The notes under the pieces: model-generated
Database searches by the model: none
Seen by the model: only the letters and a program-made list of their open reading frames with translations
What the model was told of the DNA's origin: nothing
Part shown: piece after piece, positions 1-64,000 of the stretch
Numbering within the stretch: position 1 is the first letter of the stretch
How the letters are laid out: each line of letters starts with the position of its first letter
Source of the DNA: Clostridia bacterium
Lineage (GTDB): Bacteria; Bacillota; Clostridia; Monoglobales; Monoglobaceae
DNA: 64,000 bases
Assembly: GCA_017456605.1 (NCBI GenBank)
Contig: JAFTJA010000013.1
Span: forward strand, 124,001-188,000
Direction of reading: 5' to 3'
Position numbers and translations under genes: made by a program

Positions 1-539
1 GAAATAACCCATGGGTCATTTACAACCTTTGGCTCACGTCCAACAAACTTATAGAAAAAGCCTTTCACCGCAGGAAGTGCTTCCTCGATTTTGGTCACGA
101 TAACCTTCTCCACCGGCGTTTTGCCTTTTATAGCCTCAAATTTATCGTAAAACTGACTGAGGGTTATCGCCATACGGCTGTTGCTTTCATTCAGATAAAA
201 CATTATTTCGTTTTCAGCAGAAAGTGGATGCACCATGCTTGCAATCGCTCCTATTTTGTTGATTGCATAAAGCATAACAACAGCCTGAGGAACATTTGGC
301 AAACACACGGTAACCGTATCACCGGCTTTGATACCCTGTTTAGTGAGAGCCTTTGCACAAACGTCAATTTCTTCCATCAACTTTTCGTAAGAAACCGCCC
401 TTCCCATAAAATCATAGGCAATGTATGAGCCGTATTTTTCTTTTGAATGTTTTATCAGTTCATACATGGAAATGTCCGGATAATCAAGAGTATGCGGAAC
501 ATCCCCATAATATTTGAACCATTTAGCCTCAGAATTCAA
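1..539 (-). CDS. AMP-forming acyl-CoA synthetase, N-terminal part (runs off the window)
   Basis: About 179 codons of the N-terminal half of an acyl-CoA (fatty-acid type) ligase are visible, starting N-S-E-A-K-W-F-K-Y-Y-G and including the segment 'GDTVTVCLPNVPQAVVMLYA' that is typical of this superfamily. The AMP-binding core lies beyond the window edge. The start is read as TTG at 539, because GGGGAGG sits 9 nt upstream, inside the last codons of the preceding gene. The two reading frames overlap by 11 nt, so translation is probably coupled. Family members activate a carboxylic acid with ATP and CoA; the substrate cannot be read here. The partner is the E2-like acyltransferase upstream, so a product acyl-CoA could be handed to that enzyme (inference). 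Confidence 0.85.
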   Translation of the reverse strand, partial: MNSEAKWFKYYGDVPHTLDYPDISMYELIKHSKEKYGSYIAYDFMGRAVSYEKLMEEIDVCAKALTKQGIKAGDTVTVCLPNVPQAVVMLYAINKIGAIASMVHPLSAENEIMFYLNESNSRMAITLSQFYDKFEAIKGKTPVEKVIVTKIEEALPAVKGFFYKFVGREPKVVNDPWVI

Positions 540-1398
540 AATCAATTTCCTCCCCAAGTGTTTTATCAAGAAGCTTTGGGTTTTTGAACAAATGCTTCAC
601 AAGCTTCAATGAACGTGCAAAATAAAAACCGTCAGCAATACGCTCATCCAAAGTAACACCTATGTTCACCACATCACGAACCCTTGACTCGCCGTTTTCG
701 TCAAAAAGCGGTTCTTTGTGTATTTCGCCGATTGTAATGACAATTCCATTTGTACCAAAGTTGTTGAGGTGATGATACACCGCGTCACATTTTATGCTGC
801 CAAGGTTTGACAAAAGAACTGTCACATAATTTGTGTCAACACTACTGAAGGCTTTTGGCATAAGTCCGTTATTATCCGCAAACCTCATAAAAGCCATAAA
901 GATATGCATAATGGGTTTTGGCAGTTTTTTGACAATATTTAGTATGTCGTCTACCTTTATGCCCTTATCCTCTCGCTTTGCCTCTGCAACTTTTGGAGAA
1001 AGGCGGTCTGTGATGGCAACAACATTTTCGTCATCCTTGGGGTGATAAATCATCAGCGTCTCTTCTGCATGGTCAGTGAATTTTTTCTTCACAGTAAATC
1101 CCATAGAAATATCATGACGCATATAATAATGCTTTCCCGATATATATCTGTTGAGAAGCGGACGCATTTTGATAGTTCTTGCCACAGCGGCAATCACACA
1201 ATGAAAAAGAGTAACCTTCCGCTCCCTGGTAGAATTTTTTTCTTTTATGTATTCGAGAAGCTCTGTAACATCAAGTTTTTCGTTTATGTACACCTCTGCC
1301 TGAGTTCTTTTTGGCATAAGATATGCCATATAAAAATGCACACCGTCAATATCCCTAACGCGATACGCGTCATTTCTGTCACCAAATTTTTTCACCAA
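529..1398 (-). CDS. E2-like (2-oxoacid dehydrogenase acyltransferase fold) protein without lipoyl domain
   Basis: The 289-residue protein matches the catalytic domain of dihydrolipoamide acyltransferases and chloramphenicol acetyltransferases, but has no lipoyl or E1/E3-binding domain. Seen in the sequence: a C-terminal motif D251-E252-R253-I-A-D256-G257 where E2 enzymes carry D-H-R-x-x-D-G. The usual catalytic histidine is therefore glutamate, while Asp and Gly are kept. The gene is the first of a two-gene unit with an acyl-CoA synthetase, and its 3' end carries that gene's ribosome site. It may be an acyltransferase with altered chemistry, or a binding protein. No E1 or E3 gene is nearby, so a role in a 2-oxoacid dehydrogenase complex is unlikely. 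Confidence 0.75.
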   Translation of the reverse strand: MVKKFGDRNDAYRVRDIDGVHFYMAYLMPKRTQAEVYINEKLDVTELLEYIKEKNSTRERKVTLFHCVIAAVARTIKMRPLLNRYISGKHYYMRHDISMGFTVKKKFTDHAEETLMIYHPKDDENVVAITDRLSPKVAEAKREDKGIKVDDILNIVKKLPKPIMHIFMAFMRFADNNGLMPKAFSSVDTNYVTVLLSNLGSIKCDAVYHHLNNFGTNGIVITIGEIHKEPLFDENGESRVRDVVNIGVTLDERIADGFYFARSLKLVKHLFKNPKLLDKTLGEEIDFEF

Positions 1399-1446
1399 AT
1401 CACTCCTTTGTTTTTCACTTTGTGATAAAAAACAACATACTAAAAT

Positions 1447-1475
1447 ATTATATCATATTCTTTTTAAAAAAGCAA
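1447..1475 (-). promoter_or_regulatory. Sigma-A-type promoter for the E2-like/acyl-CoA synthetase pair
   Basis: On the minus strand TTGCTT, a 17-nt spacer and a consensus TATAAT stand about 50 nt upstream of the E2-like start codon at 1398. Confidence 0.6.
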
Positions 1476-1511
1476 ACATTATAATCAACTTTTTGAAAGT
1501 TTTTAAGAAAA

Positions 1512-1538
1512 AACCGACCGCCATAAAGGCGGTCGGTT
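1512..1538 (-). terminator. Intrinsic terminator (11-bp stem)
   Basis: AACCGACCGCC pairs with GGCGGTCGGTT around a 5-nt loop and is followed on the minus strand by TTTTTTCTT. It lies 235 nt beyond the oxidoreductase stop, behind another terminator, and directly abuts the AraC remnant. Confidence 0.7.
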
Positions 1539-1540
1539 AA

Positions 1541-1722
1541 CATTCATATCATCTAAGCAAGCGGCTCATTGCAACCACCGATTTGTCTTTGGAAGAAATT
1601 TCAAAGCTTGTGTGCTACAGCTCATACAATGCTTTTTTTTTGACGCGTTCCATTCACAAACAGGCGAAACACCATCAAGCTATCGTCAATCTGTGCAAAA
1701 GAAACCCTCTGCAAAATCTTAA
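1541..1722 (+). pseudogene. Remnant of an AraC-family regulator (C-terminal HTH), frameshifted
   Basis: The plus strand encodes the second helix-turn-helix of AraC regulators: 'TTDLSLEEISKLVCYSSYNA' followed, in a different frame, by 'FHSQTGETPSSYRQ' and a stop at 1720-1722. The frame changes within a run of nine T at 1633-1641; seven or ten T would restore it. Nothing upstream in frame supplies the sensor domain, because a stop codon and a terminator hairpin come first. I read this as the decayed 3' end of a regulator that once controlled the neighbouring TRAP transporter/oxidoreductase locus. A single homopolymer sequencing error could explain the frameshift, but not the missing N-terminus. 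Confidence 0.7.
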
Positions 1723-1732
1723 ATAATCACGC

Positions 1733-1766
1733 AAAAAAGAACCTTCTCCCGAACAGAAAAGGCTCT
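1733..1766 (-). terminator. Intrinsic terminator of the TRAP transporter operon
   Basis: Just after the oxidoreductase stop the minus strand has AGAGCCTTTTCT...GGAGAAGGTTCT, a stem with two G-U pairs, followed by TTTTTTG. Confidence 0.65.
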
Positions 1767-1773
1767 TTGATTT

Positions 1774-3051
1774 TTATACAGATTTTATATATTCATCCAT
1801 ATCAACAACGGTATTATTCAACCTTGAATCTTCTGCCGCAAAGCAAATCAAGTGGCTGAGACACGAAACAGATATATCTGAAATTGAATTTGACGGCTTA
1901 TCGTTTGCAATATAGTCATAAAGGTCCTGCATAATGCCCATATCACCGCCGCCGTGACCACCCGCAATAGTCTGGTCAAAGTCTTTATCCGCCTCATAAA
2001 CCTGACTTGTTTTTCTTGTCGCAAAATCATAGAATTCAAGTGACTGATTTTCCATATCAGCACGAAGCTCACCTTTTGTGCCCATAAAAGTTGATACTCT
2101 GCCGCCTTTATTGAACGCAGACATGGTAAGTGTCACATGCTTGTCTTTTCCAAACTGCATATTTACAATCTGGTGATCAACAACATCATTGTCACAATAA
2201 TAAACACATCTGCCATAAGGTGACGTTTTTAAAATCTCATCCACTTCCTCGTCTGTGGGGTCGAATTTATTTGCAGCTATTGCTCTAAAATGCTGAACCT
2301 CAGCTGTATCAATTTTATAAAGACTTGGCGCATAATAGAAGCAGGTGTCTTTGTGCGGGCAACCGTCAAGGCACCTCTTTGGCGCACCTTCGGGTGCGTT
2401 TTCACTGCAGAAAACAGAACGGGTACCAAAGGACTGTACCTTTGTGCATGGCTCGTTAACAAGCCACTGAAGAAGGTCTGCATCGTGACAGCACTTTGCA
2501 AGAATCATTGGAGCAGATTCATCCTTTCTTCTCCAATTGCCTCTCACAAAGCTGTGGCTCATATGCACATTGCCCACACCTTCAATATGCATAACATTTG
2601 TAATTTCACCAAGTCTTCCCTCTTCTATGAAATTCTTGAGAGCCTTATAAAAAGGTGTATACCGAAGAACATGACATACCAGAACCTTTACTCCGTTCTT
2701 CTGTGCCGCTTCAGAAATTTCAAGGCATTCCTTTGGCGTAGGTGCTACGGGCTTTTCCAGCAGCAAATCGTATTTTTTCTCAATAGCTTTCATTGCCGGT
2801 TCAAAATGCATCTTGTCCTGAGTGCAAATCATAGCAATATCCGCAAGTTTCGGAAGCGCCAAAAGCTCATCATAACTTTCAAAACACATATCTTCCGGAA
2901 CATTATACAAATCTCTCAGATACTCTCTTTTTTCCTTTACCGGCTCAGCCAAAGCTACAAGCCTAAAACACTCCGGATTTTTCTGTAAAAATTTCAAATA
3001 ACTGCTGCCGCGGTCACCACCGCCCATAAGAACAAGTGTTAACTGTTTCAT
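1774..3051 (-). CDS. Gfo/Idh/MocA-family NAD(P)-dependent oxidoreductase
   Basis: This protein of about 425 residues belongs to the Gfo/Idh/MocA dehydrogenases, which oxidise or reduce sugars, inositols and related cyclic or acidic substrates. Seen: an N-terminal Rossmann segment 'LTLVLMGGGDRGSSYLKF', the family motif E-K-P at residues 99-101, and a cysteine-rich insertion (C-L-D-G-C-P-H-K-D-T-C-F-Y-Y-A-P) common in one sub-family. ATG at 3051 is preferred over one 18 nt further upstream because GAGGG stands 7 nt ahead of it. It is the last gene of the TAXI-TRAP operon, 33 nt after the permease, so the imported solute is probably its substrate or a precursor (inference). The substrate itself is unknown. 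Confidence 0.88.
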   Translation of the reverse strand: MKQLTLVLMGGGDRGSSYLKFLQKNPECFRLVALAEPVKEKREYLRDLYNVPEDMCFESYDELLALPKLADIAMICTQDKMHFEPAMKAIEKKYDLLLEKPVAPTPKECLEISEAAQKNGVKVLVCHVLRYTPFYKALKNFIEEGRLGEITNVMHIEGVGNVHMSHSFVRGNWRRKDESAPMILAKCCHDADLLQWLVNEPCTKVQSFGTRSVFCSENAPEGAPKRCLDGCPHKDTCFYYAPSLYKIDTAEVQHFRAIAANKFDPTDEEVDEILKTSPYGRCVYYCDNDVVDHQIVNMQFGKDKHVTLTMSAFNKGGRVSTFMGTKGELRADMENQSLEFYDFATRKTSQVYEADKDFDQTIAGGHGGGDMGIMQDLYDYIANDKPSNSISDISVSCLSHLICFAAEDSRLNNTVVDMDEYIKSV

Positions 3052-3084
3052 TGTTTTTCCCTCTTTCATGTATATAAATAATTT

Positions 3085-5034
3085 TTAAATATCTGCCTTA
3101 TTATTCTTGCGGACAAGTATTTGAATAATCACAACAAATGCCACAAACAAAAGACCTGCCGTGTCAGTAACAGCACCCGGATAAATCAGCATAAGTCCGC
3201 CAACCGCACTTACAATACGCTGATACCACGGCATATGGTGGAAAAGATACCCCTCCAGTGCTGCTGAAACCGCAAAAATACCCACCAGAGATGTTATACT
3301 TATTTGAATAACCTCCCAAGCACTTGTGTCAATAAACAGCATAGCAGGATTGAGGGCAAACACATAAGGCACAATAAACGCACCAATAGCAAGCTTTGTT
3401 GCGGTAACTGCCGTCTTCATCGGGTTTGCCTGAGCAATAGCCGCACCTGCGTATGCCGCCAATGCAACCGGCGGTGTGAGGTCAGCAACAATTCCGAAGT
3501 AGAACACAAAGAAATGTGCCGCAATAGCCGGAACACCCATACGCACCAAAATTGGTGCACAAGTAGCAGCCATAATGCAATAGTTAGCAGTTGTGGGAAC
3601 ACCCATCCCAAGCACAATACAGCAAAGCATAGTTAGGAAGAGCGCTATAATAACCTGACTTCCCGCAAGTGCCACGATGCCGTTTATCATCACATTTGCA
3701 AGTCCGGTCATGGTGATTGTACCTGCAATAATACCGGCAACACCGCAGGCCGCAGCAACGGTAATCATTCCCTGACCGCCCGCTGCGAGTGCCTCCCAAA
3801 TCTTTTTAGGGGTAATTCGGTTTTCTTTGTTGAAAAGGCTCACAACAATCGCCACAACAATAGCAATAGCTGCCGCATACTGAATTGAACGTTGGCTTGT
3901 ACCCACAAGATAAATAAGAATTATCAGCGGGAGCAACAAATATGTTTGCTTAAGCAGCGGAAGCAGTCGCGGAAGTTCTTCTTTTGTAAGTCCACGAAGA
4001 CCTTCTTTCTTTGCCTCCAGATGAACTGCAATGAAAATCCCTGCGAAATAAAGCACCGCCGGAAGTATCGCACGCACAACTATGTTGCTGTAAGGAACGC
4101 CCACATAGTCAGCCATAAGGAACGCTGCCGCACCCATAATAGGCGGCATTATCTGTCCGCCGGTTGATGCTGAAGCTTCAGCTGCAGCCGCAAATTCCGG
4201 CTTGTAGCCTGTTCTTTTCATCAACGGAATTGTAACCGAGCCCGAGCCAACAGTATTCGCAACAGACGAACCCGAAACCATACCCTCCATTGCGCTGGCA
4301 ACAACCGCCACTTTTGCAGGGCCGCCTGAAAATCCGCCTACCACCGCATTTGAAATCTTGATAAAGAAATCTGCAATGCCCGTACGTTCCAAAAATGCAC
4401 CAAAAATAATAAACACCACAATAAACTTTGAACATACATTTATGGGAGTAGACAAAATTCCCTCTTTGCCATAGAACAAATAATGAACTATGTAATTAAG
4501 CTTGCCCCAAAGCGTCGGGTTTGAGAGTCCTGCAGTGAGCGCATAAACAATAAAGCAGCCTGCCACAATTATAATTGGAAGACCTACACTTCGCCTGCAA
4601 ACTTCAACAAGTGAAATTGTACCTACAATGCCAATCGCAATCTGGTACCACAAAAAGTTGCTTCCTTGCTGAATTATTGAAACTGCATTCATCGCGTAAT
4701 ACAAAAATGCCCCTGTACCGCAAAGCATCAAAACCACGTCATACCAAGGCATAAAATTTACTTTTTGAACGCCTTTTCGTGCGGGATAAACAAGATACCC
4801 AAGGAGCACAATAAAAGCTACAAAAGTGGTAAGCCTGAGTTCTTCCAACCAGCTGGCAAAAAGGGTAACATAAATACAGAACAAAGAGAAAACCGCAAGA
4901 ACACAGGTAACAAGTATCCTTGGCGTTCCCTCCCAGATGCGTGTGTTTGACTCTCTGTCAAATTTTTTCATAACGGATTCAAGATCCATAGGCGCATTAA
5001 TCTCTGCCGTTTTATTTTTTTTGAGAAATGCCAT
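3085..5034 (-). CDS. TRAP transporter fused permease (TAXI type, DctQM fusion)
   Basis: The 649-residue, very hydrophobic protein is a fused small and large TRAP permease. It has an N-terminal cytoplasmic tail, then many membrane helices, with glycine-rich DctM signature stretches such as 'VVGGFSGGPAKVAVVASAME' and 'STGGQIMPPIMGAAAFLMAD'. Such permeases use an ion gradient with a periplasmic-type binding protein to take up carboxylates or similar solutes. The binding-protein gene lies directly upstream, and the oxidoreductase downstream. The start has AGGAGG 4 nt before ATG. A terminator-like hairpin precedes the gene, so permease transcript is probably less abundant than binding-protein transcript. 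Confidence 0.92.
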   Translation of the reverse strand: MAFLKKNKTAEINAPMDLESVMKKFDRESNTRIWEGTPRILVTCVLAVFSLFCIYVTLFASWLEELRLTTFVAFIVLLGYLVYPARKGVQKVNFMPWYDVVLMLCGTGAFLYYAMNAVSIIQQGSNFLWYQIAIGIVGTISLVEVCRRSVGLPIIIVAGCFIVYALTAGLSNPTLWGKLNYIVHYLFYGKEGILSTPINVCSKFIVVFIIFGAFLERTGIADFFIKISNAVVGGFSGGPAKVAVVASAMEGMVSGSSVANTVGSGSVTIPLMKRTGYKPEFAAAAEASASTGGQIMPPIMGAAAFLMADYVGVPYSNIVVRAILPAVLYFAGIFIAVHLEAKKEGLRGLTKEELPRLLPLLKQTYLLLPLIILIYLVGTSQRSIQYAAAIAIVVAIVVSLFNKENRITPKKIWEALAAGGQGMITVAAACGVAGIIAGTITMTGLANVMINGIVALAGSQVIIALFLTMLCCIVLGMGVPTTANYCIMAATCAPILVRMGVPAIAAHFFVFYFGIVADLTPPVALAAYAGAAIAQANPMKTAVTATKLAIGAFIVPYVFALNPAMLFIDTSAWEVIQISITSLVGIFAVSAALEGYLFHHMPWYQRIVSAVGGLMLIYPGAVTDTAGLLFVAFVVIIQILVRKNNKADI

Positions 5035-5056
5035 AATGCCTCCTTAGTAAAATCAT

Positions 5057-5088
5057 AAAAACAGCTGCGACGAAGTTTCGCCGCAGCT
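5057..5088 (-). terminator. Intercistronic hairpin/partial terminator between binding protein and permease
   Basis: On the minus strand AGCTGCGGCGAA-ACT-TTCGTCGCAGCT (one G-U pair) is followed by GTTTTTATG. Its place between the solute-binding protein and permease genes fits the usual excess of binding protein over permease. Confidence 0.6.
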
Positions 5089-5110
5089 AAAACTTTCTTT
5101 TTACAAACTA

Positions 5111-6061
5111 TTATTCAACAGTAATTCCTTTTTCAGCAAAATACTTAGCAGCACCTGCGTGGAAAGGAACTGTCATACCGCTTGTAGCGTTTTCAAGGCT
5201 AAGCTCTGCACCCTTGCCGTTTTCAGCAGTGATTGCTTCAATGTTATCAAAGATTGCAGCTGTGAGATTGTAAACATCTTCTTCTGCTGCATCTGCACTT
5301 ACAATCAAAGTAGCCTTAACAGTAACTGTCTTTACATCCTCTGTCTGACCTGCATATGTGCCGGCAGGAATGTTGTATACCGTATAGAAAGGACAATCAG
5401 CCATCATTTTTTCTGCAACGTCGCCATCTATTGGAACGAGATATGCATTGTTTGTTGTGCAAAGCTCTGTAATCGCAGGAGTTGGAGCGCCTGCTACGAT
5501 GAACGCTGCGTCAATCTTGCCGTCTTTCAGTGCATCAGCGCTGTCAGCGAATGACTGATACTGAGCCTTGATGTCGCTTTCTGTGAGACCAGCTGCCGCG
5601 AGAACATCCATAGCATTGAAATAAACGCCTGAACCGGGAGCACCGATAGAAACCGCCTTGCCCTTGAGGTCCTTTACTGACTTGATGTTTTCATCCATTG
5701 TCACAAGCTGAACTGCTTCTGCATAAAGACCTGCAACTGTGCGGAAAGAATCAACCTTTCCTTCGCTCTCGAAAGAACGTGTGCCGTCCCATGCATAAGA
5801 CATAACATCAGACTGAACAGTGCCAAGCTGATAGTTGCCTGCATCGATTCCCTGAATGTTTGCCTTTGAACCATCAGTTGAAACAACAGTAACATTTACG
5901 CCTGCATTGTTGGTAATATACTGACCCAAAACGCCGCCATAACCATAATATGTACCAGCTGTACCGCCTGTACCCATTGTCATTTTTGTACCTGCACTGC
6001 CACAAGCTGCAAGAGCTATAACAAGCGCCAAAGAAAGTACGATTGAAATAATCTTTTTCAT
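5111..6061 (-). CDS. TAXI-family TRAP transporter solute-binding lipoprotein
   Basis: The 316-residue protein begins with a lipoprotein signal peptide (M-K-K-I-I-S-I..., lipobox L-A-A-C at about residues 17-20), so it should be anchored outside the membrane. The mature part starts 'MTMGTGGTAGTYYGYGGVLG', the hallmark of the TAXI (TRAP-associated extracytoplasmic immunogenic) family. Later stretches 'KGKAVSIGAPGSGVYFNAMD' and 'ALKDGKIDAAFIVAGAPTPA' fit the same family. It binds the solute and delivers it to the fused permease downstream. Some TAXI proteins bind glutamate or other amino and organic acids; the ligand here cannot be read. A strong promoter and an AGGAGGAG ribosome site precede it. 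Confidence 0.92.
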   Translation of the reverse strand: MKKIISIVLSLALVIALAACGSAGTKMTMGTGGTAGTYYGYGGVLGQYITNNAGVNVTVVSTDGSKANIQGIDAGNYQLGTVQSDVMSYAWDGTRSFESEGKVDSFRTVAGLYAEAVQLVTMDENIKSVKDLKGKAVSIGAPGSGVYFNAMDVLAAAGLTESDIKAQYQSFADSADALKDGKIDAAFIVAGAPTPAITELCTTNNAYLVPIDGDVAEKMMADCPFYTVYNIPAGTYAGQTEDVKTVTVKATLIVSADAAEEDVYNLTAAIFDNIEAITAENGKGAELSLENATSGMTVPFHAGAAKYFAEKGITVE

Positions 6062-6104
6062 TTTTAACTCCTCCTATTTGAGTAAAATTTTTAAATGAGC
6101 TTTT

Positions 6105-6133
6105 ATTATAGCATATTTTTTTTGATTTTTCAA
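6105..6133 (-). promoter_or_regulatory. Sigma-A promoter of the TAXI-TRAP operon
   Basis: TTGAAA, a 17-nt spacer and TATAAT on the minus strand, about 45 nt upstream of the binding-protein start. Confidence 0.75.
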
Positions 6134-6149
6134 GAGAAAATTACAAATA

Positions 6150-6186
6150 AATCAAGCTCCATTACAGTTCGCAACAGAGCTTGATT
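6150..6186 (-). terminator. Terminator after the EF-G-like gene
   Basis: AATCAAGCTC pairs with GAGCTTGATT across a 17-nt loop; on the minus strand TATTTGTAATTTT follows. The T-run is broken, so strength is uncertain. Confidence 0.5.
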
Positions 6187-6195
6187 TTTGCAAGC

Positions 6196-8262
6196 TTATT
6201 TGTCTTCTTTTGCTTCCGCTACTATTTTATCCACAATGTTCTGCGGTGCATCCTGATATCTTTCAAACTCAAACTCATAACTTCCCTTTGCCTGAGTCAT
6301 TGAACGAAGGTCGGATGAATAGGTATGCATCTCTGCCATGGGAACTTCACCCTCAATAAGAGTAATTCCATCACCCTGAGGTGTCATACCAAGCATCTGT
6401 CCGCGACGCTTGTTTATATCGCCGATTATGTCACCGGTATAGCTGTCAGGAACATAAACCTTTAGGTGGCCGACAGGCTCCAAAAGAACGGGGCTTGCCT
6501 GTTCCATACCTGCCTTGAAAGCAAGTGATGCAGCTGTCTTGAACGCCATTTCGGATGAATCAACCGGGTGATATGAGCCATCCATAAGTGTAGCCTTGAG
6601 ACCCACCATAGGATATCCCGCCAAGATGCCCTGCTTCATACTTTCCTGAAGACCTTTTTCAACAGCGGGGAAATAGTTCTTGGGAACTGATCCGCCGAAT
6701 ACCTTTTCTTCAAAGAGCAGTCCGTCATCGTGAGGAGCAAACTCAATCCATACATGACCATACTGACCGTGACCGCCTGACTGTTTCTTGTGCTTCCCTT
6801 CAACCTTGACTGTCTTGCGGATAGCTTCCCTATATGCAACACGAGGTTCAGTTAGGTTAACTTCAACGCCAAATTTGTTTTTCAACTTGCTAACCAGAAT
6901 ATCAATGTGCTGTTCGCCCATACCCTTGATAACCATCTGGCGTGTTTCGGTGTTGTTTTCGACCGCAAAGGTCTTGTCTTCATCCATAAGCTTTGAAAGG
7001 CCCTGGCTTATCTTTTCTTCGTCGCCCTTTGCCTTTGGAACAACAGCAAGTGTTGTATTTGGCTTTGAGAAATTGATTCCGTCAATTATAATCCGGTCAG
7101 AAAGGCTGCAAATAGTGTCACCTGTATTGGTGTTTGCAAGCTTTGTAACAGCACCGATATCACCTGCATTGAGCTTTTCAACCTCAACCTGCTTTTTGCC
7201 CACCATAGCAAAAATTTTACCTATTCTTTCACTCTGTCCCGATGTTGCATTATAGACAGTGGTATCAGGAGTCATAATACCTGAATAAACCTTGAAGTAG
7301 GAAAGCTTTCCAACATATGGGTCAGCAACAGTTTTGAACACCAACGCTGCAAGCGGGTCGTTTACGTCCACTTTTCTGCGGGCATCTGTTCCGTCCTCTT
7401 TTTTAGCAATAAAGAAATCGTCAGATGAATCAGGAGCTGGGAAATATGCATTTATTGCATTCATAAGTGAAGAAATGCCAAGCTTGTTGTATGCACTTCC
7501 ACAAAGCACAGGAACAATGTCGCCTGCTGCAACACCGCTACGGAGTGCTTCGTATGTTTCAGCCAAGGTAAAGCTTTCACCCGCAAAATATCTTTCCATA
7601 AGTTCTTCTGAGCTTTCAGCAACGGCCTCGTTTATCATTTCACGAATTGGCTCGATGTCTGCTTCCATACCCTCGGGAATTGTAGCAGTAACAGTTCTGT
7701 CGCCCTCGAACTTTCTTGCTTCGCCCTCAACAACGTTGACAAAGCCTGTTATCTTTTCGCCCTCACGAATAGGAACCTGAAGAGGTGCAATCTTCTTGCC
7801 GTATTTTTCACGCAACTGGTCAAGAACGCCGTAATAGTTAACTCTTTCGTCATCAACCTTGTTGATAAATATCAGTTTGGGAATTCCCATATCATCAGCA
7901 TATTTCCAAGCCTTTTCAGCACCGACAGTAAGACCTGACTTACCACTGAGAACGATGATTGCAGCATCAGCAACCTTTATACCCTGCTGAACTTCACCCA
8001 CAAAGTCAAAAAATCCAGGGGTGTCTATAATATTAAACTTAGTACCACTCCAGTCACAAGTAGCAACCGCAGCACTAATCGAAAATTTGCGTTTTATTTC
8101 CTCCGGGTCAAAATCCATAACCGTGTTGCCGTCCTGGGTTCTTCCCATACGTTCAACCGAGCCGGCTGTGTATAACATAGCCTCTGCCAGTGATGTCTTT
8201 CCCGAGTTTCCGTGTCCTAAGAGACAAAAGTTTTTGATTTTTGATGTTTCATACAGTTTCAA
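6196..8262 (-). CDS. EF-G-like translational GTPase (second EF-G paralogue type)
   Basis: The 688-residue protein has the full EF-G plan. The GTPase G1 motif is G-H-G-N-S-G-K-T near residue 17, and G3 is D-T-P-G-F. N-K-V-D is G4, followed by EF-G domains II-V (including 'KKQSGGHGQYGHVWIEFAPH' of domain IV). G1 has G-H-G-N-S-G-K-T rather than the A-H-I-D-A-G-K-T of canonical EF-G, and G3 has Phe for His. Both are features of the EF-G-like 'FusA2' group whose role is unclear. It starts with TTG at 8262, 7 nt after GGAGGG, and stands alone behind its own promoter. The main EF-G is presumably elsewhere in the genome. The EF-G fold is certain; the function is not. Confidence 0.85.
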   Translation of the reverse strand: MKLYETSKIKNFCLLGHGNSGKTSLAEAMLYTAGSVERMGRTQDGNTVMDFDPEEIKRKFSISAAVATCDWSGTKFNIIDTPGFFDFVGEVQQGIKVADAAIIVLSGKSGLTVGAEKAWKYADDMGIPKLIFINKVDDERVNYYGVLDQLREKYGKKIAPLQVPIREGEKITGFVNVVEGEARKFEGDRTVTATIPEGMEADIEPIREMINEAVAESSEELMERYFAGESFTLAETYEALRSGVAAGDIVPVLCGSAYNKLGISSLMNAINAYFPAPDSSDDFFIAKKEDGTDARRKVDVNDPLAALVFKTVADPYVGKLSYFKVYSGIMTPDTTVYNATSGQSERIGKIFAMVGKKQVEVEKLNAGDIGAVTKLANTNTGDTICSLSDRIIIDGINFSKPNTTLAVVPKAKGDEEKISQGLSKLMDEDKTFAVENNTETRQMVIKGMGEQHIDILVSKLKNKFGVEVNLTEPRVAYREAIRKTVKVEGKHKKQSGGHGQYGHVWIEFAPHDDGLLFEEKVFGGSVPKNYFPAVEKGLQESMKQGILAGYPMVGLKATLMDGSYHPVDSSEMAFKTAASLAFKAGMEQASPVLLEPVGHLKVYVPDSYTGDIIGDINKRRGQMLGMTPQGDGITLIEGEVPMAEMHTYSSDLRSMTQAKGSYEFEFERYQDAPQNIVDKIVAEAKEDK

Positions 8263-8316
8263 TTTTCAACCCTCCAATGTAGATATGTACTGTCAAAGTA
8301 CTTCTTTATGGTAAAT

Positions 8317-8345
8317 ATTATACTTTATTTCGTTAAACTTTTCAA
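8317..8345 (-). promoter_or_regulatory. Sigma-A promoter of the EF-G-like gene
   Basis: TTGAAA, 17 nt, TATAAT on the minus strand, about 55 nt before the TTG start. Confidence 0.75.
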
Positions 8346-8452
8346 CCAAAAACCAAACAATATTTTTTTATTTTTTTGTATATTTTCACTAAATTCAAAT
8401 TAACAAATAAAAACGCCCCCAAATAATCGGTGTGCTCTTAAGGACAGTAAAT

Positions 8453-8571
8453 ATAAAAGGGCGAAACGATTGAATTCGTTTCTCCCTTTTATCGTACGGT
8501 TCGGCGGTTTCCGACGAACCGTAAAGGTCTTAGGATTATCCTAAATATTTGGAAGATGCCATACATCTTCC
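8453..8571. other. Run of four adjacent palindromic hairpins in a gene-free stretch
   Basis: The 366-nt gap between the EF-G-like gene and the stalk protein holds four back-to-back inverted repeats. They are 8453-8492 (AAAAGGG...CCCTTTT with a GAAACGA/TCGTTTC inner stem), 8495-8523 (REP-like, see separate entry), 8530-8544 (TTAGGATTATCCTAA) and 8551-8571 (GGAAGATG...CATCTTCC). No open frame of note exists. It could be a structured RNA, a stack of mobile palindromes, or the 3' end of the stalk-gene transcript. GGGGGCGTTTTTATTTG follows on the minus strand. Confidence 0.6.
8495..8523 (+). repeat. REP-like palindrome, copy outside the RAYT gene
   Basis: TACGGTTCG and CGAACCGTA form a 9-bp stem around GCGGTTTCCGA. 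The central 23 nt equal the palindrome inside the RAYT gene at 10013-10035 except for one base pair, which changes on both arms (T-A here, G-C there). Confidence 0.7.
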
Positions 8572-8628
8572 CTACTTGTTACAGTACCGGACATATTTTA
8601 CAATTATATGAGATTTATCCCATTTGTA

Positions 8629-9342
8629 TTATTCAATGATTGCGTTAGCTATTCCGTATGTGGCTTGTGCCCAAGTATCACCTTCAGGATTTACTGCCTC
8701 GATTTTTAACTGAAGAGCACCACTTAAATTAACATTATAAGTGCTGGGCATTTGATTATGCTTTAGTTTTATAATTTTTATTAATTCATTATCTGCATAT
8801 ATTCTTAATTCTAAATTTTGATTAGCTGTACCATCAACATGTCCTGCCGTAAAGGATAAAGTATTGTATTGGCCATTAAGATTATACAAAGATATAACCG
8901 ACTCGCAATTATATGGCGTAACAGTAAAACCTCTAGTGTATAACTCTCCTGCCATAGAAAAGTTTTTTCCGTTATTTGATGTACACTCTTCATATCTCCA
9001 TTCATCGAACTCATATGCTGGGCATATATCAGTAAGATATGTTTCTTTTCCAGGCATTTTACCTATGTACACGCTATGACTTGAACCATCCCAGTTTACA
9101 TCCTTTTCTATTGCTTCACCTATTGCTCTAACAGGGAGATATGTGGTTCCGTTGTAAATAAAAGGTTCCACCGTTTTGCCTGTTGCATCTTTTGGTTCAA
9201 TTTTTTCACCGTCAACATAAATTTTAATATCATTATATAGTGCCTCAATTATTTCTGGTCCGCTTTTGGCAAATACCACTCCACTTGTCAGCATTGCACC
9301 AATCAGCACACCTGCAATTAGTCCTTGTAATCTTTTCTTCAT
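8629..9342 (-). CDS. Secreted stalk-domain (copper amine oxidase N-like) protein with NPCBM-like domain
   Basis: The 237-residue protein has a signal peptide (residues 1-25, ending V-V-F-A-K). A copper-amine-oxidase N-terminal 'stalk' domain follows at about residues 36-96 ('YVDGEKIEPKDATGKTVEPF', 'YNGTTYLPVRAIGEAI'). After it comes a beta-rich region of about 130 residues that resembles NPCBM/NEW2 carbohydrate-binding domains ('GGELYTRGFTV'-type start, 'LELRIYADNELI'). It is probably exported and binds cell-surface or extracellular glycan; no catalytic residues are recognised. It is transcribed divergently from the XRE regulator, whose repeated operator covers its promoter, so the two probably form a regulatory pair. 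The lower GC than flanking genes suggests acquisition by transfer. Confidence 0.75.
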   Translation of the reverse strand: MKKRLQGLIAGVLIGAMLTSGVVFAKSGPEIIEALYNDIKIYVDGEKIEPKDATGKTVEPFIYNGTTYLPVRAIGEAIEKDVNWDGSSHSVYIGKMPGKETYLTDICPAYEFDEWRYEECTSNNGKNFSMAGELYTRGFTVTPYNCESVISLYNLNGQYNTLSFTAGHVDGTANQNLELRIYADNELIKIIKLKHNQMPSTYNVNLSGALQLKIEAVNPEGDTWAQATYGIANAIIE

Positions 9343-9372
9343 TTTGTTTTACCTCCTAATCACCTTTCGCAA

Positions 9373-9443
9373 AGGCTTTATATAGCCTATATAGTATCAT
9401 ATATAGCCTACTTTGTCAATACTTGTAGACTATAATTAGTCTA
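9373..9443. promoter_or_regulatory. Operator region of the XRE regulator
   Basis: Two exact 11-bp direct repeats TATATAGCCTA (9379-9389, 9400-9410) lie 21 bp apart, two helical turns. Two inverted repeats have 6-nt spacers: AGGCT-N6-AGCCT (9373-9388) and TAGACT-N6-AGTCTA (9426-9443). The latter contains a TATAAT that could be the regulator's own -10 box. Confidence 0.65.
9391..9419 (-). promoter_or_regulatory. Promoter of the stalk-domain gene, overlapped by operators
   Basis: TTGACA, 17 nt, TACTAT on the minus strand. The second 11-bp operator repeat fills the spacer, so binding there should block RNA polymerase. Confidence 0.6.
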
Positions 9444-9474
9444 TAAATTTACGTAAATTATATGAGGTAGGAAA

Positions 9475-9717
9475 ATGGATACTTATACAACAGTAAAAAA
9501 CAGAATTTTATATTTATGCGAAGAAAAAGGAATTACAATCAATAAATTAGCAACTGAGTCCGGTGTTGCTCCATCAACTATTAAAAATATTTTGTACGGA
9601 AAAAGTCAAAATCCCGGAATTGTTACTTTAAAAATGCTATGCGATGGTTTAGGAACAACTCTAACGGAATTTTTCAATACAGAGGAATTTGAAAACCTTG
9701 AACAAGAAATAAAATAA
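9475..9717 (+). CDS. Small XRE-family HTH transcriptional regulator
   Basis: The 80-residue protein is almost entirely one Cro/C1-type helix-turn-helix. The segment 'GITINKLATESGVAPSTIKN' spans helices 2-3 (about residues 20-39), and 'NPGIVTLKMLCDGLGTTLTEF' (about 47-66) is the helical tail usual for this family. It probably binds the palindromes in the 9373-9443 region, repressing itself and the divergent stalk gene (inference from the repeats). It precedes the RAYT gene by 10 nt and probably shares its transcript. A good ribosome site (GAGGTAGGAAA) stands before the ATG. Confidence 0.85.
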   Translation: MDTYTTVKNRILYLCEEKGITINKLATESGVAPSTIKNILYGKSQNPGIVTLKMLCDGLGTTLTEFFNTEEFENLEQEIK

Positions 9718-9727
9718 GGAAAAAGAT

Positions 9728-10225
9728 ATGGAATTACCAAAACGAAAACCAACAAGATTAAAAGGATATGATTATTCAACACCGGGAATATATTTTCTCA
9801 CGGTATGCGTGAAAGATAGAAAAAAGTTATTAGGTGAAATCGTAGGGTGCGGTAATTTTGACGCACCGCAAATGATATTATCTGAATATGGAATAATTCT
9901 TGATAGACATATTAGGTTGATGAATGAAAAATATCCCCACATAAATATAGATAAATATGTAATTATGCCAAATCATTTTCATTTAATCCTCAGCATAACA
10001 GATTACAAAAACGGTGCGTCGGAAACCGCCGCACCCTACAATAATGAAACCTCAAAATTTATATCGTTATTAAAAAGATATTGCAATAGAGAATATGGCG
10101 AAAATATATGGCAATCATCTTGCAATGACCACATAATCAGAGGTCAAAAAGATTATCAAAAAATATGGGAATATATAGATACAAATGTTATAAGATGGCA
10201 AAAAGATTGTTTTTATAAAGATTAA
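9728..10225 (+). CDS. REP-associated tyrosine transposase (RAYT, IS200/Y1-like)
   Basis: The 165-residue protein has the Y1 transposase fold. The metal-binding HUH motif reads M-P-N-H83-F-H85-L-I. The likely catalytic tyrosine is Y149 in W-E-Y-I-D-T-N, by alignment from memory with E. coli TnpA-REP, and 'NHIIR'-like N-D-H-I-I-R precedes it. All key residues are present, so the enzyme may be active. Known relatives nick and join single-stranded REP hairpins. Unusually, the reading frame contains two GC-rich palindromes of that kind, coding for residues about 38-48 and 95-104, without breaking the frame. A third copy lies 1.3 kb upstream. The gene follows an XRE regulator by 10 nt and ends at a strong terminator. 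Confidence 0.9.
   Translation: MELPKRKPTRLKGYDYSTPGIYFLTVCVKDRKKLLGEIVGCGNFDAPQMILSEYGIILDRHIRLMNEKYPHINIDKYVIMPNHFHLILSITDYKNGASETAAPYNNETSKFISLLKRYCNREYGENIWQSSCNDHIIRGQKDYQKIWEYIDTNVIRWQKDCFYKD
9846..9867 (+). repeat. REP-like palindrome A inside the RAYT coding sequence
   Basis: GGTGCG and CGCACC enclose GTAATTTTGA; the 5' flank is GTAG (9842-9845). It encodes part of G-C-G-N-F-D-A-P-Q, an insertion before the usual M-I-L-S-E-Y-G segment. Confidence 0.65.
10013..10035 (-). repeat. REP-like palindrome B inside the RAYT coding sequence, inverted
   Basis: Read on the minus strand it is GTAG-GGTGCG-GCGGTTTCCGA-CGCACC, the same flank and stem as copy A and the same core as the copy at 8495-8523. 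Confidence 0.7.
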
Positions 10226-10226
10226 A

Positions 10227-10255
10227 GGCCCTCGCAATTTTGCGAGAGCCTTTTT
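10227..10255 (+). terminator. Terminator of the XRE-RAYT unit
   Basis: GGCCCTCGCAA pairs with TTGCGAGAGCC (one mismatch), followed by TTTTTAC directly behind the RAYT stop. Confidence 0.85.
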
Positions 10256-10310
10256 ACTTTCCTTTAGAGTACACCCCATATGAGGTCGTTTCTTTTTTCG
10301 TTAATTGCTT

Positions 10311-13300
10311 TTATGCTTTTTCGATTGCAATTTTTACCTTTTCGCCGTTGATGTTCCATTCTCTGCCGTCATTTTCGGCACCTTCGATTGAAACAGCAAG
10401 GGCCTGAGCAGAAATTTCTGCTTTGTTTGCAGTGATTATTGCATCAATCTTTTCACTTCCGCAATATGAAACGCGGATGTTGTCCTGAACTTCAAAGCCG
10501 CTGTCTTTTCTCATTGTCTGGATTTTGCTGAGGATTTCTCTCACAAAGCCCTCTTCAATGAGTTCATCAGTGAGGTTTGTATCAAGGACAACTGTATAGT
10601 TTGCATCGCTGTCAGACACAAAGCCGTCCTTTTGAAGTGTTTCAACCAGAACGTCGTCAATGCCAAATTCAACAGCTGTGCCCTCAACGGTGAGTTTCAC
10701 CATTTCGCCATTATTGAGGGTTGCCATAACCTCGGCGCCGTTCATCTTGTTCACTTCTTCAAAGATTGCTCTTACAATCTTGCCGTATTTCGGTCCCATT
10801 GTCTTGAGCTGTGGCTTGAAGTTGTATGAAATGAACGCACTTGCATCATCGGTGATTTCAAGTTCTTTTACGTTAAGCTCGTCAAGAACTATGTCTTTAT
10901 ATACCTCGTTTATCTTTTCATTTGTCTGAACAAAAATCTTCGCAATCGGCTGTCTGTTCTTGATGTTTGCCGCATTTCGGCAGGCACGACCAAGGATTAC
11001 AATCTTTCTTACCGCATCCATTTCAGCCTCGATGTCCGCAAAGTCAAATTCAGCATTTGCTTTCGGGAAATCGCAAAGGTGAACACTTTCGGGGGCATTC
11101 TTATCCACATTGAGGACAAGGTTCTGATAAATCATTTCTGTCATAAATGGGATAAACGGTGCACAAACCTTTGAGAATTCAGTAAGAACTGTATAAAGTG
11201 TCATATATGCAGAAATCTTGTCATCTGTGAGCTCGCTTGCCCAGAATCTTTCTCTTGAGCGGCGAACATACCAGTTTGAAAGCTCGTCGGTGAATTCCTG
11301 AATAACACGTGTAGCCTCAGTAATCTTGTAATTTTCAAGATATTCGTCAACAGTGCGGATTACAAAGTTCAGCTTTGAAAGAATCCACTTGTCAAGAAGT
11401 GTCAGCTTTTCTTTATCAAGCTTGTGCTCTGTGGGATTGAACTTGTCGATGTCTGCATAAAGCACATAGAATGCATAAGTGTTCCAAAGTGTACCAAGGA
11501 ACTTTCTTTGTGACTCAGAGACAGCCTCATCATGGAAACGGTTAGGAAGCCACGGAGCACTGTTTGAATAGAAATACCATCTTACCGCATCCGAGCCCTG
11601 TTTATTGAGAACATCCCAGGGGTTGACAACATTACCTATATGCTTTGACATCTTGCGTCCATCCCTATCCTGAACGTGACCAAGCACGATAACGTTCTTA
11701 TATGGGGATTTGTCAAAGAGCAGTGTTGAAATTGCAATAAGTGTATAGAACCAACCTCTTGTCTGGTCGATAGCTTCACTGATAAAGTCTGCAGGGAAAT
11801 TGTTGTCAAACATTTCCTTGTTTTCAAAGGGATAGTGCCACTGTGCAAAGGGCATTGAGCCTGAGTCAAACCAGCAGTCAATAACATCCGAAACCCTCTT
11901 CATTTTTCCGCCGCACTTTTCGCACTTTAAGAATACATTGTCAACATATGGCTTGTGGAGTTCGATATCTTCGGGCACGTCAATGCCTTTTTCTTTGAGT
12001 TCCTGAATTGAGCCAATGCATTCGTGATGACCACATTCGCAAGTCCAGATAGGAAGCGGTGTTCCCCAGTATCTTGAACGTGAAAGACCCCAGTCAATTA
12101 CATTTTCAAGGAAGTTTCCAAATCTGCCGTGCTTGATGTTGTCAGGCATCCAGTTTACTGTCTCATTATTCTTGAGGAGCTGGTCGCGAACAGCTGACAT
12201 CTTGATAAACCATGTGTCACAAGCGTAATAAAGAAGCGGTGTGTCACATCTCCAGCAGAACGGATAGCTGTGCTCGAAGTTTATAACTTCAAACAGCTGA
12301 TTTCTTTCTTTCAGGTCACGTATAACAAGCTTGTCAACGTCTTTTACAAACATACCCTTCCACGGCTCAACGGCATCAACAAAGTTACCCTGAGGGTTAA
12401 CAAGGTTAACGAAAGGCAGGTCGTTTTCTTTGCCCACACGTGAGTCATCTTCACCAAATGCAGGCGCGATGTGAACGATACCTGTACCGTCGCTCATTGT
12501 AACATAGTTGTCAGCAACAATGAAATGGCCTTTTTTGTCAAGTGTCGCAAAGTCATAAAGGGGCTCATATTCAAGGCCACAGAGGTCTGTGCCGATGTAT
12601 TTTTCAATTACTTCATATTCATCCTTGATAACTGTTTCAAGAAGTGCTTCAGCCAAAATAAAGGTTTCGTCAGCCACCTTTACCTTTACATAGGTTTCGT
12701 GAGGGTTAACGCACAGTGCCACGTTTGAGGGAAGTGTCCAGGGGGTTGTGGTCCATGCCAGGATATATTCATTTGTCTTGCCCTTAACAATAAACTTTGC
12801 AATGAGAGATGCCTCTTTTACATCCTTATAGCCCTGGGCAACCTCATGGCTTGAAAGGGATGTGCCACAGCGTGGGCAGTAGGGCATAATTTTGTGACCC
12901 TTGTAAAGGAGCTTTTTGTCCCAGATGGTTTTGAGTGCCCACCAAACCGACTCAATATAATCGTTGTGGTAGGTAACATAAGGATTTTCCATATCAGCCC
13001 AAAAGCCGACACGGTCACTCATTTCCTCCCACTCGCTCTGGTAGGTGAAAACGCTGTCCTTACATTTTTTTACAAAGTCTTCGATACCATAGTTTTCAAT
13101 CTGTGGCTTTCCGCTGATGCCAAGCTGTTTTTCAACCTCAAGCTCAACAGGAAGACCATGAGTATCCCAGCCCGCTTTTCTCTGCACGCTAAAGCCTTTC
13201 ATGGTGCGATAACGGGGAATAAGGTCCTTGATAACACGGGTGAGAACGTGGCCGATATGTGGCTTTCCGTTCGCCGTGGGGGGACCATCAAAGAATGTAT

Positions 13301-13421
13301 AAATTTCACCGCTTTCGCGGTTTTTTATACTCTTTTTGAAAATGTCATTATCCTTCCAAAACTGGACAACTTCTTTTTCTCTGTCCACAAAAGATAAATC
13401 GGTTGACACCTTGTCGTACAT
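10311..13421 (-). CDS. ileS: Isoleucyl-tRNA synthetase
   Basis: The 1036-residue enzyme charges tRNA-Ile. Class I signatures are present: H-I-G-H at residues 55-58 in G-P-P-T-A-N-G-K-P-H-I-G-H, and K-M-S-K-H around residue 590. The editing domain starts near residue 190 ('ILAWTTTPWTLPSNVALCVN'). K-M-S-K-H-I-G-N with His, rather than K-M-S-K-S-L-G-N, and the overall length point to the type 2 (eukaryote-like) IleS group; that group is often naturally less sensitive to mupirocin (known for the family, not tested here). Cysteine pairs C-P-R-C and C-E-K-C may bind zinc. It is a single gene; no T-box was found upstream. Confidence 0.97.
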   Translation of the reverse strand: MYDKVSTDLSFVDREKEVVQFWKDNDIFKKSIKNRESGEIYTFFDGPPTANGKPHIGHVLTRVIKDLIPRYRTMKGFSVQRKAGWDTHGLPVELEVEKQLGISGKPQIENYGIEDFVKKCKDSVFTYQSEWEEMSDRVGFWADMENPYVTYHNDYIESVWWALKTIWDKKLLYKGHKIMPYCPRCGTSLSSHEVAQGYKDVKEASLIAKFIVKGKTNEYILAWTTTPWTLPSNVALCVNPHETYVKVKVADETFILAEALLETVIKDEYEVIEKYIGTDLCGLEYEPLYDFATLDKKGHFIVADNYVTMSDGTGIVHIAPAFGEDDSRVGKENDLPFVNLVNPQGNFVDAVEPWKGMFVKDVDKLVIRDLKERNQLFEVINFEHSYPFCWRCDTPLLYYACDTWFIKMSAVRDQLLKNNETVNWMPDNIKHGRFGNFLENVIDWGLSRSRYWGTPLPIWTCECGHHECIGSIQELKEKGIDVPEDIELHKPYVDNVFLKCEKCGGKMKRVSDVIDCWFDSGSMPFAQWHYPFENKEMFDNNFPADFISEAIDQTRGWFYTLIAISTLLFDKSPYKNVIVLGHVQDRDGRKMSKHIGNVVNPWDVLNKQGSDAVRWYFYSNSAPWLPNRFHDEAVSESQRKFLGTLWNTYAFYVLYADIDKFNPTEHKLDKEKLTLLDKWILSKLNFVIRTVDEYLENYKITEATRVIQEFTDELSNWYVRRSRERFWASELTDDKISAYMTLYTVLTEFSKVCAPFIPFMTEMIYQNLVLNVDKNAPESVHLCDFPKANAEFDFADIEAEMDAVRKIVILGRACRNAANIKNRQPIAKIFVQTNEKINEVYKDIVLDELNVKELEITDDASAFISYNFKPQLKTMGPKYGKIVRAIFEEVNKMNGAEVMATLNNGEMVKLTVEGTAVEFGIDDVLVETLQKDGFVSDSDANYTVVLDTNLTDELIEEGFVREILSKIQTMRKDSGFEVQDNIRVSYCGSEKIDAIITANKAEISAQALAVSIEGAENDGREWNINGEKVKIAIEKA

Positions 13422-13567
13422 AATAAATGCCTCCTAAGTATATAAAATCATCTTAAACCTAATAATTAACCATTATATTTTACAAGAAATTTTCTGCTTT
13501 GTAAAGGGATTTGCCGAAATTCCTTAAAATTTTGGTAAATTTTTTCGTTTTGTTAATAAAATTTTAA

Positions 13568-13596
13568 TTGAAATAGCCTTTTTTTTGTGCTATACT
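13568..13596 (+). promoter_or_regulatory. Sigma-A promoter of the ClpE-like gene
   Basis: TTGAAA, 17 nt, TATACT about 60 nt before the ATG at 13658. A short GGTGC-TACC-GCACC hairpin lies in the leader. No CIRCE or CtsR-type heptad repeat was seen. Confidence 0.7.
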
Positions 13597-13657
13597 GTGA
13601 TTTATACTTTAAAAATTCAGGTGCTACCGCACCGCGATTATATACGGAGGTAAAACT

Positions 13658-16024
13658 ATGCTCTGTACAAGATGCAAAAAAAATATGGCAGTGGTTTTCG
13701 TTACCAAAATGGAACCCGACGGCAAACAGGTGAACGAAGGCTATTGCCTTTCGTGCGCCAAGGAACTGAATATTGACGCGGTTTCAAATATGATAAAAAG
13801 CCTTGGGATAAGCCCGGAAGAATTTGACAACATGAACAGCGAAACAATGAAAATGATGGAAGAAATGGTTGGCTCAGGTGAGGGCTTTGACCCCATGCAG
13901 ATGATGGCAGGCGAATTTTTAGGCGAAGAAGACTTCGATGACAGCGAGGACGGCGGTGCAATGAAAAAATCGCCCCTCTCCTTCCTTTCGAATATGTTTG
14001 GCGGGAAACCTGCTGACGAAAATGGTGCAACATCACAAAACGCATCGTCGACAAAAAACGCTAAGGACTCTAAAACGAAAAAGGACAAAGGTCGCAAATT
14101 TCTGGATATGTATGGCACAAACCTCACCAAAAAAGCAAAGCTTGGCGAAATTGACCGCGTAATCGGCAGAGAAGTTGAAATGAACCGTATCACCCAAATT
14201 CTCAACCGTCGCACGAAGAACAATCCTGTTTTAATCGGCGAGCCTGGTGTTGGAAAAACCGCTATTGCGGAGGGGCTCGCCCTGAGAATTGCTGAGGGGA
14301 ACGTCCCGGCAAAGCTTTTGGGATATGAAATATATCTCCTTGATATGGCGGCTATGGTGGCAGGCACACAGTTCCGCGGTCAGTTTGAGTCCCGGCTCAA
14401 GAGCCTTATCAGCGAGGTAAAGGCTCTTGGAAACATTATTCTTGTTATTGACGAAGTTCACATTCTCACCAAAGCCGGCGACGCCGAGGGTGCAATGAAT
14501 GCAGGAAACATTTTAAAGCCTGCACTCTCTCGTGGTGAAATTCAAATTATCGGTGCAACCACTTTGGAAGAGTACCGCAAGCATATTGAAAAAGACAGTG
14601 CCCTAGAGCGCAGATTTCAGTCTGTCATTGTGGAAGAACCATCTGTCGAAGAAACCATTGAAATGCTCCGTGGCATAAAGAGCTACTATGAAGACTATCA
14701 CAAGGTGAAAATCACTGATGATATTATCCGTTGTGCCGCTGTCCTTTCAAAAAGATATATTACGGACAGATTTCTCCCTGACAAGGCCATTGACGTGATT
14801 GACGAGGCGGCATCAAAGGCAAATCTTGACAACGTGGCACTTACTGACCTTGCCAAGCTGAAATCTCAGTTTAAAGACGTCAAAACCGCTCAGGCAGAGC
14901 TTGAAACACAAAACACCGAAGAAAATCAGGAAGTTACCCAAAGCTATGAAAAGCTTGCCGAGCTCAAAAGCCGTGAGTGTCAGCTCCTCGCTGAGATTGA
15001 CGAGCTTGAAAAGACGCTCAGCGATGTTTATCTCACCACCGATGATTTGGCAGCTGTTATTGAGGGTTGGACAAAAATTCCCGTTAAAAACATAACCGAA
15101 TTTGAAACAAACCGACTTGTAAACCTTGAGGAACGGCTTCACAAAAATCTTATCGGGCAAAACGAGGCAGTCTCCGCAGTATCCCGCGGTATCCGCCGCA
15201 AGCGCGCAGGGTTTAGTCTCAAACGCCGTCCTGCCTCCTTTATTTTTGTGGGTCCCACGGGTGTGGGCAAAACAGAGCTTGTGAAACAGATTGCCAAAGA
15301 GGTTTTTGATACTGAGGACGCACTCATTCGCTTTGATATGTCCGAGTTTATGGAAAAGCATGCCGTATCAAGGCTCATCGGCTCACCACCCGGATATGTG
15401 GGCTATGACGATGCCGGTCAGCTCACCGAAAAAATAAGACGCCATCCCTACTCCGTTATACTTTTTGACGAGATTGAAAAGGCGCATCCCGATGTTTTCA
15501 ATATACTTCTTCAAATTCTTGACGACGGGCGTATCACCGACAGCCACGGCAAAACAGTTTCTTTTGAAGATACCATAATCGTTATGACATCAAATGCCGG
15601 TAGTGATACACTTGGCGGCATTGCAGGCTTTGGTGCAAGCAGCAATGCATCAAATAAGCTCAAGGCAGAAAAGGCTCTCAAACAGCTGTTCAGACCGGAA
15701 TTCCTCAACCGCATCGACGAAATAATCGTCTTTGATGAACTTTCAAATGACGACCTCTTGAAAATCGTTGACCTTATGCTGGCTGAACTCAATAAGGGAC
15801 TTCTGGAAAAAGGTATTGCCCTTGAAGTGACAAACGAAGCAAAAGAAATCATTGTCAAAAACGGATATAATGTCCAGTATGGCGCACGTCCTATGCGCAG
15901 ATATATCGAAAGACATATTGAGGATGCGTTGGCACAGATGTTTATTGGCGGAGAAATTCAGGAGGGAAGTCAAATCTTTGTTACTGCAGAAAATGACACC
16001 CTCAAAGTTTCCAAAACTCAATAA
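13658..16024 (+). CDS. ClpE-like AAA+ unfoldase with N-terminal zinc finger
   Basis: The 788-residue ATPase has two AAA+ modules. Walker A motifs are G-E-P-G-V-G-K-T (194-201) and G-P-T-G-V-G-K-T (532-539), and Walker B motifs are I-L-V-I-D-E (261-266) and V-I-L-F-D-E-I (600-606). An arginine-finger pair lies at E-R-R about residue 319. A coiled middle segment lies at about 398-455. The N-terminus carries C3-x-x-C6 and C30-x-x-C33, a zinc finger like that of ClpE and McsA, instead of the Clp-N repeats of ClpC. Residues 100-145 are a poorly ordered Ser/Lys-rich linker. Such proteins unfold substrates for ClpP; no clpP or mcsA/mcsB gene is nearby. Confidence 0.9.
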   Translation: MLCTRCKKNMAVVFVTKMEPDGKQVNEGYCLSCAKELNIDAVSNMIKSLGISPEEFDNMNSETMKMMEEMVGSGEGFDPMQMMAGEFLGEEDFDDSEDGGAMKKSPLSFLSNMFGGKPADENGATSQNASSTKNAKDSKTKKDKGRKFLDMYGTNLTKKAKLGEIDRVIGREVEMNRITQILNRRTKNNPVLIGEPGVGKTAIAEGLALRIAEGNVPAKLLGYEIYLLDMAAMVAGTQFRGQFESRLKSLISEVKALGNIILVIDEVHILTKAGDAEGAMNAGNILKPALSRGEIQIIGATTLEEYRKHIEKDSALERRFQSVIVEEPSVEETIEMLRGIKSYYEDYHKVKITDDIIRCAAVLSKRYITDRFLPDKAIDVIDEAASKANLDNVALTDLAKLKSQFKDVKTAQAELETQNTEENQEVTQSYEKLAELKSRECQLLAEIDELEKTLSDVYLTTDDLAAVIEGWTKIPVKNITEFETNRLVNLEERLHKNLIGQNEAVSAVSRGIRRKRAGFSLKRRPASFIFVGPTGVGKTELVKQIAKEVFDTEDALIRFDMSEFMEKHAVSRLIGSPPGYVGYDDAGQLTEKIRRHPYSVILFDEIEKAHPDVFNILLQILDDGRITDSHGKTVSFEDTIIVMTSNAGSDTLGGIAGFGASSNASNKLKAEKALKQLFRPEFLNRIDEIIVFDELSNDDLLKIVDLMLAELNKGLLEKGIALEVTNEAKEIIVKNGYNVQYGARPMRRYIERHIEDALAQMFIGGEIQEGSQIFVTAENDTLKVSKTQ

Positions 16025-16033
16025 CATCTTTTG

Positions 16034-16062
16034 TTGACACAAAATCAAATATGTGATATAAT
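16034..16062 (+). promoter_or_regulatory. Perfect-consensus promoter of the hydrogenase-maturation operon
   Basis: TTGACA, exactly 17 nt, TATAAT. It begins 10 nt after the ClpE-like stop and leaves a leader of about 110 nt. Confidence 0.85.
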
Positions 16063-16099
16063 TATTTTGCTGAGAACAAGGATAAATTTCTGAGTTTCA

Positions 16100-16171
16100 G
16101 GCAAAGAACAAAGCCTTATATTTTATGTATTTTTGTACTCTTTGCCCTCGGCAGAGAGTACTTTTATTTTT
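16100..16171 (+). promoter_or_regulatory. Attenuator-like leader with intrinsic terminator ahead of the TM1266-hydE-hydG operon
   Basis: GTACTCTTTGCC (16135-16146) pairs with GGCAGAGAGTAC (16150-16161) in a 12-bp stem with a CTC loop and is followed by TTTTATTTTT. It lies between promoter and first gene. GGCAAAGA at 16100-16107 can pair with TCTTTGCC of the terminator's left arm (16139-16146), a possible antiterminator. The ribosome site TGGAGG comes right after the T-run. I do not recognise a known riboswitch. Confidence 0.6.
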
Positions 16172-16183
16172 GGAGGTTTTTAA

Positions 16184-16426
16184 ATGGAAACAAAAATTGC
16201 AATTATTGGAATTATTATCAACAACCTTGACGCATCCGAAGAAATTAACCGTATTCTCCACGATTACAGCGACTATATCGTGGGAAGAATGGGTATTCCC
16301 TACCGCGAAAAAGACCTTTCGGTGATGAGCATTGTCCTTGACGCATCCACTGATGTTATAGGTGCACTTTCAGGAAAGCTGGGAATGCTTAAAGACGTAA
16401 ACGTAAAAACCGTTTGTTCAAAATAA
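16184..16426 (+). CDS. TM1266-like iron-only hydrogenase system regulator
   Basis: The 80-residue protein matches the small ferredoxin-like-fold family annotated as putative iron-only hydrogenase system regulator ('RMGIPYREKDLSVMSIVLDA', 'GALSGKLGMLKDVNVKTVCS'). The fold resembles ACT/NikR-C domains that bind small ligands, though the real function of the family is unproven. It heads the operon TM1266-hydE-hydG-Dabb, with 22 nt to hydE. The strong promoter and leader terminator upstream suggest tuned expression. Its constant pairing with H-cluster maturases in other anaerobes (known) supports a role in hydrogenase assembly or its control. Confidence 0.9.
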   Translation: METKIAIIGIIINNLDASEEINRILHDYSDYIVGRMGIPYREKDLSVMSIVLDASTDVIGALSGKLGMLKDVNVKTVCSK

Positions 16427-16448
16427 ACCCCATATCAAGGAGGTTAAT

Positions 16449-17501
16449 GTGAATAATCTCGAACTTATCAAAAAACTGAATTCAAACGGCACACTCTTGC
16501 ATAACGAATTTGTGCAGATACTCGCAACATTTACCAAAGATGATTTGGAGTTTGCACAAAGTCTCGCAAAAGAAATTGCCACAAAGCATTTTGGAAACAA
16601 AATTTATATACGTGGTCTCATTGAGTTCACAAATATCTGCAAACAAAACTGCTACTACTGCGGTCTCCGTGCTGAAAACAAAAATGTCCAGAGATACCGC
16701 CTCACAAAAGAAGATATCCTCTCATGCTGTGAAATTGGCTATCCATTGGGCTTTCGGACATTTGTGCTTCAGGGCGGCGAAGACTCATCTTTTAATGACG
16801 ATTTGATGTGCGACATTGTCAGATGCATTAAAGAAAAATATCCCGACTGTGCAGTGACACTGTCCATAGGCGAAAAATCAAGGGAAAGCTATCAAAAGCT
16901 TTTTGACGCGGGGGCAGACCGCTATCTTCTTCGCCACGAAACTGCAAACAGTGAGCATTACGGAAAGCTTCACCCCAAAAATCAAACCCTTGAGAGCAGA
17001 AAGAATTGCCTTTTTGAACTCAAAGAAATCGGTTTTCAAACCGGTTGCGGATTTATGGTGGGCTCACCCTATCAGACCTTTGATGCTCTGGCTGAAGATT
17101 TGCTTTTTATCCGTGAGCTTTCTCCCCATATGGTGGGAATCGGGCCCTTTATTCCTCACAAGGACACACCCTTTGGGGATAAGCCCCAAGGAAGTCTTCA
17201 TCTTACCCTTCTTCTTCTGGCTTTGGTGCGGATAATGCTCAAAAATGTGCTTCTTCCCTCCACCACCGCCCTTGGCACAATCCACAAAAAAGGTCGCGAA
17301 ATGGGGATTTTATCTGGTGCAAACGTTGTTATGCCAAACCTTTCACCCATAGAAGACAGAAAAAAATATATGCTTTATGATGGCAAAATTTCAACAAACG
17401 AAGAAGCTGCCGAAGGTCTTGAACTTCTTAAAAAGCGAATGAAATCAATCGGCTATGAAATTGTCACCGACCGCGGTGACTTCCCCAAAAACCAATTTTG
17501 A
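16449..17501 (+). CDS. hydE: [FeFe]-hydrogenase H-cluster radical SAM maturase HydE
   Basis: The 350-residue radical SAM enzyme carries the cluster motif C64-x3-C68-x2-C71 (C-K-Q-N-C-Y-Y-C), followed by G-L-R. HydE works with HydG and HydF to build the [2Fe] part of the H-cluster; it acts on the cysteine-bound iron-carbonyl-cyanide unit made by HydG to help form the bridging dithiomethylamine (established for the family). The start is GTG at 16449, since the overlapping ATG two bases before is closed at once by TGA and AAGGAGG lies 7 nt upstream. HydF and the hydrogenase itself are not in the window. Confidence 0.95.
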   Translation: MNNLELIKKLNSNGTLLHNEFVQILATFTKDDLEFAQSLAKEIATKHFGNKIYIRGLIEFTNICKQNCYYCGLRAENKNVQRYRLTKEDILSCCEIGYPLGFRTFVLQGGEDSSFNDDLMCDIVRCIKEKYPDCAVTLSIGEKSRESYQKLFDAGADRYLLRHETANSEHYGKLHPKNQTLESRKNCLFELKEIGFQTGCGFMVGSPYQTFDALAEDLLFIRELSPHMVGIGPFIPHKDTPFGDKPQGSLHLTLLLLALVRIMLKNVLLPSTTALGTIHKKGREMGILSGANVVMPNLSPIEDRKKYMLYDGKISTNEEAAEGLELLKKRMKSIGYEIVTDRGDFPKNQF

Positions 17502-17519
17502 CATAAAGGAGAATTTGTT

Positions 17520-18944
17520 ATGGCAATTTACAATCCAAAATCATCTGTAGCTGAAGAATTTATCAATCATCAGGAAATACTTGACACAATAGAATATGCA
17601 AAACAAAACAAATCAAACCGCGAGCTTATCTTTTCACTTATAAAGCGCGCGGAGGACTGCAAAGGTCTTTCCCACCGTGAGGCAGCTGTGCTTCTTGAAT
17701 GTGACATTCCAGAAGCCATTGCAGAGATTAAGGCTCTGGCAATCAAAATAAAAGAAAAGCTCTATGGCAACAGAATAGTTATGTTTGCGCCTCTTTACCT
17801 TTCAAATTACTGTGTAAATGGCTGCACATACTGTCCATATCACTATGGCAACAAATGCATCACCCGCAAAAAACTGACCCAGGAAGAAATCAAAGCCGAA
17901 GTCATTGCACTTCAGGATATGGGACACAAGCGCCTAGCAATCGAGCTTGGCGAAGACCCTGTCAACAACCCAATCGAATATGTCCTTGAGAGTATAAACA
18001 CCATCTATGGCATCAAGCACAAAAACGGTGCTATCCGCCGTGTAAATGTTAATATCGCGGCTACAACTGTGGAAAATTATCGAAAGCTTAAAGACGCAGG
18101 CATTGGCACATACATTCTCTTTCAGGAAACCTATCACAAAGAAAACTATGAAATGCTTCATCCAACTGGTCCAAAGCACGACTATGCATATCATACCGAA
18201 GCTATGGACAGAGCTATGGACGGCGGCATTGACGATGTGGGCATCGGTGTTCTTTTCGGGCTCGAAATGTATCGCTATGACTTCGTAGGGCTCCTGATGC
18301 ACGCAGAGCACCTGGAGGCAGCAAAAGGCGTTGGCCCCCACACAATAAGCGTTCCCAGAATTTGTCCTGCCGAGGGTATAGACAAGGATTCATTTACGAA
18401 TGCTATTTCTGATGAGATTTTCGAAAAGATTGTTGCCATTATCCGCATTGCCGTTCCCTACACCGGTATGATTATATCAACCCGTGAGTCGAAGGCATCC
18501 CGTGAAAGAGTGCTGCGGCTTGGTGTATCACAGATTAGCGGCGGTTCAAAAACTACGGTTGGCGGATACATTCACGACGAGGACGAAAGCGAAAACTCAG
18601 CACAGTTTGACATCAGCGACACACGTCCCCTTGACAGCGTTGTAAACTGGCTTTTGGAGCTTGGCTACATTCCAAGCTTCTGTACTGCTTGCTACCGCGA
18701 GGGCAGGACGGGCGACCGCTTTATGTCGCTTATAAAGTCGGGACAAATCGCAAACTGCTGTCAGCCAAACGCTCTTATAACACTGAAAGAATACCTTATG
18801 GATTATGCATCTCCTGAAACGGTGAAAAACGGTATTGCGGTTATAAAGAAAGAAATTGAAAAAGTTCCCAATGAGAAAACCCGAGGATTGGCTAAAAAAT
18901 ATATAGAAGAAATCGAAAACGGAAAAAGAGATTTTAGATTTTAA
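17520..18944 (+). CDS. hydG: [FeFe]-hydrogenase maturase HydG (tyrosine lyase)
   Basis: The 474-residue radical SAM enzyme cleaves tyrosine to p-cresol plus CO and cyanide, which become iron ligands of the H-cluster. Seen: the N-terminal radical SAM motif C98-x3-C102-x2-C105 ('CVNGCTYCPYH') and the C-terminal auxiliary cluster motif C388-x2-C391-x22-C414 that distinguishes HydG from ThiH. Length and motif spacing are typical, so the enzyme looks intact. It lies 18 nt behind hydE with an AAAGGAG site and is followed by a Dabb protein. Tyrosine demand for this enzyme may be of interest given the tyrosine T-box operon at 52-60 kb (inference). Confidence 0.96.
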   Translation: MAIYNPKSSVAEEFINHQEILDTIEYAKQNKSNRELIFSLIKRAEDCKGLSHREAAVLLECDIPEAIAEIKALAIKIKEKLYGNRIVMFAPLYLSNYCVNGCTYCPYHYGNKCITRKKLTQEEIKAEVIALQDMGHKRLAIELGEDPVNNPIEYVLESINTIYGIKHKNGAIRRVNVNIAATTVENYRKLKDAGIGTYILFQETYHKENYEMLHPTGPKHDYAYHTEAMDRAMDGGIDDVGIGVLFGLEMYRYDFVGLLMHAEHLEAAKGVGPHTISVPRICPAEGIDKDSFTNAISDEIFEKIVAIIRIAVPYTGMIISTRESKASRERVLRLGVSQISGGSKTTVGGYIHDEDESENSAQFDISDTRPLDSVVNWLLELGYIPSFCTACYREGRTGDRFMSLIKSGQIANCCQPNALITLKEYLMDYASPETVKNGIAVIKKEIEKVPNEKTRGLAKKYIEEIENGKRDFRF

Positions 18945-18962
18945 TTTGAAAGGAGTTTAAAA

Positions 18963-19262
18963 ATGGTAAAACACATTATTATCTGGAATTTTAAAGCAGA
19001 AATGTCAGAAAGCGAAAAGCTTTCCGCCTTTGAAAAAATAAAATCAGGACTTGAAGGTCTTTTGGGACAAATAGACGGACTGTGTGAAATAAAGGTCTAT
19101 GGAAATCCTTTGCCATCATCAAACGGTGACCTTATCTTAGACAGCACCTTCCGTGATGAAGCATCCCTCAACGGCTATCAGACAAACCCCAAACATGTCG
19201 AGGTTGCAACCTTTGTCCGCTCGGTTGTGGAAGCCCGCAAGTGTATTGATTTTGAAATTTAA
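18963..19262 (+). CDS. Dabb (stress-responsive alpha/beta barrel) domain protein
   Basis: The 99-residue protein is a single Dabb domain, a ferredoxin-like dimeric barrel ('MVKHIIIWNFKAEMSESEKL' start, H4 conserved, F-V-R-S-V-V near residue 84). Homologues are small cytoplasmic dimers of mostly unknown function; some are olivetolic-acid cyclase-like or haem-related. It is the fourth gene of the hydrogenase-maturation operon, 18 nt after hydG, with GAAAGGAG ahead of the start and a terminator 15 nt after the stop. It is therefore certainly co-transcribed. Whether it has any part in H-cluster assembly is unknown. Confidence 0.85.
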   Translation: MVKHIIIWNFKAEMSESEKLSAFEKIKSGLEGLLGQIDGLCEIKVYGNPLPSSNGDLILDSTFRDEASLNGYQTNPKHVEVATFVRSVVEARKCIDFEI

Positions 19263-19276
19263 TTTGTTCTCTAACC

Positions 19277-19305
19277 AAAAAAGCCACCCGCTGGGTGGCT
19301 TTTTT
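19277..19305. terminator. Bidirectional terminator between hydG operon and phosphoesterase
   Basis: AAAAAGCCACCC-GCT-GGGTGGCTTTTTT serves both converging genes. Confidence 0.9.
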
Positions 19306-20164
19306 ATCTTTTAACAAGTTCGGCAACAATAATTTCGGGTTTATTGTTTATTCTCACAGGCATCAAACTGTTTCCTATGCCCCGACTGACAACCATGCTG
19401 GTATTTTCTTTCGTATATATTCCGCTATAATACGAGGGAAAAAACCCCTGTCCCGGCGCATAAAGACCGCCAAGCTTTGGCAAAACAAACTGCCCGCCAT
19501 GTGCGTGACCCGAAAATACCAAATCAACTTTGTGCTGTACATAACTCTCAAAAATTTCAGGTCGGTGCGAAAGTAAGATTTTGTAATTCTCATTATCAGG
19601 AATGATCCTTGAAAGCTGTTCTTCAATTTTTGCAGCTCTTTTTTTATCTGTTTCTTCCATATAAAACGCCGGATCGCTCATACCAATCAAGGTTATTTCA
19701 CTATTTTCGACAACTATTTCAAGATGGTCATCTTCAAGAACAAACACTCCACACGCAGAAATGTTTTCTTTAAAGCCATTATATTCTTTTATTCTTGCTT
19801 CATGATTTCCGTTTGCATAATATGTCGGTGCAATCTTCACAAGCTCCTGGGCCAAGGAAATTGCCGTTTTTATATCAAGTCTGCGTGCATCAATCATGTC
19901 TCCGGTGATGACAACAATATCCGGAGCTGCTTTTTTAATCATATCAACAAGCTTTTGATTGTCCCGTCCAAACTTTGTGTTGTGAAAATCGGATATTTGC
20001 ACTATTTTAAAATTATCGAAGTCCTCCGGAATATTTTTGGATATCACATCAATTTTTCTCAATTGTATATCCAAATTGCCATTTATAATCCAAAAAACAC
20101 CCAGTATTAAAATTATCATAGCCGCAAAAAGCAAAAGAAATTGCTTTTTCTTATTTTTCATCAT
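19304..20164 (-). CDS. Membrane-anchored metallophosphoesterase (YaeI-like)
   Basis: The 286-residue protein has an N-terminal membrane helix (about residues 8-27) and a calcineurin-like phosphoesterase domain. Metal-binding motifs are in order: I-S-D-F-H-N (D-x-H, about residue 58), I-T-G-D-M-I-D (G-D), Y-A-N-G-N-H-E (G-N-H), L-L-S-H-R-P and V-F-S-G-H-A-H-G-G-Q (G-H-x-H). Similar proteins such as YaeI and YkuE act on phospholipid or lipid-linked substrates at the membrane; the substrate here is unknown. It is transcribed with the DUF4432 gene 12 nt upstream. The ribosome site is a weak GGTGA. Confidence 0.9.
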   Translation of the reverse strand: MMKNKKKQFLLLFAAMIILILGVFWIINGNLDIQLRKIDVISKNIPEDFDNFKIVQISDFHNTKFGRDNQKLVDMIKKAAPDIVVITGDMIDARRLDIKTAISLAQELVKIAPTYYANGNHEARIKEYNGFKENISACGVFVLEDDHLEIVVENSEITLIGMSDPAFYMEETDKKRAAKIEEQLSRIIPDNENYKILLSHRPEIFESYVQHKVDLVFSGHAHGGQFVLPKLGGLYAPGQGFFPSYYSGIYTKENTSMVVSRGIGNSLMPVRINNKPEIIVAELVKR

Positions 20165-20176
20165 ATCACCAATATC

Positions 20177-21112
20177 TTATTTTTTCAATTCCTTAAAACT
20201 AAATTTAAGATTTGTCTTGTATTCCTCAAAAGGCTTGACAGAAACAAACTTGTTGTTGTCAATAATATCCTGTCCGCCAAGGGAAGTTGTTCGGGGCTCA
20301 AGACCAACAACGTATTCACTCTCGCCCAGCATTTTCCACACAAGAAAATCAGGGAGTGTGTTTCTTTCGTATGTGATATATGCACCGATTTCGCCGTTTT
20401 CTATGCCCGCTGTGGCAACATCACCTGTATGCTTGACATCAAAACATTCTTCTTCTATTCCGTGAACCGGTGCGCAAATATCCGCAATATCCTCAGGAAC
20501 GTTTATCATCTTTGCACCCTCTCTTACAAGTGGATATCCGAAGTTGCAATGATAGCAAAGAGCAACGTCTTCATCATTGAAACCCTGATTGATTATGGTA
20601 TCCTCAACAGTAAACTCCTCAGCAAAAAGCTTTGTGGTAATTGTTCGTCTGAACAAAAGATTTTCGCCAAAGACAACGCTCTCACGCATTTCGCCTGTCA
20701 CTTTCATAACGTATTCGTCACCAACCCAGTCCGCAAAAACAGACACATTCTGCGCCGGAGTGTTGGCAATTCTGCCGTGAAGTCCCTGCTTGCCAACAGG
20801 TCCGCCTATATTTTTGAGGCCACAGGTAGTAATCAATCCGCCATAAAACCCCCTGAGCCAGTTTGTGTCGTCTTTTTCATAAAATGCAGGCGCAGTAATC
20901 CCAGTCTTTGATAGCCAGCTTATCGCATGTTCTTTGTAATATGCCTGCGCAATATCCATAGCTCTGTCAGGCAAAATCACAAAACGAATTTTCCCAGTAC
21001 TTACCTCAATGGCCTGAACGCCCTTTGCCCGACCGTCATTGAATGTGAAATTTCTTATTCCGCCAATCTGCTCAACAGAGCCAACGTGCTTCATCAATTC
21101 CTGTTTATTCAT
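20177..21112 (-). CDS. DUF4432 aldose-1-epimerase-like protein
   Basis: The 311-residue protein belongs to the galactose-mutarotase-like beta-sandwich family DUF4432. Recognisable stretches are 'VILPDRAMDIAQAYYKEHAI', 'GFYGGLITTCGLKNIGGPVG', the likely catalytic H-G-R-I-A-N-T-P motif (about residue 112) and 'YHCNFGYPLV'. Homologues in sugar loci act on, or bind, sugar anomers; the substrate is not known. It precedes the phosphoesterase by 12 nt. Upstream is a decayed esterase gene, so this may be the surviving end of a longer sugar-use locus (inference). Confidence 0.8.
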   Translation of the reverse strand: MNKQELMKHVGSVEQIGGIRNFTFNDGRAKGVQAIEVSTGKIRFVILPDRAMDIAQAYYKEHAISWLSKTGITAPAFYEKDDTNWLRGFYGGLITTCGLKNIGGPVGKQGLHGRIANTPAQNVSVFADWVGDEYVMKVTGEMRESVVFGENLLFRRTITTKLFAEEFTVEDTIINQGFNDEDVALCYHCNFGYPLVREGAKMINVPEDIADICAPVHGIEEECFDVKHTGDVATAGIENGEIGAYITYERNTLPDFLVWKMLGESEYVVGLEPRTTSLGGQDIIDNNKFVSVKPFEEYKTNLKFSFKELKK

Positions 21113-21153
21113 TTTTATCTCCCTCCGCCTTGCATTTTAGGCAAATGTTAAAA

Positions 21154-21409
21154 TTATTTTCTTAAATTTTCTCTTATGACATCAATAACCTTTTGGGCAC
21201 AGACTTCAATACCCACATCAGTAAGGTGTATTTTGTCATCCTCGCGTATATAGAAAAACACCCTCACGGTCACCGCACACTCCTTGATATGCACCGCCGG
21301 GAATAACAAGCATTGTTTTTCTGACAAAGTCTTTCAGCTGGTCTGATATAAAAGCCTCAAGAAAGGCATCCGGGTCTTTTTCGTCAAATCTTATCTTTTT
21401 ATATAGCAT
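21154..21409 (-). pseudogene. Composite esterase remnant
   Basis: From ATG at 21409 the minus strand encodes about 50 residues like the N-terminus of acetyl-esterase-type alpha/beta hydrolases ('RKTMLVIPGGAYQGVCGDRE'), then hits TGA at 21236-21238. In the next frame the DNA encodes 'DDKIHLTDVGIEVCAQKVID' and ends at 21154, a stretch like the C-terminus of a GDSL/SGNH esterase with the catalytic D-x-x-H motif. The two halves are of different fold families, so a deletion seems to have joined the start of one gene to the end of another. Neither half can be functional alone. Confidence 0.65.
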
Positions 21410-21632
21410 AGCATCATTCGCTACTTATGTAAATTTCATACATTATCGATTATATTTAATGTCAGTATACCATAGTTATATCATTAAATCAATATATAAA
21501 AAATTTGTTGTTGTACTTGCACGGGACAAAAGCGCCTTGCATAAACTAACTATATATTTTTACAAAAGCGGTTTGCCCCAAAGGTAATTTTCATTTTATT
21601 GTCGTAAATTCCCCGACAGATTGGAGCTGTGT
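21410..21632. other. AT-rich intergenic stretch before sigK
   Basis: No open frame or clear hairpin was found. It presumably holds the mother-cell promoter of sigK, but no convincing sigma-E-type -35/-10 pair could be fixed by eye. Confidence 0.4.
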
Positions 21633-22328
21633 ATGTTTGGTTTGTTTGATTCACTGATAGAGTCCATTGTGTTTTTAATTTCCTTTGTTTCAGGAAATAT
21701 GACCTTTCCAAAAACACTCACCGCCAAAGAAGAGAAACTTTACATAGAAAAAATGGAAAGCGGTGACGTTGATGCCAAAAACAAGCTCATTGAGCACAAC
21801 CTCAGGCTTGTGGCACATATTGCAAAAAAGTATTCCGGAAACATACGTGACAACGAGGATTTGATTTCTTTGGGCACCATTGGCCTCATAAAAGCGATAA
21901 ACAGCTTTGACTCATCAAAAGGAACAAGACTTGTCACCTATGCCGCAAGATGTATTGAAAACGAAATCCTTATGCTTATGCGAAGCAACAAAAAAACTCA
22001 GGGCGATGTATCGCTCAATGACCCCATAGGTACAGACAAAGAGGGTAACCAGATTTTGCTTATGGATATTATCGGTGCTGACGAGGAAGACGTAATAAAA
22101 GAAATCGACAAAAAATCACAGATAAAAAAGCTGTATGAAAACATAAAAAACCGCCTTGACATACGTGAACGGCGGATAATTGAGATGCGTTACGGTTTGG
22201 GTGACAGCAGCGAGATGACACAATCGGAAATTGCAGAAATAATGGGCATTTCACGTTCATATGTGTCGCGAATTGAAAAAAAAGCAATCGAAAAGCTCAA
22301 GTATGGAATTTGTGATGAGGATATCTAA
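21633..22328 (+). CDS. sigK: Sporulation sigma factor SigK
   Basis: The 231-residue sigma-70-family protein matches late mother-cell sigma-K: region 2 'LIEHNLRLVAHIAKKYSGNI' and 'DLISLGTIGLIKAI', the phrase 'ENEILMLMRSNKKT', 'DVSLNDPIG' and a C-terminal region 4 with 'IMGISRSYVSRIEKKAIEKL'. The hydrophobic N-terminus (residues 1-20, 'MFGLFDSLIESIVFLISF') looks like the pro-sequence that is removed by SpoIVFB-type proteolysis. ATG at 21633 is chosen since TTGGAG lies 6 nt upstream. The gene is continuous; there is no skin-type insertion. It points to an endospore former. Confidence 0.92.
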   Translation: MFGLFDSLIESIVFLISFVSGNMTFPKTLTAKEEKLYIEKMESGDVDAKNKLIEHNLRLVAHIAKKYSGNIRDNEDLISLGTIGLIKAINSFDSSKGTRLVTYAARCIENEILMLMRSNKKTQGDVSLNDPIGTDKEGNQILLMDIIGADEEDVIKEIDKKSQIKKLYENIKNRLDIRERRIIEMRYGLGDSSEMTQSEIAEIMGISRSYVSRIEKKAIEKLKYGICDEDI

Positions 22329-22355
22329 AAAAGGATTGAAAAAATCAATCCTTTT
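22328..22355. terminator. Bidirectional terminator between sigK and xerD
   Basis: AAAAAGGATTG and CAATCCTTTTT form the stem; U-runs are present in both directions. Confidence 0.85.
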
Positions 22356-22360
22356 TCTTT

Positions 22361-23263
22361 TTAAACAGTTTGCTTTTTCTTTGCTCTTGGATGCGCGCTC
22401 TTGTAAACATCCTGAAGATGTTTTTTTAGAACACTGGTATAAATCTGCGTGGACGAAATATCCGTATGTCCAAGCATTTCCTGAAGAGATTTGAGGTCCG
22501 CTCCGTTCTCAAGCAGGTGCGTTGCAAAAGAATGTCTGAGTGTATGTGGGGTTATATCTGTCTTGATATTCGCCATAGATGCATATTTCTTTATTATCTT
22601 CCAAAAACCCTGACGGGTCATCTTTGTGCCGTTACAGTTTACAAACAGATTTTCCACCTTGCTGTTTCCCCGGATAAGCTGTTCTCTTGCTGTTTCTATG
22701 TATGTTTTCACAGCCTTTTTGGCCAGTGAATAAACGGGAATAACCCTCATTTTTTTGCCCTGGTTGCAGTTTATATAACCAATATTCATATCAACATCCG
22801 ACATTTTGAGCTCAATCATTTCGCTCACTCGCATGCCTGTTGCGTAAAGGAGCTCAAGCATGGCTTTGTCACGACAACCTTTCGCATCGCGAATATCTGG
22901 TTGTTCAAGAAGGTCTTCTATTTCCTCACTGGTAAGAATAGCCGGAAGCTTTTTATCCGCCTTCAAAGAATGAAGATTTTGAGTAGGGTCCTGAGTAATA
23001 ACCCCCTCGTTTTGCAAAAACCTATAAAAAGACCGAATGGATGCGAGATTTCTTGAAACTGTTGATGCCGATTTCCCTGCTTTTTGCAAAGTCATAAAAT
23101 AATCAAGAATAACCGCTCCGCTTGCATTTTCGGGAGCAAAGCCTTTTTCTTCCTGGTATGCAAAAAAAGCATTCAGGTCCCGTCTGTAAGACACAAGTGT
23201 GTTTTCTGACGCGCCTTTTTTCTTTTTAAGAAAATTAAAATATTTTTCAACTGTATTTTTCAT
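22361..23263 (-). CDS. xerD: Site-specific tyrosine recombinase XerD
   Basis: The 300-residue protein has an N-terminal SAM-like core-binding domain (residues 1-90, 'NLASIRSFYRFLQNEGVI') and a C-terminal catalytic domain. The latter contains G-M-R-V-S-E (first Arg), the H-x-x-R box H-T-L-R-H-S-F-A-T-H, L-G-H-T and the tyrosine in S-S-T-Q-I-Y. XerD with XerC resolves chromosome dimers at dif. Its place next to spoIIM matches the ripX/spoIIM neighbourhood of other Firmicutes, and favours the housekeeping enzyme over a phage integrase. It lies 15 nt after spoIIM. Confidence 0.92.
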   Translation of the reverse strand: MKNTVEKYFNFLKKKKGASENTLVSYRRDLNAFFAYQEEKGFAPENASGAVILDYFMTLQKAGKSASTVSRNLASIRSFYRFLQNEGVITQDPTQNLHSLKADKKLPAILTSEEIEDLLEQPDIRDAKGCRDKAMLELLYATGMRVSEMIELKMSDVDMNIGYINCNQGKKMRVIPVYSLAKKAVKTYIETAREQLIRGNSKVENLFVNCNGTKMTRQGFWKIIKKYASMANIKTDITPHTLRHSFATHLLENGADLKSLQEMLGHTDISSTQIYTSVLKKHLQDVYKSAHPRAKKKQTV

Positions 23264-23278
23264 CTGGCTTCCTTCTTC

Positions 23279-23920
23279 CTATCTACCTAAAAATGAACAT
23301 ATCGGTTTTAAAACCGGTGGCACAACAAATGCATCGATAAAACTGCACAAAACTAAAACCGCAATAATACCAAGAAGAAAAACCAGATTTTTAAGATACA
23401 TTTCTTTGCGTATATTAAGCGCATCGCCCCGCTTTTTCAGATTATGCAAAGAGAGCGCGTAGCTGATGTTGAACACTGCGTAAATTATGAGCGCAGGAAA
23501 CAAAATCATTATCTGCGGCAAAAGCGATGCAAGGACAAAAAGAATTCCTTTCCCCTTGTAAAGCTGGATAAGAAACACGGTGGTAAACCCCATCTTATAT
23601 CCCCTCGCCGCTATTTGTATAACACCCAATGGAATCAGCCAAACACAAAGTCCTGACACCCACAAAAACAGTACCGTCTTTACGTTGTTGTAAAGCGAAA
23701 CTTTGAAGACCTCTCCCCTGTCAACCGACTGGATAGTATAAGCCGACAGGAAGTTGTTCATATATGTGCCAAGGGACTCATAATTTTCGGTATTCATCGT
23801 GATTGCCGACAAAGAACCGATTACTGTGCCTGCAACAAGACAGAAAAACGTTAAAACAAACAAAACCTTGCTGCAACTGATGTAATCGGTTATAGTTTTG
23901 AAAAAATATTTTCTTTTCAT
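23279..23920 (-). CDS. spoIIM: Stage II sporulation protein M
   Basis: The roughly 213-residue integral membrane protein has about five hydrophobic helices, including 'VLFVLTFFCLVAGTVIGSLS', 'NVKTVLFLWVSGLCVWLIPL' and 'NLVFLLGIIAVLVLCSFIDA', a pattern that matches SpoIIM. SpoIIM acts with SpoIID and SpoIIP in peptidoglycan remodelling during engulfment of the forespore. The ATG at 23920, with GAGGTGAG upstream, is chosen over one 45 nt earlier. It is directly upstream of xerD on the same strand, as in Bacillus. Confidence 0.85.
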   Translation of the reverse strand: MKRKYFFKTITDYISCSKVLFVLTFFCLVAGTVIGSLSAITMNTENYESLGTYMNNFLSAYTIQSVDRGEVFKVSLYNNVKTVLFLWVSGLCVWLIPLGVIQIAARGYKMGFTTVFLIQLYKGKGILFVLASLLPQIMILFPALIIYAVFNISYALSLHNLKKRGDALNIRKEMYLKNLVFLLGIIAVLVLCSFIDAFVVPPVLKPICSFLGR

Positions 23921-23993
23921 AGCTTTCTCACCTCGTAAAACCGTTTTTACATAGATATGAGACAAGCTGTGAAAATATGAAAGTTATTAAAAT

Positions 23994-24791
23994 TTATTTT
24001 GACATTTCATCAGCTCTTTTTATGCAGGCGTCAACCGCCTGTGAAACAGCCACCGAAAACCCTGACTTTTCCAGTTCACAAACTGCTGCAATTGTTGTTC
24101 CGCCGGGAGAGCACACCGCATCTTTAAGAGTCTGAGGATGTTCATGTGTTTCAAGCACCATTTTTGACGCACCCTCTACCGCTTTAGCCGCAAGCCTTAG
24201 CGCTGTTTCCTTTGGCAAGCCGTGTTTGACTCCGCCGTCTGCCATAGCATCAATCATCATATAAACATATGCCGGACTGCTTCCGTGAAGAGCCGTTGCG
24301 GTGTTTATGTGCTTTTCTTCCAAAATAACAACCTCGCCAACAGCCGAAAAAACATCCTCCGCTATTTCAAGTTCTGCTTTTTGTATATTTTTGTTTGGAA
24401 AAATAACTGTCATCCCACAACCGACCTTTGCCGGGGTATTAGGCATGGCACGCACAATTTTTACGTCGTCACCAAGAATTTTTTCTATTGATTCAATGGT
24501 TGTGCCGGCAGCGATTGAAACAAAAAGCTTATCCCCTGAAACGGCTTTTGCTTCTTCAAGAACACTGGGAAGTATATTGGGCTTTACCGCAAAAATTATA
24601 ACATCACTGCGACTTATCACTTCAATATTGCTTTCGCTTACAAACACCCCAAAAGTGCTCCACTTCTCGAGATTTGACGCGTTTTTGTCACTTATTGAAA
24701 GTGCTTTTGGATTTATCTTTCCTGATTTGAGAAGCCCTCCCGCCAGAGCAGAAGCCATATTTCCCGCACCAACTATACCAATCTTCACCAT
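23994..24791 (-). CDS. proC: Pyrroline-5-carboxylate reductase
   Basis: The 265-residue enzyme makes proline from pyrroline-5-carboxylate with NAD(P)H. The dinucleotide-binding start 'VKIGIVGAGNMASALAGGLL' and the C-terminal signature 'DAVCSPGGTTIAAVCELEKS' are diagnostic. The start is ATG at 24791 with AAAAGGAG 6 nt before it; the upstream in-frame ATG has no ribosome site. The gene follows the aminotransferase gene by 10 nt and probably shares its promoter at 26037-26065. Confidence 0.95.
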   Translation of the reverse strand: MVKIGIVGAGNMASALAGGLLKSGKINPKALSISDKNASNLEKWSTFGVFVSESNIEVISRSDVIIFAVKPNILPSVLEEAKAVSGDKLFVSIAAGTTIESIEKILGDDVKIVRAMPNTPAKVGCGMTVIFPNKNIQKAELEIAEDVFSAVGEVVILEEKHINTATALHGSSPAYVYMMIDAMADGGVKHGLPKETALRLAAKAVEGASKMVLETHEHPQTLKDAVCSPGGTTIAAVCELEKSGFSVAVSQAVDACIKRADEMSK

Positions 24792-24801
24792 AATTCTCCT
24801 T

Positions 24802-25998
24802 TTAATATTCCCCGCGGATATATTTTTCGATTCTGTCAAGACCTTCTTTAATTACCTCCATCGAGGTTGCATAAGAAAGGCGTACATATCCGTCAATACC
24901 AAAGCCTTCGCTGGGAACAAGTGCCACAAGTGCTCTTTCCAAAATATCGTCACAAAGTGCACTTGCGCTGTCAAATACTTTTCCATAGAGTTCTCTGCCA
25001 AGAAGCTCACGCACATTCATAAAGATATAAAAAGCTCCGTTTGGCTTTTTGCAGCTGATACCATCAATGGAATTTATTCTTTCCACCATATAGTCTCTGC
25101 GCTTTACATATTCCGTTTTCATAACGTCAACCGATGACTGGTCTCCCAGAAGTGCTTCAACGGAAGCAAACTGCGCGATTGAGTTTGGATTTGATGTGGC
25201 ATGGCTCTGGATGTTTGACATCGCCTTTGCAACATCTGCATTTGAGGCAGTGAAGCCAATTCTCCAACCTGTCATAGCATACGCCTTTGCCATACCGTTC
25301 ACGATAATTGTGAGATTTTTTATGTCTTCGCCAAAGGTGGCAATATTTGTGTGCTCGCCCTCATAAACAAGCTTTTCATAAATTTCGTCGAAGATAACAT
25401 AAATGTTGTTTTTGACAGCAATCTCTGCAATCTTTTCAAGTTCTTCTTTGGTATACACCATACCCGTAGGATTGCTGGGAGTGTTGAGGACAAGGGCACG
25501 TGTTTTTGGTGTGATATGTGCTTCAAGCTGCTGGGGTGTAAACTTAAAACCTGCATCTTCGGTAGTATCAATAAACACCGGTTTTCCGCCAGCCATCTTC
25601 ACCATTTCGGGATAGCTAACCCAAAAAGGTGCAGGAATAATAACCTCATCATCCGGCTCGCAAATAGCCATAAAAATATTGGTAAGACAGTGCTTTCCGC
25701 CGTTGCTGACAACTATATTGCCAATTTCATAAGAAAGTCCTGTATCTCTTTTTATTTTTTCGCAGATTGCCTCTTTGAGTTCAACTGTACCTGACGCAGG
25801 TGTATATTTAGTGAAACCGCTTTCGATAGCACGGATTCCTGCCTGCTTAACGTTTTCAGGAGTATCAAAATCAGGCTCTCCTGCGCCGAAACCTACAACA
25901 GGGATTCCCTGTTTTTTCATCTGCTTGAATTTTGCATCAAGAGACAGTGTCGGTGACGGACTGATACTCTTTGCTTTCTGTGAAATATATGTTTGCAT
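24802..25998 (-). CDS. PLP-dependent class I aminotransferase (aspartate aminotransferase-like)
   Basis: The 398-residue fold-type I enzyme carries typical stretches: 'GFGAGEPDFDTPENVKQAGI' near the start, 'VLNTPSNPTGMVYTKEELEK', 'YVIFDEIYEKLVY' and the PLP-lysine motif N-G-M-A-K-A-Y-A-M-T-G-W-R-I-G (about residue 236). The substrate-carboxylate Arg lies in Y-V-R-L-S-Y-A near the C-terminus. It belongs to the aspartate/aromatic aminotransferase group of Firmicutes (AspB-like); the amino-acid preference cannot be told from sequence alone. It is the first gene of a unit with proC. Confidence 0.9.
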   Translation of the reverse strand: MQTYISQKAKSISPSPTLSLDAKFKQMKKQGIPVVGFGAGEPDFDTPENVKQAGIRAIESGFTKYTPASGTVELKEAICEKIKRDTGLSYEIGNIVVSNGGKHCLTNIFMAICEPDDEVIIPAPFWVSYPEMVKMAGGKPVFIDTTEDAGFKFTPQQLEAHITPKTRALVLNTPSNPTGMVYTKEELEKIAEIAVKNNIYVIFDEIYEKLVYEGEHTNIATFGEDIKNLTIIVNGMAKAYAMTGWRIGFTASNADVAKAMSNIQSHATSNPNSIAQFASVEALLGDQSSVDVMKTEYVKRRDYMVERINSIDGISCKKPNGAFYIFMNVRELLGRELYGKVFDSASALCDDILERALVALVPSEGFGIDGYVRLSYATSMEVIKEGLDRIEKYIRGEY

Positions 25999-26036
25999 TT
26001 AAATTCTCCTTACTGTCTAAAAATAACCTAACCTAC

Positions 26037-26065
26037 ATTTTAATACAAAATCACTGAAATATCAA
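26037..26065 (-). promoter_or_regulatory. Promoter of the aminotransferase-proC unit
   Basis: TTGATA, 17 nt, TAAAAT on the minus strand, about 40 nt before the start. Confidence 0.6.
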
Positions 26066-26077
26066 CCTTTTTTTTAA

Positions 26078-27019
26078 TTATATCAAAATTTTTTGCATTA
26101 AATTTAAAAAATTCTCCGAAGAAATCTTTTTTATAAGACTCTCGCTATACCCTATTCTTCGCATTTCATCAAAAATTTTGTGGATATCTCCCACATTTTC
26201 TATACCATTTGGTAAACTGTCCATACCATCAAAATCACTGCCAAACCCAATATTATTTTCCCCGCCCAGGGACAGAATATGTTCAATATGTCGAAGTATA
26301 TCGGTTATACCTGCGCAAGTGCCTTTTTCTGAAAGAAATTTGCTGTATAAATTTATGCCTATACAGCCGCCGTTTTTTATCACCCCGCGAATTTGTTCGT
26401 CTGACAGGTTGCGCTTATGCCTGCATATGCTTTTTGAGTTTGAATGGGTCGCGGCAATGGGTTTCTTTGTGGTTTCAAGAACGTCCCAAAAGCCTTTTTC
26501 AGAAATATGCGAAACATCAATCAGCATACCGAGGTCGTTCATTTTTCTTACAACAGCTTTTCCAAAAGCAGAAAGTCCGCCTCCGTTTTCCTCAGCAATG
26601 CTTCCGGTGATTTCGTTTGGATAGTTCCAGCATAGAGTCAAAATCCTCACGCCACGAAAATAAAGTTCGCTGAGCTTTTCAAGGCTTCCCTCTATGGCCT
26701 CACCGCCCTCCACACTGAGAAGTGATGCAATTTTTCCATTGCCAAGTGCAGTTTTTATGTTATCAAAACCATTGCAATGACTTATAAGCCCTTTGTTTCT
26801 TTCGATTTCGGCATAATACCTGTCAATCATTTGCCCGCATCTTGAAAAGGGTGCAAGAGCATCATTTTTCTTGTCAATGAACGCGGCAAAAACTTGTATG
26901 TGTTTGTGTTTGGTATTCAAAATGCGTTTTATATCGATATGATAAGTGTTCTCAAACAATCCACCGCCAAAATCGGTTATCTTTTGCACCGTGTCGCAGT
27001 GTGCATCAAAAAACGTCAA
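26078..27019 (-). CDS. Membrane dipeptidase (renal dipeptidase family, M19)
   Basis: The 313-residue zinc hydrolase starts T-F-F-D-A-H-C-D-T-V, whose H-x-D binds the first metal; later 'SLLSVEGGEAIEGSLEKL' holds the bridging Glu, and 'ISHVSEKGF'-like D-V-S-H-I-S-E-K-G-F and A-T-H-S-N-S carry the other histidines. 'NIGFGSDFDGMDSLPNGI' is a C-terminal family signature. It hydrolyses dipeptides, often including D-amino-acid dipeptides. The start is TTG at 27019 with GGAGG 7 nt upstream; yraN stops 2 nt before it, so translation is coupled. Confidence 0.9.
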   Translation of the reverse strand: MTFFDAHCDTVQKITDFGGGLFENTYHIDIKRILNTKHKHIQVFAAFIDKKNDALAPFSRCGQMIDRYYAEIERNKGLISHCNGFDNIKTALGNGKIASLLSVEGGEAIEGSLEKLSELYFRGVRILTLCWNYPNEITGSIAEENGGGLSAFGKAVVRKMNDLGMLIDVSHISEKGFWDVLETTKKPIAATHSNSKSICRHKRNLSDEQIRGVIKNGGCIGINLYSKFLSEKGTCAGITDILRHIEHILSLGGENNIGFGSDFDGMDSLPNGIENVGDIHKIFDEMRRIGYSESLIKKISSENFLNLMQKILI

Positions 27020-27021
27020 GT

Positions 27022-27408
27022 CTATACCTCCAGAAAAACTTGTTTCAAATGATTTATGTTTTCGCATTCAAAACTGCTTCCGTCAAAGACGCCAAAAACC
27101 TCAACAATATCAAAGCGGATATTGAGCTCGGTGGGATTTTGCGCCATATACCATTTTGCAGAATTTACAAAGCTTCGTTTTTTATAATATGTAACCGCCT
27201 CCGCCGGAGTTCCGAATTGTTCGCTGCTCCGGGTTTTCACCTCTACAAAAACCAAATCTTCTCCATCCTTGGCTATTATATCAATTTCCCCCGCCTTGCA
27301 TCTGTAATTCTGCGCCAAAATTTTATAGCCTTGTTTTTTGAGATACGCAGCCGCAACATCTTCCCCAAGTCTGCCGGTTGTTTTATTGAAAAATCCACGT
27401 TTTTTCAT
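27022..27408 (-). CDS. yraN: YraN family (UPF0102) endonuclease-like protein
   Basis: The 128-residue protein has the Holliday-junction-resolvase-like fold of UPF0102: 'RLGEDVAAAYLKKQGYKILA' and the PD-(D/E)xK-type core G-E-I-D-I-I-A-K-D-G-E-D-L-V-F-V-E-V-K (E-I-D ... E-x-K). The cellular role of the family is unproven. It sits between rnhB and a dipeptidase gene in the rplS-lepB-rbgA-rnhB-yraN order seen in many Firmicutes. Confidence 0.9.
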   Translation of the reverse strand: MKKRGFFNKTTGRLGEDVAAAYLKKQGYKILAQNYRCKAGEIDIIAKDGEDLVFVEVKTRSSEQFGTPAEAVTYYKKRSFVNSAKWYMAQNPTELNIRFDIVEVFGVFDGSSFECENINHLKQVFLEV

Positions 27409-27409
27409 A

Positions 27410-28009
27410 TTACTTTCCCAAGACCTTCGCCGTCATAAAGGATTTTCTGTGAACCGATGAAACTCCGTATTTCTGAATTGCCTCGCAGTGTGCTTTTGTG
27501 CCATAGCCCTTGTGCTTTGCAAAGCCATACTCCGGATATTCTTCGTGGAGTTTGGTCATAAGACGGTCACGGCTTACCTTTGCCAGGATTGATGCCGCAG
27601 CAATAGCTTGAGATTTAGCATCACCCTTTACTATGTATTCAAAAGGTATATCGTAGGGATAATTGTCATTTCCGTCGATTATAACAAAATCTGCCTTTAC
27701 TTTCAGGTTTTCAACCGCTCTGTGCATAGCAAGAGCCGTCGCTTTTCTTATGTTTATTTCATCAATCACGTCGGGCTCCACAAACTGAATATCATAAGCG
27801 ACTGCTGATGATATTATCTCTTCAAAAAGAAGCTCACGTTTTTTCTCGCTGAGTTTTTTCGAGTCGTTTATTCCATCAATGACCAAATCGGTAGGCAAAA
27901 TAACAGCCGCAGCGCACACCGGTCCGGCAAGAGGTCCTCTACCCGCTTCGTCAACGCCCGCAATGTTCTTAAAACCTTTGGCGTATAAAGAATTTTCTAT
28001 TTCTTTCAT
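27410..28009 (-). CDS. rnhB: Ribonuclease HII
   Basis: The 199-residue enzyme removes RNA from RNA-DNA hybrids and single ribonucleotides from DNA. Seen: the N-terminal signature G-V-D20-E21-A-G-R-G-P-L-A-G with two catalytic acids, 'DSKKLSEKKRELLFEE', D-G-N-D (third acid) and 'AKVSRDRLMTKLHEEYPEYG'. It begins 70 nt after rbgA, from which it is separated by a perfect hairpin, and touches yraN. Confidence 0.95.
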   Translation of the reverse strand: MKEIENSLYAKGFKNIAGVDEAGRGPLAGPVCAAAVILPTDLVIDGINDSKKLSEKKRELLFEEIISSAVAYDIQFVEPDVIDEINIRKATALAMHRAVENLKVKADFVIIDGNDNYPYDIPFEYIVKGDAKSQAIAAASILAKVSRDRLMTKLHEEYPEYGFAKHKGYGTKAHCEAIQKYGVSSVHRKSFMTAKVLGK

Positions 28010-28036
28010 TTTATTCTCTCCTTTTAATGAAACAGA

Positions 28037-28060
28037 GCAGATATATTTTCATATATCTGC
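28037..28060 (-). other. Perfect intercistronic hairpin with GAAA tetraloop
   Basis: On the minus strand GCAGATATAT-GAAA-ATATATCTGC forms a 10-bp stem between rbgA and rnhB. It is not followed by a U-run, so it more likely stabilises or marks a processing point in the mRNA than terminates it. Confidence 0.5.
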
Positions 28061-28079
28061 CCAGAAATTACTGTCAGTT

Positions 28080-28931
28080 TTACGGCAATTCCAGTGTAAT
28101 TCTGCCGATTTTAGCCGCCCTGAAATCATCAAGAATGAGATTTGCAGCCCTGAGTGTGTCAATGTTTCCGCCGGAAACAATGCAACCACGTTTTTTGCCG
28201 ATAAGCTCCAAAAGCTCAAAATCATCACATGACTCAATATCTTCATTTTCAAGTTTGAAACGTGATATAAGCAAATCAGGATAATTCTTTCTCAAAAATC
28301 CTATAAGCAAAAACGCAAGTTCTTCAATGTCCATAATTTCGTCTTTTATGCCGCCGGTGAATGCAATGCGCCTGCCCACCCAAGCATCATCAAATTTAGG
28401 CCACAAAATACCTGGAGTGTCAAGAAGTTCATATTTTCCCATAACCCTTATCCACTGCTTTGCTGTGGTAACGCCCGGTCGGTCACCGGTCTTTGCGGCA
28501 GCTCTACCCGAAAGGCGATTGATGAATGATGATTTGCCCACATTGGGAATTCCCACAATGAGCATTTTCACAGCACGTCGCATCATACCTTTTTCTTTTT
28601 CTCTGGCAAATTTATCCGCAAGCACCTTTTCAATAGCCGCATCAAGATTTTTGAGACCTTTCCCCGAAAGGCTGTCAGCTAAGATACAACAAATCCCCTT
28701 TTTTTCAAAAAAGCTGAGCCATTTTTCGTTTGCACTTGGGTCTGCTATATCACTTTTATTAAGCACCACAACTCTTGGTTTTTTGCCCACAATCCTGTCA
28801 ATTTCGGGGTTTCGTGATGACAAAGGAAGTCGTGCGTCAAGAAGCTCAACCACAACATCAACCAGTTTGAGGCTATCTGTAATAAGCCTTCTTGTTTTTG
28901 CCATATGTCCCGGAAACCATTGAATTTGCAT
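28080..28931 (-). CDS. rbgA: Ribosome biogenesis GTPase RbgA (YlqF)
   Basis: The 283-residue circularly permuted GTPase has its motifs in the order G4 (N-K-S-D, residues 58-61), G5, G1 (G-I-P-N-V-G-K-S, 127-134) and G3 (D-T-P-G), as in YlqF. The N-terminal W-F-P-G-H-M-A-K-T stretch is the family signature. RbgA helps late 50S assembly in Firmicutes. Neighbours rplS and lepB upstream and rnhB downstream reproduce the Bacillus-type order. Confidence 0.95.
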   Translation of the reverse strand: MQIQWFPGHMAKTRRLITDSLKLVDVVVELLDARLPLSSRNPEIDRIVGKKPRVVVLNKSDIADPSANEKWLSFFEKKGICCILADSLSGKGLKNLDAAIEKVLADKFAREKEKGMMRRAVKMLIVGIPNVGKSSFINRLSGRAAAKTGDRPGVTTAKQWIRVMGKYELLDTPGILWPKFDDAWVGRRIAFTGGIKDEIMDIEELAFLLIGFLRKNYPDLLISRFKLENEDIESCDDFELLELIGKKRGCIVSGGNIDTLRAANLILDDFRAAKIGRITLELP

Positions 28932-28952
28932 AATATACCTCTCAGTTTAAAA

Positions 28953-29597
28953 TCAATCCGTTATACTTTCAATTTTGTTGAGCGGCCAGAATCTGAAAAC
29001 CGCATGTCCTATAATATCTTTTTCTGAAACAGGTCCGATTTCGCGGCTGTCCTTGCTGTTGTTGCGGTTGTCACCCATAACAAAATATTCATCCTCGTCC
29101 AAAACCAGTGGGTTTTCACGGCTGAATTCATTTTTTGCCATCTTGCCAAACACAAAATTTCCTATAAGATTTGTCTTTTCGTTGATATAAGGTTCGTCCA
29201 GCTTTTCGTCATTGACAAACACATCACCGGTAGAAAAATCAATATAAAGTGAGTCTCCCTCCGCCGCAATAACCCTTTTGATATAAAAAGGTGCTTGAGG
29301 GTCGCGTGTTTCAACGATGACAATGTCACCTTTTTGGGGAGTGTAAAACAGCTTGTTCACATAAAGGCGGTCGGCGTGTTGGAGGGTTGGCTCCATAGAC
29401 TCGCCATCAACCACTGCAAGGGTCAAAACATAGTTCTTAAGAAAATACGCAACAATGAGTGCCACCACAATAGCCTTTATCCAGTCCCAAAGTTCGCTCT
29501 TCCAGTTTGGTTTTTTTTCAGAAACTTCTTCAAAAGTTTCTTCAGCAAGGTCTTCGGTTTCTTCGATTATTTCATTATTCTTTTCAAATTCTTCCAT
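28953..29597 (-). CDS. lepB: Type I signal peptidase
   Basis: The 214-residue protein has a charged cytoplasmic N-terminus rich in Glu (residues 1-30), one membrane helix (about 40-60) and an outer catalytic domain. It uses a Ser/Lys dyad: S67 in D-G-E-S-M-E-P-T and K107 in Y-I-K-R-V-I-A-A-E-G-D. The third box 'YFVMGDNRNNSKDSREIG' is complete. It cleaves secretory signal peptides. The start is ATG at 29597 with AAAGGTGA upstream. It lies between rplS and rbgA. Confidence 0.95.
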   Translation of the reverse strand: MEEFEKNNEIIEETEDLAEETFEEVSEKKPNWKSELWDWIKAIVVALIVAYFLKNYVLTLAVVDGESMEPTLQHADRLYVNKLFYTPQKGDIVIVETRDPQAPFYIKRVIAAEGDSLYIDFSTGDVFVNDEKLDEPYINEKTNLIGNFVFGKMAKNEFSRENPLVLDEDEYFVMGDNRNNSKDSREIGPVSEKDIIGHAVFRFWPLNKIESITD

Positions 29598-29666
29598 AAT
29601 TATCACCTTTAAATCATCCAAAATAGTCAAATGGCAGGTATTGAAAAATACCCGCCATATCTTTTG

Positions 29667-30008
29667 TTAAATCTTCTCTTTAACTTTTGCAGCCTTACCA
29701 ACTCTGTCACGGAGATAGTAGAGCTTCGCACGTCTAACTTTACCGCGTCTTGAAACTTCGATGCGGTCAATGTTAGGTGAATTTACGGGGAAAGTCTTTT
29801 CAACACCAACACCGTAAGAAATTCTTCTTACTGTAAATGTTTCGCTGATTCCGCCATGATTCTTTTTGATGATTGTTCCTTCGAACATCTGAATTCTTTC
29901 TCTGTTTCCTTCTTTAACCTTAACATAAACGCGAACTGTGTCACCAATGTTAAGCTGGGGAAGGTCTGTTCTGATCTGTTCCTGTGTAATCTGGTCTAAA
30001 ATGTTCAT
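29667..30008 (-). CDS. rplS: 50S ribosomal protein L19
   Basis: The protein has about 113 residues and the usual L19 sequence: '[20 protein letters not shown]', '[20 protein letters not shown]' and the conserved end '[20 protein letters not shown]'. The start is ATG at 30008, with AAAGGA 8 nt upstream; an ATG 9 nt earlier abuts the Shine-Dalgarno site and is less likely. It heads the transcript that continues through lepB, rbgA, rnhB and yraN. Confidence 0.97.
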
Positions 30009-30017
30009 TTTTTTCAT

Positions 30018-30091
30018 CCTTTCTATATTCAGATATTCATGCCATACGCCCCACCAGACAGGCCGTAAGCAGAGGACTACCCATAATTAAC
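30018..30091 (-). promoter_or_regulatory. Structured 5' leader of rplS (putative L19 leader)
   Basis: About 75 nt between promoter and rplS can fold (GTAGTCCTCTGC..., TACGGCC...GGGGCGTA). Firmicutes often have an autoregulatory L19 leader at this place. The match to that family is judged from position and general form only. Confidence 0.45.
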
Positions 30092-30097
30092 TTACAA

Positions 30098-30126
30098 AGT
30101 ATATCACACTTTAATATAAAATGCAA
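30098..30126 (-). promoter_or_regulatory. Promoter of rplS
   Basis: TTGCAT, 17 nt, TATACT on the minus strand. Confidence 0.7.
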
Positions 30127-30154
30127 GCATTTTTTTGTAAATTATACAAATTTT

Positions 30155-30568
30155 TTATCCGCGCCTGTTTTTGGGGTTAACAATATCACGCCAGTCAAGA
30201 TCGCCACGTTCAAGACCTCTTATCATAACCTCAGCTGTCGCACTGTTTGTAGCAAGGGGAATATTGTGTACATCACAAAGCCTGAAGAGTGCAGAAACGT
30301 CGGGTTCGTGCGGCTGTGCAGTGAGCGGGTCACGGAAAAACAAAACCAAGTCAATTTCGTTGTAAGCAATTCTTGCACCAATCTGCTGGTCGCCGCCCTG
30401 AGGTCCGGACAAAAACAAGCTGACATCCATACCTGTAGCTTCAATAATAAGGCTTCCTGTTGTACCGGTAGCACAAAGGTTATGCTTGCTCAGAATTCCT
30501 TTGTAAGCAATACAAAAGTCTACCATCAATTCTTTCTTTTTGTCATGTGCAATTAAAGCAATATTCAC
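30155..30568 (-). CDS. mgsA: Methylglyoxal synthase
   Basis: The 137-residue enzyme converts dihydroxyacetone phosphate to methylglyoxal and phosphate, a bypass of lower glycolysis. Signatures: '[19 protein letters not shown]', '[11 protein letters not shown]', the phosphate-binding [12 protein letters not shown] and '[20 protein letters not shown]'. It follows minD by 63 nt, the last gene of the cell-shape run; mgsA at the end of mre/min clusters is common in Clostridia. Confidence 0.95.
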
Positions 30569-30631
30569 GTTTTGCTCCTCCTGTTCTTTTGTGTGAAAAA
30601 TTATTTTCTGAGGGACATACAGCTCAAAACA

Positions 30632-31417
30632 TCAGCGTTTCTTGGAAAAAAGCTTCCCGAAGAAGCCCTTTTTTTCAAGACTTAAAAGGTGAACATCCTT
30701 TCCTGTAAGTCTTTCGCAGATGTTTCTGTAGCCCTGACCTGCAAGAGATTTTTTTTCGCAAACCACCGGTTCGCCCTTGGTGGCCGCAACAATAACATCA
30801 CCGTCGTCAGGAATAACGCCAAGGAGATCAATGCTGAGCATACTCAAAACCTCTTCTACGCTGAGCATATTGCCACGTTTCACCAATTCCGGTCTAATTT
30901 TGTTGATAATGACGCTGTGGTCACATATGCCACTCCGTTCAAGAAGCCCCACAATTCTATCAGCATCACGCACCGCAGAAACATCAGGAGTGGTAACAAC
31001 CACCGCTTTATCCGCCGCCGCAATGGCATTTTTGAAGCCTTGTTCAATGCCTGCAGGACAATCAATAACCACAAAATCATATTCTTTTTTTAGTTTTTCG
31101 CAAAGTTCTTTCATCTGTGCGGGCGTGACAGCATCTTTGTCAGTGGTCTGTGCCGCCGGAATCAAGAAAAGTCCTTCAAAACGTTTGTCTTTTATTGCAG
31201 CTTTTTGAGGCTCGCAATCGCCGTTCACAATATCAACAAGGTCATAAACAATTCTGTTTTCCTGTCCCAAAACCACGTCAAGATTGCGAAGTCCGATGTC
31301 AGTATCAATCAAAACAACTTTTTTGCCCAAAAGAGAAAGTCCAACACCTATGTTTGCAGTAGTTGTCGTTTTTCCAACGCCGCCTTTACCTGAAGTAACA
31401 ACAATTACCTCTGACAT
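30632..31417 (-). CDS. minD: Septum-site-determining ATPase MinD
   Basis: The 261-residue protein has the deviant Walker A of MinD/ParA ATPases (G-K11-G-G-V-G-K16-T, residues 10-17), 'VLIDTDIGLRNLDVVLG' and the P-loop partner 'VVIDCPAGIEQG'. The C-terminus 'KKGFFGKLFSKKR' is an amphipathic membrane-targeting helix. MinD normally recruits MinC to membranes and is driven by MinE or MinJ/DivIVA. Neither minC nor minE is adjacent: PBP2 lies upstream and mgsA downstream. It has its own promoter. Confidence 0.95.
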   Translation of the reverse strand: MSEVIVVTSGKGGVGKTTTTANIGVGLSLLGKKVVLIDTDIGLRNLDVVLGQENRIVYDLVDIVNGDCEPQKAAIKDKRFEGLFLIPAAQTTDKDAVTPAQMKELCEKLKKEYDFVVIDCPAGIEQGFKNAIAAADKAVVVTTPDVSAVRDADRIVGLLERSGICDHSVIINKIRPELVKRGNMLSVEEVLSMLSIDLLGVIPDDGDVIVAATKGEPVVCEKKSLAGQGYRNICERLTGKDVHLLSLEKKGFFGKLFSKKR

Positions 31418-31459
31418 CCGACCATCCCTCCATATTACCGAATAAGTATTATCTAACCT

Positions 31460-31488
31460 ATTCTAACACAAAAGAGCACAAATGTCAA
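31460..31488 (-). promoter_or_regulatory. Promoter of minD-mgsA
   Basis: TTGACA, 17 nt, TAGAAT on the minus strand in the gap between PBP2 and minD. Confidence 0.7.
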
Positions 31489-31526
31489 AACGTTATTTAG
31501 ATTTTAAGAAGATTTTTTCGCCAATG

Positions 31527-33572
31527 TTATTTCAAGAGAGTGTTCATTTTTGGTATTTCATCGCTGACCTCAGAAATTCCCAGATAATATTCAAACATAT
31601 CTCTGGCAACCTGAGCCGCATACCGGCTTGTTGCACCGTGTTCCAAAACAACGGCTACCGCAATTTGCGGGTTGTCATAAGGTGCAAAGCCCACAAACAA
31701 TACCGTATCACTTCCGCTGCTCACCTCTGCCGTTCCTGTTTTTCCGCCAACCGCGATGCCAAAATCCTCAAAAACAGCCTTCGCCGTACCGTCTTCGGTT
31801 ACGCGGCGCATCCCGTCTTTTACAGCAAGCATAGTTTCATCAGAAATCTCATAATTGGAAATCTCTGTTGGTTCATTTTTATAAACAACCTCACCGGTCT
31901 CATAGTTGCGAACTTCTTTTACTAAGTGCAACGCATAGCGCTTGCCTTTATTTATTATCGTGCTCACATAGCTTGCAAGCTGTGCAGGAGAAAACATATT
32001 GTCCGACTGTCCTATTGCCGCTTGCAAGGTATCACCGGGATACCACGGCATATTCCGTGACTCTCTGTATTCTTCACTTGCAACGACGCCTTCTGATTCA
32101 TAAAGTTCAATCCCCGTCTTTTGACCAAGTCCAAATGCCTTCGCATACTGGGACAGCTTTTTGATGGTCAGACGTCTTCCCACATCATAGAAGAAATAAT
32201 TGCATGAAACCCCGATAGCCTCTGATACGTTTATCATTCCGTGAGTTTCACCGGTATTCTTCCAGATAAGGCAGGTGGGTTTGTATGACGGTGCATAATA
32301 TTCATAAACACCTTTTGTTATCATTTTTTCTGTGGGGGATATTATCCCTTCTTCCAACGCCGCAATTGCAGTGAGAGGCTTGAAAGTAGAACCCGGGGTA
32401 TAAAGGCCGTCGAGTGCCCTGTTTACAAGAGGCTTATCCGGGTCTTTGAGCAATTCATTGTAATTCTTTGTATAGGTTGTGGGGTCATATCCCGGGAGCG
32501 ACGCCATGGAAAGAACATCACCGGTCGAAATTTCCACAGCAACAGCCGCACCGCTGAAGCAGTCTTTCCCCTTGTCTTCTCTGGCTTTTTCAATGCTTCT
32601 CTGCAGAGACTCCTCTGTTACTTTCTGAAGTTCTGAATCAATGGTCAAAACCGCAAAATTTTCGGTTTCGGGTGACTTTTCGCTGAGCATTTGGGAAAGT
32701 GAGCCACTTTTTGTCTGTTCGACCCTCTTGTAGCCGTCCTTTCCTTTCAGGTAACTTTCAAGAACCTTTTCAAGGCCGTCCTTTCCTATTATGTCATTCA
32801 TTCCATAGCCTTTGTCTTTCAGCTCGTCATATTCTTCCTTGTAAATAATTCCTGTACGTCCCAGAATATGCGCCGCCATAGAGCCGTTCACATATTCACG
32901 CACCGGCTCGATTTCAACATTGACACCGCCAAGCTCAAAGGATTTTTCTTTTATCTTCTGCACGATATCTATGCCTATATCGCTGGCAAAGGTATAGGGA
33001 TTCATTACACTGAAATTTTTCGCCGTCATTGTATATCTGACTGCCACTATGTTTCTTATGTCCTCTTTGCTGTATTCCTCCGAAACGTCAAACTTTTCAA
33101 TATAAAAGTCCATTACAGCGTCCGCTGAGTCAAGTTTTTCAAGCTTATTTTCTTTCTTCCATTCTTTGAGTGCTTCCTCCGGCTTTTCAAAATCGGCAAA
33201 ATCAAATTTATAAGGCAGCGCTGTTACAGGGAATTCATCAATATATTCAATCCCGCCATTTTCACATATTTCAATCAAGTGGAGAATTGTTGCATTGAGT
33301 TCCTTATTGCTGCTGTTTACATTTTGAATTTGTATATAATAGCCCATCTTGTTTGTAACCATAGGTCTGCCGAAACGGTCAAGCATTTCACCCCTGGGGG
33401 CTTTTATAGGATAAGCGCGCACAAGACGGTTTTCTGCCTTTTCTTTATACTCATCACCATGAACAATCTGCAAGCTAAAAAGCCGTGCTACGAACACAAT
33501 CGTAAACACGGCAAGAAAGCATAATATGAAAATAAAACGAGCTCTCAAGCCTTTTTTATCCAATAGTTTCAC
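31527..33572 (-). CDS. mrdA: Penicillin-binding protein 2 (elongation transpeptidase)
   Basis: The 681-residue class B PBP has an N-terminal membrane helix (about 11-32), a dimerisation domain (R-L-V-R-A-Y-P-I-K-A-P-R-G-E-M-L-D-R near 46) and a transpeptidase domain. The active-site S-T-F-K lies around residue 395 in P-G-S-T-F-K-P. V-S-C-N-Y-F (S-x-N) and G-K-T-G-T-A (around 610) complete the triad. It cross-links side-wall peptidoglycan with RodA and the MreBCD machinery. It overlaps mreD by 17 nt, so it is co-translated with it. No rodA follows. Confidence 0.95.
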   Translation of the reverse strand: MKLLDKKGLRARFIFILCFLAVFTIVFVARLFSLQIVHGDEYKEKAENRLVRAYPIKAPRGEMLDRFGRPMVTNKMGYYIQIQNVNSSNKELNATILHLIEICENGGIEYIDEFPVTALPYKFDFADFEKPEEALKEWKKENKLEKLDSADAVMDFYIEKFDVSEEYSKEDIRNIVAVRYTMTAKNFSVMNPYTFASDIGIDIVQKIKEKSFELGGVNVEIEPVREYVNGSMAAHILGRTGIIYKEEYDELKDKGYGMNDIIGKDGLEKVLESYLKGKDGYKRVEQTKSGSLSQMLSEKSPETENFAVLTIDSELQKVTEESLQRSIEKAREDKGKDCFSGAAVAVEISTGDVLSMASLPGYDPTTYTKNYNELLKDPDKPLVNRALDGLYTPGSTFKPLTAIAALEEGIISPTEKMITKGVYEYYAPSYKPTCLIWKNTGETHGMINVSEAIGVSCNYFFYDVGRRLTIKKLSQYAKAFGLGQKTGIELYESEGVVASEEYRESRNMPWYPGDTLQAAIGQSDNMFSPAQLASYVSTIINKGKRYALHLVKEVRNYETGEVVYKNEPTEISNYEISDETMLAVKDGMRRVTEDGTAKAVFEDFGIAVGGKTGTAEVSSGSDTVLFVGFAPYDNPQIAVAVVLEHGATSRYAAQVARDMFEYYLGISEVSDEIPKMNTLLK

Positions 33573-34065
33573 CCTTATCAGAATATAAAACTTTTCCCAT
33601 TCGTCTTACAATAAAATAAACAGGAATTGTAACAATCATATTATAAAATCCTTCAGGAATTATGATCCTTAGGAGAATTGCAAAAAAGTTTCCGCCATCC
33701 AGTGTCAGATAATAAATAAATCCATAAACAATTTCATAAAGCACAGTCTCGGCAAGCACCATAAGAAGTACAACCAAAATATTGTTATCCCGAAGGACCC
33801 TCTCGCAGAAATAAGCGGTGAAGAAACCCAGAAGCATCATAAGAATAGCATTGAGTCCCCAAAGTCTTCCCACAAGCAAGTCAAGAACGAGTCCAAAGAA
33901 AGCGCCCAAAACCGCGCCCTCACTTTTCCCGCAAAAAGTGCAGACAATTATTACATAAATCAAAAACAAATTGGGTTTGACAGAAAAAATTTCAATGCAA
34001 TCAATCAATGTCGCCTGAAAGATTGAAAAAGCCAACAAAAAGGCTCCATGCAAAGTAGTTTTCAT
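33556..34065 (-). CDS. mreD: Rod-shape-determining protein MreD
   Basis: The 169-residue membrane protein has five or six hydrophobic helices ('FLIYVIIVCTFCGKSEGAVL', 'LNAILMMLLGFFTAYFCERV') and the G-x-x-x-G-L-x-x-D-L pattern 'GAFFGLVLDLLVGRLWGLNA' usual for MreD. It links MreC to the cytoplasmic machinery in side-wall growth. It is 17 nt behind mreC and overlaps mrdA by 17 nt. Confidence 0.9.
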   Translation of the reverse strand: MKTTLHGAFLLAFSIFQATLIDCIEIFSVKPNLFLIYVIIVCTFCGKSEGAVLGAFFGLVLDLLVGRLWGLNAILMMLLGFFTAYFCERVLRDNNILVVLLMVLAETVLYEIVYGFIYYLTLDGGNFFAILLRIIIPEGFYNMIVTIPVYFIVRRMGKVLYSDKGETIG

Positions 34066-34082
34066 CGCAACCTCTCACAAAA

Positions 34083-34919
34083 TCAATTCATATCGTTTTT
34101 AACTATTAAAACAGCATTGATATTTTCTATATCAGCATCGGGAGAAATGATGGCATATTGAGAAATCCCCTGCATATCAGGCCTGATTTCAAGCACTTTT
34201 CCCACGTTCAATCCTTTGGGGTAGATTCCCCCAAGCCCCGATGTCATAATTTTGTCACCAACAATAATGTTGGCATTTTTCGAAATGAACGAAAGTCTTA
34301 GATTTCCGCCCAGCGAATCACTGGAGTCGCCCTCTGCCACTCCGTATTCACCTGATCTCACTATTTCAGCGCCGACAGAGTGTGCAGGGTCTATGAGGGT
34401 TATCACCCTCGACCAGGTGGTCCCCACTTCACTTATTCTTCCCACCAGTGCCTTGTCAGCAGAAATAACCGGCTGATTCAGCGCAACACCGTCTGTTGCA
34501 CCTTTATCAATAACAAATGTGTTATACCAGTTCGACGGCTCCCTTGAAACAACCTCTGCTGCATCAAGCTCAAGCTCGGGATAAGCAGCTTTGAGTGCAA
34601 GAAGACGCCTGAGTTCTTCGTTCTCACTGAGTGCAATCTCACTTTTATCAAGTGCGGTCTCAAGTTCGGCATTTTCAAGTTCAAGGTCTTGAATTTTTTC
34701 TTTCAGCTTATCCACATTTGAAAAATATCCAAAAAAGTTGGATATGCCGTTCCCCGCTTTTGTAAAAAGCTTTTGAACAGGCGTAACAATCACCTGAGTT
34801 ACATTCTCAACAAAAGTAATATCCGAGCTCACAGCATTCACAATACCAACAATTATGCCAAGACAAACAGCCGCCACCAACAAACCGAAAACACATCTGT
34901 TTTTAAAAAATCTTTTCAA
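34083..34919 (-). CDS. mreC: Rod-shape-determining protein MreC
   Basis: The 278-residue protein has one N-terminal membrane helix (about residues 11-30), a coiled coil (about 68-105, 'DKLKEKIQDLELENAELETA') and an extracytoplasmic beta-barrel domain ('AEVVSREPSNWYNTFVIDKG', 'IMTSGLGGIYPKGLNVGKVL'), the standard MreC plan. It scaffolds PBP2 activity outside the membrane. It lies between mreB and mreD on one transcript. Confidence 0.95.
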   Translation of the reverse strand: MKRFFKNRCVFGLLVAAVCLGIIVGIVNAVSSDITFVENVTQVIVTPVQKLFTKAGNGISNFFGYFSNVDKLKEKIQDLELENAELETALDKSEIALSENEELRRLLALKAAYPELELDAAEVVSREPSNWYNTFVIDKGATDGVALNQPVISADKALVGRISEVGTTWSRVITLIDPAHSVGAEIVRSGEYGVAEGDSSDSLGGNLRLSFISKNANIIVGDKIMTSGLGGIYPKGLNVGKVLEIRPDMQGISQYAIISPDADIENINAVLIVKNDMN

Positions 34920-34947
34920 AAGATGTATCTCCTCTCACAAAATTCAA

Positions 34948-35946
34948 TTATTCAGACATAAGAAGCGTATGCAATGTCTTGATTTCTTCAAGAGCTTTGC
35001 CTGCACCGATTGCCACACATTCCATCGGTGATTCCGCAATGAAAATAGGTATCTCGGTATGTGCATTTATAAGCTTTCCAAGACCTTTCAGCATACATCC
35101 GCCACCGGTAAGAACAATACCTGACTCAATAATATCAGCAGCAAGCTCCGGCGGTGTTTTTTCAAGAACTGCCTTGATTCCGTCAATAATCATAGCAAGA
35201 CTTTCTTTGATTGCCTCACGAACTTCTTCTGACGTAACAGTTGCAGTCCTCGGAAGCCCCGAAACCAAATCACGGCCCTTTATGCTGATTGAAAGTTCTT
35301 CCTTCAATGAACACGCCGAGCCAATCTCGGTCTTTATCTCTTCCGCTGTAATGTTTCCTATAATAAGATTATGATTTTTCTTGAGATATTGAATAATGTC
35401 ATTGTCAAACGAATGGCTTGCCACCTTGAGGCTTTGTGTTGCAACAATTCCGCCAAGTGAAACAACCGCAATTTCAGTAGTACCGCCACCGATATCAACA
35501 ATCATTGAACCAACCGGAGCATTCACTTCAACGCCTGCACCGATTGCGCCTGCCATTGACTTTTCAAGGAGATAAACATCCTTTACACCGGCCGCCAGAA
35601 CCGCATCACGAACAGCACGTTTTTCAACATCAGTAATGTGCGAAGGGAGACATACAACAGCCTTTGGCTTTAAGAAAGTTGTGCCAACCGCCTTCTTGAT
35701 AAAATACTTAAGCATTGCCACAGTAATATCAAAATTTGCAATAACGCCTTCCTTTATGGGAGTTACAGCACAGATGTCCACAGGAGTTCTTCCCAGCATC
35801 TCGCCGGCTTCCTTACCAATTGAGAGGATTTTGCCCGATGCACGGCTGATAGCAACAACCGTAGGCTCATTTACAACAATGCCCTTTCCTCTTACATAAA
35901 TAATAGTATTGGCAGTTCCCAAATCAATTCCTATTTCATTTGCCAT
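34948..35946 (-). CDS. mreB: Actin-like cytoskeletal protein MreB
   Basis: The 332-residue protein has the actin-fold ATP-binding signatures I-D-L-G-T-A-N-T (phosphate 1), 'VDIGGGTTEIAVVSLGGIVA' (phosphate 2) and 'GIVLTGGGCMLKGLGKLINA' (adenosine). It guides side-wall synthesis. The start is ATG at 35946; a GTG 12 nt upstream has no space for a ribosome site. The gene indicates a rod-shaped cell. Confidence 0.97.
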   Translation of the reverse strand: MANEIGIDLGTANTIIYVRGKGIVVNEPTVVAISRASGKILSIGKEAGEMLGRTPVDICAVTPIKEGVIANFDITVAMLKYFIKKAVGTTFLKPKAVVCLPSHITDVEKRAVRDAVLAAGVKDVYLLEKSMAGAIGAGVEVNAPVGSMIVDIGGGTTEIAVVSLGGIVATQSLKVASHSFDNDIIQYLKKNHNLIIGNITAEEIKTEIGSACSLKEELSISIKGRDLVSGLPRTATVTSEEVREAIKESLAMIIDGIKAVLEKTPPELAADIIESGIVLTGGGCMLKGLGKLINAHTEIPIFIAESPMECVAIGAGKALEEIKTLHTLLMSE

Positions 35947-35986
35947 AACAAAAAACACTCCTTATGTAAATTTTTGAAAATATTTC

Positions 35987-36577
35987 TTAGAAAATTTTTA
36001 TACCAAAGTCCTCTTTCAAGACCCCGGCAAGCTTTGAAACCGGCAACCCAACAACGTTGAAATAGTCACCGTTTATTTTTTCAACAAAAATCGAGCCTAA
36101 GTTTTGTATTCCATAGCTGCCTGCTTTATCCATAGGCTCCCTAGTTCTAATATAATCTTTTATTTCGTTTATGTCAAGTTTTTTAAAGAATACTTCGGTT
36201 TTTTCGAAAAAAGAACTTTCCTTTCCCGTTTCAGTGTCTTTCACGAAAACTCCGGTGAAAACACAGTGCATATTTCCGCTTAAAGCACTGAGCATTTTGA
36301 AGGCATCTTCTTCATCCTTTGGCTTTCCCAAAACTTTTCCACCAATCGCAACAATCGTATCGGCAGCAATGACAATGTAGCCCTTATCTTTTTCAAGCTT
36401 TTTGATAACATTTTCGCCTTTAAAACTCGCAAGAGCACATACATTCTCTTCAATATTATCAAAGCTGATGTCAGGCTCCGGTGTTTTGTCCACTATAACC
36501 TCAAAACGAAGTCCAAGCATCCTTAAAAGCTCTTGTCTGCGAGGTGAACCTGATGCAAGAATTATATTTTTATCCAT
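35987..36577 (-). CDS. maf: Maf-type nucleoside triphosphate pyrophosphatase
   Basis: The roughly 196-residue protein starts with the Maf signature I-L-A-S-G-S-P-R-R-Q-E-L-L and has 'VIAADTIVAIGGKVLGKPKD' and 'REPMDKAGSYGIQN', all conserved. Maf proteins hydrolyse dTTP, UTP and modified nucleotides and are linked with septum formation. ATG at 36577 overlaps the end of the Gx-transporter gene (8 nt), so the two are translationally coupled. Confidence 0.93.
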   Translation of the reverse strand: MDKNIILASGSPRRQELLRMLGLRFEVIVDKTPEPDISFDNIEENVCALASFKGENVIKKLEKDKGYIVIAADTIVAIGGKVLGKPKDEEDAFKMLSALSGNMHCVFTGVFVKDTETGKESSFFEKTEVFFKKLDINEIKDYIRTREPMDKAGSYGIQNLGSIFVEKINGDYFNVVGLPVSKLAGVLKEDFGIKIF

Positions 36578-37091
36578 AAAAACCACCGTCTTTTAAAATT
36601 CTGTCGCCCAATATTTTGGCGCCTATGCCCGTAACAGTTCCGCTAACCACCGAAACAATCAACAGTTGCGGCAGATAAGAAAACATATACCCTGTATAAA
36701 AAATCAGGCTTGCGACAACAACTTGTGCAAGATTATAAAGAGCCGCGCCAATAACGCTTAGCCCAACCATTCCCGCTTTGGGATAAAGATATTTTTTTGC
36801 CAAAACCATACCAAGCACCGAAAAAAGTGTCCCCGTCACACTGTAGGGCAAGGCTGTTACTCCACCGGATAGAAGTGTTCCCAAAAACGCCCTCAAAAGC
36901 GAAATAACCATTGCATTCTTTCCGCCAAAAAGAAAAATGTTTATGAGCGATACAATATTTGCAAGGCCAAGCTTTCCGCCGGGAACCGGGGAAATCAAAA
37001 TTCGGTTTTCCACATACTGAAGAACAATTCCCACCGCAGTAAGAACTGCCATAATACATATGTTTTTTGCAGAATACTTTTTGCTTTTCAT
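36570..37091 (-). CDS. Gx transporter family membrane protein (heptaprenyl diphosphate synthase component I-like)
   Basis: The 173-residue protein has about five membrane helices. Its glycine-rich stretch 'SPVPGGKLGLANIVSLINIF' is typical of the Gx/HepS-I family, which resembles ECF S-components. The role is not settled; neighbours of the family often include NusG-II, ApbE and FMN-binding proteins of extracytoplasmic flavin systems (known association). Here a NusG-II-type protein precedes it, sharing one base, and maf follows. Confidence 0.8.
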   Translation of the reverse strand: MKSKKYSAKNICIMAVLTAVGIVLQYVENRILISPVPGGKLGLANIVSLINIFLFGGKNAMVISLLRAFLGTLLSGGVTALPYSVTGTLFSVLGMVLAKKYLYPKAGMVGLSVIGAALYNLAQVVVASLIFYTGYMFSYLPQLLIVSVVSGTVTGIGAKILGDRILKDGGFYG

Positions 37092-37474
37092 CAGTATGTC
37101 ACCTTATCAACCTTTTCATCGTCTTTTCCTGCTATTTTGACCATAACGCGGTTTGGGCTGCAGACAATCATCTGCCCCACCTTTGTTATTTCTCCGCTTA
37201 ATACGTCAGTTTTGTCAGGGCAGGACGCCTCTGTCATTTTTGCACCACGGTTTGTTATTTCAAGACGGTTGTAGCCGGTTTCGCTTTTTATATCAAGCAC
37301 TTTCGTCCCTGAAATTTCCGCAAGGTTATACACAGCATATTCCTCGCCGTCAAGAAAAATCTCTACACGTTCTGCATTTCCGACGAAAACAAACGTCCCA
37401 AAGAGAATATAAACCAAAAGGGCAATCAAAACCACCAATAAAATTATAATCTTATCCAAAGTCGTTGTCATCAT
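37091..37474 (-). CDS. NusG domain II-type membrane-anchored protein
   Basis: The 127-residue protein has one N-terminal membrane helix (about residues 8-28) and a small beta-rich outer domain of the NusG-II type ('SGTKVLDIKSETGYNRLEIT', E-A-S-C-P-D-K and I-V-C-S-P-N-R with two conserved cysteines). Function is unknown; it typically pairs with Gx-transporter genes. The start overlaps the U32-peptidase stop (ATGA), and the end overlaps the Gx start. Confidence 0.8.
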   Translation of the reverse strand: MMTTTLDKIIILLVVLIALLVYILFGTFVFVGNAERVEIFLDGEEYAVYNLAEISGTKVLDIKSETGYNRLEITNRGAKMTEASCPDKTDVLSGEITKVGQMIVCSPNRVMVKIAGKDDEKVDKVTY

Positions 37475-39558
37475 CTAAACCCCTTGTTAAAATGTCCTCT
37501 TGTGAAATCTTCCTCCCTATATTCACTGCCCGTCAGGAAAGCGTTTGAAATCTTTTCACATTCTTCAGGGCTTTCATCCGTAAAATACAGTCTGAAAAAA
37601 CCGACATTTATATTTTTTATTTTATCCATTTCGGATAGTAATACCGTCTTCTTGCTGTTCAGAATAACGCTCCGGCAAATATCCCCGTCCTTTATCACCG
37701 GGAATTTAACACCCATTCGGTCGGTAAGTGTGTTATTTTCGTGGCACGGACATTTGTCATCGTTTTTGATAAGGCAGTTTTCAGAAACAGCAATAGGCAA
37801 CCGCCCATAAACCATAACCCCTGCCCGGATTGGCTTTGCGATTTTTTCAATCTGCCGAAAGTTCAGCTCCGGCGAAAGTCCAATGGCCTTGAGTCCCATT
37901 TTCTTCAAGAAATCAAAGGAATATGAATTTGTCACATTCAGCCTGAAACCCCCGTAAATATTATGCCCCGAAAACTCGTTTATAAGTGAAACATTGTGCA
38001 TAAGCACTCCATGATAACCGCAGCCAAGCAAATTCTTTGCAATAGCCGTATATTTTACAAAGTCATCATTCTTTAGTATCGCCGGCAGAACAATTACTGT
38101 TTTTTCTCTTATGCTGTCCGCAACTTTTCGGTTTCGTTCTATAACCCCAATTGGAATATAAAATTTATCAAACTCCAAATCCTTAACCGCCTCAAGCTGT
38201 TCATCATTGGTAATTTCACAGACAAACTCTTTTGGGGCTTCAACCGAGCTGAATTTTTCATCATCATATTCTTTTTTTGTATCCGCTCTTTCAAAAGAAC
38301 GGATAATTTTTTCTTCAAGCATTTTGAGGGCTTCTCTGCGAAGTTTATTCAGTTCACCCGCTGACAAAAACAGGCCGCCCTCAACCTCTGCCGAGATTTC
38401 CCGGAATTCAAAAGGTGTTCCTCCGGTTTTTGAAAGCTGTGCGATGACAGACGCCACGTCTAACGCCGCATTCTTCGCCCTTTCCGGTATCATATTATGT
38501 CTGTATTCAACCGTTATGTCGCCTGCGCTCAAGCACAATGTTGGCGAGGTTTCGTTTTTGAATATAGCCTTTCCCGAAATCTTCATTTTTCGCTTTTCTC
38601 CTTTAATTCCCGCAAGGAGTTCTTTTTCAAGCTTTGCAGTTTCTTTGAGATATGGGTTGTCGGGTTTGTGCGGTGCAAACATTTCACTGCCCTTGTTTCC
38701 TGAAAGATAACCGTCGGTATAACCGCCACGGTTGAATATGCTTTCAAGAATTTTTATATCCTCATCCGTCACACTTTCAGGGGCGTCAATATATTTGCGA
38801 TAAACACTTACAACCGCCGCAACATATGCTGCGCCTTTCATTCTTCCCTCAATTTTAAGCGACAAAACACCACATTCTCTAAGAGAATCAAGATGCTTTA
38901 TGCCCATAAGGTCTTTAAGGCTCAGGAAAAACGCTTTATCCCGGGAACCATTTATGCTGTACGGAAGTCGACAAGGCTGCGCACACTTTCCGCGATTACC
39001 GCTTCTGCCGCCTATCATACTGCTGATGAGGCACTGCCCGGAGTAACTCATACAAAGAGCCCCGTGGATAAACACCTCAAGCTCTGCTTCGGTATTTGAT
39101 GAAATCTCTTTTATTTCACGGGCAGAAAGTTCCCTTGACAAAACAACGCGTTTCACGCCCAGTTTCTCAAGGAATTTGACACCCTCCACATTGTGAATTG
39201 TCATCTGCGTGCTTGCGTGCAGGGGCAAATCCGGCACAATCTTTTTCGCCAGCTGCAAAACGCCCATATCCTGAACAATTATTGCGTCAACACCTGCAGC
39301 CGACAAAAACCTCAAATAGTCAGAAAGCTCATTCATTTCCGGATCAAGCACCAGAGTGTTCACCGTAACATATGCACGGACACCGCGCAAATGGCAATAA
39401 TCAACCGCCGCCTTTAGCTCGGTCTCATCGAAATTATCGGCAAAGTTCCTTGCACCAAAGCTTTTGCCGGCAAAATATACCGCGTCCGCTCCGCTTTGAA
39501 CAGCAGCAACCAGACATTCAAAATTTCCTGCCGGGGCAAGAAGCTCTACCTTTCTCAT
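37471..39558 (-). CDS. U32 family peptidase, long form
   Basis: The 695-residue protein starts with the U32 barrel ('ELLAPAGNFECLVAAVQSGA', 'DAVYFAGKSFGARNF') and includes the signature E-V-F-I-H-G-A-L-C-M-S-Y-S-G-Q-C and a cysteine cluster C-A-Q-P-C-R. A long C-terminal extension (from about residue 330) is found in the DUF3656-bearing group. Members were first called collagenases, but several bacterial U32 proteins work in hydroxylation of tRNA or rRNA bases. The RNA role is more likely here (inference). Confidence 0.85.
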   Translation of the reverse strand: MRKVELLAPAGNFECLVAAVQSGADAVYFAGKSFGARNFADNFDETELKAAVDYCHLRGVRAYVTVNTLVLDPEMNELSDYLRFLSAAGVDAIIVQDMGVLQLAKKIVPDLPLHASTQMTIHNVEGVKFLEKLGVKRVVLSRELSAREIKEISSNTEAELEVFIHGALCMSYSGQCLISSMIGGRSGNRGKCAQPCRLPYSINGSRDKAFFLSLKDLMGIKHLDSLRECGVLSLKIEGRMKGAAYVAAVVSVYRKYIDAPESVTDEDIKILESIFNRGGYTDGYLSGNKGSEMFAPHKPDNPYLKETAKLEKELLAGIKGEKRKMKISGKAIFKNETSPTLCLSAGDITVEYRHNMIPERAKNAALDVASVIAQLSKTGGTPFEFREISAEVEGGLFLSAGELNKLRREALKMLEEKIIRSFERADTKKEYDDEKFSSVEAPKEFVCEITNDEQLEAVKDLEFDKFYIPIGVIERNRKVADSIREKTVIVLPAILKNDDFVKYTAIAKNLLGCGYHGVLMHNVSLINEFSGHNIYGGFRLNVTNSYSFDFLKKMGLKAIGLSPELNFRQIEKIAKPIRAGVMVYGRLPIAVSENCLIKNDDKCPCHENNTLTDRMGVKFPVIKDGDICRSVILNSKKTVLLSEMDKIKNINVGFFRLYFTDESPEECEKISNAFLTGSEYREEDFTRGHFNKGFR

Positions 39559-39575
39559 AAACTTTCAAATCCTTT

Positions 39576-39962
39576 TTAGTATTTTCTGTAGTTTTGTCCA
39601 CCATTTTGTGAGCTGCATCTGGCAAGCTCAATCTTGAGATTTTGGACTTCCTTTTCAAGCTGTGTAGCCTTTTGAGACCGCTCATCAAGTGCTGCCATAA
39701 TCTTGCTCTCGTTGTTTGCATAATCCGATACTTGCTTTCTCAGATTATCCGTTGCATCTTCAAGCTTTATGTATTCGTCCGACAAATTTATGGCTGCCAG
39801 CATAGCAATCATAACATTTGTAAGCTGCGGATTTTCACGTTTTATATCTTTAATCTTTTTGTCAACACGAACCGCTACCCGCTGAACATACTCCGCAGTT
39901 TCAGCAGTAACAAGCGTATATTCTGCCCCGTCAATCAAAACTTTAACTTTGTTTTTTTCCAA
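39576..39962 (-). CDS. zapA: Cell division protein ZapA
   Basis: The 128-residue protein has the ZapA N-terminal globular part ('VKVLIDGAEYTLVTAETAEY', 'VRVDKKIKDIKRENPQLTNV') and a C-terminal coiled coil from about residue 62 ('EYIKLEDATDNLRKQVSDYA'). ZapA bundles FtsZ filaments. It lies 17 nt upstream of the U32 gene and 6 nt after the NUDIX gene. Confidence 0.85.
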   Translation of the reverse strand: MEKNKVKVLIDGAEYTLVTAETAEYVQRVAVRVDKKIKDIKRENPQLTNVMIAMLAAINLSDEYIKLEDATDNLRKQVSDYANNESKIMAALDERSQKATQLEKEVQNLKIELARCSSQNGGQNYRKY

Positions 39963-39968
39963 AGCAAC

Positions 39969-40511
39969 TCACCTCTCAAACAAATTCATCGCATCGCATT
40001 TTAAAAATGCAATCACAGATTTTGCATCATTTATTTCGTTATTTAAAATCATTTTTCTCACATCGTCAACTGAAAATTCTTCTATGTCAAGGTATTCGTC
40101 CTCATCAGGGCTGACTTCGCCCTTTTCAAGTCCTTTGGCAAAAAAGATATGCGTCACCTCATTCGCAAAGCCCGGCGAGGGATAAAGAAAGCCAAGAGAA
40201 ACGATTTCTTTTGCAATATATCCCGTTTCCTCTTTGAGTTCACGGATACCGCACATCTTTGGTTCTTCATTTTTGTCAAGCTTTCCCGCAGGGATTTCCC
40301 ATATAGCTTTTTCTATGGGTTTTCTAAACTGTCTGACAAGTGGAATTTTTCCATCCTTGGTAAGTGCCAAAATACCCACACCGCCGGGATGGTCAACAAG
40401 TTCACGGTATGCCGTTTTTCCGTCAGGAAACTCTACCGTTTCAACCCGCAAATCAATTATCCTTCCTTCAAACAGTTTTTTCGATTCAACCGTTTTCTCT
40501 TCAAAAATCAA
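39969..40511 (-). CDS. NUDIX hydrolase (ADP-ribose pyrophosphatase type)
   Basis: The 180-residue protein carries the complete NUDIX box G-x5-E-x7-R-E-L-K-E-E-T-G-Y at about residues 94-116 ('GKLDKNEEPKMCGIRELKEE') and the ADP-ribose-type stretches 'YRELVDHPGGVGILALTKDG' and 'FLYPSPGFANEVTHIFFAKG'. It probably hydrolyses ADP-ribose to AMP and ribose-5-phosphate. It lies 25 nt downstream of the flavoprotein gene. Confidence 0.9.
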   Translation of the reverse strand: MIFEEKTVESKKLFEGRIIDLRVETVEFPDGKTAYRELVDHPGGVGILALTKDGKIPLVRQFRKPIEKAIWEIPAGKLDKNEEPKMCGIRELKEETGYIAKEIVSLGFLYPSPGFANEVTHIFFAKGLEKGEVSPDEDEYLDIEEFSVDDVRKMILNNEINDAKSVIAFLKCDAMNLFER

Positions 40512-40536
40512 AGTTCACAACCTCCCTGCATTCTTT

Positions 40537-41775
40537 TCAGGCATTTCGTCCTGCAAGCACTCCCGTAGAAAATGCAATCTGCAAATTAAACCCGCCGGTA
40601 TACGCATCGACATCTATTATTTCGCCGGCAAAGAAAAGTCCTTTTATCTTTTTTGATTCCATGGTTGACGGGTCAATTTCCTTAACCGAAACTCCACCTG
40701 ACGTTATTATTGCCTGCTCTATGGGACAAAAATCTTTTACCGTGAGAGTTATACCCTTAATCAGCTTTATAAGTCTCTGCCGTTCTTCTTTTGTTACAGA
40801 ATTAACCTTTTTGTGGGGTTCAATCCCTGAGAGCTCCACTATGGGCGGTATAAGTCCGCTGGGAAGCAAATCAGAAAGGCTGTTGACAAAATCCTTGTTT
40901 GCATACTTCCCAAAATCCCGAAGAAGCCGTATGTCAAGCTGTTTTTCGTCAAGGGCAGGCTTTAAATCAATCACAATTTTATACTTTCCTCTTTCCATAG
41001 GACGCATATGGGCAGACGCACTTAAAATTATTGGACCGCTAAGACCGAAATGGGCAAACATAAGCTCGCCAAAATCGTCATAAACCTTTTTCCCTTTTTC
41101 ATTAAGAACAGTTATTTCAGTATTTTTGAGAGAAAGTCCCATAAGGTCATAGGGCCAACTTTCCTCAACTTCAACTGGAACAAGTGACGGGTTTATATCT
41201 GTGACAGTATGCCCAAAACTCTCAGCAAACCTGTATCCGTCACCGGTTGAGCCGGTGGCGGGATATGAAACGCCGCCAGTTGCGATTATCACTGATTCCG
41301 CTTCGACTTCGCCGTTTTTTTCAGTCAGTACACCCTTAATACAGTCGCCGTCAGATAAAATTTTCACTGCCTTGTCACAAATGATTTTTACACCGCTTTT
41401 TTTAAGACTTTTGACAAGTGCATCCACAACATCAGTGCTTTTGTCCGAAACCGGAAAAACTCTGTTTCCTCTTTCCACCTTTGTTTCAACGCCGATTTCG
41501 TTGAAAAAATCTATTGTTTCCTGGTTGGTAAACCCATAAAATGCGCTATAAAGAAAGGAACTGTTTTTAGTAACATTTTGTATCAGTTCCTCAACATCTT
41601 CGCAGGCGTTTGTTATATTGCAACGGCCTTTTCCGGTTATCAGCATTTTTTTGCCCAAGATACGATTTTTTTCAATGAGCAGAACCTCAAGTCCCCGCTT
41701 TGCGGCTGTAAGTGCCGCCATCATACCGGCTGCACCGCCGCCGATTACAATCACATCAAAACTCTTATTTACCAT
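40537..41775 (-). CDS. BaiN/RdsA (HI0933/YhiN) family NAD(P)/FAD-dependent oxidoreductase
   Basis: The 412-residue flavoprotein has an N-terminal FAD-binding motif ('DVIVIGGGAAGMMAALTAAK'), the family mark 'GKKMLITGKGRCNITNACED', 'VIIATGGVSYPATGSTGDGY' and a C-terminal 'GLFFAGEIIDVDAYTGGFNL'. Family members have been tied to flavin-dependent reductions, including steps in bile-acid metabolism, but most have no proven substrate. It follows rluB by 2 nt, so they are co-transcribed. Confidence 0.9.
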   Translation of the reverse strand: MVNKSFDVIVIGGGAAGMMAALTAAKRGLEVLLIEKNRILGKKMLITGKGRCNITNACEDVEELIQNVTKNSSFLYSAFYGFTNQETIDFFNEIGVETKVERGNRVFPVSDKSTDVVDALVKSLKKSGVKIICDKAVKILSDGDCIKGVLTEKNGEVEAESVIIATGGVSYPATGSTGDGYRFAESFGHTVTDINPSLVPVEVEESWPYDLMGLSLKNTEITVLNEKGKKVYDDFGELMFAHFGLSGPIILSASAHMRPMERGKYKIVIDLKPALDEKQLDIRLLRDFGKYANKDFVNSLSDLLPSGLIPPIVELSGIEPHKKVNSVTKEERQRLIKLIKGITLTVKDFCPIEQAIITSGGVSVKEIDPSTMESKKIKGLFFAGEIIDVDAYTGGFNLQIAFSTGVLAGRNA

Positions 41776-41777
41776 TT

Positions 41778-42584
41778 TTATTTACCTGATTTCTGTGTAC
41801 GCCTCTTTGAATTTGTCTTTGAATATGCTTTCACCTTTGGCTTTGAAGAATTTTTTCCTTTGGTCCCTGCCGCCTCAATTTTCTTCAGCATATTCACCTC
41901 AGACTCGCTGAGCTTTCTCCATTTTCCTGACGGAAGATGTCCGAGAGTTAGTCCTGCCTCCTTTGTACGTTTCAGTTTTTTCACGATACAGCCAAGGGCT
42001 TCAAACATTTTTCTCACCTGACGGTTTCTGCCCTCGTGGATTGTGATTTCAACCTTTGTTCCATATTGGGTAGCACCCACGACCTCAACCTCTGCCGGGC
42101 TGGTTTTTACGCCGTCAACCATAACGCCGCGCCTGAGCTGCAAAATAGTATCCATTGTGATATTTCCGGTTACTTCCGCAACGTAGGTTTTTGCTATATC
42201 ATGCTTTGGGTGTGTTATTTTGAAAGTCAAGTCCCCGTCATTGGTAAGGAGCAAAAGCCCCTCGGTGTCATAGTCAAGCCTTCCCACCGGGTAAATTCTT
42301 GCAGAAATATCTGAAACCAAATCCATAACAGTGGGTCGGCCCTTGTCGTCCGAAACAGTGGTGACAAAGCCCACCGGCTTGTTGAGCATTATATAATATT
42401 TCTTTTCGGTGTTTTTTACTGCCTCGCCATCAACCTTCACCACGTCATAGTCTTCATCAATCTGTACGCCCATTTCGCGAATAATTTCATCGTTCACCGA
42501 GACTCTGCCCTCTGCAATCATCTTTTCTGCAGCGCGCCTTGATGCAACGCCGGCATTTGCCAAATATTTTTGTAGTCTTATCAT
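41778..42584 (-). CDS. rluB: 23S rRNA/tRNA pseudouridine synthase, RluB/RsuA family
   Basis: The 268-residue enzyme has an N-terminal S4 RNA-binding domain ('IRLQKYLANAGVASRRAAEK') and the catalytic domain with the RsuA-family motif G-R-L-D-Y-D-T-E-G-L-L-L-L-T-N-D-G (catalytic Asp). 'IHEGRNRQVRKMFEALGCIV' is the C-terminal signature. The last 30 residues are a Lys/Ser-rich tail. Length and context (common beside segregation and cell-envelope genes in Clostridia) favour RluB. Confidence 0.88.
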   Translation of the reverse strand: MIRLQKYLANAGVASRRAAEKMIAEGRVSVNDEIIREMGVQIDEDYDVVKVDGEAVKNTEKKYYIMLNKPVGFVTTVSDDKGRPTVMDLVSDISARIYPVGRLDYDTEGLLLLTNDGDLTFKITHPKHDIAKTYVAEVTGNITMDTILQLRRGVMVDGVKTSPAEVEVVGATQYGTKVEITIHEGRNRQVRKMFEALGCIVKKLKRTKEAGLTLGHLPSGKWRKLSESEVNMLKKIEAAGTKGKNSSKPKVKAYSKTNSKRRTQKSGK

Positions 42585-42636
42585 AAAGCATCCATTCCTT
42601 AAAAAATAATTATATCAAAATCAATTATTTAAACAA

Positions 42637-42669
42637 GCTGTTGCAAACAACAACGTCATCTGCAACAGC
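42637..42669 (-). terminator. Terminator after the PRPP synthetase gene
   Basis: GCTGTTGCA pairs with TGCAACAGC across 15 nt on the minus strand, followed by TTGTTTAAAT; the U-run is imperfect. Confidence 0.5.
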
Positions 42670-42685
42670 CGCTAAAAAATCAAAT

Positions 42686-43816
42686 CTATTCGTTTCTGTA
42701 TTTTTCAAGAATGTTTTCAATTCTCTTTATGGGATTTAAAAGCTCGCTTATTGAATGTTCGGCATTGAGCTCATCAATTAGAAGTGCCACATACTTGCTC
42801 ATATCAACCTGATGATACCAGGGCTTTGTGAGAAGCTCGGGCTTTGAATAAATTAGATTTGTGGTAAACACGCCCTCAATAAGACCTTCTTCATACGCTT
42901 TGTCAAATCTGTCAAAGCCCTCTGTGAACAAACCAAAGGTGGAGAACACAAACACTCTTGCTGCCTTTCTCTTCTTAAGTTCTCTTGAAACATCAATCAT
43001 CGAATCGCCTGATGAAATCATATCATCAACAACAATAACATTCTTGCCGTCAACATCGCTACCCAAAAATTCATGTGCAACAATGGGGTTTTTGCCGTTC
43101 ACAACTCTTGAATAATCGCGACGCTTGTAGAACATTCCAAGCTCCATTTCAAGCACTGAGGAATAATACATACATCTTGTCATAGCACCTTCATCAGGAG
43201 ATATAATCATAGTATTGTCCTTATTCAAAATTATATCCTTGTCATATCTGATACAAGCCTTTATCATCTGGTATGTAGGCATTACATTTTCAAAGCCCTT
43301 AAAAGGGATTGCATTCTGAACCCTTGGGTCATGGGCATCAAAGGTAATAATGTTATCAACACCCAAGTTTGCAAGCTCCTGAAGTGCCATTGCACAGTCA
43401 AGTGATTCTCTTGACGAACGCTTGTGCTGACGTCCCTCATAAAGCATAGGCATAATAACAGTAATCCTCTTTGCCTTTCCGCCGATTGCGGAAATAGCGC
43501 GTTTGAGGTCCTGATAATGGTCGTCAGGGCTCATAGGAATATCTGTTCCATAAAGCTTATAGGTTTCGCCATAATTAAAGCAGTCAACGATTATATAAAC
43601 ATCGTAAGTTCTCGCAGAATGAAGAAGTGTCGCTTTTGCCTCGCCTGTTCCAAATCTGGAAATTTTGAGGGGAAGCAAGAAAGTTCCATGGTTTTCTATA
43701 TCATCATCATTGAATTTTTTGAGATAATAGTCCACCTTTGAACAAAAGTCTTCACAGCCTGTCATTCCGATAACACCAAGTCTGCCAAGGTTGTACGATT
43801 CGATTGTTGATTTCAT
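42686..43816 (-). CDS. Ribose-phosphate pyrophosphokinase (divergent long form)
   Basis: The 376-residue protein has the PRPP synthetase plan. A PRPP-binding loop V-V-D-D-M-I-S-S-G-D-S-M-I-D is at about residue 270, and 'ITVIMPMLYEGRQHKRSSRE' is the family's flexible-loop region. 'DNIITFDAHDPRVQNAIPFK' carries the divalent-metal D-x-H. It is about 60 residues longer than the standard enzyme of about 315 and has unusual N- and C-terminal parts, so it is a separate subgroup. It lies next to pncB, which consumes PRPP, though it has its own promoter. A housekeeping prs is likely elsewhere (inference). Confidence 0.85.
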   Translation of the reverse strand: MKSTIESYNLGRLGVIGMTGCEDFCSKVDYYLKKFNDDDIENHGTFLLPLKISRFGTGEAKATLLHSARTYDVYIIVDCFNYGETYKLYGTDIPMSPDDHYQDLKRAISAIGGKAKRITVIMPMLYEGRQHKRSSRESLDCAMALQELANLGVDNIITFDAHDPRVQNAIPFKGFENVMPTYQMIKACIRYDKDIILNKDNTMIISPDEGAMTRCMYYSSVLEMELGMFYKRRDYSRVVNGKNPIVAHEFLGSDVDGKNVIVVDDMISSGDSMIDVSRELKKRKAARVFVFSTFGLFTEGFDRFDKAYEEGLIEGVFTTNLIYSKPELLTKPWYHQVDMSKYVALLIDELNAEHSISELLNPIKRIENILEKYRNE

Positions 43817-43857
43817 TTGTTTTCTCCTTTGATTGATTGATTTATGTTTAGATTATA

Positions 43858-43886
43858 ATTATACTTTAAAAAGGTACTTATGTCAA
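43858..43886 (-). promoter_or_regulatory. Perfect-consensus promoter of the PRPP synthetase gene
   Basis: TTGACA, 17 nt, TATAAT on the minus strand, about 40 nt before the start. Confidence 0.85.
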
Positions 43887-43913
43887 TAAATCCTGATGTG
43901 AAAATGTCGAAAA

Positions 43914-45344
43914 TTAGTTTCTATATTCTGCCAAAAGCTTGTATTTGATGTTCCAGAGCTTCTGGGACAAGTCAACATAGTATTCGTGCGGGTTTTCAAA
44001 GCGCTTTACTTCGTCCCATATTTTTTCAAGCTGTTCTTCACAATGCTCCCGTATCTCTTTGAGTGATGGGGATTTATAAACGCATTTTCCCTTTTCAAAC
44101 ACCGGAACCTGAAGTTCGACCGCAGTAAAGTCAGAAATCTTTTTTCTCTTCCAAGTATTTTGCGGGTCGAAAATCTCGTATTCCTTTGAGGAATCAATTT
44201 TTTCTTCAGCCAAAGTAATAACATCGGCAATAGCCTTGCCGGTATCATTGGCAAAAAGTCTGTATACCTTTTTGAAGCACGGGTTTGTGATTTTTGCAAT
44301 GTTTTCACTGACCTTTATCTTTGGGATAATGTCGCCGTTTTTTTCAAGCGCCACCAGCTTATAAACTCCACCAAACACCGGCTCTGACCTTGACGTAATA
44401 AGCCTCTCACCAACGCCGAAGGAATCCACACATGCGCCTTGTTTCAAAATATCCTGAATGATATATTCATCAAGAGAATTTGAAATTACGATTTTCACAT
44501 CACTATATCCTGCATCATCAAGCATCTTTCTTGTCTTTTTTGTAAGATATGTGATGTCACCGCTGTCAATCCTTACGCCTTTTGGGCGAATACCCATAGG
44601 CGCAAGCACCTCATCAAAAACCCTTATAGCATTGGGAACGCCAGACTTAAGCACATTATAGGTATCAACCAAAAGTGTGCAGTCATTGGGATAAGCAAGT
44701 GCATAAGCACGAAAGGCCTCATATTCACTGTCAAAAGACTGGACCCAGCTGTGCGCCATGGTTCCCAGTGCAGGAACGCCAAACAAAACGTCAGAAATAG
44801 TACACGCAGTCCCCATAGCACCGCCGATATAAGCTGCTCTTGCACCATATATTGCACCGCCTGCCCCCTGGGCACGACGAGAGCCGAACTCCATCACCGG
44901 TCTGCCCTCTGCCGCACGGACAATACGGTTGCATTTTGTGGCAATGAGACTCTGGTGGTTTATGGTAAGAAGCAGCATTGTCTCGATAAACTGCGCCTGA
45001 AGGAGCGGACCTCTCACCGTGAGTATTGGCTCATTGGGAAAAATCGGTGTTCCCTCAGGAATCGCCCAGACATCACAGGAGAACTCAAAAGTTTCAAGAT
45101 AGTCCAAAAACTCGTCGCAAAAGAGCTTTTTATCCCTCAAAAATTCAATGTCCTCACGAGAAAATTTGAGATTTTCAAGATATTCGATGACCTGCTCAAC
45201 ACCCGCCATAATAGCAAAGCCAGCATTGTCCGGAACCTTTCTAAAAAACAAATCAAAGTATGCAATTTCGTCTTGCATACCGTTTTTCAAATAACCGTTT
45301 GCCATAGTTATTTCATAAAAATCAGTAAGTAAAGTATAATTCAT
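43914..45344 (-). CDS. pncB: Nicotinate phosphoribosyltransferase
   Basis: The 476-residue enzyme joins nicotinate and PRPP to nicotinate mononucleotide for NAD salvage. Seen: 'LLTDFYEITMANGYLKNGMQ' at the start, 'VMEFGSRRAQGAGGAIYGAR' with the substrate-binding Arg residues, 'TMAHSWVQSFDSEYEAFRAY' with the catalytic His, and 'GVRIDSGDITYLTKKTRKML'. Length is typical of the Firmicutes form. It precedes the PRPP synthetase gene by about 100 nt, with an independent promoter for each. Confidence 0.95.
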   Translation of the reverse strand: MNYTLLTDFYEITMANGYLKNGMQDEIAYFDLFFRKVPDNAGFAIMAGVEQVIEYLENLKFSREDIEFLRDKKLFCDEFLDYLETFEFSCDVWAIPEGTPIFPNEPILTVRGPLLQAQFIETMLLLTINHQSLIATKCNRIVRAAEGRPVMEFGSRRAQGAGGAIYGARAAYIGGAMGTACTISDVLFGVPALGTMAHSWVQSFDSEYEAFRAYALAYPNDCTLLVDTYNVLKSGVPNAIRVFDEVLAPMGIRPKGVRIDSGDITYLTKKTRKMLDDAGYSDVKIVISNSLDEYIIQDILKQGACVDSFGVGERLITSRSEPVFGGVYKLVALEKNGDIIPKIKVSENIAKITNPCFKKVYRLFANDTGKAIADVITLAEEKIDSSKEYEIFDPQNTWKRKKISDFTAVELQVPVFEKGKCVYKSPSLKEIREHCEEQLEKIWDEVKRFENPHEYYVDLSQKLWNIKYKLLAEYRN

Positions 45345-45380
45345 AAATCTGCTCCATAAAATACAAATTTCTACAAAGTA

Positions 45381-45409
45381 AGTATACCATTTAAAGAAAA
45401 AAAATACAA
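45381..45409 (-). promoter_or_regulatory. Promoter of pncB
   Basis: TTGTAT, 17 nt, TATACT on the minus strand, some 40 nt before the start. Confidence 0.6.
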
Positions 45410-45490
45410 GTATTTTAATGCTAAAAGATAAAAAAACGAAAAAAATACTAAACTGTTATGAGGTTCAACAGAAGGAATTAGACCATTTCA

Positions 45491-45875
45491 CATTATCCAT
45501 CACAAGGATATAGATCGATAGCAGATACTTTGCTTAATATGTATGGATAGATTGTATCGGATATATCTGTATAGAAATCAATGAAACGACTTAGAATATC
45601 GGGATATGTACGAAGACAAAAAAATCCTGAAGCCAATGGTTCAGAAAACAATAGATATGCAAATATATTAAATAGAGAATTTTATGCAGAAAGACCTACG
45701 CAAAAGGTAGTAACAGATGTAACATACATGAAGCATAAGGGTAAGTGGCATTCATCAGCCGGTTATTGTAACCTACTTAAATCATACAACGTAATCCAAA
45801 GCATGTCAAAAGCAGAAACACCAAGAGATAATGCAGTTATCGAATCTTTCTTTGAAAGATTCAAAGATGTTCTCC
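45491..45875 (+). pseudogene. Decayed IS3-family transposase (OrfB) fragment
   Basis: The plus strand reads H-Y-P-S-Q-G-Y-R-S-I-A-D..., then 'MKRLRISGYVRRQKNPEANG', 'RPTQKVVTDVTYMKHKGKW' and 'LLKSYNVIQSMSKAETPRDN' followed by A-V-I-E-S-F-F-E-R-F-K. All are parts of an IS3/IS150-type DDE transposase. The frame has TAG codons at 45548-45550 and 45572-45574. A large in-frame deletion joins the first catalytic Asp region (V-T-D-V-T-Y) straight to H-S-S-A-G, so the second Asp is missing. No terminal inverted repeats were identified. The 3' end merges into a truncated membrane-protein gene near 45870. Confidence 0.8.
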
Positions 45876-46040
45876 GTTCACAAACTTTGAGGCGATACCC
45901 GCTATGTAACCGAAAAATATGAGTCAAAGGAACGCAAGCCTTTTGCCCTTTGTCGTTCTTTCGCTATATGATTTTATCTCATTCAGCGGCCACGATGCAC
46001 CAAAACTTACGACCATTAGAATTTCCAAAAGCTCTGCCAT
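45870..46040 (-). pseudogene. Truncated small membrane protein gene (PQ-loop-like N-terminus)
   Basis: Behind AAAGGAGAG and ATG at 46040 the minus strand encodes 'MAELLEILMVVSFGASWPLN', E-I-K-S-Y-S-E-R-T-T-K-G-K-R-L-A-F-L, a TGA stop (45924-45926), then in the same frame L-I-F-F-G-Y-I-A-G-I-A-S-K-F-V-N. This resembles the first two helices of small PQ-loop/MtN3-like membrane proteins of Clostridia (recognised by pattern only). The rest is replaced by the IS3 remnant. The gene is broken by both a nonsense codon and loss of its 3' part. Confidence 0.6.
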
Positions 46041-46126
46041 ATTATCTCTCCTTTGGATTTCGTCGAAAAGTATTGTACATCAATTCTTTTTTATTGTAAA
46101 GTACCCTTCCTGTTTTTTGAAGTTTT

Positions 46127-48745
46127 TTAATCCACAAGTCCAAGCTCATCAAGCTTTTCACGCAAATTCCTCAAAAAATTCGGGTCTTCGCTTTTTATGT
46201 TATACCGAAAAACAATCTCGCGCACACTTTCTTCAACTCTTGTTATATCCTCCAAAAGTGCTTTCGCCGGCATACGAAATGCGCCGCTCCCGAAAATGAT
46301 AAGCTGTTCAAGTCCGTCTGACGTCGCAACCGTAACCTTATAATTTCTGCTCAAAATCTTGGCGGTTTTTTCAATATAAGCATCAGCCGTTTGCGCTTCT
46401 TTTGTATAAACAACAGTTACTCCGTCGACTTTCTCTACCTCACCGGGGTTTCCCTTCACCTTGTATGCATCAAAAACAATTATAATTTCACATTCCTTGA
46501 AAATCTTGTAGGAAGAAAGTCTCTCAACAAGCTTACTCCTTGCCGCATCCAGATTTTCTTTTGAAATTTCTTTCAGCTCATCCCAAGCAAAAATGACATT
46601 GTATCCGTCAACTAAAAGATACTCATTGTCAAAAGTTTTTTCCTTCGGTCGATATTCTTTTTTCTGGACATTTGCCTTTGGCGTCCGCAAAATATGATTT
46701 GGATTTTTCCGTTCGATTTTGCCGTAGGTTTTTTCAAAAATTTTCATCAGCTCTTCGTCTGACGCAATGCTTTCTTGACTTCGTTTGGCAAAAGTTTCTG
46801 TTTTTTCTGTCTTTTTGGGTTTCAAAATACTTTCAAGATGCATATAATTTTTGACTTCATCCCATTTCACATTGAAGCCCGCACCATGGTCACAAAATAC
46901 CGAATCAGCCGTGTTTTCAACATCTGCATCGGCATCATATCCAATAAGGTCAACAACAGCATCAGCATTTTTACAAGGACCATAGCCACTGAATTTACAG
47001 CTGAGCTTTCCAAGTCCGTGGGTATAACCCACAAGTTCTGCCTGATAGTTCATGATTGAATCGGCAGCCACAGTACCGGAAAGCTTTGTCGTGTCACCCC
47101 GGGTTTCGGGCGCACCGAAATTGGCACCCATCAAATCAAGGTCCGTCATTGCCTTCCCCACATTTTCTCTGGGTATCTGGAGAACAAAATCATAATATGG
47201 CTCAAGCAATATGCTTTCAGCATGGCGAAGCCCGTTGCGCACCGCCCGGTATGTTGCCTGACGGAAATCGCCGCCCTCGGTGTGCTTTTGGTGTGCCCTG
47301 CCGGATTTCAATGTTATCCGTATATCCGTAATTGGTGAGCCCGTAAGAACACCCAAATGGGACTTTTCCATAAGATGCGTCATCACAAGTCTTTGCCAGT
47401 TCTTGTCAAGTTCATCCTCACTGCAATCGGTTGCAAACTCAATTCCTGCACCTCTTTCAAGAGGTTCGAGCAAAAGATGTACCTCGGCATAATGCCTGAG
47501 GGGTTCATAATGACCTACACCCTCTACCCTGTTTTTTATGGTCTCCTTGTATATAATCCTGCCCTGCTCAAAACTCACATCCATATCAAACCGTTTGAGA
47601 ATAAGGGCTTTCAAAACCTCCAGCTGAATTTCGCCCATAACCTTCAGCTGAATTTCACCAAAGCGTTCGTTCCACACCACATCAAGCTGTGTTTCTTCCT
47701 GTTGAAGAAGCCTTAGATTTGAAAGCGCAACTGATACGTCGATACCTTTCGGCAATTTCACGCTGTAATTGAAAATGGGTTCTGCCGTGAGCTTTTCTGC
47801 ATTACATTCAAACCCTAAACCCTGTCCTGCAAATGTTTTGGCGGGACCCACAACCGCACACACCATGCCACATTCTGCAGCGCTTACATTTTTATATTTT
47901 TCGCCGGAATAGATTCGTATTTCATTGACTTTTTCTCCTGCTCCGTCGTTTTTGATGACATCTCTTACTTTAAGTTCGCCGCCGGTTATTTTCATAAAGG
48001 TAAGGCGTGCACCCCGTTCATCCTGGCTTATTTTGAAAACTTTTGCCCCAAAATCCTGAATTTTCCGACTCTGTTTTGTAAGCCCCAAAAACGCATCAAA
48101 AAATTCCCGGACGCCTTCGGTCTTCAGCGCCGAACCCCCAAAGCACGGAAAGATATTCCTCTTGCAAATTGCCATCTTCAAAAGTTCCTGAGAAATTTCC
48201 CCTGTTTCAAGGTAACTTTTCATCAGTTTCTCATCGCATACAGCAATGTTTTCATATAAATTATTTTTATCGCTGTCGGCAAAATCTACGAAATTTTCAC
48301 CAAACTCATCCTTCAGTTCATCAATAACCTGACGCTTGTCCGCACCACTCAAATCCAGCTTGTTTATAAAAACAAAGGTTGGTATATTATATTTTGAAAG
48401 CAAGCTCCAAAGAGTTCTTGTATGGCTTTGAATTCCGTCAGTTCCGCTTATCACCAAAATAGCATAGTCAAGGACAGCAAAAGTCCGTTCTGTCTCCGCT
48501 GAAAAATCAGTGTGTCCCGGAGTGTCAAGAAGGGTTATTGTCATATCAGGGCACTCAATAACTGCCTGTTTTGAAAAAATTGTTATTCCTCTTTTTCGCT
48601 CCATCTCATCTGTATCGAGAAAGGCGTTTCCGGCATCAACTCTACCAAGGCTTCGCGTCATCCCTGCACAAAAAAGCAACCCCTCCGACAGAGTGGTTTT
48701 TCCCGCGTCAACGTGTGCAAAAATCCCTGCAGTAATTCTGTCCAT
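46127..48745 (-). CDS. TetM/EF-G-like ribosomal GTPase fused to a C-terminal NYN (Rae1/YacP-like) endoribonuclease domain
   Basis: This 872-residue protein has two parts. Residues 1 to about 640 form a ribosomal-protection-type translational GTPase: G1 A-H-V-D-A-G-K-T (10-17), R-G-I-T-I (52-56), G3 D-T-P-G-H (74-78), G4 N-K-L-D (128-131), then EF-G-like domains II-V ('HLLLEPLERGAGIEFATDCS', 'GGDFRQATYRAVRNGLRHAE'). After a charged linker, residues 707-840 match the NYN/PIN-like nuclease Rae1 (YacP): L-L-V-D713-G-Y-N, V-F-D759-A, T-K-E-A-Q-T-A-D788, A-T-S-D810. The four acidic residues expected for metal-dependent cleavage are all present. Rae1 cuts mRNA in the ribosomal A site in B. subtilis; TetM binds there to expel tetracycline. 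The natural inference is a factor that binds the A site and cuts mRNA. Tetracycline resistance is also possible. Confidence 0.9.
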   Translation of the reverse strand: MDRITAGIFAHVDAGKTTLSEGLLFCAGMTRSLGRVDAGNAFLDTDEMERKRGITIFSKQAVIECPDMTITLLDTPGHTDFSAETERTFAVLDYAILVISGTDGIQSHTRTLWSLLSKYNIPTFVFINKLDLSGADKRQVIDELKDEFGENFVDFADSDKNNLYENIAVCDEKLMKSYLETGEISQELLKMAICKRNIFPCFGGSALKTEGVREFFDAFLGLTKQSRKIQDFGAKVFKISQDERGARLTFMKITGGELKVRDVIKNDGAGEKVNEIRIYSGEKYKNVSAAECGMVCAVVGPAKTFAGQGLGFECNAEKLTAEPIFNYSVKLPKGIDVSVALSNLRLLQQEETQLDVVWNERFGEIQLKVMGEIQLEVLKALILKRFDMDVSFEQGRIIYKETIKNRVEGVGHYEPLRHYAEVHLLLEPLERGAGIEFATDCSEDELDKNWQRLVMTHLMEKSHLGVLTGSPITDIRITLKSGRAHQKHTEGGDFRQATYRAVRNGLRHAESILLEPYYDFVLQIPRENVGKAMTDLDLMGANFGAPETRGDTTKLSGTVAADSIMNYQAELVGYTHGLGKLSCKFSGYGPCKNADAVVDLIGYDADADVENTADSVFCDHGAGFNVKWDEVKNYMHLESILKPKKTEKTETFAKRSQESIASDEELMKIFEKTYGKIERKNPNHILRTPKANVQKKEYRPKEKTFDNEYLLVDGYNVIFAWDELKEISKENLDAARSKLVERLSSYKIFKECEIIIVFDAYKVKGNPGEVEKVDGVTVVYTKEAQTADAYIEKTAKILSRNYKVTVATSDGLEQLIIFGSGAFRMPAKALLEDITRVEESVREIVFRYNIKSEDPNFLRNLREKLDELGLVD

Positions 48746-48797
48746 AATACCTCCCCCTGACCAAATAATACTTTTTGTATAATTTTATCATATTTTA

Positions 48798-48827
48798 TTG
48801 ACTTTGTCCACCTGTATATTGTAAAAT
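48798..48827 (+). promoter_or_regulatory. Probable promoter of the lipoprotein gene
   Basis: TTGACT, 18 nt, TAAAAT on the plus strand, about 100 nt before the start codon. Confidence 0.45.
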
Positions 48828-48925
48828 GGATTGGGATGCAATAAGACAATTTTTTTATTTTTTTGCAACCTTTTTGCATCCTGAAAAGTATTTGTATTGA
48901 AAATAAATTTTAAGGAGAAAATACT

Positions 48926-49675
48926 ATGAAAAAAATACTCTCAATTATTTTAATTATTGCACTCGCTTTAGCTATTGTGGCATGCGGCAAAAAAACAAAC
49001 GACGAAACCATCAAAGACCCTGACACCACCCTTGAGACCAGCAATACAGAAAACGAAGAAGCAGAGCTTTTGGATGAAGAAGAAACTAAAGGTGACAAAA
49101 ACGAAGAAGTGACAGAAAACAAGCCTGAATCAAAACCTGCTGAAAACAAGCCGGAAGCAAAACCGGATACGAAACCAGAAACAACACACGAGGCAAAGCC
49201 TGAAAAAGCACCCGAAAAAGCTCCTGAAACAAAGCCGGAAGTAGTTCCCGAAAAAGAACCTGAAAAGACTCCTGAAAATGTAACACTCGGAAACACTCTC
49301 CTTGCAGACTTCAAGCAAAAGGCAAATAGCGGTATGGACGTACTTGCCATAGCTGAAGCACTTGTTTCAAATCCCGTTATTCAGTTCAGCGGCGGCGCAA
49401 TGCCCATTGAAGAAGGACTTCTTTCAGGATTTGGGAATACAGAAATCAAGGGTTTTAAATCAGGCGCTATGTTTGCACCGATGATTGGCTCAATCCCCTT
49501 TGTTGGATATGTTTTTGAGCTTAATGACAGCACAAATGCATCAAGTTTTATTTCTACTCTAAAATCAAACGCAGACCTCAGATGGAATATTTGTGTTGCA
49601 GCTGATGAAATGGTTACCGGAAGTGTTGGCAACAAAGTATTTTTTGTAATGTGTCCCACCAGCCTTGAGGGCTAA
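48926..49675 (+). CDS. Lipoprotein with Lys/Pro/Glu-rich linker and unknown C-terminal domain
   Basis: The 249-residue protein has a lipoprotein signal peptide (lipobox A-I-V-A-C-G, Cys about residue 20). A disordered segment from about 23 to 117 is built of repeated K-P-E/A-P-E-K units, probably spanning the cell wall. A compact C-terminal domain of about 130 residues follows ('LADFKQKANSGMDVLAIAEA', 'FKSGAMFAPMIGSIPFVGYV'). The domain is not recognised. It precedes the MBOAT and DHHW genes on the same strand, with a terminator in between, and similar lipoproteins occur beside such pairs in Clostridia (recollection). The low-complexity linker is a protein feature, not a DNA repeat array. Confidence 0.8.
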   Translation: MKKILSIILIIALALAIVACGKKTNDETIKDPDTTLETSNTENEEAELLDEEETKGDKNEEVTENKPESKPAENKPEAKPDTKPETTHEAKPEKAPEKAPETKPEVVPEKEPEKTPENVTLGNTLLADFKQKANSGMDVLAIAEALVSNPVIQFSGGAMPIEEGLLSGFGNTEIKGFKSGAMFAPMIGSIPFVGYVFELNDSTNASSFISTLKSNADLRWNICVAADEMVTGSVGNKVFFVMCPTSLEG

Positions 49676-49686
49676 ATAGCAGCATA

Positions 49687-49714
49687 AAAACGGGCGCAGC
49701 TTTGCGTCCGTTTT
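49687..49714 (+). terminator. Terminator after the lipoprotein gene
   Basis: AAAACGGGCGCA-GCT-TTGCGTCCGTTTT with a U-rich 3' side; it may only partly stop read-through into the MBOAT gene 25 nt further on. Confidence 0.7.
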
Positions 49715-49738
49715 ATTATGTTTTACAAGGAGAAAACT

Positions 49739-51139
49739 ATGGTATTTTCAAGCATTCCATTCTTATATTATTTTTTGCCTGTAGTACTGTTTTTGTACTT
49801 TCTGGCACCAAGGCAACTTAAAAACAGCGTACTTTTGCTGTCAAGTCTGTTCTTTTATGCCTGGGGCGAGCCACGGTATGTTTTTTTGATGCTCCTTACT
49901 GTTGGGCTTGGATATGTTTTTGGACTTCTGATAGAAAAATTCCACGGCAAAAGGATTTCAAAACTATTCCTTGCACTTTCCGTCATATCAAGCCTTTCTT
50001 TTTTGGGATACTTCAAATACGCCGACTTTTTTATACAAAACTTCAATGCAGCAACAGGCCTTTCAGTTCCGCTTCTTAAGCTTACACTCCCTATCGGCAT
50101 AAGCTTTTATACCTTTCAGATTTTAAGCTATACTGTTGATGTATACCGGGGCACAGCAAAGGCACAAAGAAATCCCATAAACCTCGCAACATACATTGCA
50201 CTTTTCCCTCAGCTGATTGCAGGACCTATTGTTCGTTATACAGATATTGAATCACAGCTCACAAAAAGAACTCACAGCTTTGAAAAAACTGCCTATGGCA
50301 TCAGACGTTTTATTATCGGTCTTTCAAAAAAAGTTCTTCTTGCAAACACCCTTGGCGAGCTTGGCGAATTTTTTATGAATTCGGGTGAAAAATCTGTTTT
50401 CTTTTACTGGCTCTTTGTTGCATCCTATATGTTCCAGATTTACTTTGATTTTTCCGGCTACAGCGATATGGCAATCGGGCTTGGAAAGCTGTTTGGCTTT
50501 GACTTTATGGAAAATTTCAACTATCCCTTTATCTCGTCAAGCATAACAGAATTCTGGCGCAGATGGCATATCTCACTTGGCAGTTGGTTCCGTGATTATG
50601 TTTATATTCCCCTTGGAGGCAACCGTGTTAACCGCGCCCGATTGTTTTTTAACATATTTGTTGTATGGTTTTTAACCGGCTTCTGGCACGGAGCAGAATG
50701 GAACTTCATTCTGTGGGGACTTTATTTCGGCATCCTGCTTACCCTCGAAAAATTTTTCCTGAAAGATTTTTTGGCAAAGCACAAGGTTTTTGGTCATATA
50801 TATCTTTTGTTTTTTGCAGCTGTAAGCTTTGCAATTTTCAGCGGTGAGAATCTTTCCCAGTCAATATCAAACATAGGTGGAATGTTTGGTTTTGGCGACA
50901 TCCCCATTGTGTCTGCTGAATTTTTCTATTGCCTGCGAAATTACGGCATAATTCTTATAATCGCAGGAGTTTCCGCAACTCCGCTTTTAAGAAATATCCT
51001 CACACGTTTTGAAAACAACAATAAGCGTTCAACGGTTATAAATGCTTTGGAAATACCTGTTTTGTTGATTCTTTTGATTGTTTCAACAGCGTATCTTGCA
51101 GATGGCTCGTTTAATCCGTTCCTTTATTTCCGTTTTTAG
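49739..51139 (+). CDS. MBOAT-family membrane O-acyltransferase (AlgI/DltB-like)
   Basis: The 466-residue protein has about ten membrane helices and the MBOAT core: 'TLPIGISFYTFQILSYTVDV', 'FPQLIAGPIVRYTDIESQLT', 'NFNYPFISSSITEFWRRWHI' with 'SLGSWFRDYVYIPLGG', and the catalytic His in L-T-G-F-W-H-G-A-E-W-N-F. Such proteins pass acetyl groups from the cytoplasm across the membrane for O-acetylation of polysaccharides. The ATG at 49739 with AAGGAG 6 nt upstream is chosen. The DHHW gene follows in 12 nt as its likely partner. The target polymer is unknown. Confidence 0.92.
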   Translation: MVFSSIPFLYYFLPVVLFLYFLAPRQLKNSVLLLSSLFFYAWGEPRYVFLMLLTVGLGYVFGLLIEKFHGKRISKLFLALSVISSLSFLGYFKYADFFIQNFNAATGLSVPLLKLTLPIGISFYTFQILSYTVDVYRGTAKAQRNPINLATYIALFPQLIAGPIVRYTDIESQLTKRTHSFEKTAYGIRRFIIGLSKKVLLANTLGELGEFFMNSGEKSVFFYWLFVASYMFQIYFDFSGYSDMAIGLGKLFGFDFMENFNYPFISSSITEFWRRWHISLGSWFRDYVYIPLGGNRVNRARLFFNIFVVWFLTGFWHGAEWNFILWGLYFGILLTLEKFFLKDFLAKHKVFGHIYLLFFAAVSFAIFSGENLSQSISNIGGMFGFGDIPIVSAEFFYCLRNYGIILIIAGVSATPLLRNILTRFENNNKRSTVINALEIPVLLILLIVSTAYLADGSFNPFLYFRF

Positions 51140-51151
51140 GAGGTGTTCATT

Positions 51152-52258
51152 TTGAATAAGCAAATAAAAAATATAACTGCTACCATTGTTTTTGCTTTGG
51201 TTTTGGCTGCTCTATCTTTGGCGTGCTTTCTAAAGCCGGAAACTGCTTTTTCGGCAAGCGAGCGCCGACCTCTTGCTGAGAAGCCGCCGCTTTCATCAGA
51301 ATCAGTTTTTTCGGGCGAGTATATGACAGAGTTTGAAGAATACACAGTTGACCAGTTTCCCTTTCGCGAAACTCTCAGATCAATAAAGGCTCTGTTTTCA
51401 ACCAAAGTCTTTGGCAAAGCTGACAACAACGGCATTTTCACTGCAGACGGTCATATTTCAAAAATCGAATATCCTCAAAATGATGAAATGCTCAAGCTTG
51501 CTGCGGACAGATTCAAATTCCTTTATGACACTTATATGAAAGATAAGGATATGAACGTATATCTCTCGATAGTTCCTGACAAAAACTATTTCCTTGCAGA
51601 AAAGAACGGATATCTCTCTCTTGATTATAAAAAGTTTATTGAGGATTTTAAAGAAAGTGTACCCTATATGCAGTATATCGACATCATCCCGCTCCTCTCC
51701 CTTGATGATTATTATTTCACCGACTCCCACTGGAGGCAGGAAAACATAACAGATATTGCGCAACATCTTGCCAAAGAAATGGGTATAGAGCTACCTTCTG
51801 AATATACCGTAAACACTCTTGAAAACCCATTTCACGGAGTATACCTTGGGCAGTCAGCACTCCCCAAAAAGCCTGACACCATCAAATATCTTACAAGTGA
51901 AACACTTGATGATTACACGGTGACATATTATGACAACGGGCTTCCCGAGATACGGGATATGTATGATATGGAAAAGGCGGCCGGCAAAGACCCTTATGAA
52001 ATGTTCCTTTCTGGCACCTCTCCCCTTATCACCATTGAAAACCCGAACGCTGCAAATGACAAAGATTTAATCCTTTTCAGGGATTCCTTTGGCAGCAGCA
52101 TCGCACCGCTTCTTGCAAGTGGCTATAAAAAAATCACTGTTGTTGATATACGGTATATGCAAAGTGCCTTTTTAGGAAATTTCATTGAGTTTGACAATCA
52201 GGATGTTTTGTTCCTTTACAGCACAACACTTTTAAACAACAGCACAGCACTCAGATAA
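51152..52258 (+). CDS. DHHW-family (AlgJ/AlgX-like SGNH) protein
   Basis: The 368-residue protein has an N-terminal membrane anchor (about residues 5-25) and an outer domain with T-D-S-H-W-R (the D-x-H-W signature) and 'DLILFRDSFGSSIAPLLASG', which supplies the G-D-S-like catalytic Ser block. Related AlgJ/AlgX proteins transfer the acetyl group to polysaccharide together with an MBOAT protein. The start is read as TTG at 51152, 8 nt behind AGGAGG; the GTG inside the Shine-Dalgarno site is unlikely. It ends at a strong bidirectional terminator. Confidence 0.88.
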   Translation: MNKQIKNITATIVFALVLAALSLACFLKPETAFSASERRPLAEKPPLSSESVFSGEYMTEFEEYTVDQFPFRETLRSIKALFSTKVFGKADNNGIFTADGHISKIEYPQNDEMLKLAADRFKFLYDTYMKDKDMNVYLSIVPDKNYFLAEKNGYLSLDYKKFIEDFKESVPYMQYIDIIPLLSLDDYYFTDSHWRQENITDIAQHLAKEMGIELPSEYTVNTLENPFHGVYLGQSALPKKPDTIKYLTSETLDDYTVTYYDNGLPEIRDMYDMEKAAGKDPYEMFLSGTSPLITIENPNAANDKDLILFRDSFGSSIAPLLASGYKKITVVDIRYMQSAFLGNFIEFDNQDVLFLYSTTLLNNSTALR

Positions 52259-52263
52259 AAGCA

Positions 52264-52289
52264 AAGACCCGGAAATTCTTCCGGGTCTT
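52264..52289. terminator. Bidirectional terminator between DHHW gene and the aromatic operon
   Basis: AAGACCCGGAA-ATTC-TTCCGGGTCTT, an 11-bp stem, between converging genes. Confidence 0.85.
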
Positions 52290-52302
52290 ATCTATTTGTT
52301 TT

Positions 52303-52725
52303 TTAAATTTCTTCCGGCTTTGCAAGGTCAATGCCGCTTTCGCTCAAAACTTTTTCAAGTTTTACTTCGTCATCAGCTTTTAAAACCATAAGAGCCTTGC
52401 CCTCGGTCCTGCCAAGGAATGCATACATATATTCAATACCAATACCCGCATCGGATACCAGATTGAGCACAGCAGCAAGCCCACCGCTGCGGTCGTCAAT
52501 ATAAACCGCAACAACATCTGTCGCCTTGGAAATCACGCCCATACCTTTGAGCACAAGCTTTGCCTTGTCGGGGTTATCCACAATGATACGAAGAATACCA
52601 AAATCAGTAGTGTCAGCAATGGAAAGGGCACTGATATTTATATCATTTTCGCCAAGGGCATTGATTATACTCTGCAATCTGCCAACTTTATTTTCAACAA
52701 AAATCGAAAGCTGTTTTATAAACAT
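52303..52725 (-). CDS. Tandem ACT-domain protein
   Basis: The 140-residue protein is made of two ACT domains (about 1-68 and 69-140; 'ENKVGRLQSIINALGENDIN' and 'DRSGGLAAVLNLVSDAGIGI'), the fold that binds amino acids for allosteric control. It has no enzyme domain. It is the last gene of the iorAB-paaK operon, 17 nt after paaK. In many anaerobes such ACT proteins accompany phenylacetate-CoA ligase and indolepyruvate oxidoreductase (known association). It may sense an aromatic amino acid (inference). Confidence 0.9.
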   Translation of the reverse strand: MFIKQLSIFVENKVGRLQSIINALGENDINISALSIADTTDFGILRIIVDNPDKAKLVLKGMGVISKATDVVAVYIDDRSGGLAAVLNLVSDAGIGIEYMYAFLGRTEGKALMVLKADDEVKLEKVLSESGIDLAKPEEI

Positions 52726-52742
52726 AAAATTTCTCCCTTCAA

Positions 52743-54047
52743 CTATTTAAGCTTGCGCTTGTCAATAACGCGTTTCGCCTTGCCTTCGCTGCGCTCGATG
52801 GATTTGGGGTTAACAAGGTTAACCTTGGGGCCAATACCAAGAGTGCTTCTGAGGCTGTCAGAAATCTGCTTTTCAACCTTTTGGATTGCCTTAATTCCGT
52901 CAGAGAACAATTCTTCACTCATTTCAACATTAACCTGGAAGGTATCCGTATTATTTTCACGGTCAACGATAATCTGATAATTTGGTGTAATATCTCCGCC
53001 GATTTTGAGGAGAACTTCTTCAATCTGTGACGGGAATACATTCACGCCACGAATAATGAGCATATCATCTGTTCTGCCTTGAGGCTTATTCATTCTCACG
53101 TGAGTTCTGCCGCACTTGCAAGGCTCATAGTTGAGAGAGCAAATATCACGGGTGCGGTATCTGATAAGAGGAAATCCCTCTTTTGTGATTGTGGTAAACA
53201 CCAATTCCCCCCATTCGCCCTCGGGAAGAACCTCACCGGTATCAGGGTCAATTATTTCAGGAATAAAATGGTCCTCACAAACGTGCATACCGCACTGATA
53301 TTCACATTCATAAGAAACACCGGGGCCCATAATCTCCGAAAGGCCATAAATATCATATGCTTTAAGTCCCAGTTTTTCTTCAATCTGGGCACGCATTTCC
53401 TCGGTCCACGGCTCTGCACCAAAAATACCTGACTTCAGTTTAAGCTGGTCTTTAACGCCCATTTCTTCAATCACTTCGCCAAGGTACATTGCATAAGACG
53501 GAGTGCAGCAAAGAACAGTTGATCCAAAGTCAATCATAGTCTGAATTTGTCTTTGGGTATTGCCCGCCGAAATCGGGATTGCTGTTGCACCTATTCTTAT
53601 TGCACCGTCATGGGCACCAAACCCACCGGTAAAAAGGCCAAGACCATAACCCACATGGACAAACGAATTTTCATCCGCCCCTGTTGCAATAAGCATTCTT
53701 GCAAAACAATCTGCCCACAGCCCAAGGTCGCGGTCGGTGTATCCAACAACAATCTGTTTGCCAGTTGTACCCGAGGATGCATGGACACGTCTTATGTCCT
53801 TCATAGGTACGGCAAACAGCCCGTAAGGGTAATAGTCTCTTAAATCCTGCTTATATGAAAACGGAAGTTTGTGGAGATCCTCTACGCCCTTTATGTCCTC
53901 AGGTTTAAGGCCCATTTCGTCCATTCTTTTCTTGAAAAGCTCTACCTTCTCATACATTCTCTTTACCTGCCACTTGAGCTTTTCGCTTTGGTCTTTTTTT
54001 ATCTGCTCACGTGGCATTGTTTCAAATTCCTGCTGCCAGTATTTCAT
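52743..54047 (-). CDS. paaK: Phenylacetate-CoA ligase
   Basis: The 434-residue AMP-forming enzyme has the family motifs [10 protein letters not shown] (ATP-phosphate loop, about residue 95), '[20 protein letters not shown]', Y-R-T-R-D-I and a C-terminal '[20 protein letters not shown]'. Four cysteines around C-K-C-G-R lie near residue 310. It activates phenylacetate or its ring-substituted or indole analogues to the CoA ester, and may work in reverse with IorAB. ATG at 54047 with AAAGAGGCG is chosen; an ATG 39 nt further upstream lies inside the iorB end. It follows iorB by 16 nt. Confidence 0.93.
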
Positions 54048-54063
54048 TTTTTTCGCCTCTTTT

Positions 54064-54630
54064 TTAAAGATTATAACCTGTCTCAAACGCCTTGAGATTT
54101 ACGTCCAAAAATTTCTCCGGAACGGTTGTTTTTATGGTTTCAGCCCACTTTTCATAAGGTATATCGGTCATTTTTGCCATAACGCCGATTAACACCACGT
54201 TAACCGCCTTGATGTTTCCGGCTTCTTTTGCGGCAGAAAGTGCGTCCACAACAGTTGTGTCAACCGCCTCCCCAAGCTTTTCCGCAATGTTTTCAGGATA
54301 TTTAGCCGATCCCGTAATAACAGGCATCGGGTCAATCTGTTGATTGTTTACAATCATTTTTCCGCCTTTTTTGAGATAAGGAAGGGCACGGTATGCTTCA
54401 AGCAGCTCAAATGCAAGAATAATGTCCGCTTCGCCTCTGTCAACAATAGGTGAATACACCTTGTCGCCGTACTTCACATATGTAACAACACTTCCGCCAC
54501 GCTGGCTCATTCCGTGAACTTCAGAAACCTTTACGTCATAACCCTCGTTGATTACTGTGTTACCTAATATTCTGCTTGCAAGGAGTGTTCCCTGACCGCC
54601 AACACCAACAATCATTATGTTTTTTGTCAT
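54064..54630 (-). CDS. iorB: Indolepyruvate:ferredoxin oxidoreductase, beta subunit
   Basis: The 188-residue protein is the gamma-type domain of 2-oxoacid:ferredoxin oxidoreductases: '[20 protein letters not shown]' at the start, '[20 protein letters not shown]', and '[20 protein letters not shown]'. With IorA it oxidises aryl pyruvates (from Trp, Tyr and Phe) to aryl-acetyl-CoA, CO2 and reduced ferredoxin. The start at 54630 lies 1 nt after the iorA stop with GGAGG in the iorA end, so production is coupled. Confidence 0.94.
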
Positions 54631-54631
54631 A

Positions 54632-56368
54632 TCAGTTTTCCTCCTTTTCGATTGCCCCAAAGGGACATACGTTTATACAAAGTCCGCAGCCGTTACACTG
54701 AGTGCTGTCAATAACAACTTTATCATCTTTCAAAGTAATCGCCGGACATCCAAGTTTCATACACATTTTGCAGTTCTTGCACTTATCCGTAATTTTGCAT
54801 ACTCCGCTGTACTTAACAGTTTTAAGGAGTGCACACGGACGCTGCGCAATAATTACCGATGGTTCTTCACGCTCTGTTTCTGCCTTTACAACTTTTTCAA
54901 ATTCTTTTATATCAAATGGGTCACAAACTGTTATGTGTTCAATTCCGCAAGCCTTGCAAAGCGCCACAAGGTCAACCTGTTTTGTTGCCTCGCCACGGAT
55001 TGTACGTCCGGTTGTGGGGTTTTCCTGATGACCTGTCATACCGGTTATGGAATTATCCAGAATGATTACTGTGTTGTTGCCTTTGTTGTAAACAATATCA
55101 ATAAGTCCTGTTATTCCTGAATGCATAAACGTCGAATCACCAATAACAGAAACCAATTTTTTGTTGAACTCTGCGCCTTGCGCCTTTGCCATACCATGAG
55201 CCGCACTTACCGACGCACCCATACAGATTGTTGTATCAACAGACTGAAGGGGCGGTGTTGCGCCAAGAGTATAACATCCAATATCACCCGAAACCACAAG
55301 TCCAAGCTTTTTGAGGACATAGAACGTGCCTCGGTGAGGACAACCCGCACACATTACCGGAGGTCTTACAGGAATTGCTTCGCTAAGCTCTGCAACTTCT
55401 TTTTCTGCTTCACCCAGAACAGCTTTTTTGATCATTGTGGGGGTATATTCGCCAAGAAGTGTAAATACTTCCTTTCCGATTACCTCAACGCCCAAAGCTT
55501 TGCAGTGGTCTTCAATGACCGGGTCAAGCTCTTCAATCACATATACCTTGTCATAATTATTTGCAAAGTCAATGATTTTCTGTTTTGGCATTGGATAAAC
55601 CATACCAAGCTTCAAAAAGTCAGCTTTATCACCAAGTGCCTCTTTTGCATAGGCATAAGCAACGCCAGCTGTAATCACACCGATTTTTGAACCGTTTTTT
55701 TCAACAGTATTAAGTTCTGTGTTTTCAGCAAATTCAGTCAGTGCTTCAATGCGCTTTTCAACCTCAACATGGCGTTTTATTGCATTGCCGGGCATCATAA
55801 CATATTTTGCGGGATTTTTTTCATAATCCTTTACTTTGACATCTTCTCTTTCCCCAAGCTCCACAAGGCTTTGTGAATGTGAAACCCTTGTAGAAAGTCT
55901 CAAGAACACCGGTGTATCAAACTTTTCAGAAAGGTCAAATGCAAGCTTTGTATATTCCTTACACTCAGCAGAATCGGACGGCTCAAGCATCATAATTTTT
56001 GATGCCTTTGCATAATGCCTTGAATCCTGCTCGTTCTGCGAAGAATGCATACCGGGGTCATCAGCCACGCAGAAAACCAAGCCGCCGTTTACGCCGGTAT
56101 AACTCACAGTAAACACCGGGTCTGCCATAACGTTGAGGCCAACGTGTTTCATGCAGCTCATAGCCCTAGCACCCGCAATAGACGCACCGATTGCCACCTC
56201 TGCCGCAACCTTTTCATTTGGTGACCATTCCGCATATATTTCATTAAATTTTACTATTTCTTCTGTTATTTCAGTACTGGGAGTTCCCGGATATGAAGCA
56301 ACAACATTCACCCCTGCTTCATACGCACCGCGAGCCACCGCAGCGTTGCCAATCAACAACTTTTTCAT
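54632..56368 (-). CDS. iorA: Indolepyruvate:ferredoxin oxidoreductase, alpha subunit
   Basis: The 578-residue protein has a pyrimidine-binding N-terminal half ('LIGNAAVARGAYEAGVNVVA', 'SYPGTPSTEITEEIVKFNEI'). A thiamine-pyrophosphate domain follows ('MCAGCPHRGTFYVLKKLGLV', G-D-S-T-F ... D-N-S-I-T-G-M-T-G-H-Q). A C-terminal ferredoxin domain has two 4Fe-4S motifs (C-K-N-C-K-M-C-x4-C-P and C-N-G-C-G-L-C-I-N-V-C-P). ATG at 56368 is chosen with AAAGGA 9 nt upstream; the longer in-frame extension is not needed. It lies 16 nt after the acyl-CoA synthetase. Confidence 0.96.
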   Translation of the reverse strand: MKKLLIGNAAVARGAYEAGVNVVASYPGTPSTEITEEIVKFNEIYAEWSPNEKVAAEVAIGASIAGARAMSCMKHVGLNVMADPVFTVSYTGVNGGLVFCVADDPGMHSSQNEQDSRHYAKASKIMMLEPSDSAECKEYTKLAFDLSEKFDTPVFLRLSTRVSHSQSLVELGEREDVKVKDYEKNPAKYVMMPGNAIKRHVEVEKRIEALTEFAENTELNTVEKNGSKIGVITAGVAYAYAKEALGDKADFLKLGMVYPMPKQKIIDFANNYDKVYVIEELDPVIEDHCKALGVEVIGKEVFTLLGEYTPTMIKKAVLGEAEKEVAELSEAIPVRPPVMCAGCPHRGTFYVLKKLGLVVSGDIGCYTLGATPPLQSVDTTICMGASVSAAHGMAKAQGAEFNKKLVSVIGDSTFMHSGITGLIDIVYNKGNNTVIILDNSITGMTGHQENPTTGRTIRGEATKQVDLVALCKACGIEHITVCDPFDIKEFEKVVKAETEREEPSVIIAQRPCALLKTVKYSGVCKITDKCKNCKMCMKLGCPAITLKDDKVVIDSTQCNGCGLCINVCPFGAIEKEEN

Positions 56369-56384
56369 ATTAGATAGTCCTTTC

Positions 56385-58022
56385 CTACTTAATCTCGTTC
56401 TGCTGTGCAACCACGCTGTCACCACAGTAAATCTGTCTGAGCTTCGGCTTTTCAATCTTGCCGGTTGGGTTTCTTGGAACATCAGCAAAAATAATCTTGC
56501 GAGGTCTTTTGTACCTTGGAAGATCAAGGCAGAAATCATTGATTTCTTCTTCCGTTGCACTCATTCCGTCTTTTATCTGGATAATCGCCGCCGCAATTTC
56601 ACCAAGACGGGGGTCAGGAAGACCGATTACTGCAACGTCGCTTATTTTGTCAAACTTTCTGAGGTAATCCTCAATCTGCACGGGATAAAGGTTCTCACCG
56701 CCCGAAATGATAACGTCCTTCTTTCGGTCAACCAGGAAAATAAATCCATCCTCATCCTCTGTTGCCATATCTCCGGTATAGAGCCATCCGTCTTTTAAAA
56801 CAGCGTTTGTCGCTTCTTCATCTTTATAATAAGCCGTCATAACACCCGGCCCTTTGACTGCAAGCTCGCCCACTTCTCCGCGACTAACAGTCTTCCCATC
56901 TTCGTCAACAATTTTTGTCTGCCATCCAAATCCGGCTTTTCCGATCGCTCCAACCTTATGCTCGTTTTCAACGCCAAGGTGAACACATCCGGGGCCTATG
57001 GATTCTGAAAGACCATAGTTTGTGTCGTATTGATGGTTTGGGAACACCTGTTTCCATCTTTTTATAAGGCTCGGTGGTACCGGCTGTGCACCGATATGCA
57101 TAAGCCGCCACTGGGAAATTTCATATTCTTCAAGCTTTATATCTCCACGCTCGATTGCATCAAGAATATCCTGCGCCCAGGGAACCAAAAGCCACACAAT
57201 TGAACATTTCTCTTCGGAAACAGCTTTTAAAATCCATTCAGGCTTGATTCCTTTGAGAATAACCGCCTTGCCGCCAACCAGAAAACTGCCGAACCAGTGC
57301 ATCTTTGCGCCGGTATGATAAAGGGGCGGAATACAAAGGAATACGTCATCCTTTGTCTGAGAATGATGATTTTGTTCGGTCATTGCAGCATGAACAAGAC
57401 TTTGATGCTTATGTATAATCGCCTTTGGAAAACCGGTTGTGCCCGATGAAAAATAAATAGCCGCATCATCGTCGTCGGTAAGCTTAATCTGAGGACTCTT
57501 GCTTGAACAGTAAGATACCAAACTGTCATAGCTTTCAGCAAAAGTGGGACAATCCTCACCGCAGTAAAGCCAAAGCTTTGTTTTTTTCACCTTGTGACAA
57601 ATCTGCTCAACACGTCCTGTAAATTCAGGACCAAAAATTATCGCATCTGCATCTGCAAGCTCCAGACAGTACTTGATTTCATCCGCCGCATAACGATAAT
57701 TAAGCGGAACAGCCAAAGCACCCGTTTTCAAAATTCCAAAGTATACAGGCAGCCACTCAATGCAGTTCATCAAAAGGATTGCAACCTTGTCACCCTTTTT
57801 TATACCGCGTGTAAGCAAAAAGTTTGCAAAGCGATTTGCACGCTTATTGAATTCACTCCAGGTAATTTCCTTGCGATAAGCTTCGTTGGGATTTGCTTCT
57901 ATGAGAGAATACTCTCTCCATGTCATTCTGGACTTATTTTCCATCTGTGGATTGATTTCAATCAGGCTGACATCGTTTGGATAAAAGTCAGCATTCTTTT
58001 GTAAAATTTCTGTAATCGGCAT
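56385..58022 (-). CDS. AMP-forming acyl-CoA synthetase (aryl/fatty acid type)
   Basis: The 545-residue adenylating enzyme has 'IYFSSGTTGFPKAIIHKHQS' (P-loop), 'YGLSESIGPGCVHLGVENEH', Y-T-G-D-M-A-T-E-D-E-D and a C-terminal P-T-G-K-I-E-K with the catalytic Lys. The N-terminal part is typical of FadD/4-coumarate-CoA-ligase relatives. Because it lies between a symporter and iorA in one transcript, it may act on an aromatic or branched acid of the same pathway (inference). A weak hairpin (58050-58080) sits in the 78-nt gap to the symporter gene, while iorA is 16 nt downstream. Confidence 0.9.
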   Translation of the reverse strand: MPITEILQKNADFYPNDVSLIEINPQMENKSRMTWREYSLIEANPNEAYRKEITWSEFNKRANRFANFLLTRGIKKGDKVAILLMNCIEWLPVYFGILKTGALAVPLNYRYAADEIKYCLELADADAIIFGPEFTGRVEQICHKVKKTKLWLYCGEDCPTFAESYDSLVSYCSSKSPQIKLTDDDDAAIYFSSGTTGFPKAIIHKHQSLVHAAMTEQNHHSQTKDDVFLCIPPLYHTGAKMHWFGSFLVGGKAVILKGIKPEWILKAVSEEKCSIVWLLVPWAQDILDAIERGDIKLEEYEISQWRLMHIGAQPVPPSLIKRWKQVFPNHQYDTNYGLSESIGPGCVHLGVENEHKVGAIGKAGFGWQTKIVDEDGKTVSRGEVGELAVKGPGVMTAYYKDEEATNAVLKDGWLYTGDMATEDEDGFIFLVDRKKDVIISGGENLYPVQIEDYLRKFDKISDVAVIGLPDPRLGEIAAAIIQIKDGMSATEEEINDFCLDLPRYKRPRKIIFADVPRNPTGKIEKPKLRQIYCGDSVVAQQNEIK

Positions 58023-58049
58023 TTTTATTTCTCCTTTATAAAACGGCAG

Positions 58050-58080
58050 AAAGGACTGTCTGATTTTTCAAACAGCCTTT
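58050..58080 (-). other. Intercistronic hairpin between symporter and acyl-CoA synthetase genes
   Basis: On the minus strand AAAGGCTGTTTG pairs with CAGACAGTCCTTT with one bulge; CTGCCGTTTTA follows. It may give partial termination or protect the mRNA. Confidence 0.4.
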
Positions 58081-58100
58081 TCTGTAATTTTCTAAAAACA

Positions 58101-59645
58101 TCAGTTTCCCAAAGATTCCTTTGAAGAAACCACTACCTCTTTATTATAACAAGTAAACATTTCTTCTGTCAATGCTTTGTCCGGTTTTTTTGTGATAAGG
58201 CTGACAATCGGAACAAGAACAAGTCCACCGAGCATTGCAATCACACCGCTGTTGATTGGTGACTGCAAGATGCTTGGGAAAGAACCACGGAACAGCATAT
58301 TGAAAATCATAAGCCCTGCACCGAATATAAAGCTTGCCCAAACAGCTGCTTTTGTAGTCTTCTTCCAATAAAGGCCGTACATGAAAGGCGCAAGAAACGC
58401 ACCTGCCAAAGCACCCCATGATATACCCATCATATCAGCGATTGCACTGAGCTTATCCTTATTAAGTGCTATGTAGGCAGAAATTGCTATGAACACAACT
58501 ATCAGAATTCTCATAACAAGAACCTGTTTTTTCTCAGACATTTCCTTAACAACGTTGCCTTTTATAAAATCAAGGGTCAGTGTTGAGCTTGACGCCAGAA
58601 CAAGTGATGAAAGTGTTGACATTGACGCAGAAAGCACCAGAACAATAACAACAGCAACCAAAATATCCGGAAGCCCTGAAAGCATGGTGGGAACAATGGC
58701 ATCAAATCCGCCCGCTATTGAACCATCCTCAAGGAATGTGAGTCTGTCGGTAAACAGTCTGCCAAAGCCGCCCAGGAAATAGCAACCACCTGCAACAATA
58801 ATTGCAAAAACTGTTGAAATTATTGTGCCTTTTGTTATGTCCTTCTCACTCTTGATTGCATAAAACTTCTGCACCATCTGGGGAAGACCCCATGTGCCAA
58901 GTGATGTAAGGATTACCACAAACAAAAGTCCAAGAGGGTCAGGTCCAAAGAATGAGTTAAATGCACCGGGAGCGCTTCCCTCCACACTTATTTCCGCAAG
59001 GCCGTTGAGCGTTTCAATAAATCCGCCGTTTTGACTAAGCACTGCTGCAATGACTGCAACAATACCAATAATCATAATAACACCTTGAATAAAATCATTA
59101 ATTGCCGTCGCCATATATCCGCCCGCAATAACATAAACACCGGTAAGCACCGCCATAACAATTACACAAACGGAATAACTTACGCCGGGAAACGCCATTT
59201 CAAAAAGTCTTGAAAGCCCGTTGTAAAGGGATGCAGTGTACGGAATAAGGAACACAAATACAATAGCGGCTGCAGCAATTTTAAGTGCGTTGCTGTTATA
59301 ACGCAGACCAAAAAATTCAGGCATTGTCGAGCTGTTTAAATGCTGAGTCATAAGCCTTGTACGTCTGCCCAGCACCATCCACGCAAGGAGCGAACCAAGA
59401 ACCGCATTGCCAATGCCAATCCAGGTCGAAGCAATACCAAACTTCCACCCAAACTGTCCCGCATAGCCGACAAAAATAACAGCCGAAAAATATGACGTGC
59501 CATAAGCAAAGGCTGTAAGCCACGGTCCGACCGCACGGCCGCCCAAAACAAACCCACGCACATCCGTTGAGTGTTTTCTGCAATAGAGCCCAACCGCAAT
59601 CATCACAGCAAAGAAAACAACCAACATTCCAATTTTGATACTCAT
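58101..59645 (-). CDS. SSS-family sodium:solute symporter (candidate tyrosine/aromatic amino acid importer)
   Basis: The 514-residue protein has about 13 membrane helices and SSS signatures: 'FVLGGRAVGPWLTAFAYGTS', 'LNSSTMPEFFGLRYNSNALK', 'GGYMATAINDFIQGVIMIIG' and 'VLVLSASMSTLSSLVLASSS'. It resembles PutP-type carriers. ATG at 59645 is chosen, with AAAGGG 9 nt upstream; the upstream in-frame extension would run into the T-box terminator. The Tyr-type T-box directly ahead and the iorAB/paaK genes behind suggest that it takes up tyrosine or another aromatic amino acid. That substrate is an inference from context. Confidence 0.9.
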   Translation of the reverse strand: MSIKIGMLVVFFAVMIAVGLYCRKHSTDVRGFVLGGRAVGPWLTAFAYGTSYFSAVIFVGYAGQFGWKFGIASTWIGIGNAVLGSLLAWMVLGRRTRLMTQHLNSSTMPEFFGLRYNSNALKIAAAAIVFVFLIPYTASLYNGLSRLFEMAFPGVSYSVCVIVMAVLTGVYVIAGGYMATAINDFIQGVIMIIGIVAVIAAVLSQNGGFIETLNGLAEISVEGSAPGAFNSFFGPDPLGLLFVVILTSLGTWGLPQMVQKFYAIKSEKDITKGTIISTVFAIIVAGGCYFLGGFGRLFTDRLTFLEDGSIAGGFDAIVPTMLSGLPDILVAVVIVLVLSASMSTLSSLVLASSSTLTLDFIKGNVVKEMSEKKQVLVMRILIVVFIAISAYIALNKDKLSAIADMMGISWGALAGAFLAPFMYGLYWKKTTKAAVWASFIFGAGLMIFNMLFRGSFPSILQSPINSGVIAMLGGLVLVPIVSLITKKPDKALTEEMFTCYNKEVVVSSKESLGN

Positions 59646-59676
59646 AAAAAACACCCTTTCTTTTTCAGGGCGAAAT

Positions 59677-59957
59677 AAAAAAACTCGCCCTCTAAATTTA
59701 TCAGAGGACGAGAAATTCCCGTGGTACCACCTCAATTCATCAAAGCCTTGCAGCCTTGACCTTATCAGGTATCAACCAATACCCTTGTTCTGTGACGGGA
59801 ACTCCCGTTGCAGCCTACTTGTTTCCGTTCGGTGCACTGCTCGCAGAATGTATTCAGATAAGCCCTCGCCATTGCCTCGCACCACCCGGCAACTCTCTCA
59901 AGGCTAATGCAAATCCTACTTGTTTCTGCTCAAACGCATTTGATATTTATATGAGAT
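59677..59957 (-). promoter_or_regulatory. T-box riboswitch leader, specifier UAC (tyrosine)
   Basis: On the minus strand the leader has stem I with the AGUA loop-E motif (5' side) and GAA-UAC-A on the 3' side. It is closed by GCAGAA (59924-59929) pairing with UUCUGC, which places the specifier UAC at 59850-59852. Distal stem I carries AGAGAG...GGUGGUGCGAGG. The T-box core AGGTGGTACCACGG is at 59718-59732. The terminator CTCGTCCTCT...AGAGGGCGAG with seven U follows (59677-59712). The U in the UGGU bulge fits the discriminator A of tRNA-Tyr. Confidence 0.92.
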
Positions 59958-59963
59958 GCATTT

Positions 59964-59992
59964 ATATTATCACATTAAAGCGCTAAAGTCAA
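59964..59992 (-). promoter_or_regulatory. Promoter of the T-box-controlled aromatic operon
   Basis: TTGACT, 17 nt, TAATAT on the minus strand just ahead of stem I of the T-box. Confidence 0.75.
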
Positions 59993-60022
59993 GAAAAACT
60001 TCCAAATTTCTGCAAAATTTTT

Positions 60023-61897
60023 TCAATTTGCACTTAAAACGGTGTTTTCATTATGTTCTGTCTCAAGGTCCCTTTTGAAAATATGATATGTAGGCACAAC
60101 CTCAGCAACTATTTTCTTTATTTCATTGCCGTTGGTGTTTATCACCGACTTAAGCCTTGAAAGCTTCTCTTCAAGCTCTTCTATTTCCATATCAATAGGC
60201 TTGCCTATAAAAATCTTGTTGTGCTTAGTTTCCAAAAGTCCTTCTTCGTTCATAAGAAGTTCCTCATAAAGCTTTTCTCCCTGACGAAGTCCCGTAAACT
60301 TTATTTCGATATCCTTGTTGGGCACAAGACCTGAAAGAATTATCATTTTGCATGCCAAATCATAAATTTTGACCGGTTTTCCCATATCAAGAACGAAGAT
60401 TTCGCCACCCTTTGCATATGCCGCCGCCTGCAAAACAAGCTGTGCCGCCTCAGGGATTGTCATAAAAAATCTTGTTATTTCAGGGTGAGTAACCGTAATA
60501 GGTCCGCCATTTTCAATCTGTTTTTTAAATCGGGGGATAACCGAACCGTTTGAGCCAAGAACATTGCCAAAACGAACAGCCACAAATTCTGTTGTGCTGT
60601 TTTTTTGCAATGTCTGAATAATCATTTCACACATTCTCTTGCTGGCGCCCATAATATTTGTAGGGTTAACCGCTTTGTCAGTAGAAATCAAAACAAATCT
60701 CTTTACACCAAATTCTTTTGCACAAAGCGCTACGTTGTATGTACCCAAAATATTGTTTTTGATGGCTTCACAAGGACTGTCCTCCATAAGTGGCACATGC
60801 TTGTGAGCTGCTGCATGGAAAACAATGTCGGGTTTGTGACGCCCAAAAACTATGTCAAGGCGTGCCTTATCACGAACAGACGCAATAAGCGCGACAATAT
60901 TCTGGTTTGGATATTGTTCTTCCAATTCATTCTGCAAGTCATATAAAGAATTCTCGTATATGTCAAGAATAATAAGCTTTTCCGGATTGTATTTGATAAT
61001 CTGTCTGCAAAGCTCTGAACCAATCGAACCGCCGGCACCAGTAACCAAAACTGTTTTTCCAAAAATGTCGCCTTGAATAAGAGTGTTGTCAAGAACAATA
61101 GGGTCACGTTCAAGAAGGTCTTCAATGTCCACATCACGAATGGCACTCACAGGTCCGACATCTCCCAGGTTTGACGCCATGCTTTGAAGAATTTTTACTT
61201 TTTTTCCTGTATTGCTGCAGATATCCAGAAGTTTTGTTTTTGCGCTGTTGTCAAGTGAATAAATGGCAAAAATTATCTCTTCAACGTCCATGGTCTTGCA
61301 TATGCGGTCAATATCAAATCTGTTACCCAAAACCTTTGCCCCATGCAGACTTATATTCATTTTGCTCTCGTCATCGTCAATAAGCCCCACAACTTCATAA
61401 TTAAGCTTGTCATTATTCTGAAGGTCTCTGAGAAATGCCATTGCAAGACTGCCGGCACCGATTATCAAGGCTTTTTTGGCATCTTTCCTATCTTTTGTTC
61501 GTGTAAGGTTGTACGAAATTCTCAAAAAGAACCTGAATGCACAAACCAAAGCGGTTGTAACTATGTTGCTTGCAACATTTAGCTTCAAATATATATGTTC
61601 ATTTCCGACAATAAGACCCAAAACAATGCTTATGGCCGCCGATACCGTACAAGCTGTAAGGAGTGTAGTATATTCTCTGGAATTTGCATACACCCAGTTG
61701 GTACGGTAAACATCGAACCAGATAAGCACTAAAAAATAAACCAGCGAGGTAACTGCTATAACACCCAGACCTCCACCAAATTTCACAACACCTGTTTTCC
61801 AGGAAAAAATAAAGAAAAACAGCACCATGTACGAAAAAAAACAGAACGCAATATCAAATACGCCCAGTATTTTGCTCCACATATTTATTTTTTTCAT
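60023..61897 (-). CDS. Membrane-bound nucleotide-sugar 4,6-dehydratase/epimerase (CapD/PglF-like)
   Basis: The 624-residue protein has four N-terminal membrane helices (about residues 8-125), a first nucleotide-binding region ('KKALIIGAGSLAMAFLRDLQ'), and a C-terminal extended short-chain dehydrogenase domain with T-G-A-G-G-S-I-G (286-293). The catalytic segment reads S-T-D-K-A ... M-G-A-S-K-R: Met stands where classic enzymes have Tyr, as in the long PglF/CapD group. It makes a 4-keto-6-deoxy sugar nucleotide, probably from UDP-GlcNAc, for surface glycans. The ATG at 61897 is preferred over an upstream TTG. It stands alone here, without glycan-transferase neighbours. Confidence 0.92.
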   Translation of the reverse strand: MKKINMWSKILGVFDIAFCFFSYMVLFFFIFSWKTGVVKFGGGLGVIAVTSLVYFLVLIWFDVYRTNWVYANSREYTTLLTACTVSAAISIVLGLIVGNEHIYLKLNVASNIVTTALVCAFRFFLRISYNLTRTKDRKDAKKALIIGAGSLAMAFLRDLQNNDKLNYEVVGLIDDDESKMNISLHGAKVLGNRFDIDRICKTMDVEEIIFAIYSLDNSAKTKLLDICSNTGKKVKILQSMASNLGDVGPVSAIRDVDIEDLLERDPIVLDNTLIQGDIFGKTVLVTGAGGSIGSELCRQIIKYNPEKLIILDIYENSLYDLQNELEEQYPNQNIVALIASVRDKARLDIVFGRHKPDIVFHAAAHKHVPLMEDSPCEAIKNNILGTYNVALCAKEFGVKRFVLISTDKAVNPTNIMGASKRMCEMIIQTLQKNSTTEFVAVRFGNVLGSNGSVIPRFKKQIENGGPITVTHPEITRFFMTIPEAAQLVLQAAAYAKGGEIFVLDMGKPVKIYDLACKMIILSGLVPNKDIEIKFTGLRQGEKLYEELLMNEEGLLETKHNKIFIGKPIDMEIEELEEKLSRLKSVINTNGNEIKKIVAEVVPTYHIFKRDLETEHNENTVLSAN

Positions 61898-62035
61898 TCG
61901 AAAACACCCATCCCAAAACAATTTATTCTTTGCTGTCGAATAACATTTTTAGTCAAAGTCAACATTTTAATTATACAGCAGACCAATTATTTTGTCAATA
62001 TTTTATTTAGGTATAGTTTTTTACACGATATACTT

Positions 62036-62063
62036 AAAAAAGACATCCACAGATGTCTTTTTT
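62036..62063. terminator. Symmetrical terminator hairpin
   Basis: AAAAAAGACATC-CACA-GATGTCTTTTTT works in both directions. It is in the 336-nt gap between the epimerase start and the MBL gene end. Confidence 0.75.
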
Positions 62064-62087
62064 GTAGCTTTCACTACTTATAGATGC

Positions 62088-62177
62088 TTATTTTTTAATG
62101 AAGTCCAAATATGTTTGGATGAAATCAAAACCGTCTTTTTCTTGGACGAAGTCGGATTTCATCCCTCGTAAGACGGA
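62088..62177 (-). pseudogene. Possible 3' remnant of an unknown gene
   Basis: Between two terminators the minus strand reads K-S-V-L-R-G-M-K-S-D-F-V-Q-E-K-D-G-F-D-F, then I-Q-T-Y-L-D-F-I-K-K and a stop at 62088-62090. The composition looks like a real helical C-terminus, but the frame is closed upstream by TAG, no ribosome site is suitably placed, and I cannot assign a family. Confidence 0.35.
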
Positions 62178-62185
62178 TTTCTACT

Positions 62186-62215
62186 AAAAAAGCACCGACG
62201 AGCCGATGCTTTTTT
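62186..62215 (-). terminator. Terminator of the dehydrogenase-MBL hydrolase operon
   Basis: On the minus strand GCATCGG-CTCG-TCGGTGC (with G-U pairs) is flanked by AAAAAA and TTTTTT, 18 nt after the MBL stop. Confidence 0.8.
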
Positions 62216-62233
62216 CTGGAAGAGCCGAACGAT

Positions 62234-63019
62234 TTAGAAGACATTTGCAATTTCATTATCAAGGCCTTTTCCCACTCCTATTAAAAAACGCTTCCACTCG
62301 CCAGTATCAACAATGTCCTCTCCCAATAAAATTCTTTGGAGTTTTCCTTTTGTGTCGTTATGTTCCGGATGATTTCCCAAAAAAACATCTACAGGCTCGT
62401 CAATAACCTTTCTAAGACTTTCTCTAAATATATCTCTGCATTCAAAAGATAAATTGTATCGGTTTAAAAATTCAGTCGTGAGTGTATTAAAGCCAGCACC
62501 ACCGTACATTGCTGCTACAAAATTTTTCTCTTCGGTCCTGATATCTATAAAAAAGGAAAGCACTCCGTCCGTATGTCCCGGTGTTAGTATACACCTCACG
62601 ACAACATCTCCAAACGAATATTTTTCGCCGTCCTCAACAAGTACATCACAATCAAAGGGAGGAAGTCTATCATATCCTAATTCCTTCGCCCACGAAAGGT
62701 CAAGCTTTCCATTCACAATATCGTTATCTATTGTGCTGATATATGTTTTTGCTCCACTCAACTCTTTGAATTTTTGTGTACAGCCAAAGTGATCAATGTG
62801 ACCGTGTGAATGAAATATTGCACATATATCTTTTGGATTTAGTCCAAGTTCATTCATGCTATCGAGAATTTGTTCGTACATATCAGGATATCCTGTATCA
62901 ATCATAACAAGTCCATCCTTCGTATCAATTATATGCACTGACACCCTTGAACTTCCAACAAAATAAATATTATCATACAATTTGAACGGCTGTATATCGA
63001 ATTTTAGCGTTTTTTTCAT
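62234..63019 (-). CDS. MBL-fold metallohydrolase
   Basis: The 261-residue protein has the metallo-beta-lactamase fold with the metal motif H-S-H72-G-H74-I-D76-H77, 'LVMIDTGYPDMYEQILDSMN' before it, T-P-G-H-T-D-G (third His) and G-N-H-P near the end. It is most like glyoxalase II/lactonase-type hydrolases; the substrate is unknown. Its start overlaps the stop of the upstream dehydrogenase gene (ATGA), so the two are translationally coupled and may act on the same compound (inference). Confidence 0.88.
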   Translation of the reverse strand: MKKTLKFDIQPFKLYDNIYFVGSSRVSVHIIDTKDGLVMIDTGYPDMYEQILDSMNELGLNPKDICAIFHSHGHIDHFGCTQKFKELSGAKTYISTIDNDIVNGKLDLSWAKELGYDRLPPFDCDVLVEDGEKYSFGDVVVRCILTPGHTDGVLSFFIDIRTEEKNFVAAMYGGAGFNTLTTEFLNRYNLSFECRDIFRESLRKVIDEPVDVFLGNHPEHNDTKGKLQRILLGEDIVDTGEWKRFLIGVGKGLDNEIANVF

Positions 63020-64000
63020 GATTTAAACTCCTGTAACTTTCTTATAATTTCATCGCCAACCTTTGAGGTCGTTGCATTTCCACCAAGATCGGGCGTTAAC
63101 ACCCTGCCCTCGGAAAGCACAGTTTCAATACAATCAATTAAAAAATCTGCCCATTTTGAATATCCAAAAAATTCAAGCATCTGACTTGCAGACCAAACCG
63201 TTGCCAAAGGGTTAGCCTTTCCGGTTCCTGCTATGTCAGGAGCGCTGCCATGGATTGGTTCAAACATTGAAGGAAATTCTCTTTCAGGATTTAAGTTTGC
63301 GCCGGCAGCCAGTCCCATTCCTCCTGCTATTGCAGCACCAAGGTCTGTGAGAATATCTCCGAATAAGTTAGAAGTAACAACAATTTCAAAACGTTTTGGG
63401 TCTTTTACCATAAACATACTTGCTGCATCAACAAGATAGGAGAATGTCTTAACCTCGGGATACTCTTTTCCCACATCTTCAAATATTTGGTCCCAAAAAA
63501 CCATAGAGTAATTAAGCGCATTAGCTTTGCTTATGCTCGTAAGTGTCTTGCCTTGTGCTTTGGCAAGTTCATAAGCATAGCGAATGACACGTTCACAACC
63601 TTTTCTTGAAAAAACACCGTCTTGGATAACAACCTCGTTTGTCTTGCCCTTAAATAGCCAACTACCGCTGCCTGCATATTCACCCTCTGTATTTTCTCTG
63701 ACAAAAATCATATCGATATCTTCCGGTGATACATCTTTTAAGACATTCGGTGCACCTTTTAAAAGTTTTACAGGACGAAGATTTATATACTGATCAAAAC
63801 TTTTTCTTATAATCAAAAGCAAATCCCAAAGTGAGATATGGTCAGGGACACCCGGTGCACCTACAGCACCTAAAAATATTGCGTCAAACTTTTTTAACTG
63901 TTCTATCCCGTCATCTGCCATCATTTTTCCATTTTCTTTGTAATAGTCACAGCCCCAGGGGAAATGTGTAAATTCAAAACGAAAACTACCATCAAGCTTT
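63016..64000 (-). CDS. Tartrate/D-malate/isopropylmalate-type dehydrogenase, C-terminal part (runs off the window)
   Basis: The visible 328 residues lack only the N-terminus, which lies past the window end: the frame is open through 64000 and reads F-E-F-T-H-F-P-W-G-C-D-Y-Y-K-E-N-G-K-M-M there. The W-x-x-D-Y-Y start and 'GAVGAPGVPDHISLWDLLLI' are like tartrate dehydrogenase/D-malate dehydrogenase (TtuC/DmlA) rather than LeuB. 'VTSNLFGDILTDLGAAIAGG' and 'MFEPIHGSAPDIAGTGKANP' are shared by all beta-decarboxylating dehydrogenases. It needs NAD and a divalent metal. No leuC or leuD is adjacent, which also speaks against leucine synthesis. Confidence 0.88.
   Translation of the reverse strand, partial: KLDGSFRFEFTHFPWGCDYYKENGKMMADDGIEQLKKFDAIFLGAVGAPGVPDHISLWDLLLIIRKSFDQYINLRPVKLLKGAPNVLKDVSPEDIDMIFVRENTEGEYAGSGSWLFKGKTNEVVIQDGVFSRKGCERVIRYAYELAKAQGKTLTSISKANALNYSMVFWDQIFEDVGKEYPEVKTFSYLVDAASMFMVKDPKRFEIVVTSNLFGDILTDLGAAIAGGMGLAAGANLNPEREFPSMFEPIHGSAPDIAGTGKANPLATVWSASQMLEFFGYSKWADFLIDCIETVLSEGRVLTPDLGGNATTSKVGDEIIRKLQEFKS

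Follow-up and report, generated by a model that had tools for sequence, protein, structure and literature searches.

A translational GTPase fused to a Rae1-type nuclease domain has displaced the separate Rae1 protein in Clostridia

Organisation of the gene and its product

The stretch of DNA analysed here (the window, 64,000 nucleotides from a Clostridia bacterium) carries on its minus strand, at 46127–48745, a single frame of 872 codons plus stop, in which a GTPase is followed by an NYN domain (Table 1). An earlier note on this DNA had described the frame as uninterrupted, without naming its strand, and had recognised in it a complete GTPase with intact G1, G3 and G4 motifs. Both observations are real: five EF-G/Tet-type domains are placed by Pfam within residues 4–593, and GTP_EFTU, EFG_IV and NYN_YacP are matched in one chain. 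The G1 and G3 residues are invariant across 58 aligned fusions. In a full-length model based on the alignment of 58 sequences (mean pLDDT 84.4), residues 1–604 match the fold of ribosome-bound EF-G.

Table 1. Features of the fusion gene and its product (window coordinates)
Feature	Residues	Position	Strand	Basis or remark
G domain	4-221	48083..48736	-	Pfam GTP_EFTU; P-loop AHVDAGKT, DTPGH (catalytic-type His78), NKLD
Domain II	233-307	47825..48049	-	Pfam EF-G_D2
Domain III	321-393	47567..47785	-	Pfam EFG_III, 24.6 bits, slightly below the cut-off of 27; EF-G fold in model
Domain IV	395-509	47219..47563	-	Pfam EFG_IV
Domain IV loop I, VEGVGHYEPLRHYAEVH	407-423	47477..47527	-	Family-diagnostic
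Domain IV loop III, SGRAHQKHTEGGDFR	481-495	47261..47305	-	Family-diagnostic; Tet has YGLYYSPVSTPADFR and EF-G DGSYHEVDSSEMAF there
Domain V	513-593	46967..47209	-	Pfam EFG_C
C-terminal extension, ENTADSVFCDHGAGFNVKW	594-640	46826..46966	-	Shared by fused and short members, lacking in Tet and EF-G
Variable low-confidence linker	646-706	46628..46810	-	pLDDT <50 at 647-662 and 678-702
Conserved helix within linker, DEELMKIFEKTYG	663-675	46721..46759	-	Consensus DxELxxIFERTYG; predicted helix
NYN/Rae1-type endoribonuclease domain	707-852	46190..46627	-	Pfam NYN_YacP (710-851), alignment, fold match
D713 = Rae1 D7	713	46607..46609	-	121/121 fused, 31/31 separate
D759 = Rae1 D53	759	46469..46471	-	121/121 fused, 31/31 separate
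D788 = Rae1 D81	788	46382..46384	-	121/121 fused, 31/31 separate
D810 = Rae1 D104	810	46316..46318	-	121/121 fused, 31/31 separate
Promoter-like site TGGACA-17-TAAAAT		48782..48810	-	About 37 bases before start codon; consensus match only
Purine-rich ribosome-binding site AGGGGGAGG before ATG		48750..48758	-	Sequence

The linker between the halves has an amino acid identity of 0.69, compared with 0.85 in the flanking domains. Within it, the helix consensus is kept in 52–58 of 58 sequences at most positions, the rest of the linker being variable; this 13-residue helix is likely a docking element. Against the nearest relative, a member of the same genus, the GTPase has a dN/dS of 0.067 and the NYN domain one of 0.077. 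Therefore, both halves are under purifying selection and are kept by it. An assembly join, which the earlier note had named as a possible source of the frame, or a frameshift artefact can be dismissed, since many independent assemblies, some of them single-contig genomes, contain orthologous fusions with 51–84% identity, and the fusion is present in 136 of the 393 sampled genomes of the class. No Rfam match indicating an RNA leader was found near the fusion gene. Between this gene and a nicotinate phosphoribosyltransferase gene (43914–45344) lies an integrase-core transposase fragment (45581–45922, a weak rve_3 match).

The NYN half is of the Rae1 type

NYN_YacP matches the C-terminal domain with an E value of 3e-49 and 167.6 bits, the cut-off being 24.6 bits, which agrees with the YacP/Rae1 assignment of the earlier note. 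The four acidic residues which that note had seen in a Rae1/YacP pattern do align with D7, D53, D81 and D104 of Bacillus subtilis Rae1, and the alignment has equivalents of all four in each of 121 fused and 31 separate NYN sequences. A model of residues 657–872 (pLDDT 86.5) matches Rae1 (5mq9) with Z 20.1 and an rmsd of 2.6 over 143 aligned residues, whereas the second-best structural family reaches only Z 8.6. Judged by the residue-by-residue match to Rae1 together with the fold match, the four aspartates should cluster in space. With this fold and four invariant aspartates, the nuclease belongs to the Rae1 type and is not a generic one.

For B. subtilis, Rae1 has been described as an endoribonuclease working in the A site, and its gene shares both a transcript and a pathway with rlmB (yacO) (PMC6613710). 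A comparable setting is seen for separate rae1 genes in our sample, with the operon mrnC-rlmB-rae1-sigH in genome G320, rlmB-rae1-sigH in G284 and a position behind mrnC-rlmB in G100. Here, instead of a free protein encoded between rlmB and sigH, the NYN domain is fused, and in fusion genomes that slot is empty or decayed.

The GTPase half stands apart from Tet proteins and EF-G

In EF-G and TetM, domain IV is the part that enters the A site, and the domain-IV tip loops of Tet proteins and EF-G act there. In this family both loops are replaced. The strongly conserved motifs GxGH[YF]EPLRHYAEV and G[RK]AHxKHTEGGDFR stand in their place, the counterpart being YGLYYSPVSTPADFR in TetO and GSYHEVDSSEMAF in EF-G; the Tet loop III of the type YSPVSTPADFR is replaced by GRAHQKHTEGGDFR, and loop III is strongly conserved in fused forms and in NYN-less relatives alike. 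Furthermore, domain V is followed by an extension of about 47 residues (HGAGFxVKW), which Tet proteins and EF-G lack. The sequence is 28–31% identical to the phage-borne Tet(W), Tet(M) and Tet(O). Its best NCBIfam match is tet_protect, with 409 bits below the cut-off of 775 (two NYN-less relatives score 468 and 380 bits), and the EF-G model is matched with a score of 290, not reaching its cut-off of 659. In a tree of 62 GTPases the family lies on one side of a branch with support 100/99, and Tet proteins and EF-G on the other. Such a tree had been proposed in the earlier note as a check, and it places the family outside the Tet clade. The label of a TetM-type ribosomal protection protein thus finds no support: with distinctive tip loops, an extension of its own and a position in another clade, the GTPase half is not a true Tet protein. 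The relatives searched retain EF-G-like genes of about 700 residues in addition to the fusion.

These data also bear on the reading suggested in 2015 by Atkinson (PMC4342817), namely a tetracycline-resistance ribosomal protection protein with an RNase, in which the GTPase would dislodge the drug and the NYN domain assist. NCBI names some members as TetM/TetW/TetO/TetS family, in line with the best NCBIfam match, and a triple mutant of Tet(M), S508A/P509A/V510A, remains active, so that the loop sequence alone is not decisive (PMC4750697). However, the tet_protect score remains far from its cut-off, the differing tip loop III is strongly conserved, and the clade is a separate one. Moreover, the fusion is present in only 2 of 1,246 matching plasmid records (plasmid-typed, 252 and 518 kb), there is no resistance neighbourhood, and the promoter-like site, a consensus match, would leave a 5' leader too short for an attenuator of the Tet(M) type. 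We consider drug protection very unlikely.

A mobile resistance gene was also rejected as the general picture, because no shared mobile or resistance neighbourhood was found. A role in anti-phage defence was discarded, as no PADLOC model matched. Among 80 named loci no conserved operon partner of the fusion was detected; in genus g43 (L236–L239), four of five genomes read have a dihydrouridine-synthase-like gene immediately after the fusion. Two unannotated faecal phage records (MT835563.1:5424-7958 and MT835514.1:15294-17723) match the fusion over 94–95% of its length with 52.5% and 48.7% identity, which may reflect either bacterial contamination or prophage cargo.

Short forms and the origin of the fusion

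Relatives without the NYN domain, here called short forms, have about 650 residues and end after the extension; they go by the name 'translation factor GTPase family protein'. In the tree of 62 GTPases the fused forms make up one group (100/99), next to which short forms of Clostridium and others group together. Three short forms of the Lactobacillales type are nested inside the fused group, and for this reason they point to a later loss of the NYN domain. One apparent short form (G042, L029) was discarded because the contig ends inside the gene. NYN-less GTPases also occur on megaplasmids of Ligilactobacillus salivarius (L134:5529-7920). In the one megaplasmid read, its neighbours are rpsN, coding for ribosomal protein S14, and a gene putatively involved in metal homeostasis; a connection with zinc limitation is conceivable.

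In the NYN tree, the fused domains form one clade (100/100), which includes two separate NYN proteins (G250 and G265). Either the two arose by splitting of a fusion, or they are related to the donor. Their genes (L197:3287-3808 and L198:3166-3681) stand apart from the short-form GTPase, which is encoded elsewhere in both genomes. The one of G265 adjoins sigH and so may represent the donor lineage of the fusion. To judge from the two trees, of which the NYN tree is built on few columns, the pattern looks like a single origin of the fusion.

Distribution and exclusion of separate Rae1

The sample comprised 393 genomes of the class; apart from the window's own genome, each was at least 90% complete. 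The fusion was found in 136 of them, spanning 26 families, a short form in 28 (21 of these with a separate Rae1), Rae1 alone in 93 and none of the three in 136. The 150 NYN matches listed fall cleanly into frames of 169–216 and of 313–1190 residues, in full agreement with this classification. Second NYN matches in G166, G217 and G249 were discarded, being weak fragments that score below the cut-off, and those in G400 are a rae1 remnant. In two genomes (L194 in G232 and L154 in G245) the GTPase half has frame breaks (285+540 and 397+293 codons), possibly pseudogenes or assembly errors.

An intact separate Rae1 is present in only one of the 136 fusion genomes (G320), but in 114 of the 257 genomes without fusion. 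Fisher's test gives p 6e-25, a value that is uncorrected for kinship and, because of shared ancestry, overstates the evidence. Since 7 of the 28 short-form genomes have no Rae1, the GTPase is of some use without the nuclease; and since fusion, short form and Rae1 are all missing from 136 of 393 genomes, some members of the class can do without the function.

These numbers are relevant to the view that two independent activities merely share one gene, the NYN domain being an ordinary Rae1 and the GTPase doing something else at the ribosome. NYN-less GTPases exist both with and without Rae1, a separate Rae1 works without such a GTPase, and the Lactobacillales members have lost the NYN domain. 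Against this, the two domains are fused throughout 26 families with both halves under selection, splits are rare, and the linker contains a conserved helix. Independent activities therefore appear improbable to us.

Decayed rae1 genes in the ancestral slot

The gene rlmB was located in 50 genomes, 48 of them with the fusion; where sigH does not adjoin rlmB, as in the window's own genome, the slot carries no information. The two genes have remained neighbours in 29 fusion genomes, with no intact rae1 between them. Seven of these 29 slots (G072, G400, G144, G376, G123, G334 and G200) contain rae1-like remnants in the right orientation, scoring 25–70 bits. As a control, 1,160 dinucleotide-preserving shuffles of the same slots gave a maximum of 23.5 bits, and reversed or opposite-strand slots stayed below 20 bits. 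The remnants are found at L213 (G072), L250, L244, L243, L248, L206 and L246. That of G072 covers most of the rae1 gene, with in-frame stops and frameshifts, and has lost the equivalents of D81 and D104.

Different states can be seen within single genera. In g43, G100 has rae1 without the fusion, G072 has the fusion and a pseudogene, and several genomes have the fusion only; in g173, both are intact in G320, G376 has the fusion and a remnant, and two genomes have the fusion only. The fused NYN domains of these families sit in the fused clade of the NYN tree, apart from the separate Rae1s of G320 and G100. Because they do not group with the resident Rae1s, the fusion came from elsewhere, probably by horizontal transfer, whereupon the resident rae1 decayed.

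The fusion has thus displaced the separate Rae1, for which the fossils in the slot are a stronger argument than the Fisher p value. This replacement is the best available evidence on function, and on its account the NYN half probably still does the work of Rae1. Exclusion and decay establish that the nuclease was replaced; they are not proof that the GTPase drives it. A wider reading, which includes one fusion event, its spread through gut Clostridia and several independent replacements of an ancestral free Rae1, falls just short of what we would call probable.

The displacement has a bearing on the likely substrate as well. A ribosome-bound processing factor for rRNA or tRNA could be envisaged, the GTPase docking the NYN domain so that it cuts structural RNA: the original proposal for the domain was maturation of rRNA and tRNA, and an rRNA RNase activity was put forward for NYN-bearing Tet proteins in the 2015 study (PMC4342817). 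But for Rae1, the partner that was replaced, mRNA in the A site is the substrate described, and neither the active site nor the Rae1 signature residues have changed, so that structural RNA is an unlikely target.

Proposed mode of action

We consider it reasonably probable that the protein is a GTP-switched, ribosome-delivered endoribonuclease in the role of Rae1, cutting mRNA on stalled ribosomes. Delivery is proposed because the GTPase half has the fold of factors which enter the A site, where Rae1 is described as acting. The EF-G-like half would bind the ribosome at the factor site in its GTP form, and the family-specific tip of domain IV would probe the empty A site of a stalled or paused ribosome. 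Upon GTP hydrolysis domain IV would withdraw and free the A site, and the NYN domain, tethered by the linker of about 60 residues, could enter and cut the mRNA, which would open the way to mRNA decay and ribosome rescue. Ribosome binding, A-site entry, mRNA cleavage, the order of these steps and their trigger are inferred. Since the A site is regarded as the place of action of both domain IV and Rae1, domain IV and the NYN domain would compete for it; they would have to take turns, unless the NYN domain cuts next to the A site. With its different tip loops, the protein may also occupy a ribosomal site that is not exactly that of EF-G and Tet proteins.

The earlier note had considered a factor for ribosome rescue, mRNA decay or antibiotic response. 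A link to ribosome-dependent mRNA decay gains from the near-perfect exclusion of Rae1 and the decay of rae1; the antibiotic response finds no such context.

By displacing Rae1, this natural fusion connects a translational GTPase with mRNA decay in the A site. It bears on the access of Rae1 to paused ribosomes and on whether a GTPase can hand a nuclease into the A site. Point mutations in this one protein would allow nucleotide state, ribosome state and cleavage to be studied separately. Among gut Clostridia the gene is common, and the annotation of some members as tetracycline resistance may lead to false resistance calls in microbiome surveys.

Comparison with known systems

With elongation factor G the protein shares domain plan and fold, but the tip loops are replaced. 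Tet(M), Tet(O) and Tet(W) have the same five-domain plan and GTPase motifs; they differ by their low identity (28–31%), other domain-IV tip loops and a separate clade, and the fusion has in addition the C-terminal extension and the chromosomal distribution of a core gene. The short form of Clostridium and others, a sister clade, possesses the same tip loops and extension, but stops at about 650 residues. Rae1/YacP of B. subtilis (PDB 5MQ8, 5MQ9) has the NYN fold and all four active-site aspartates in common with the fused domain, in which equivalents of W15, R30, Y40, T79-A80-D81 and Q108 are also present. Rae1 itself, however, is free, has about 170 residues and is encoded next to rlmB, whereas the domain described here forms the C-terminal part of a GTPase whose gene lies at an unrelated locus.

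The closest precedent is one passage in Atkinson 2015 (BMC Genomics 16:78; PMC4342817), which reports NYN-bearing Tet proteins in ten Clostridiales species as members of the Tet subfamily and a possible new resistance mechanism, and proposes their rRNA RNase activity for test. Likened by description, these consist of an EF-G/Tet-type GTPase followed by a YacP-like NYN domain, also in Clostridiales, and the protein of the window very probably belongs to this group. The earlier note had mentioned 'Tet-like' proteins without a functional study. Indeed, a search of the open literature, apart from the Rae1 papers of 2017 (PMC5412759) and 2018 (PMC6152456), found no functional work on the fusion, although the fusion itself has been in print since 2015. 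The architecture is therefore already known. New are the removal of the family from Tet, the sister group of short forms, the pattern of a single origin, the breadth of the fusion, and the displacement and fossilisation of Rae1. Where ten species within Tet had been described, we find a family outside Tet, which is present in 136 of 393 genomes and displaces Rae1.
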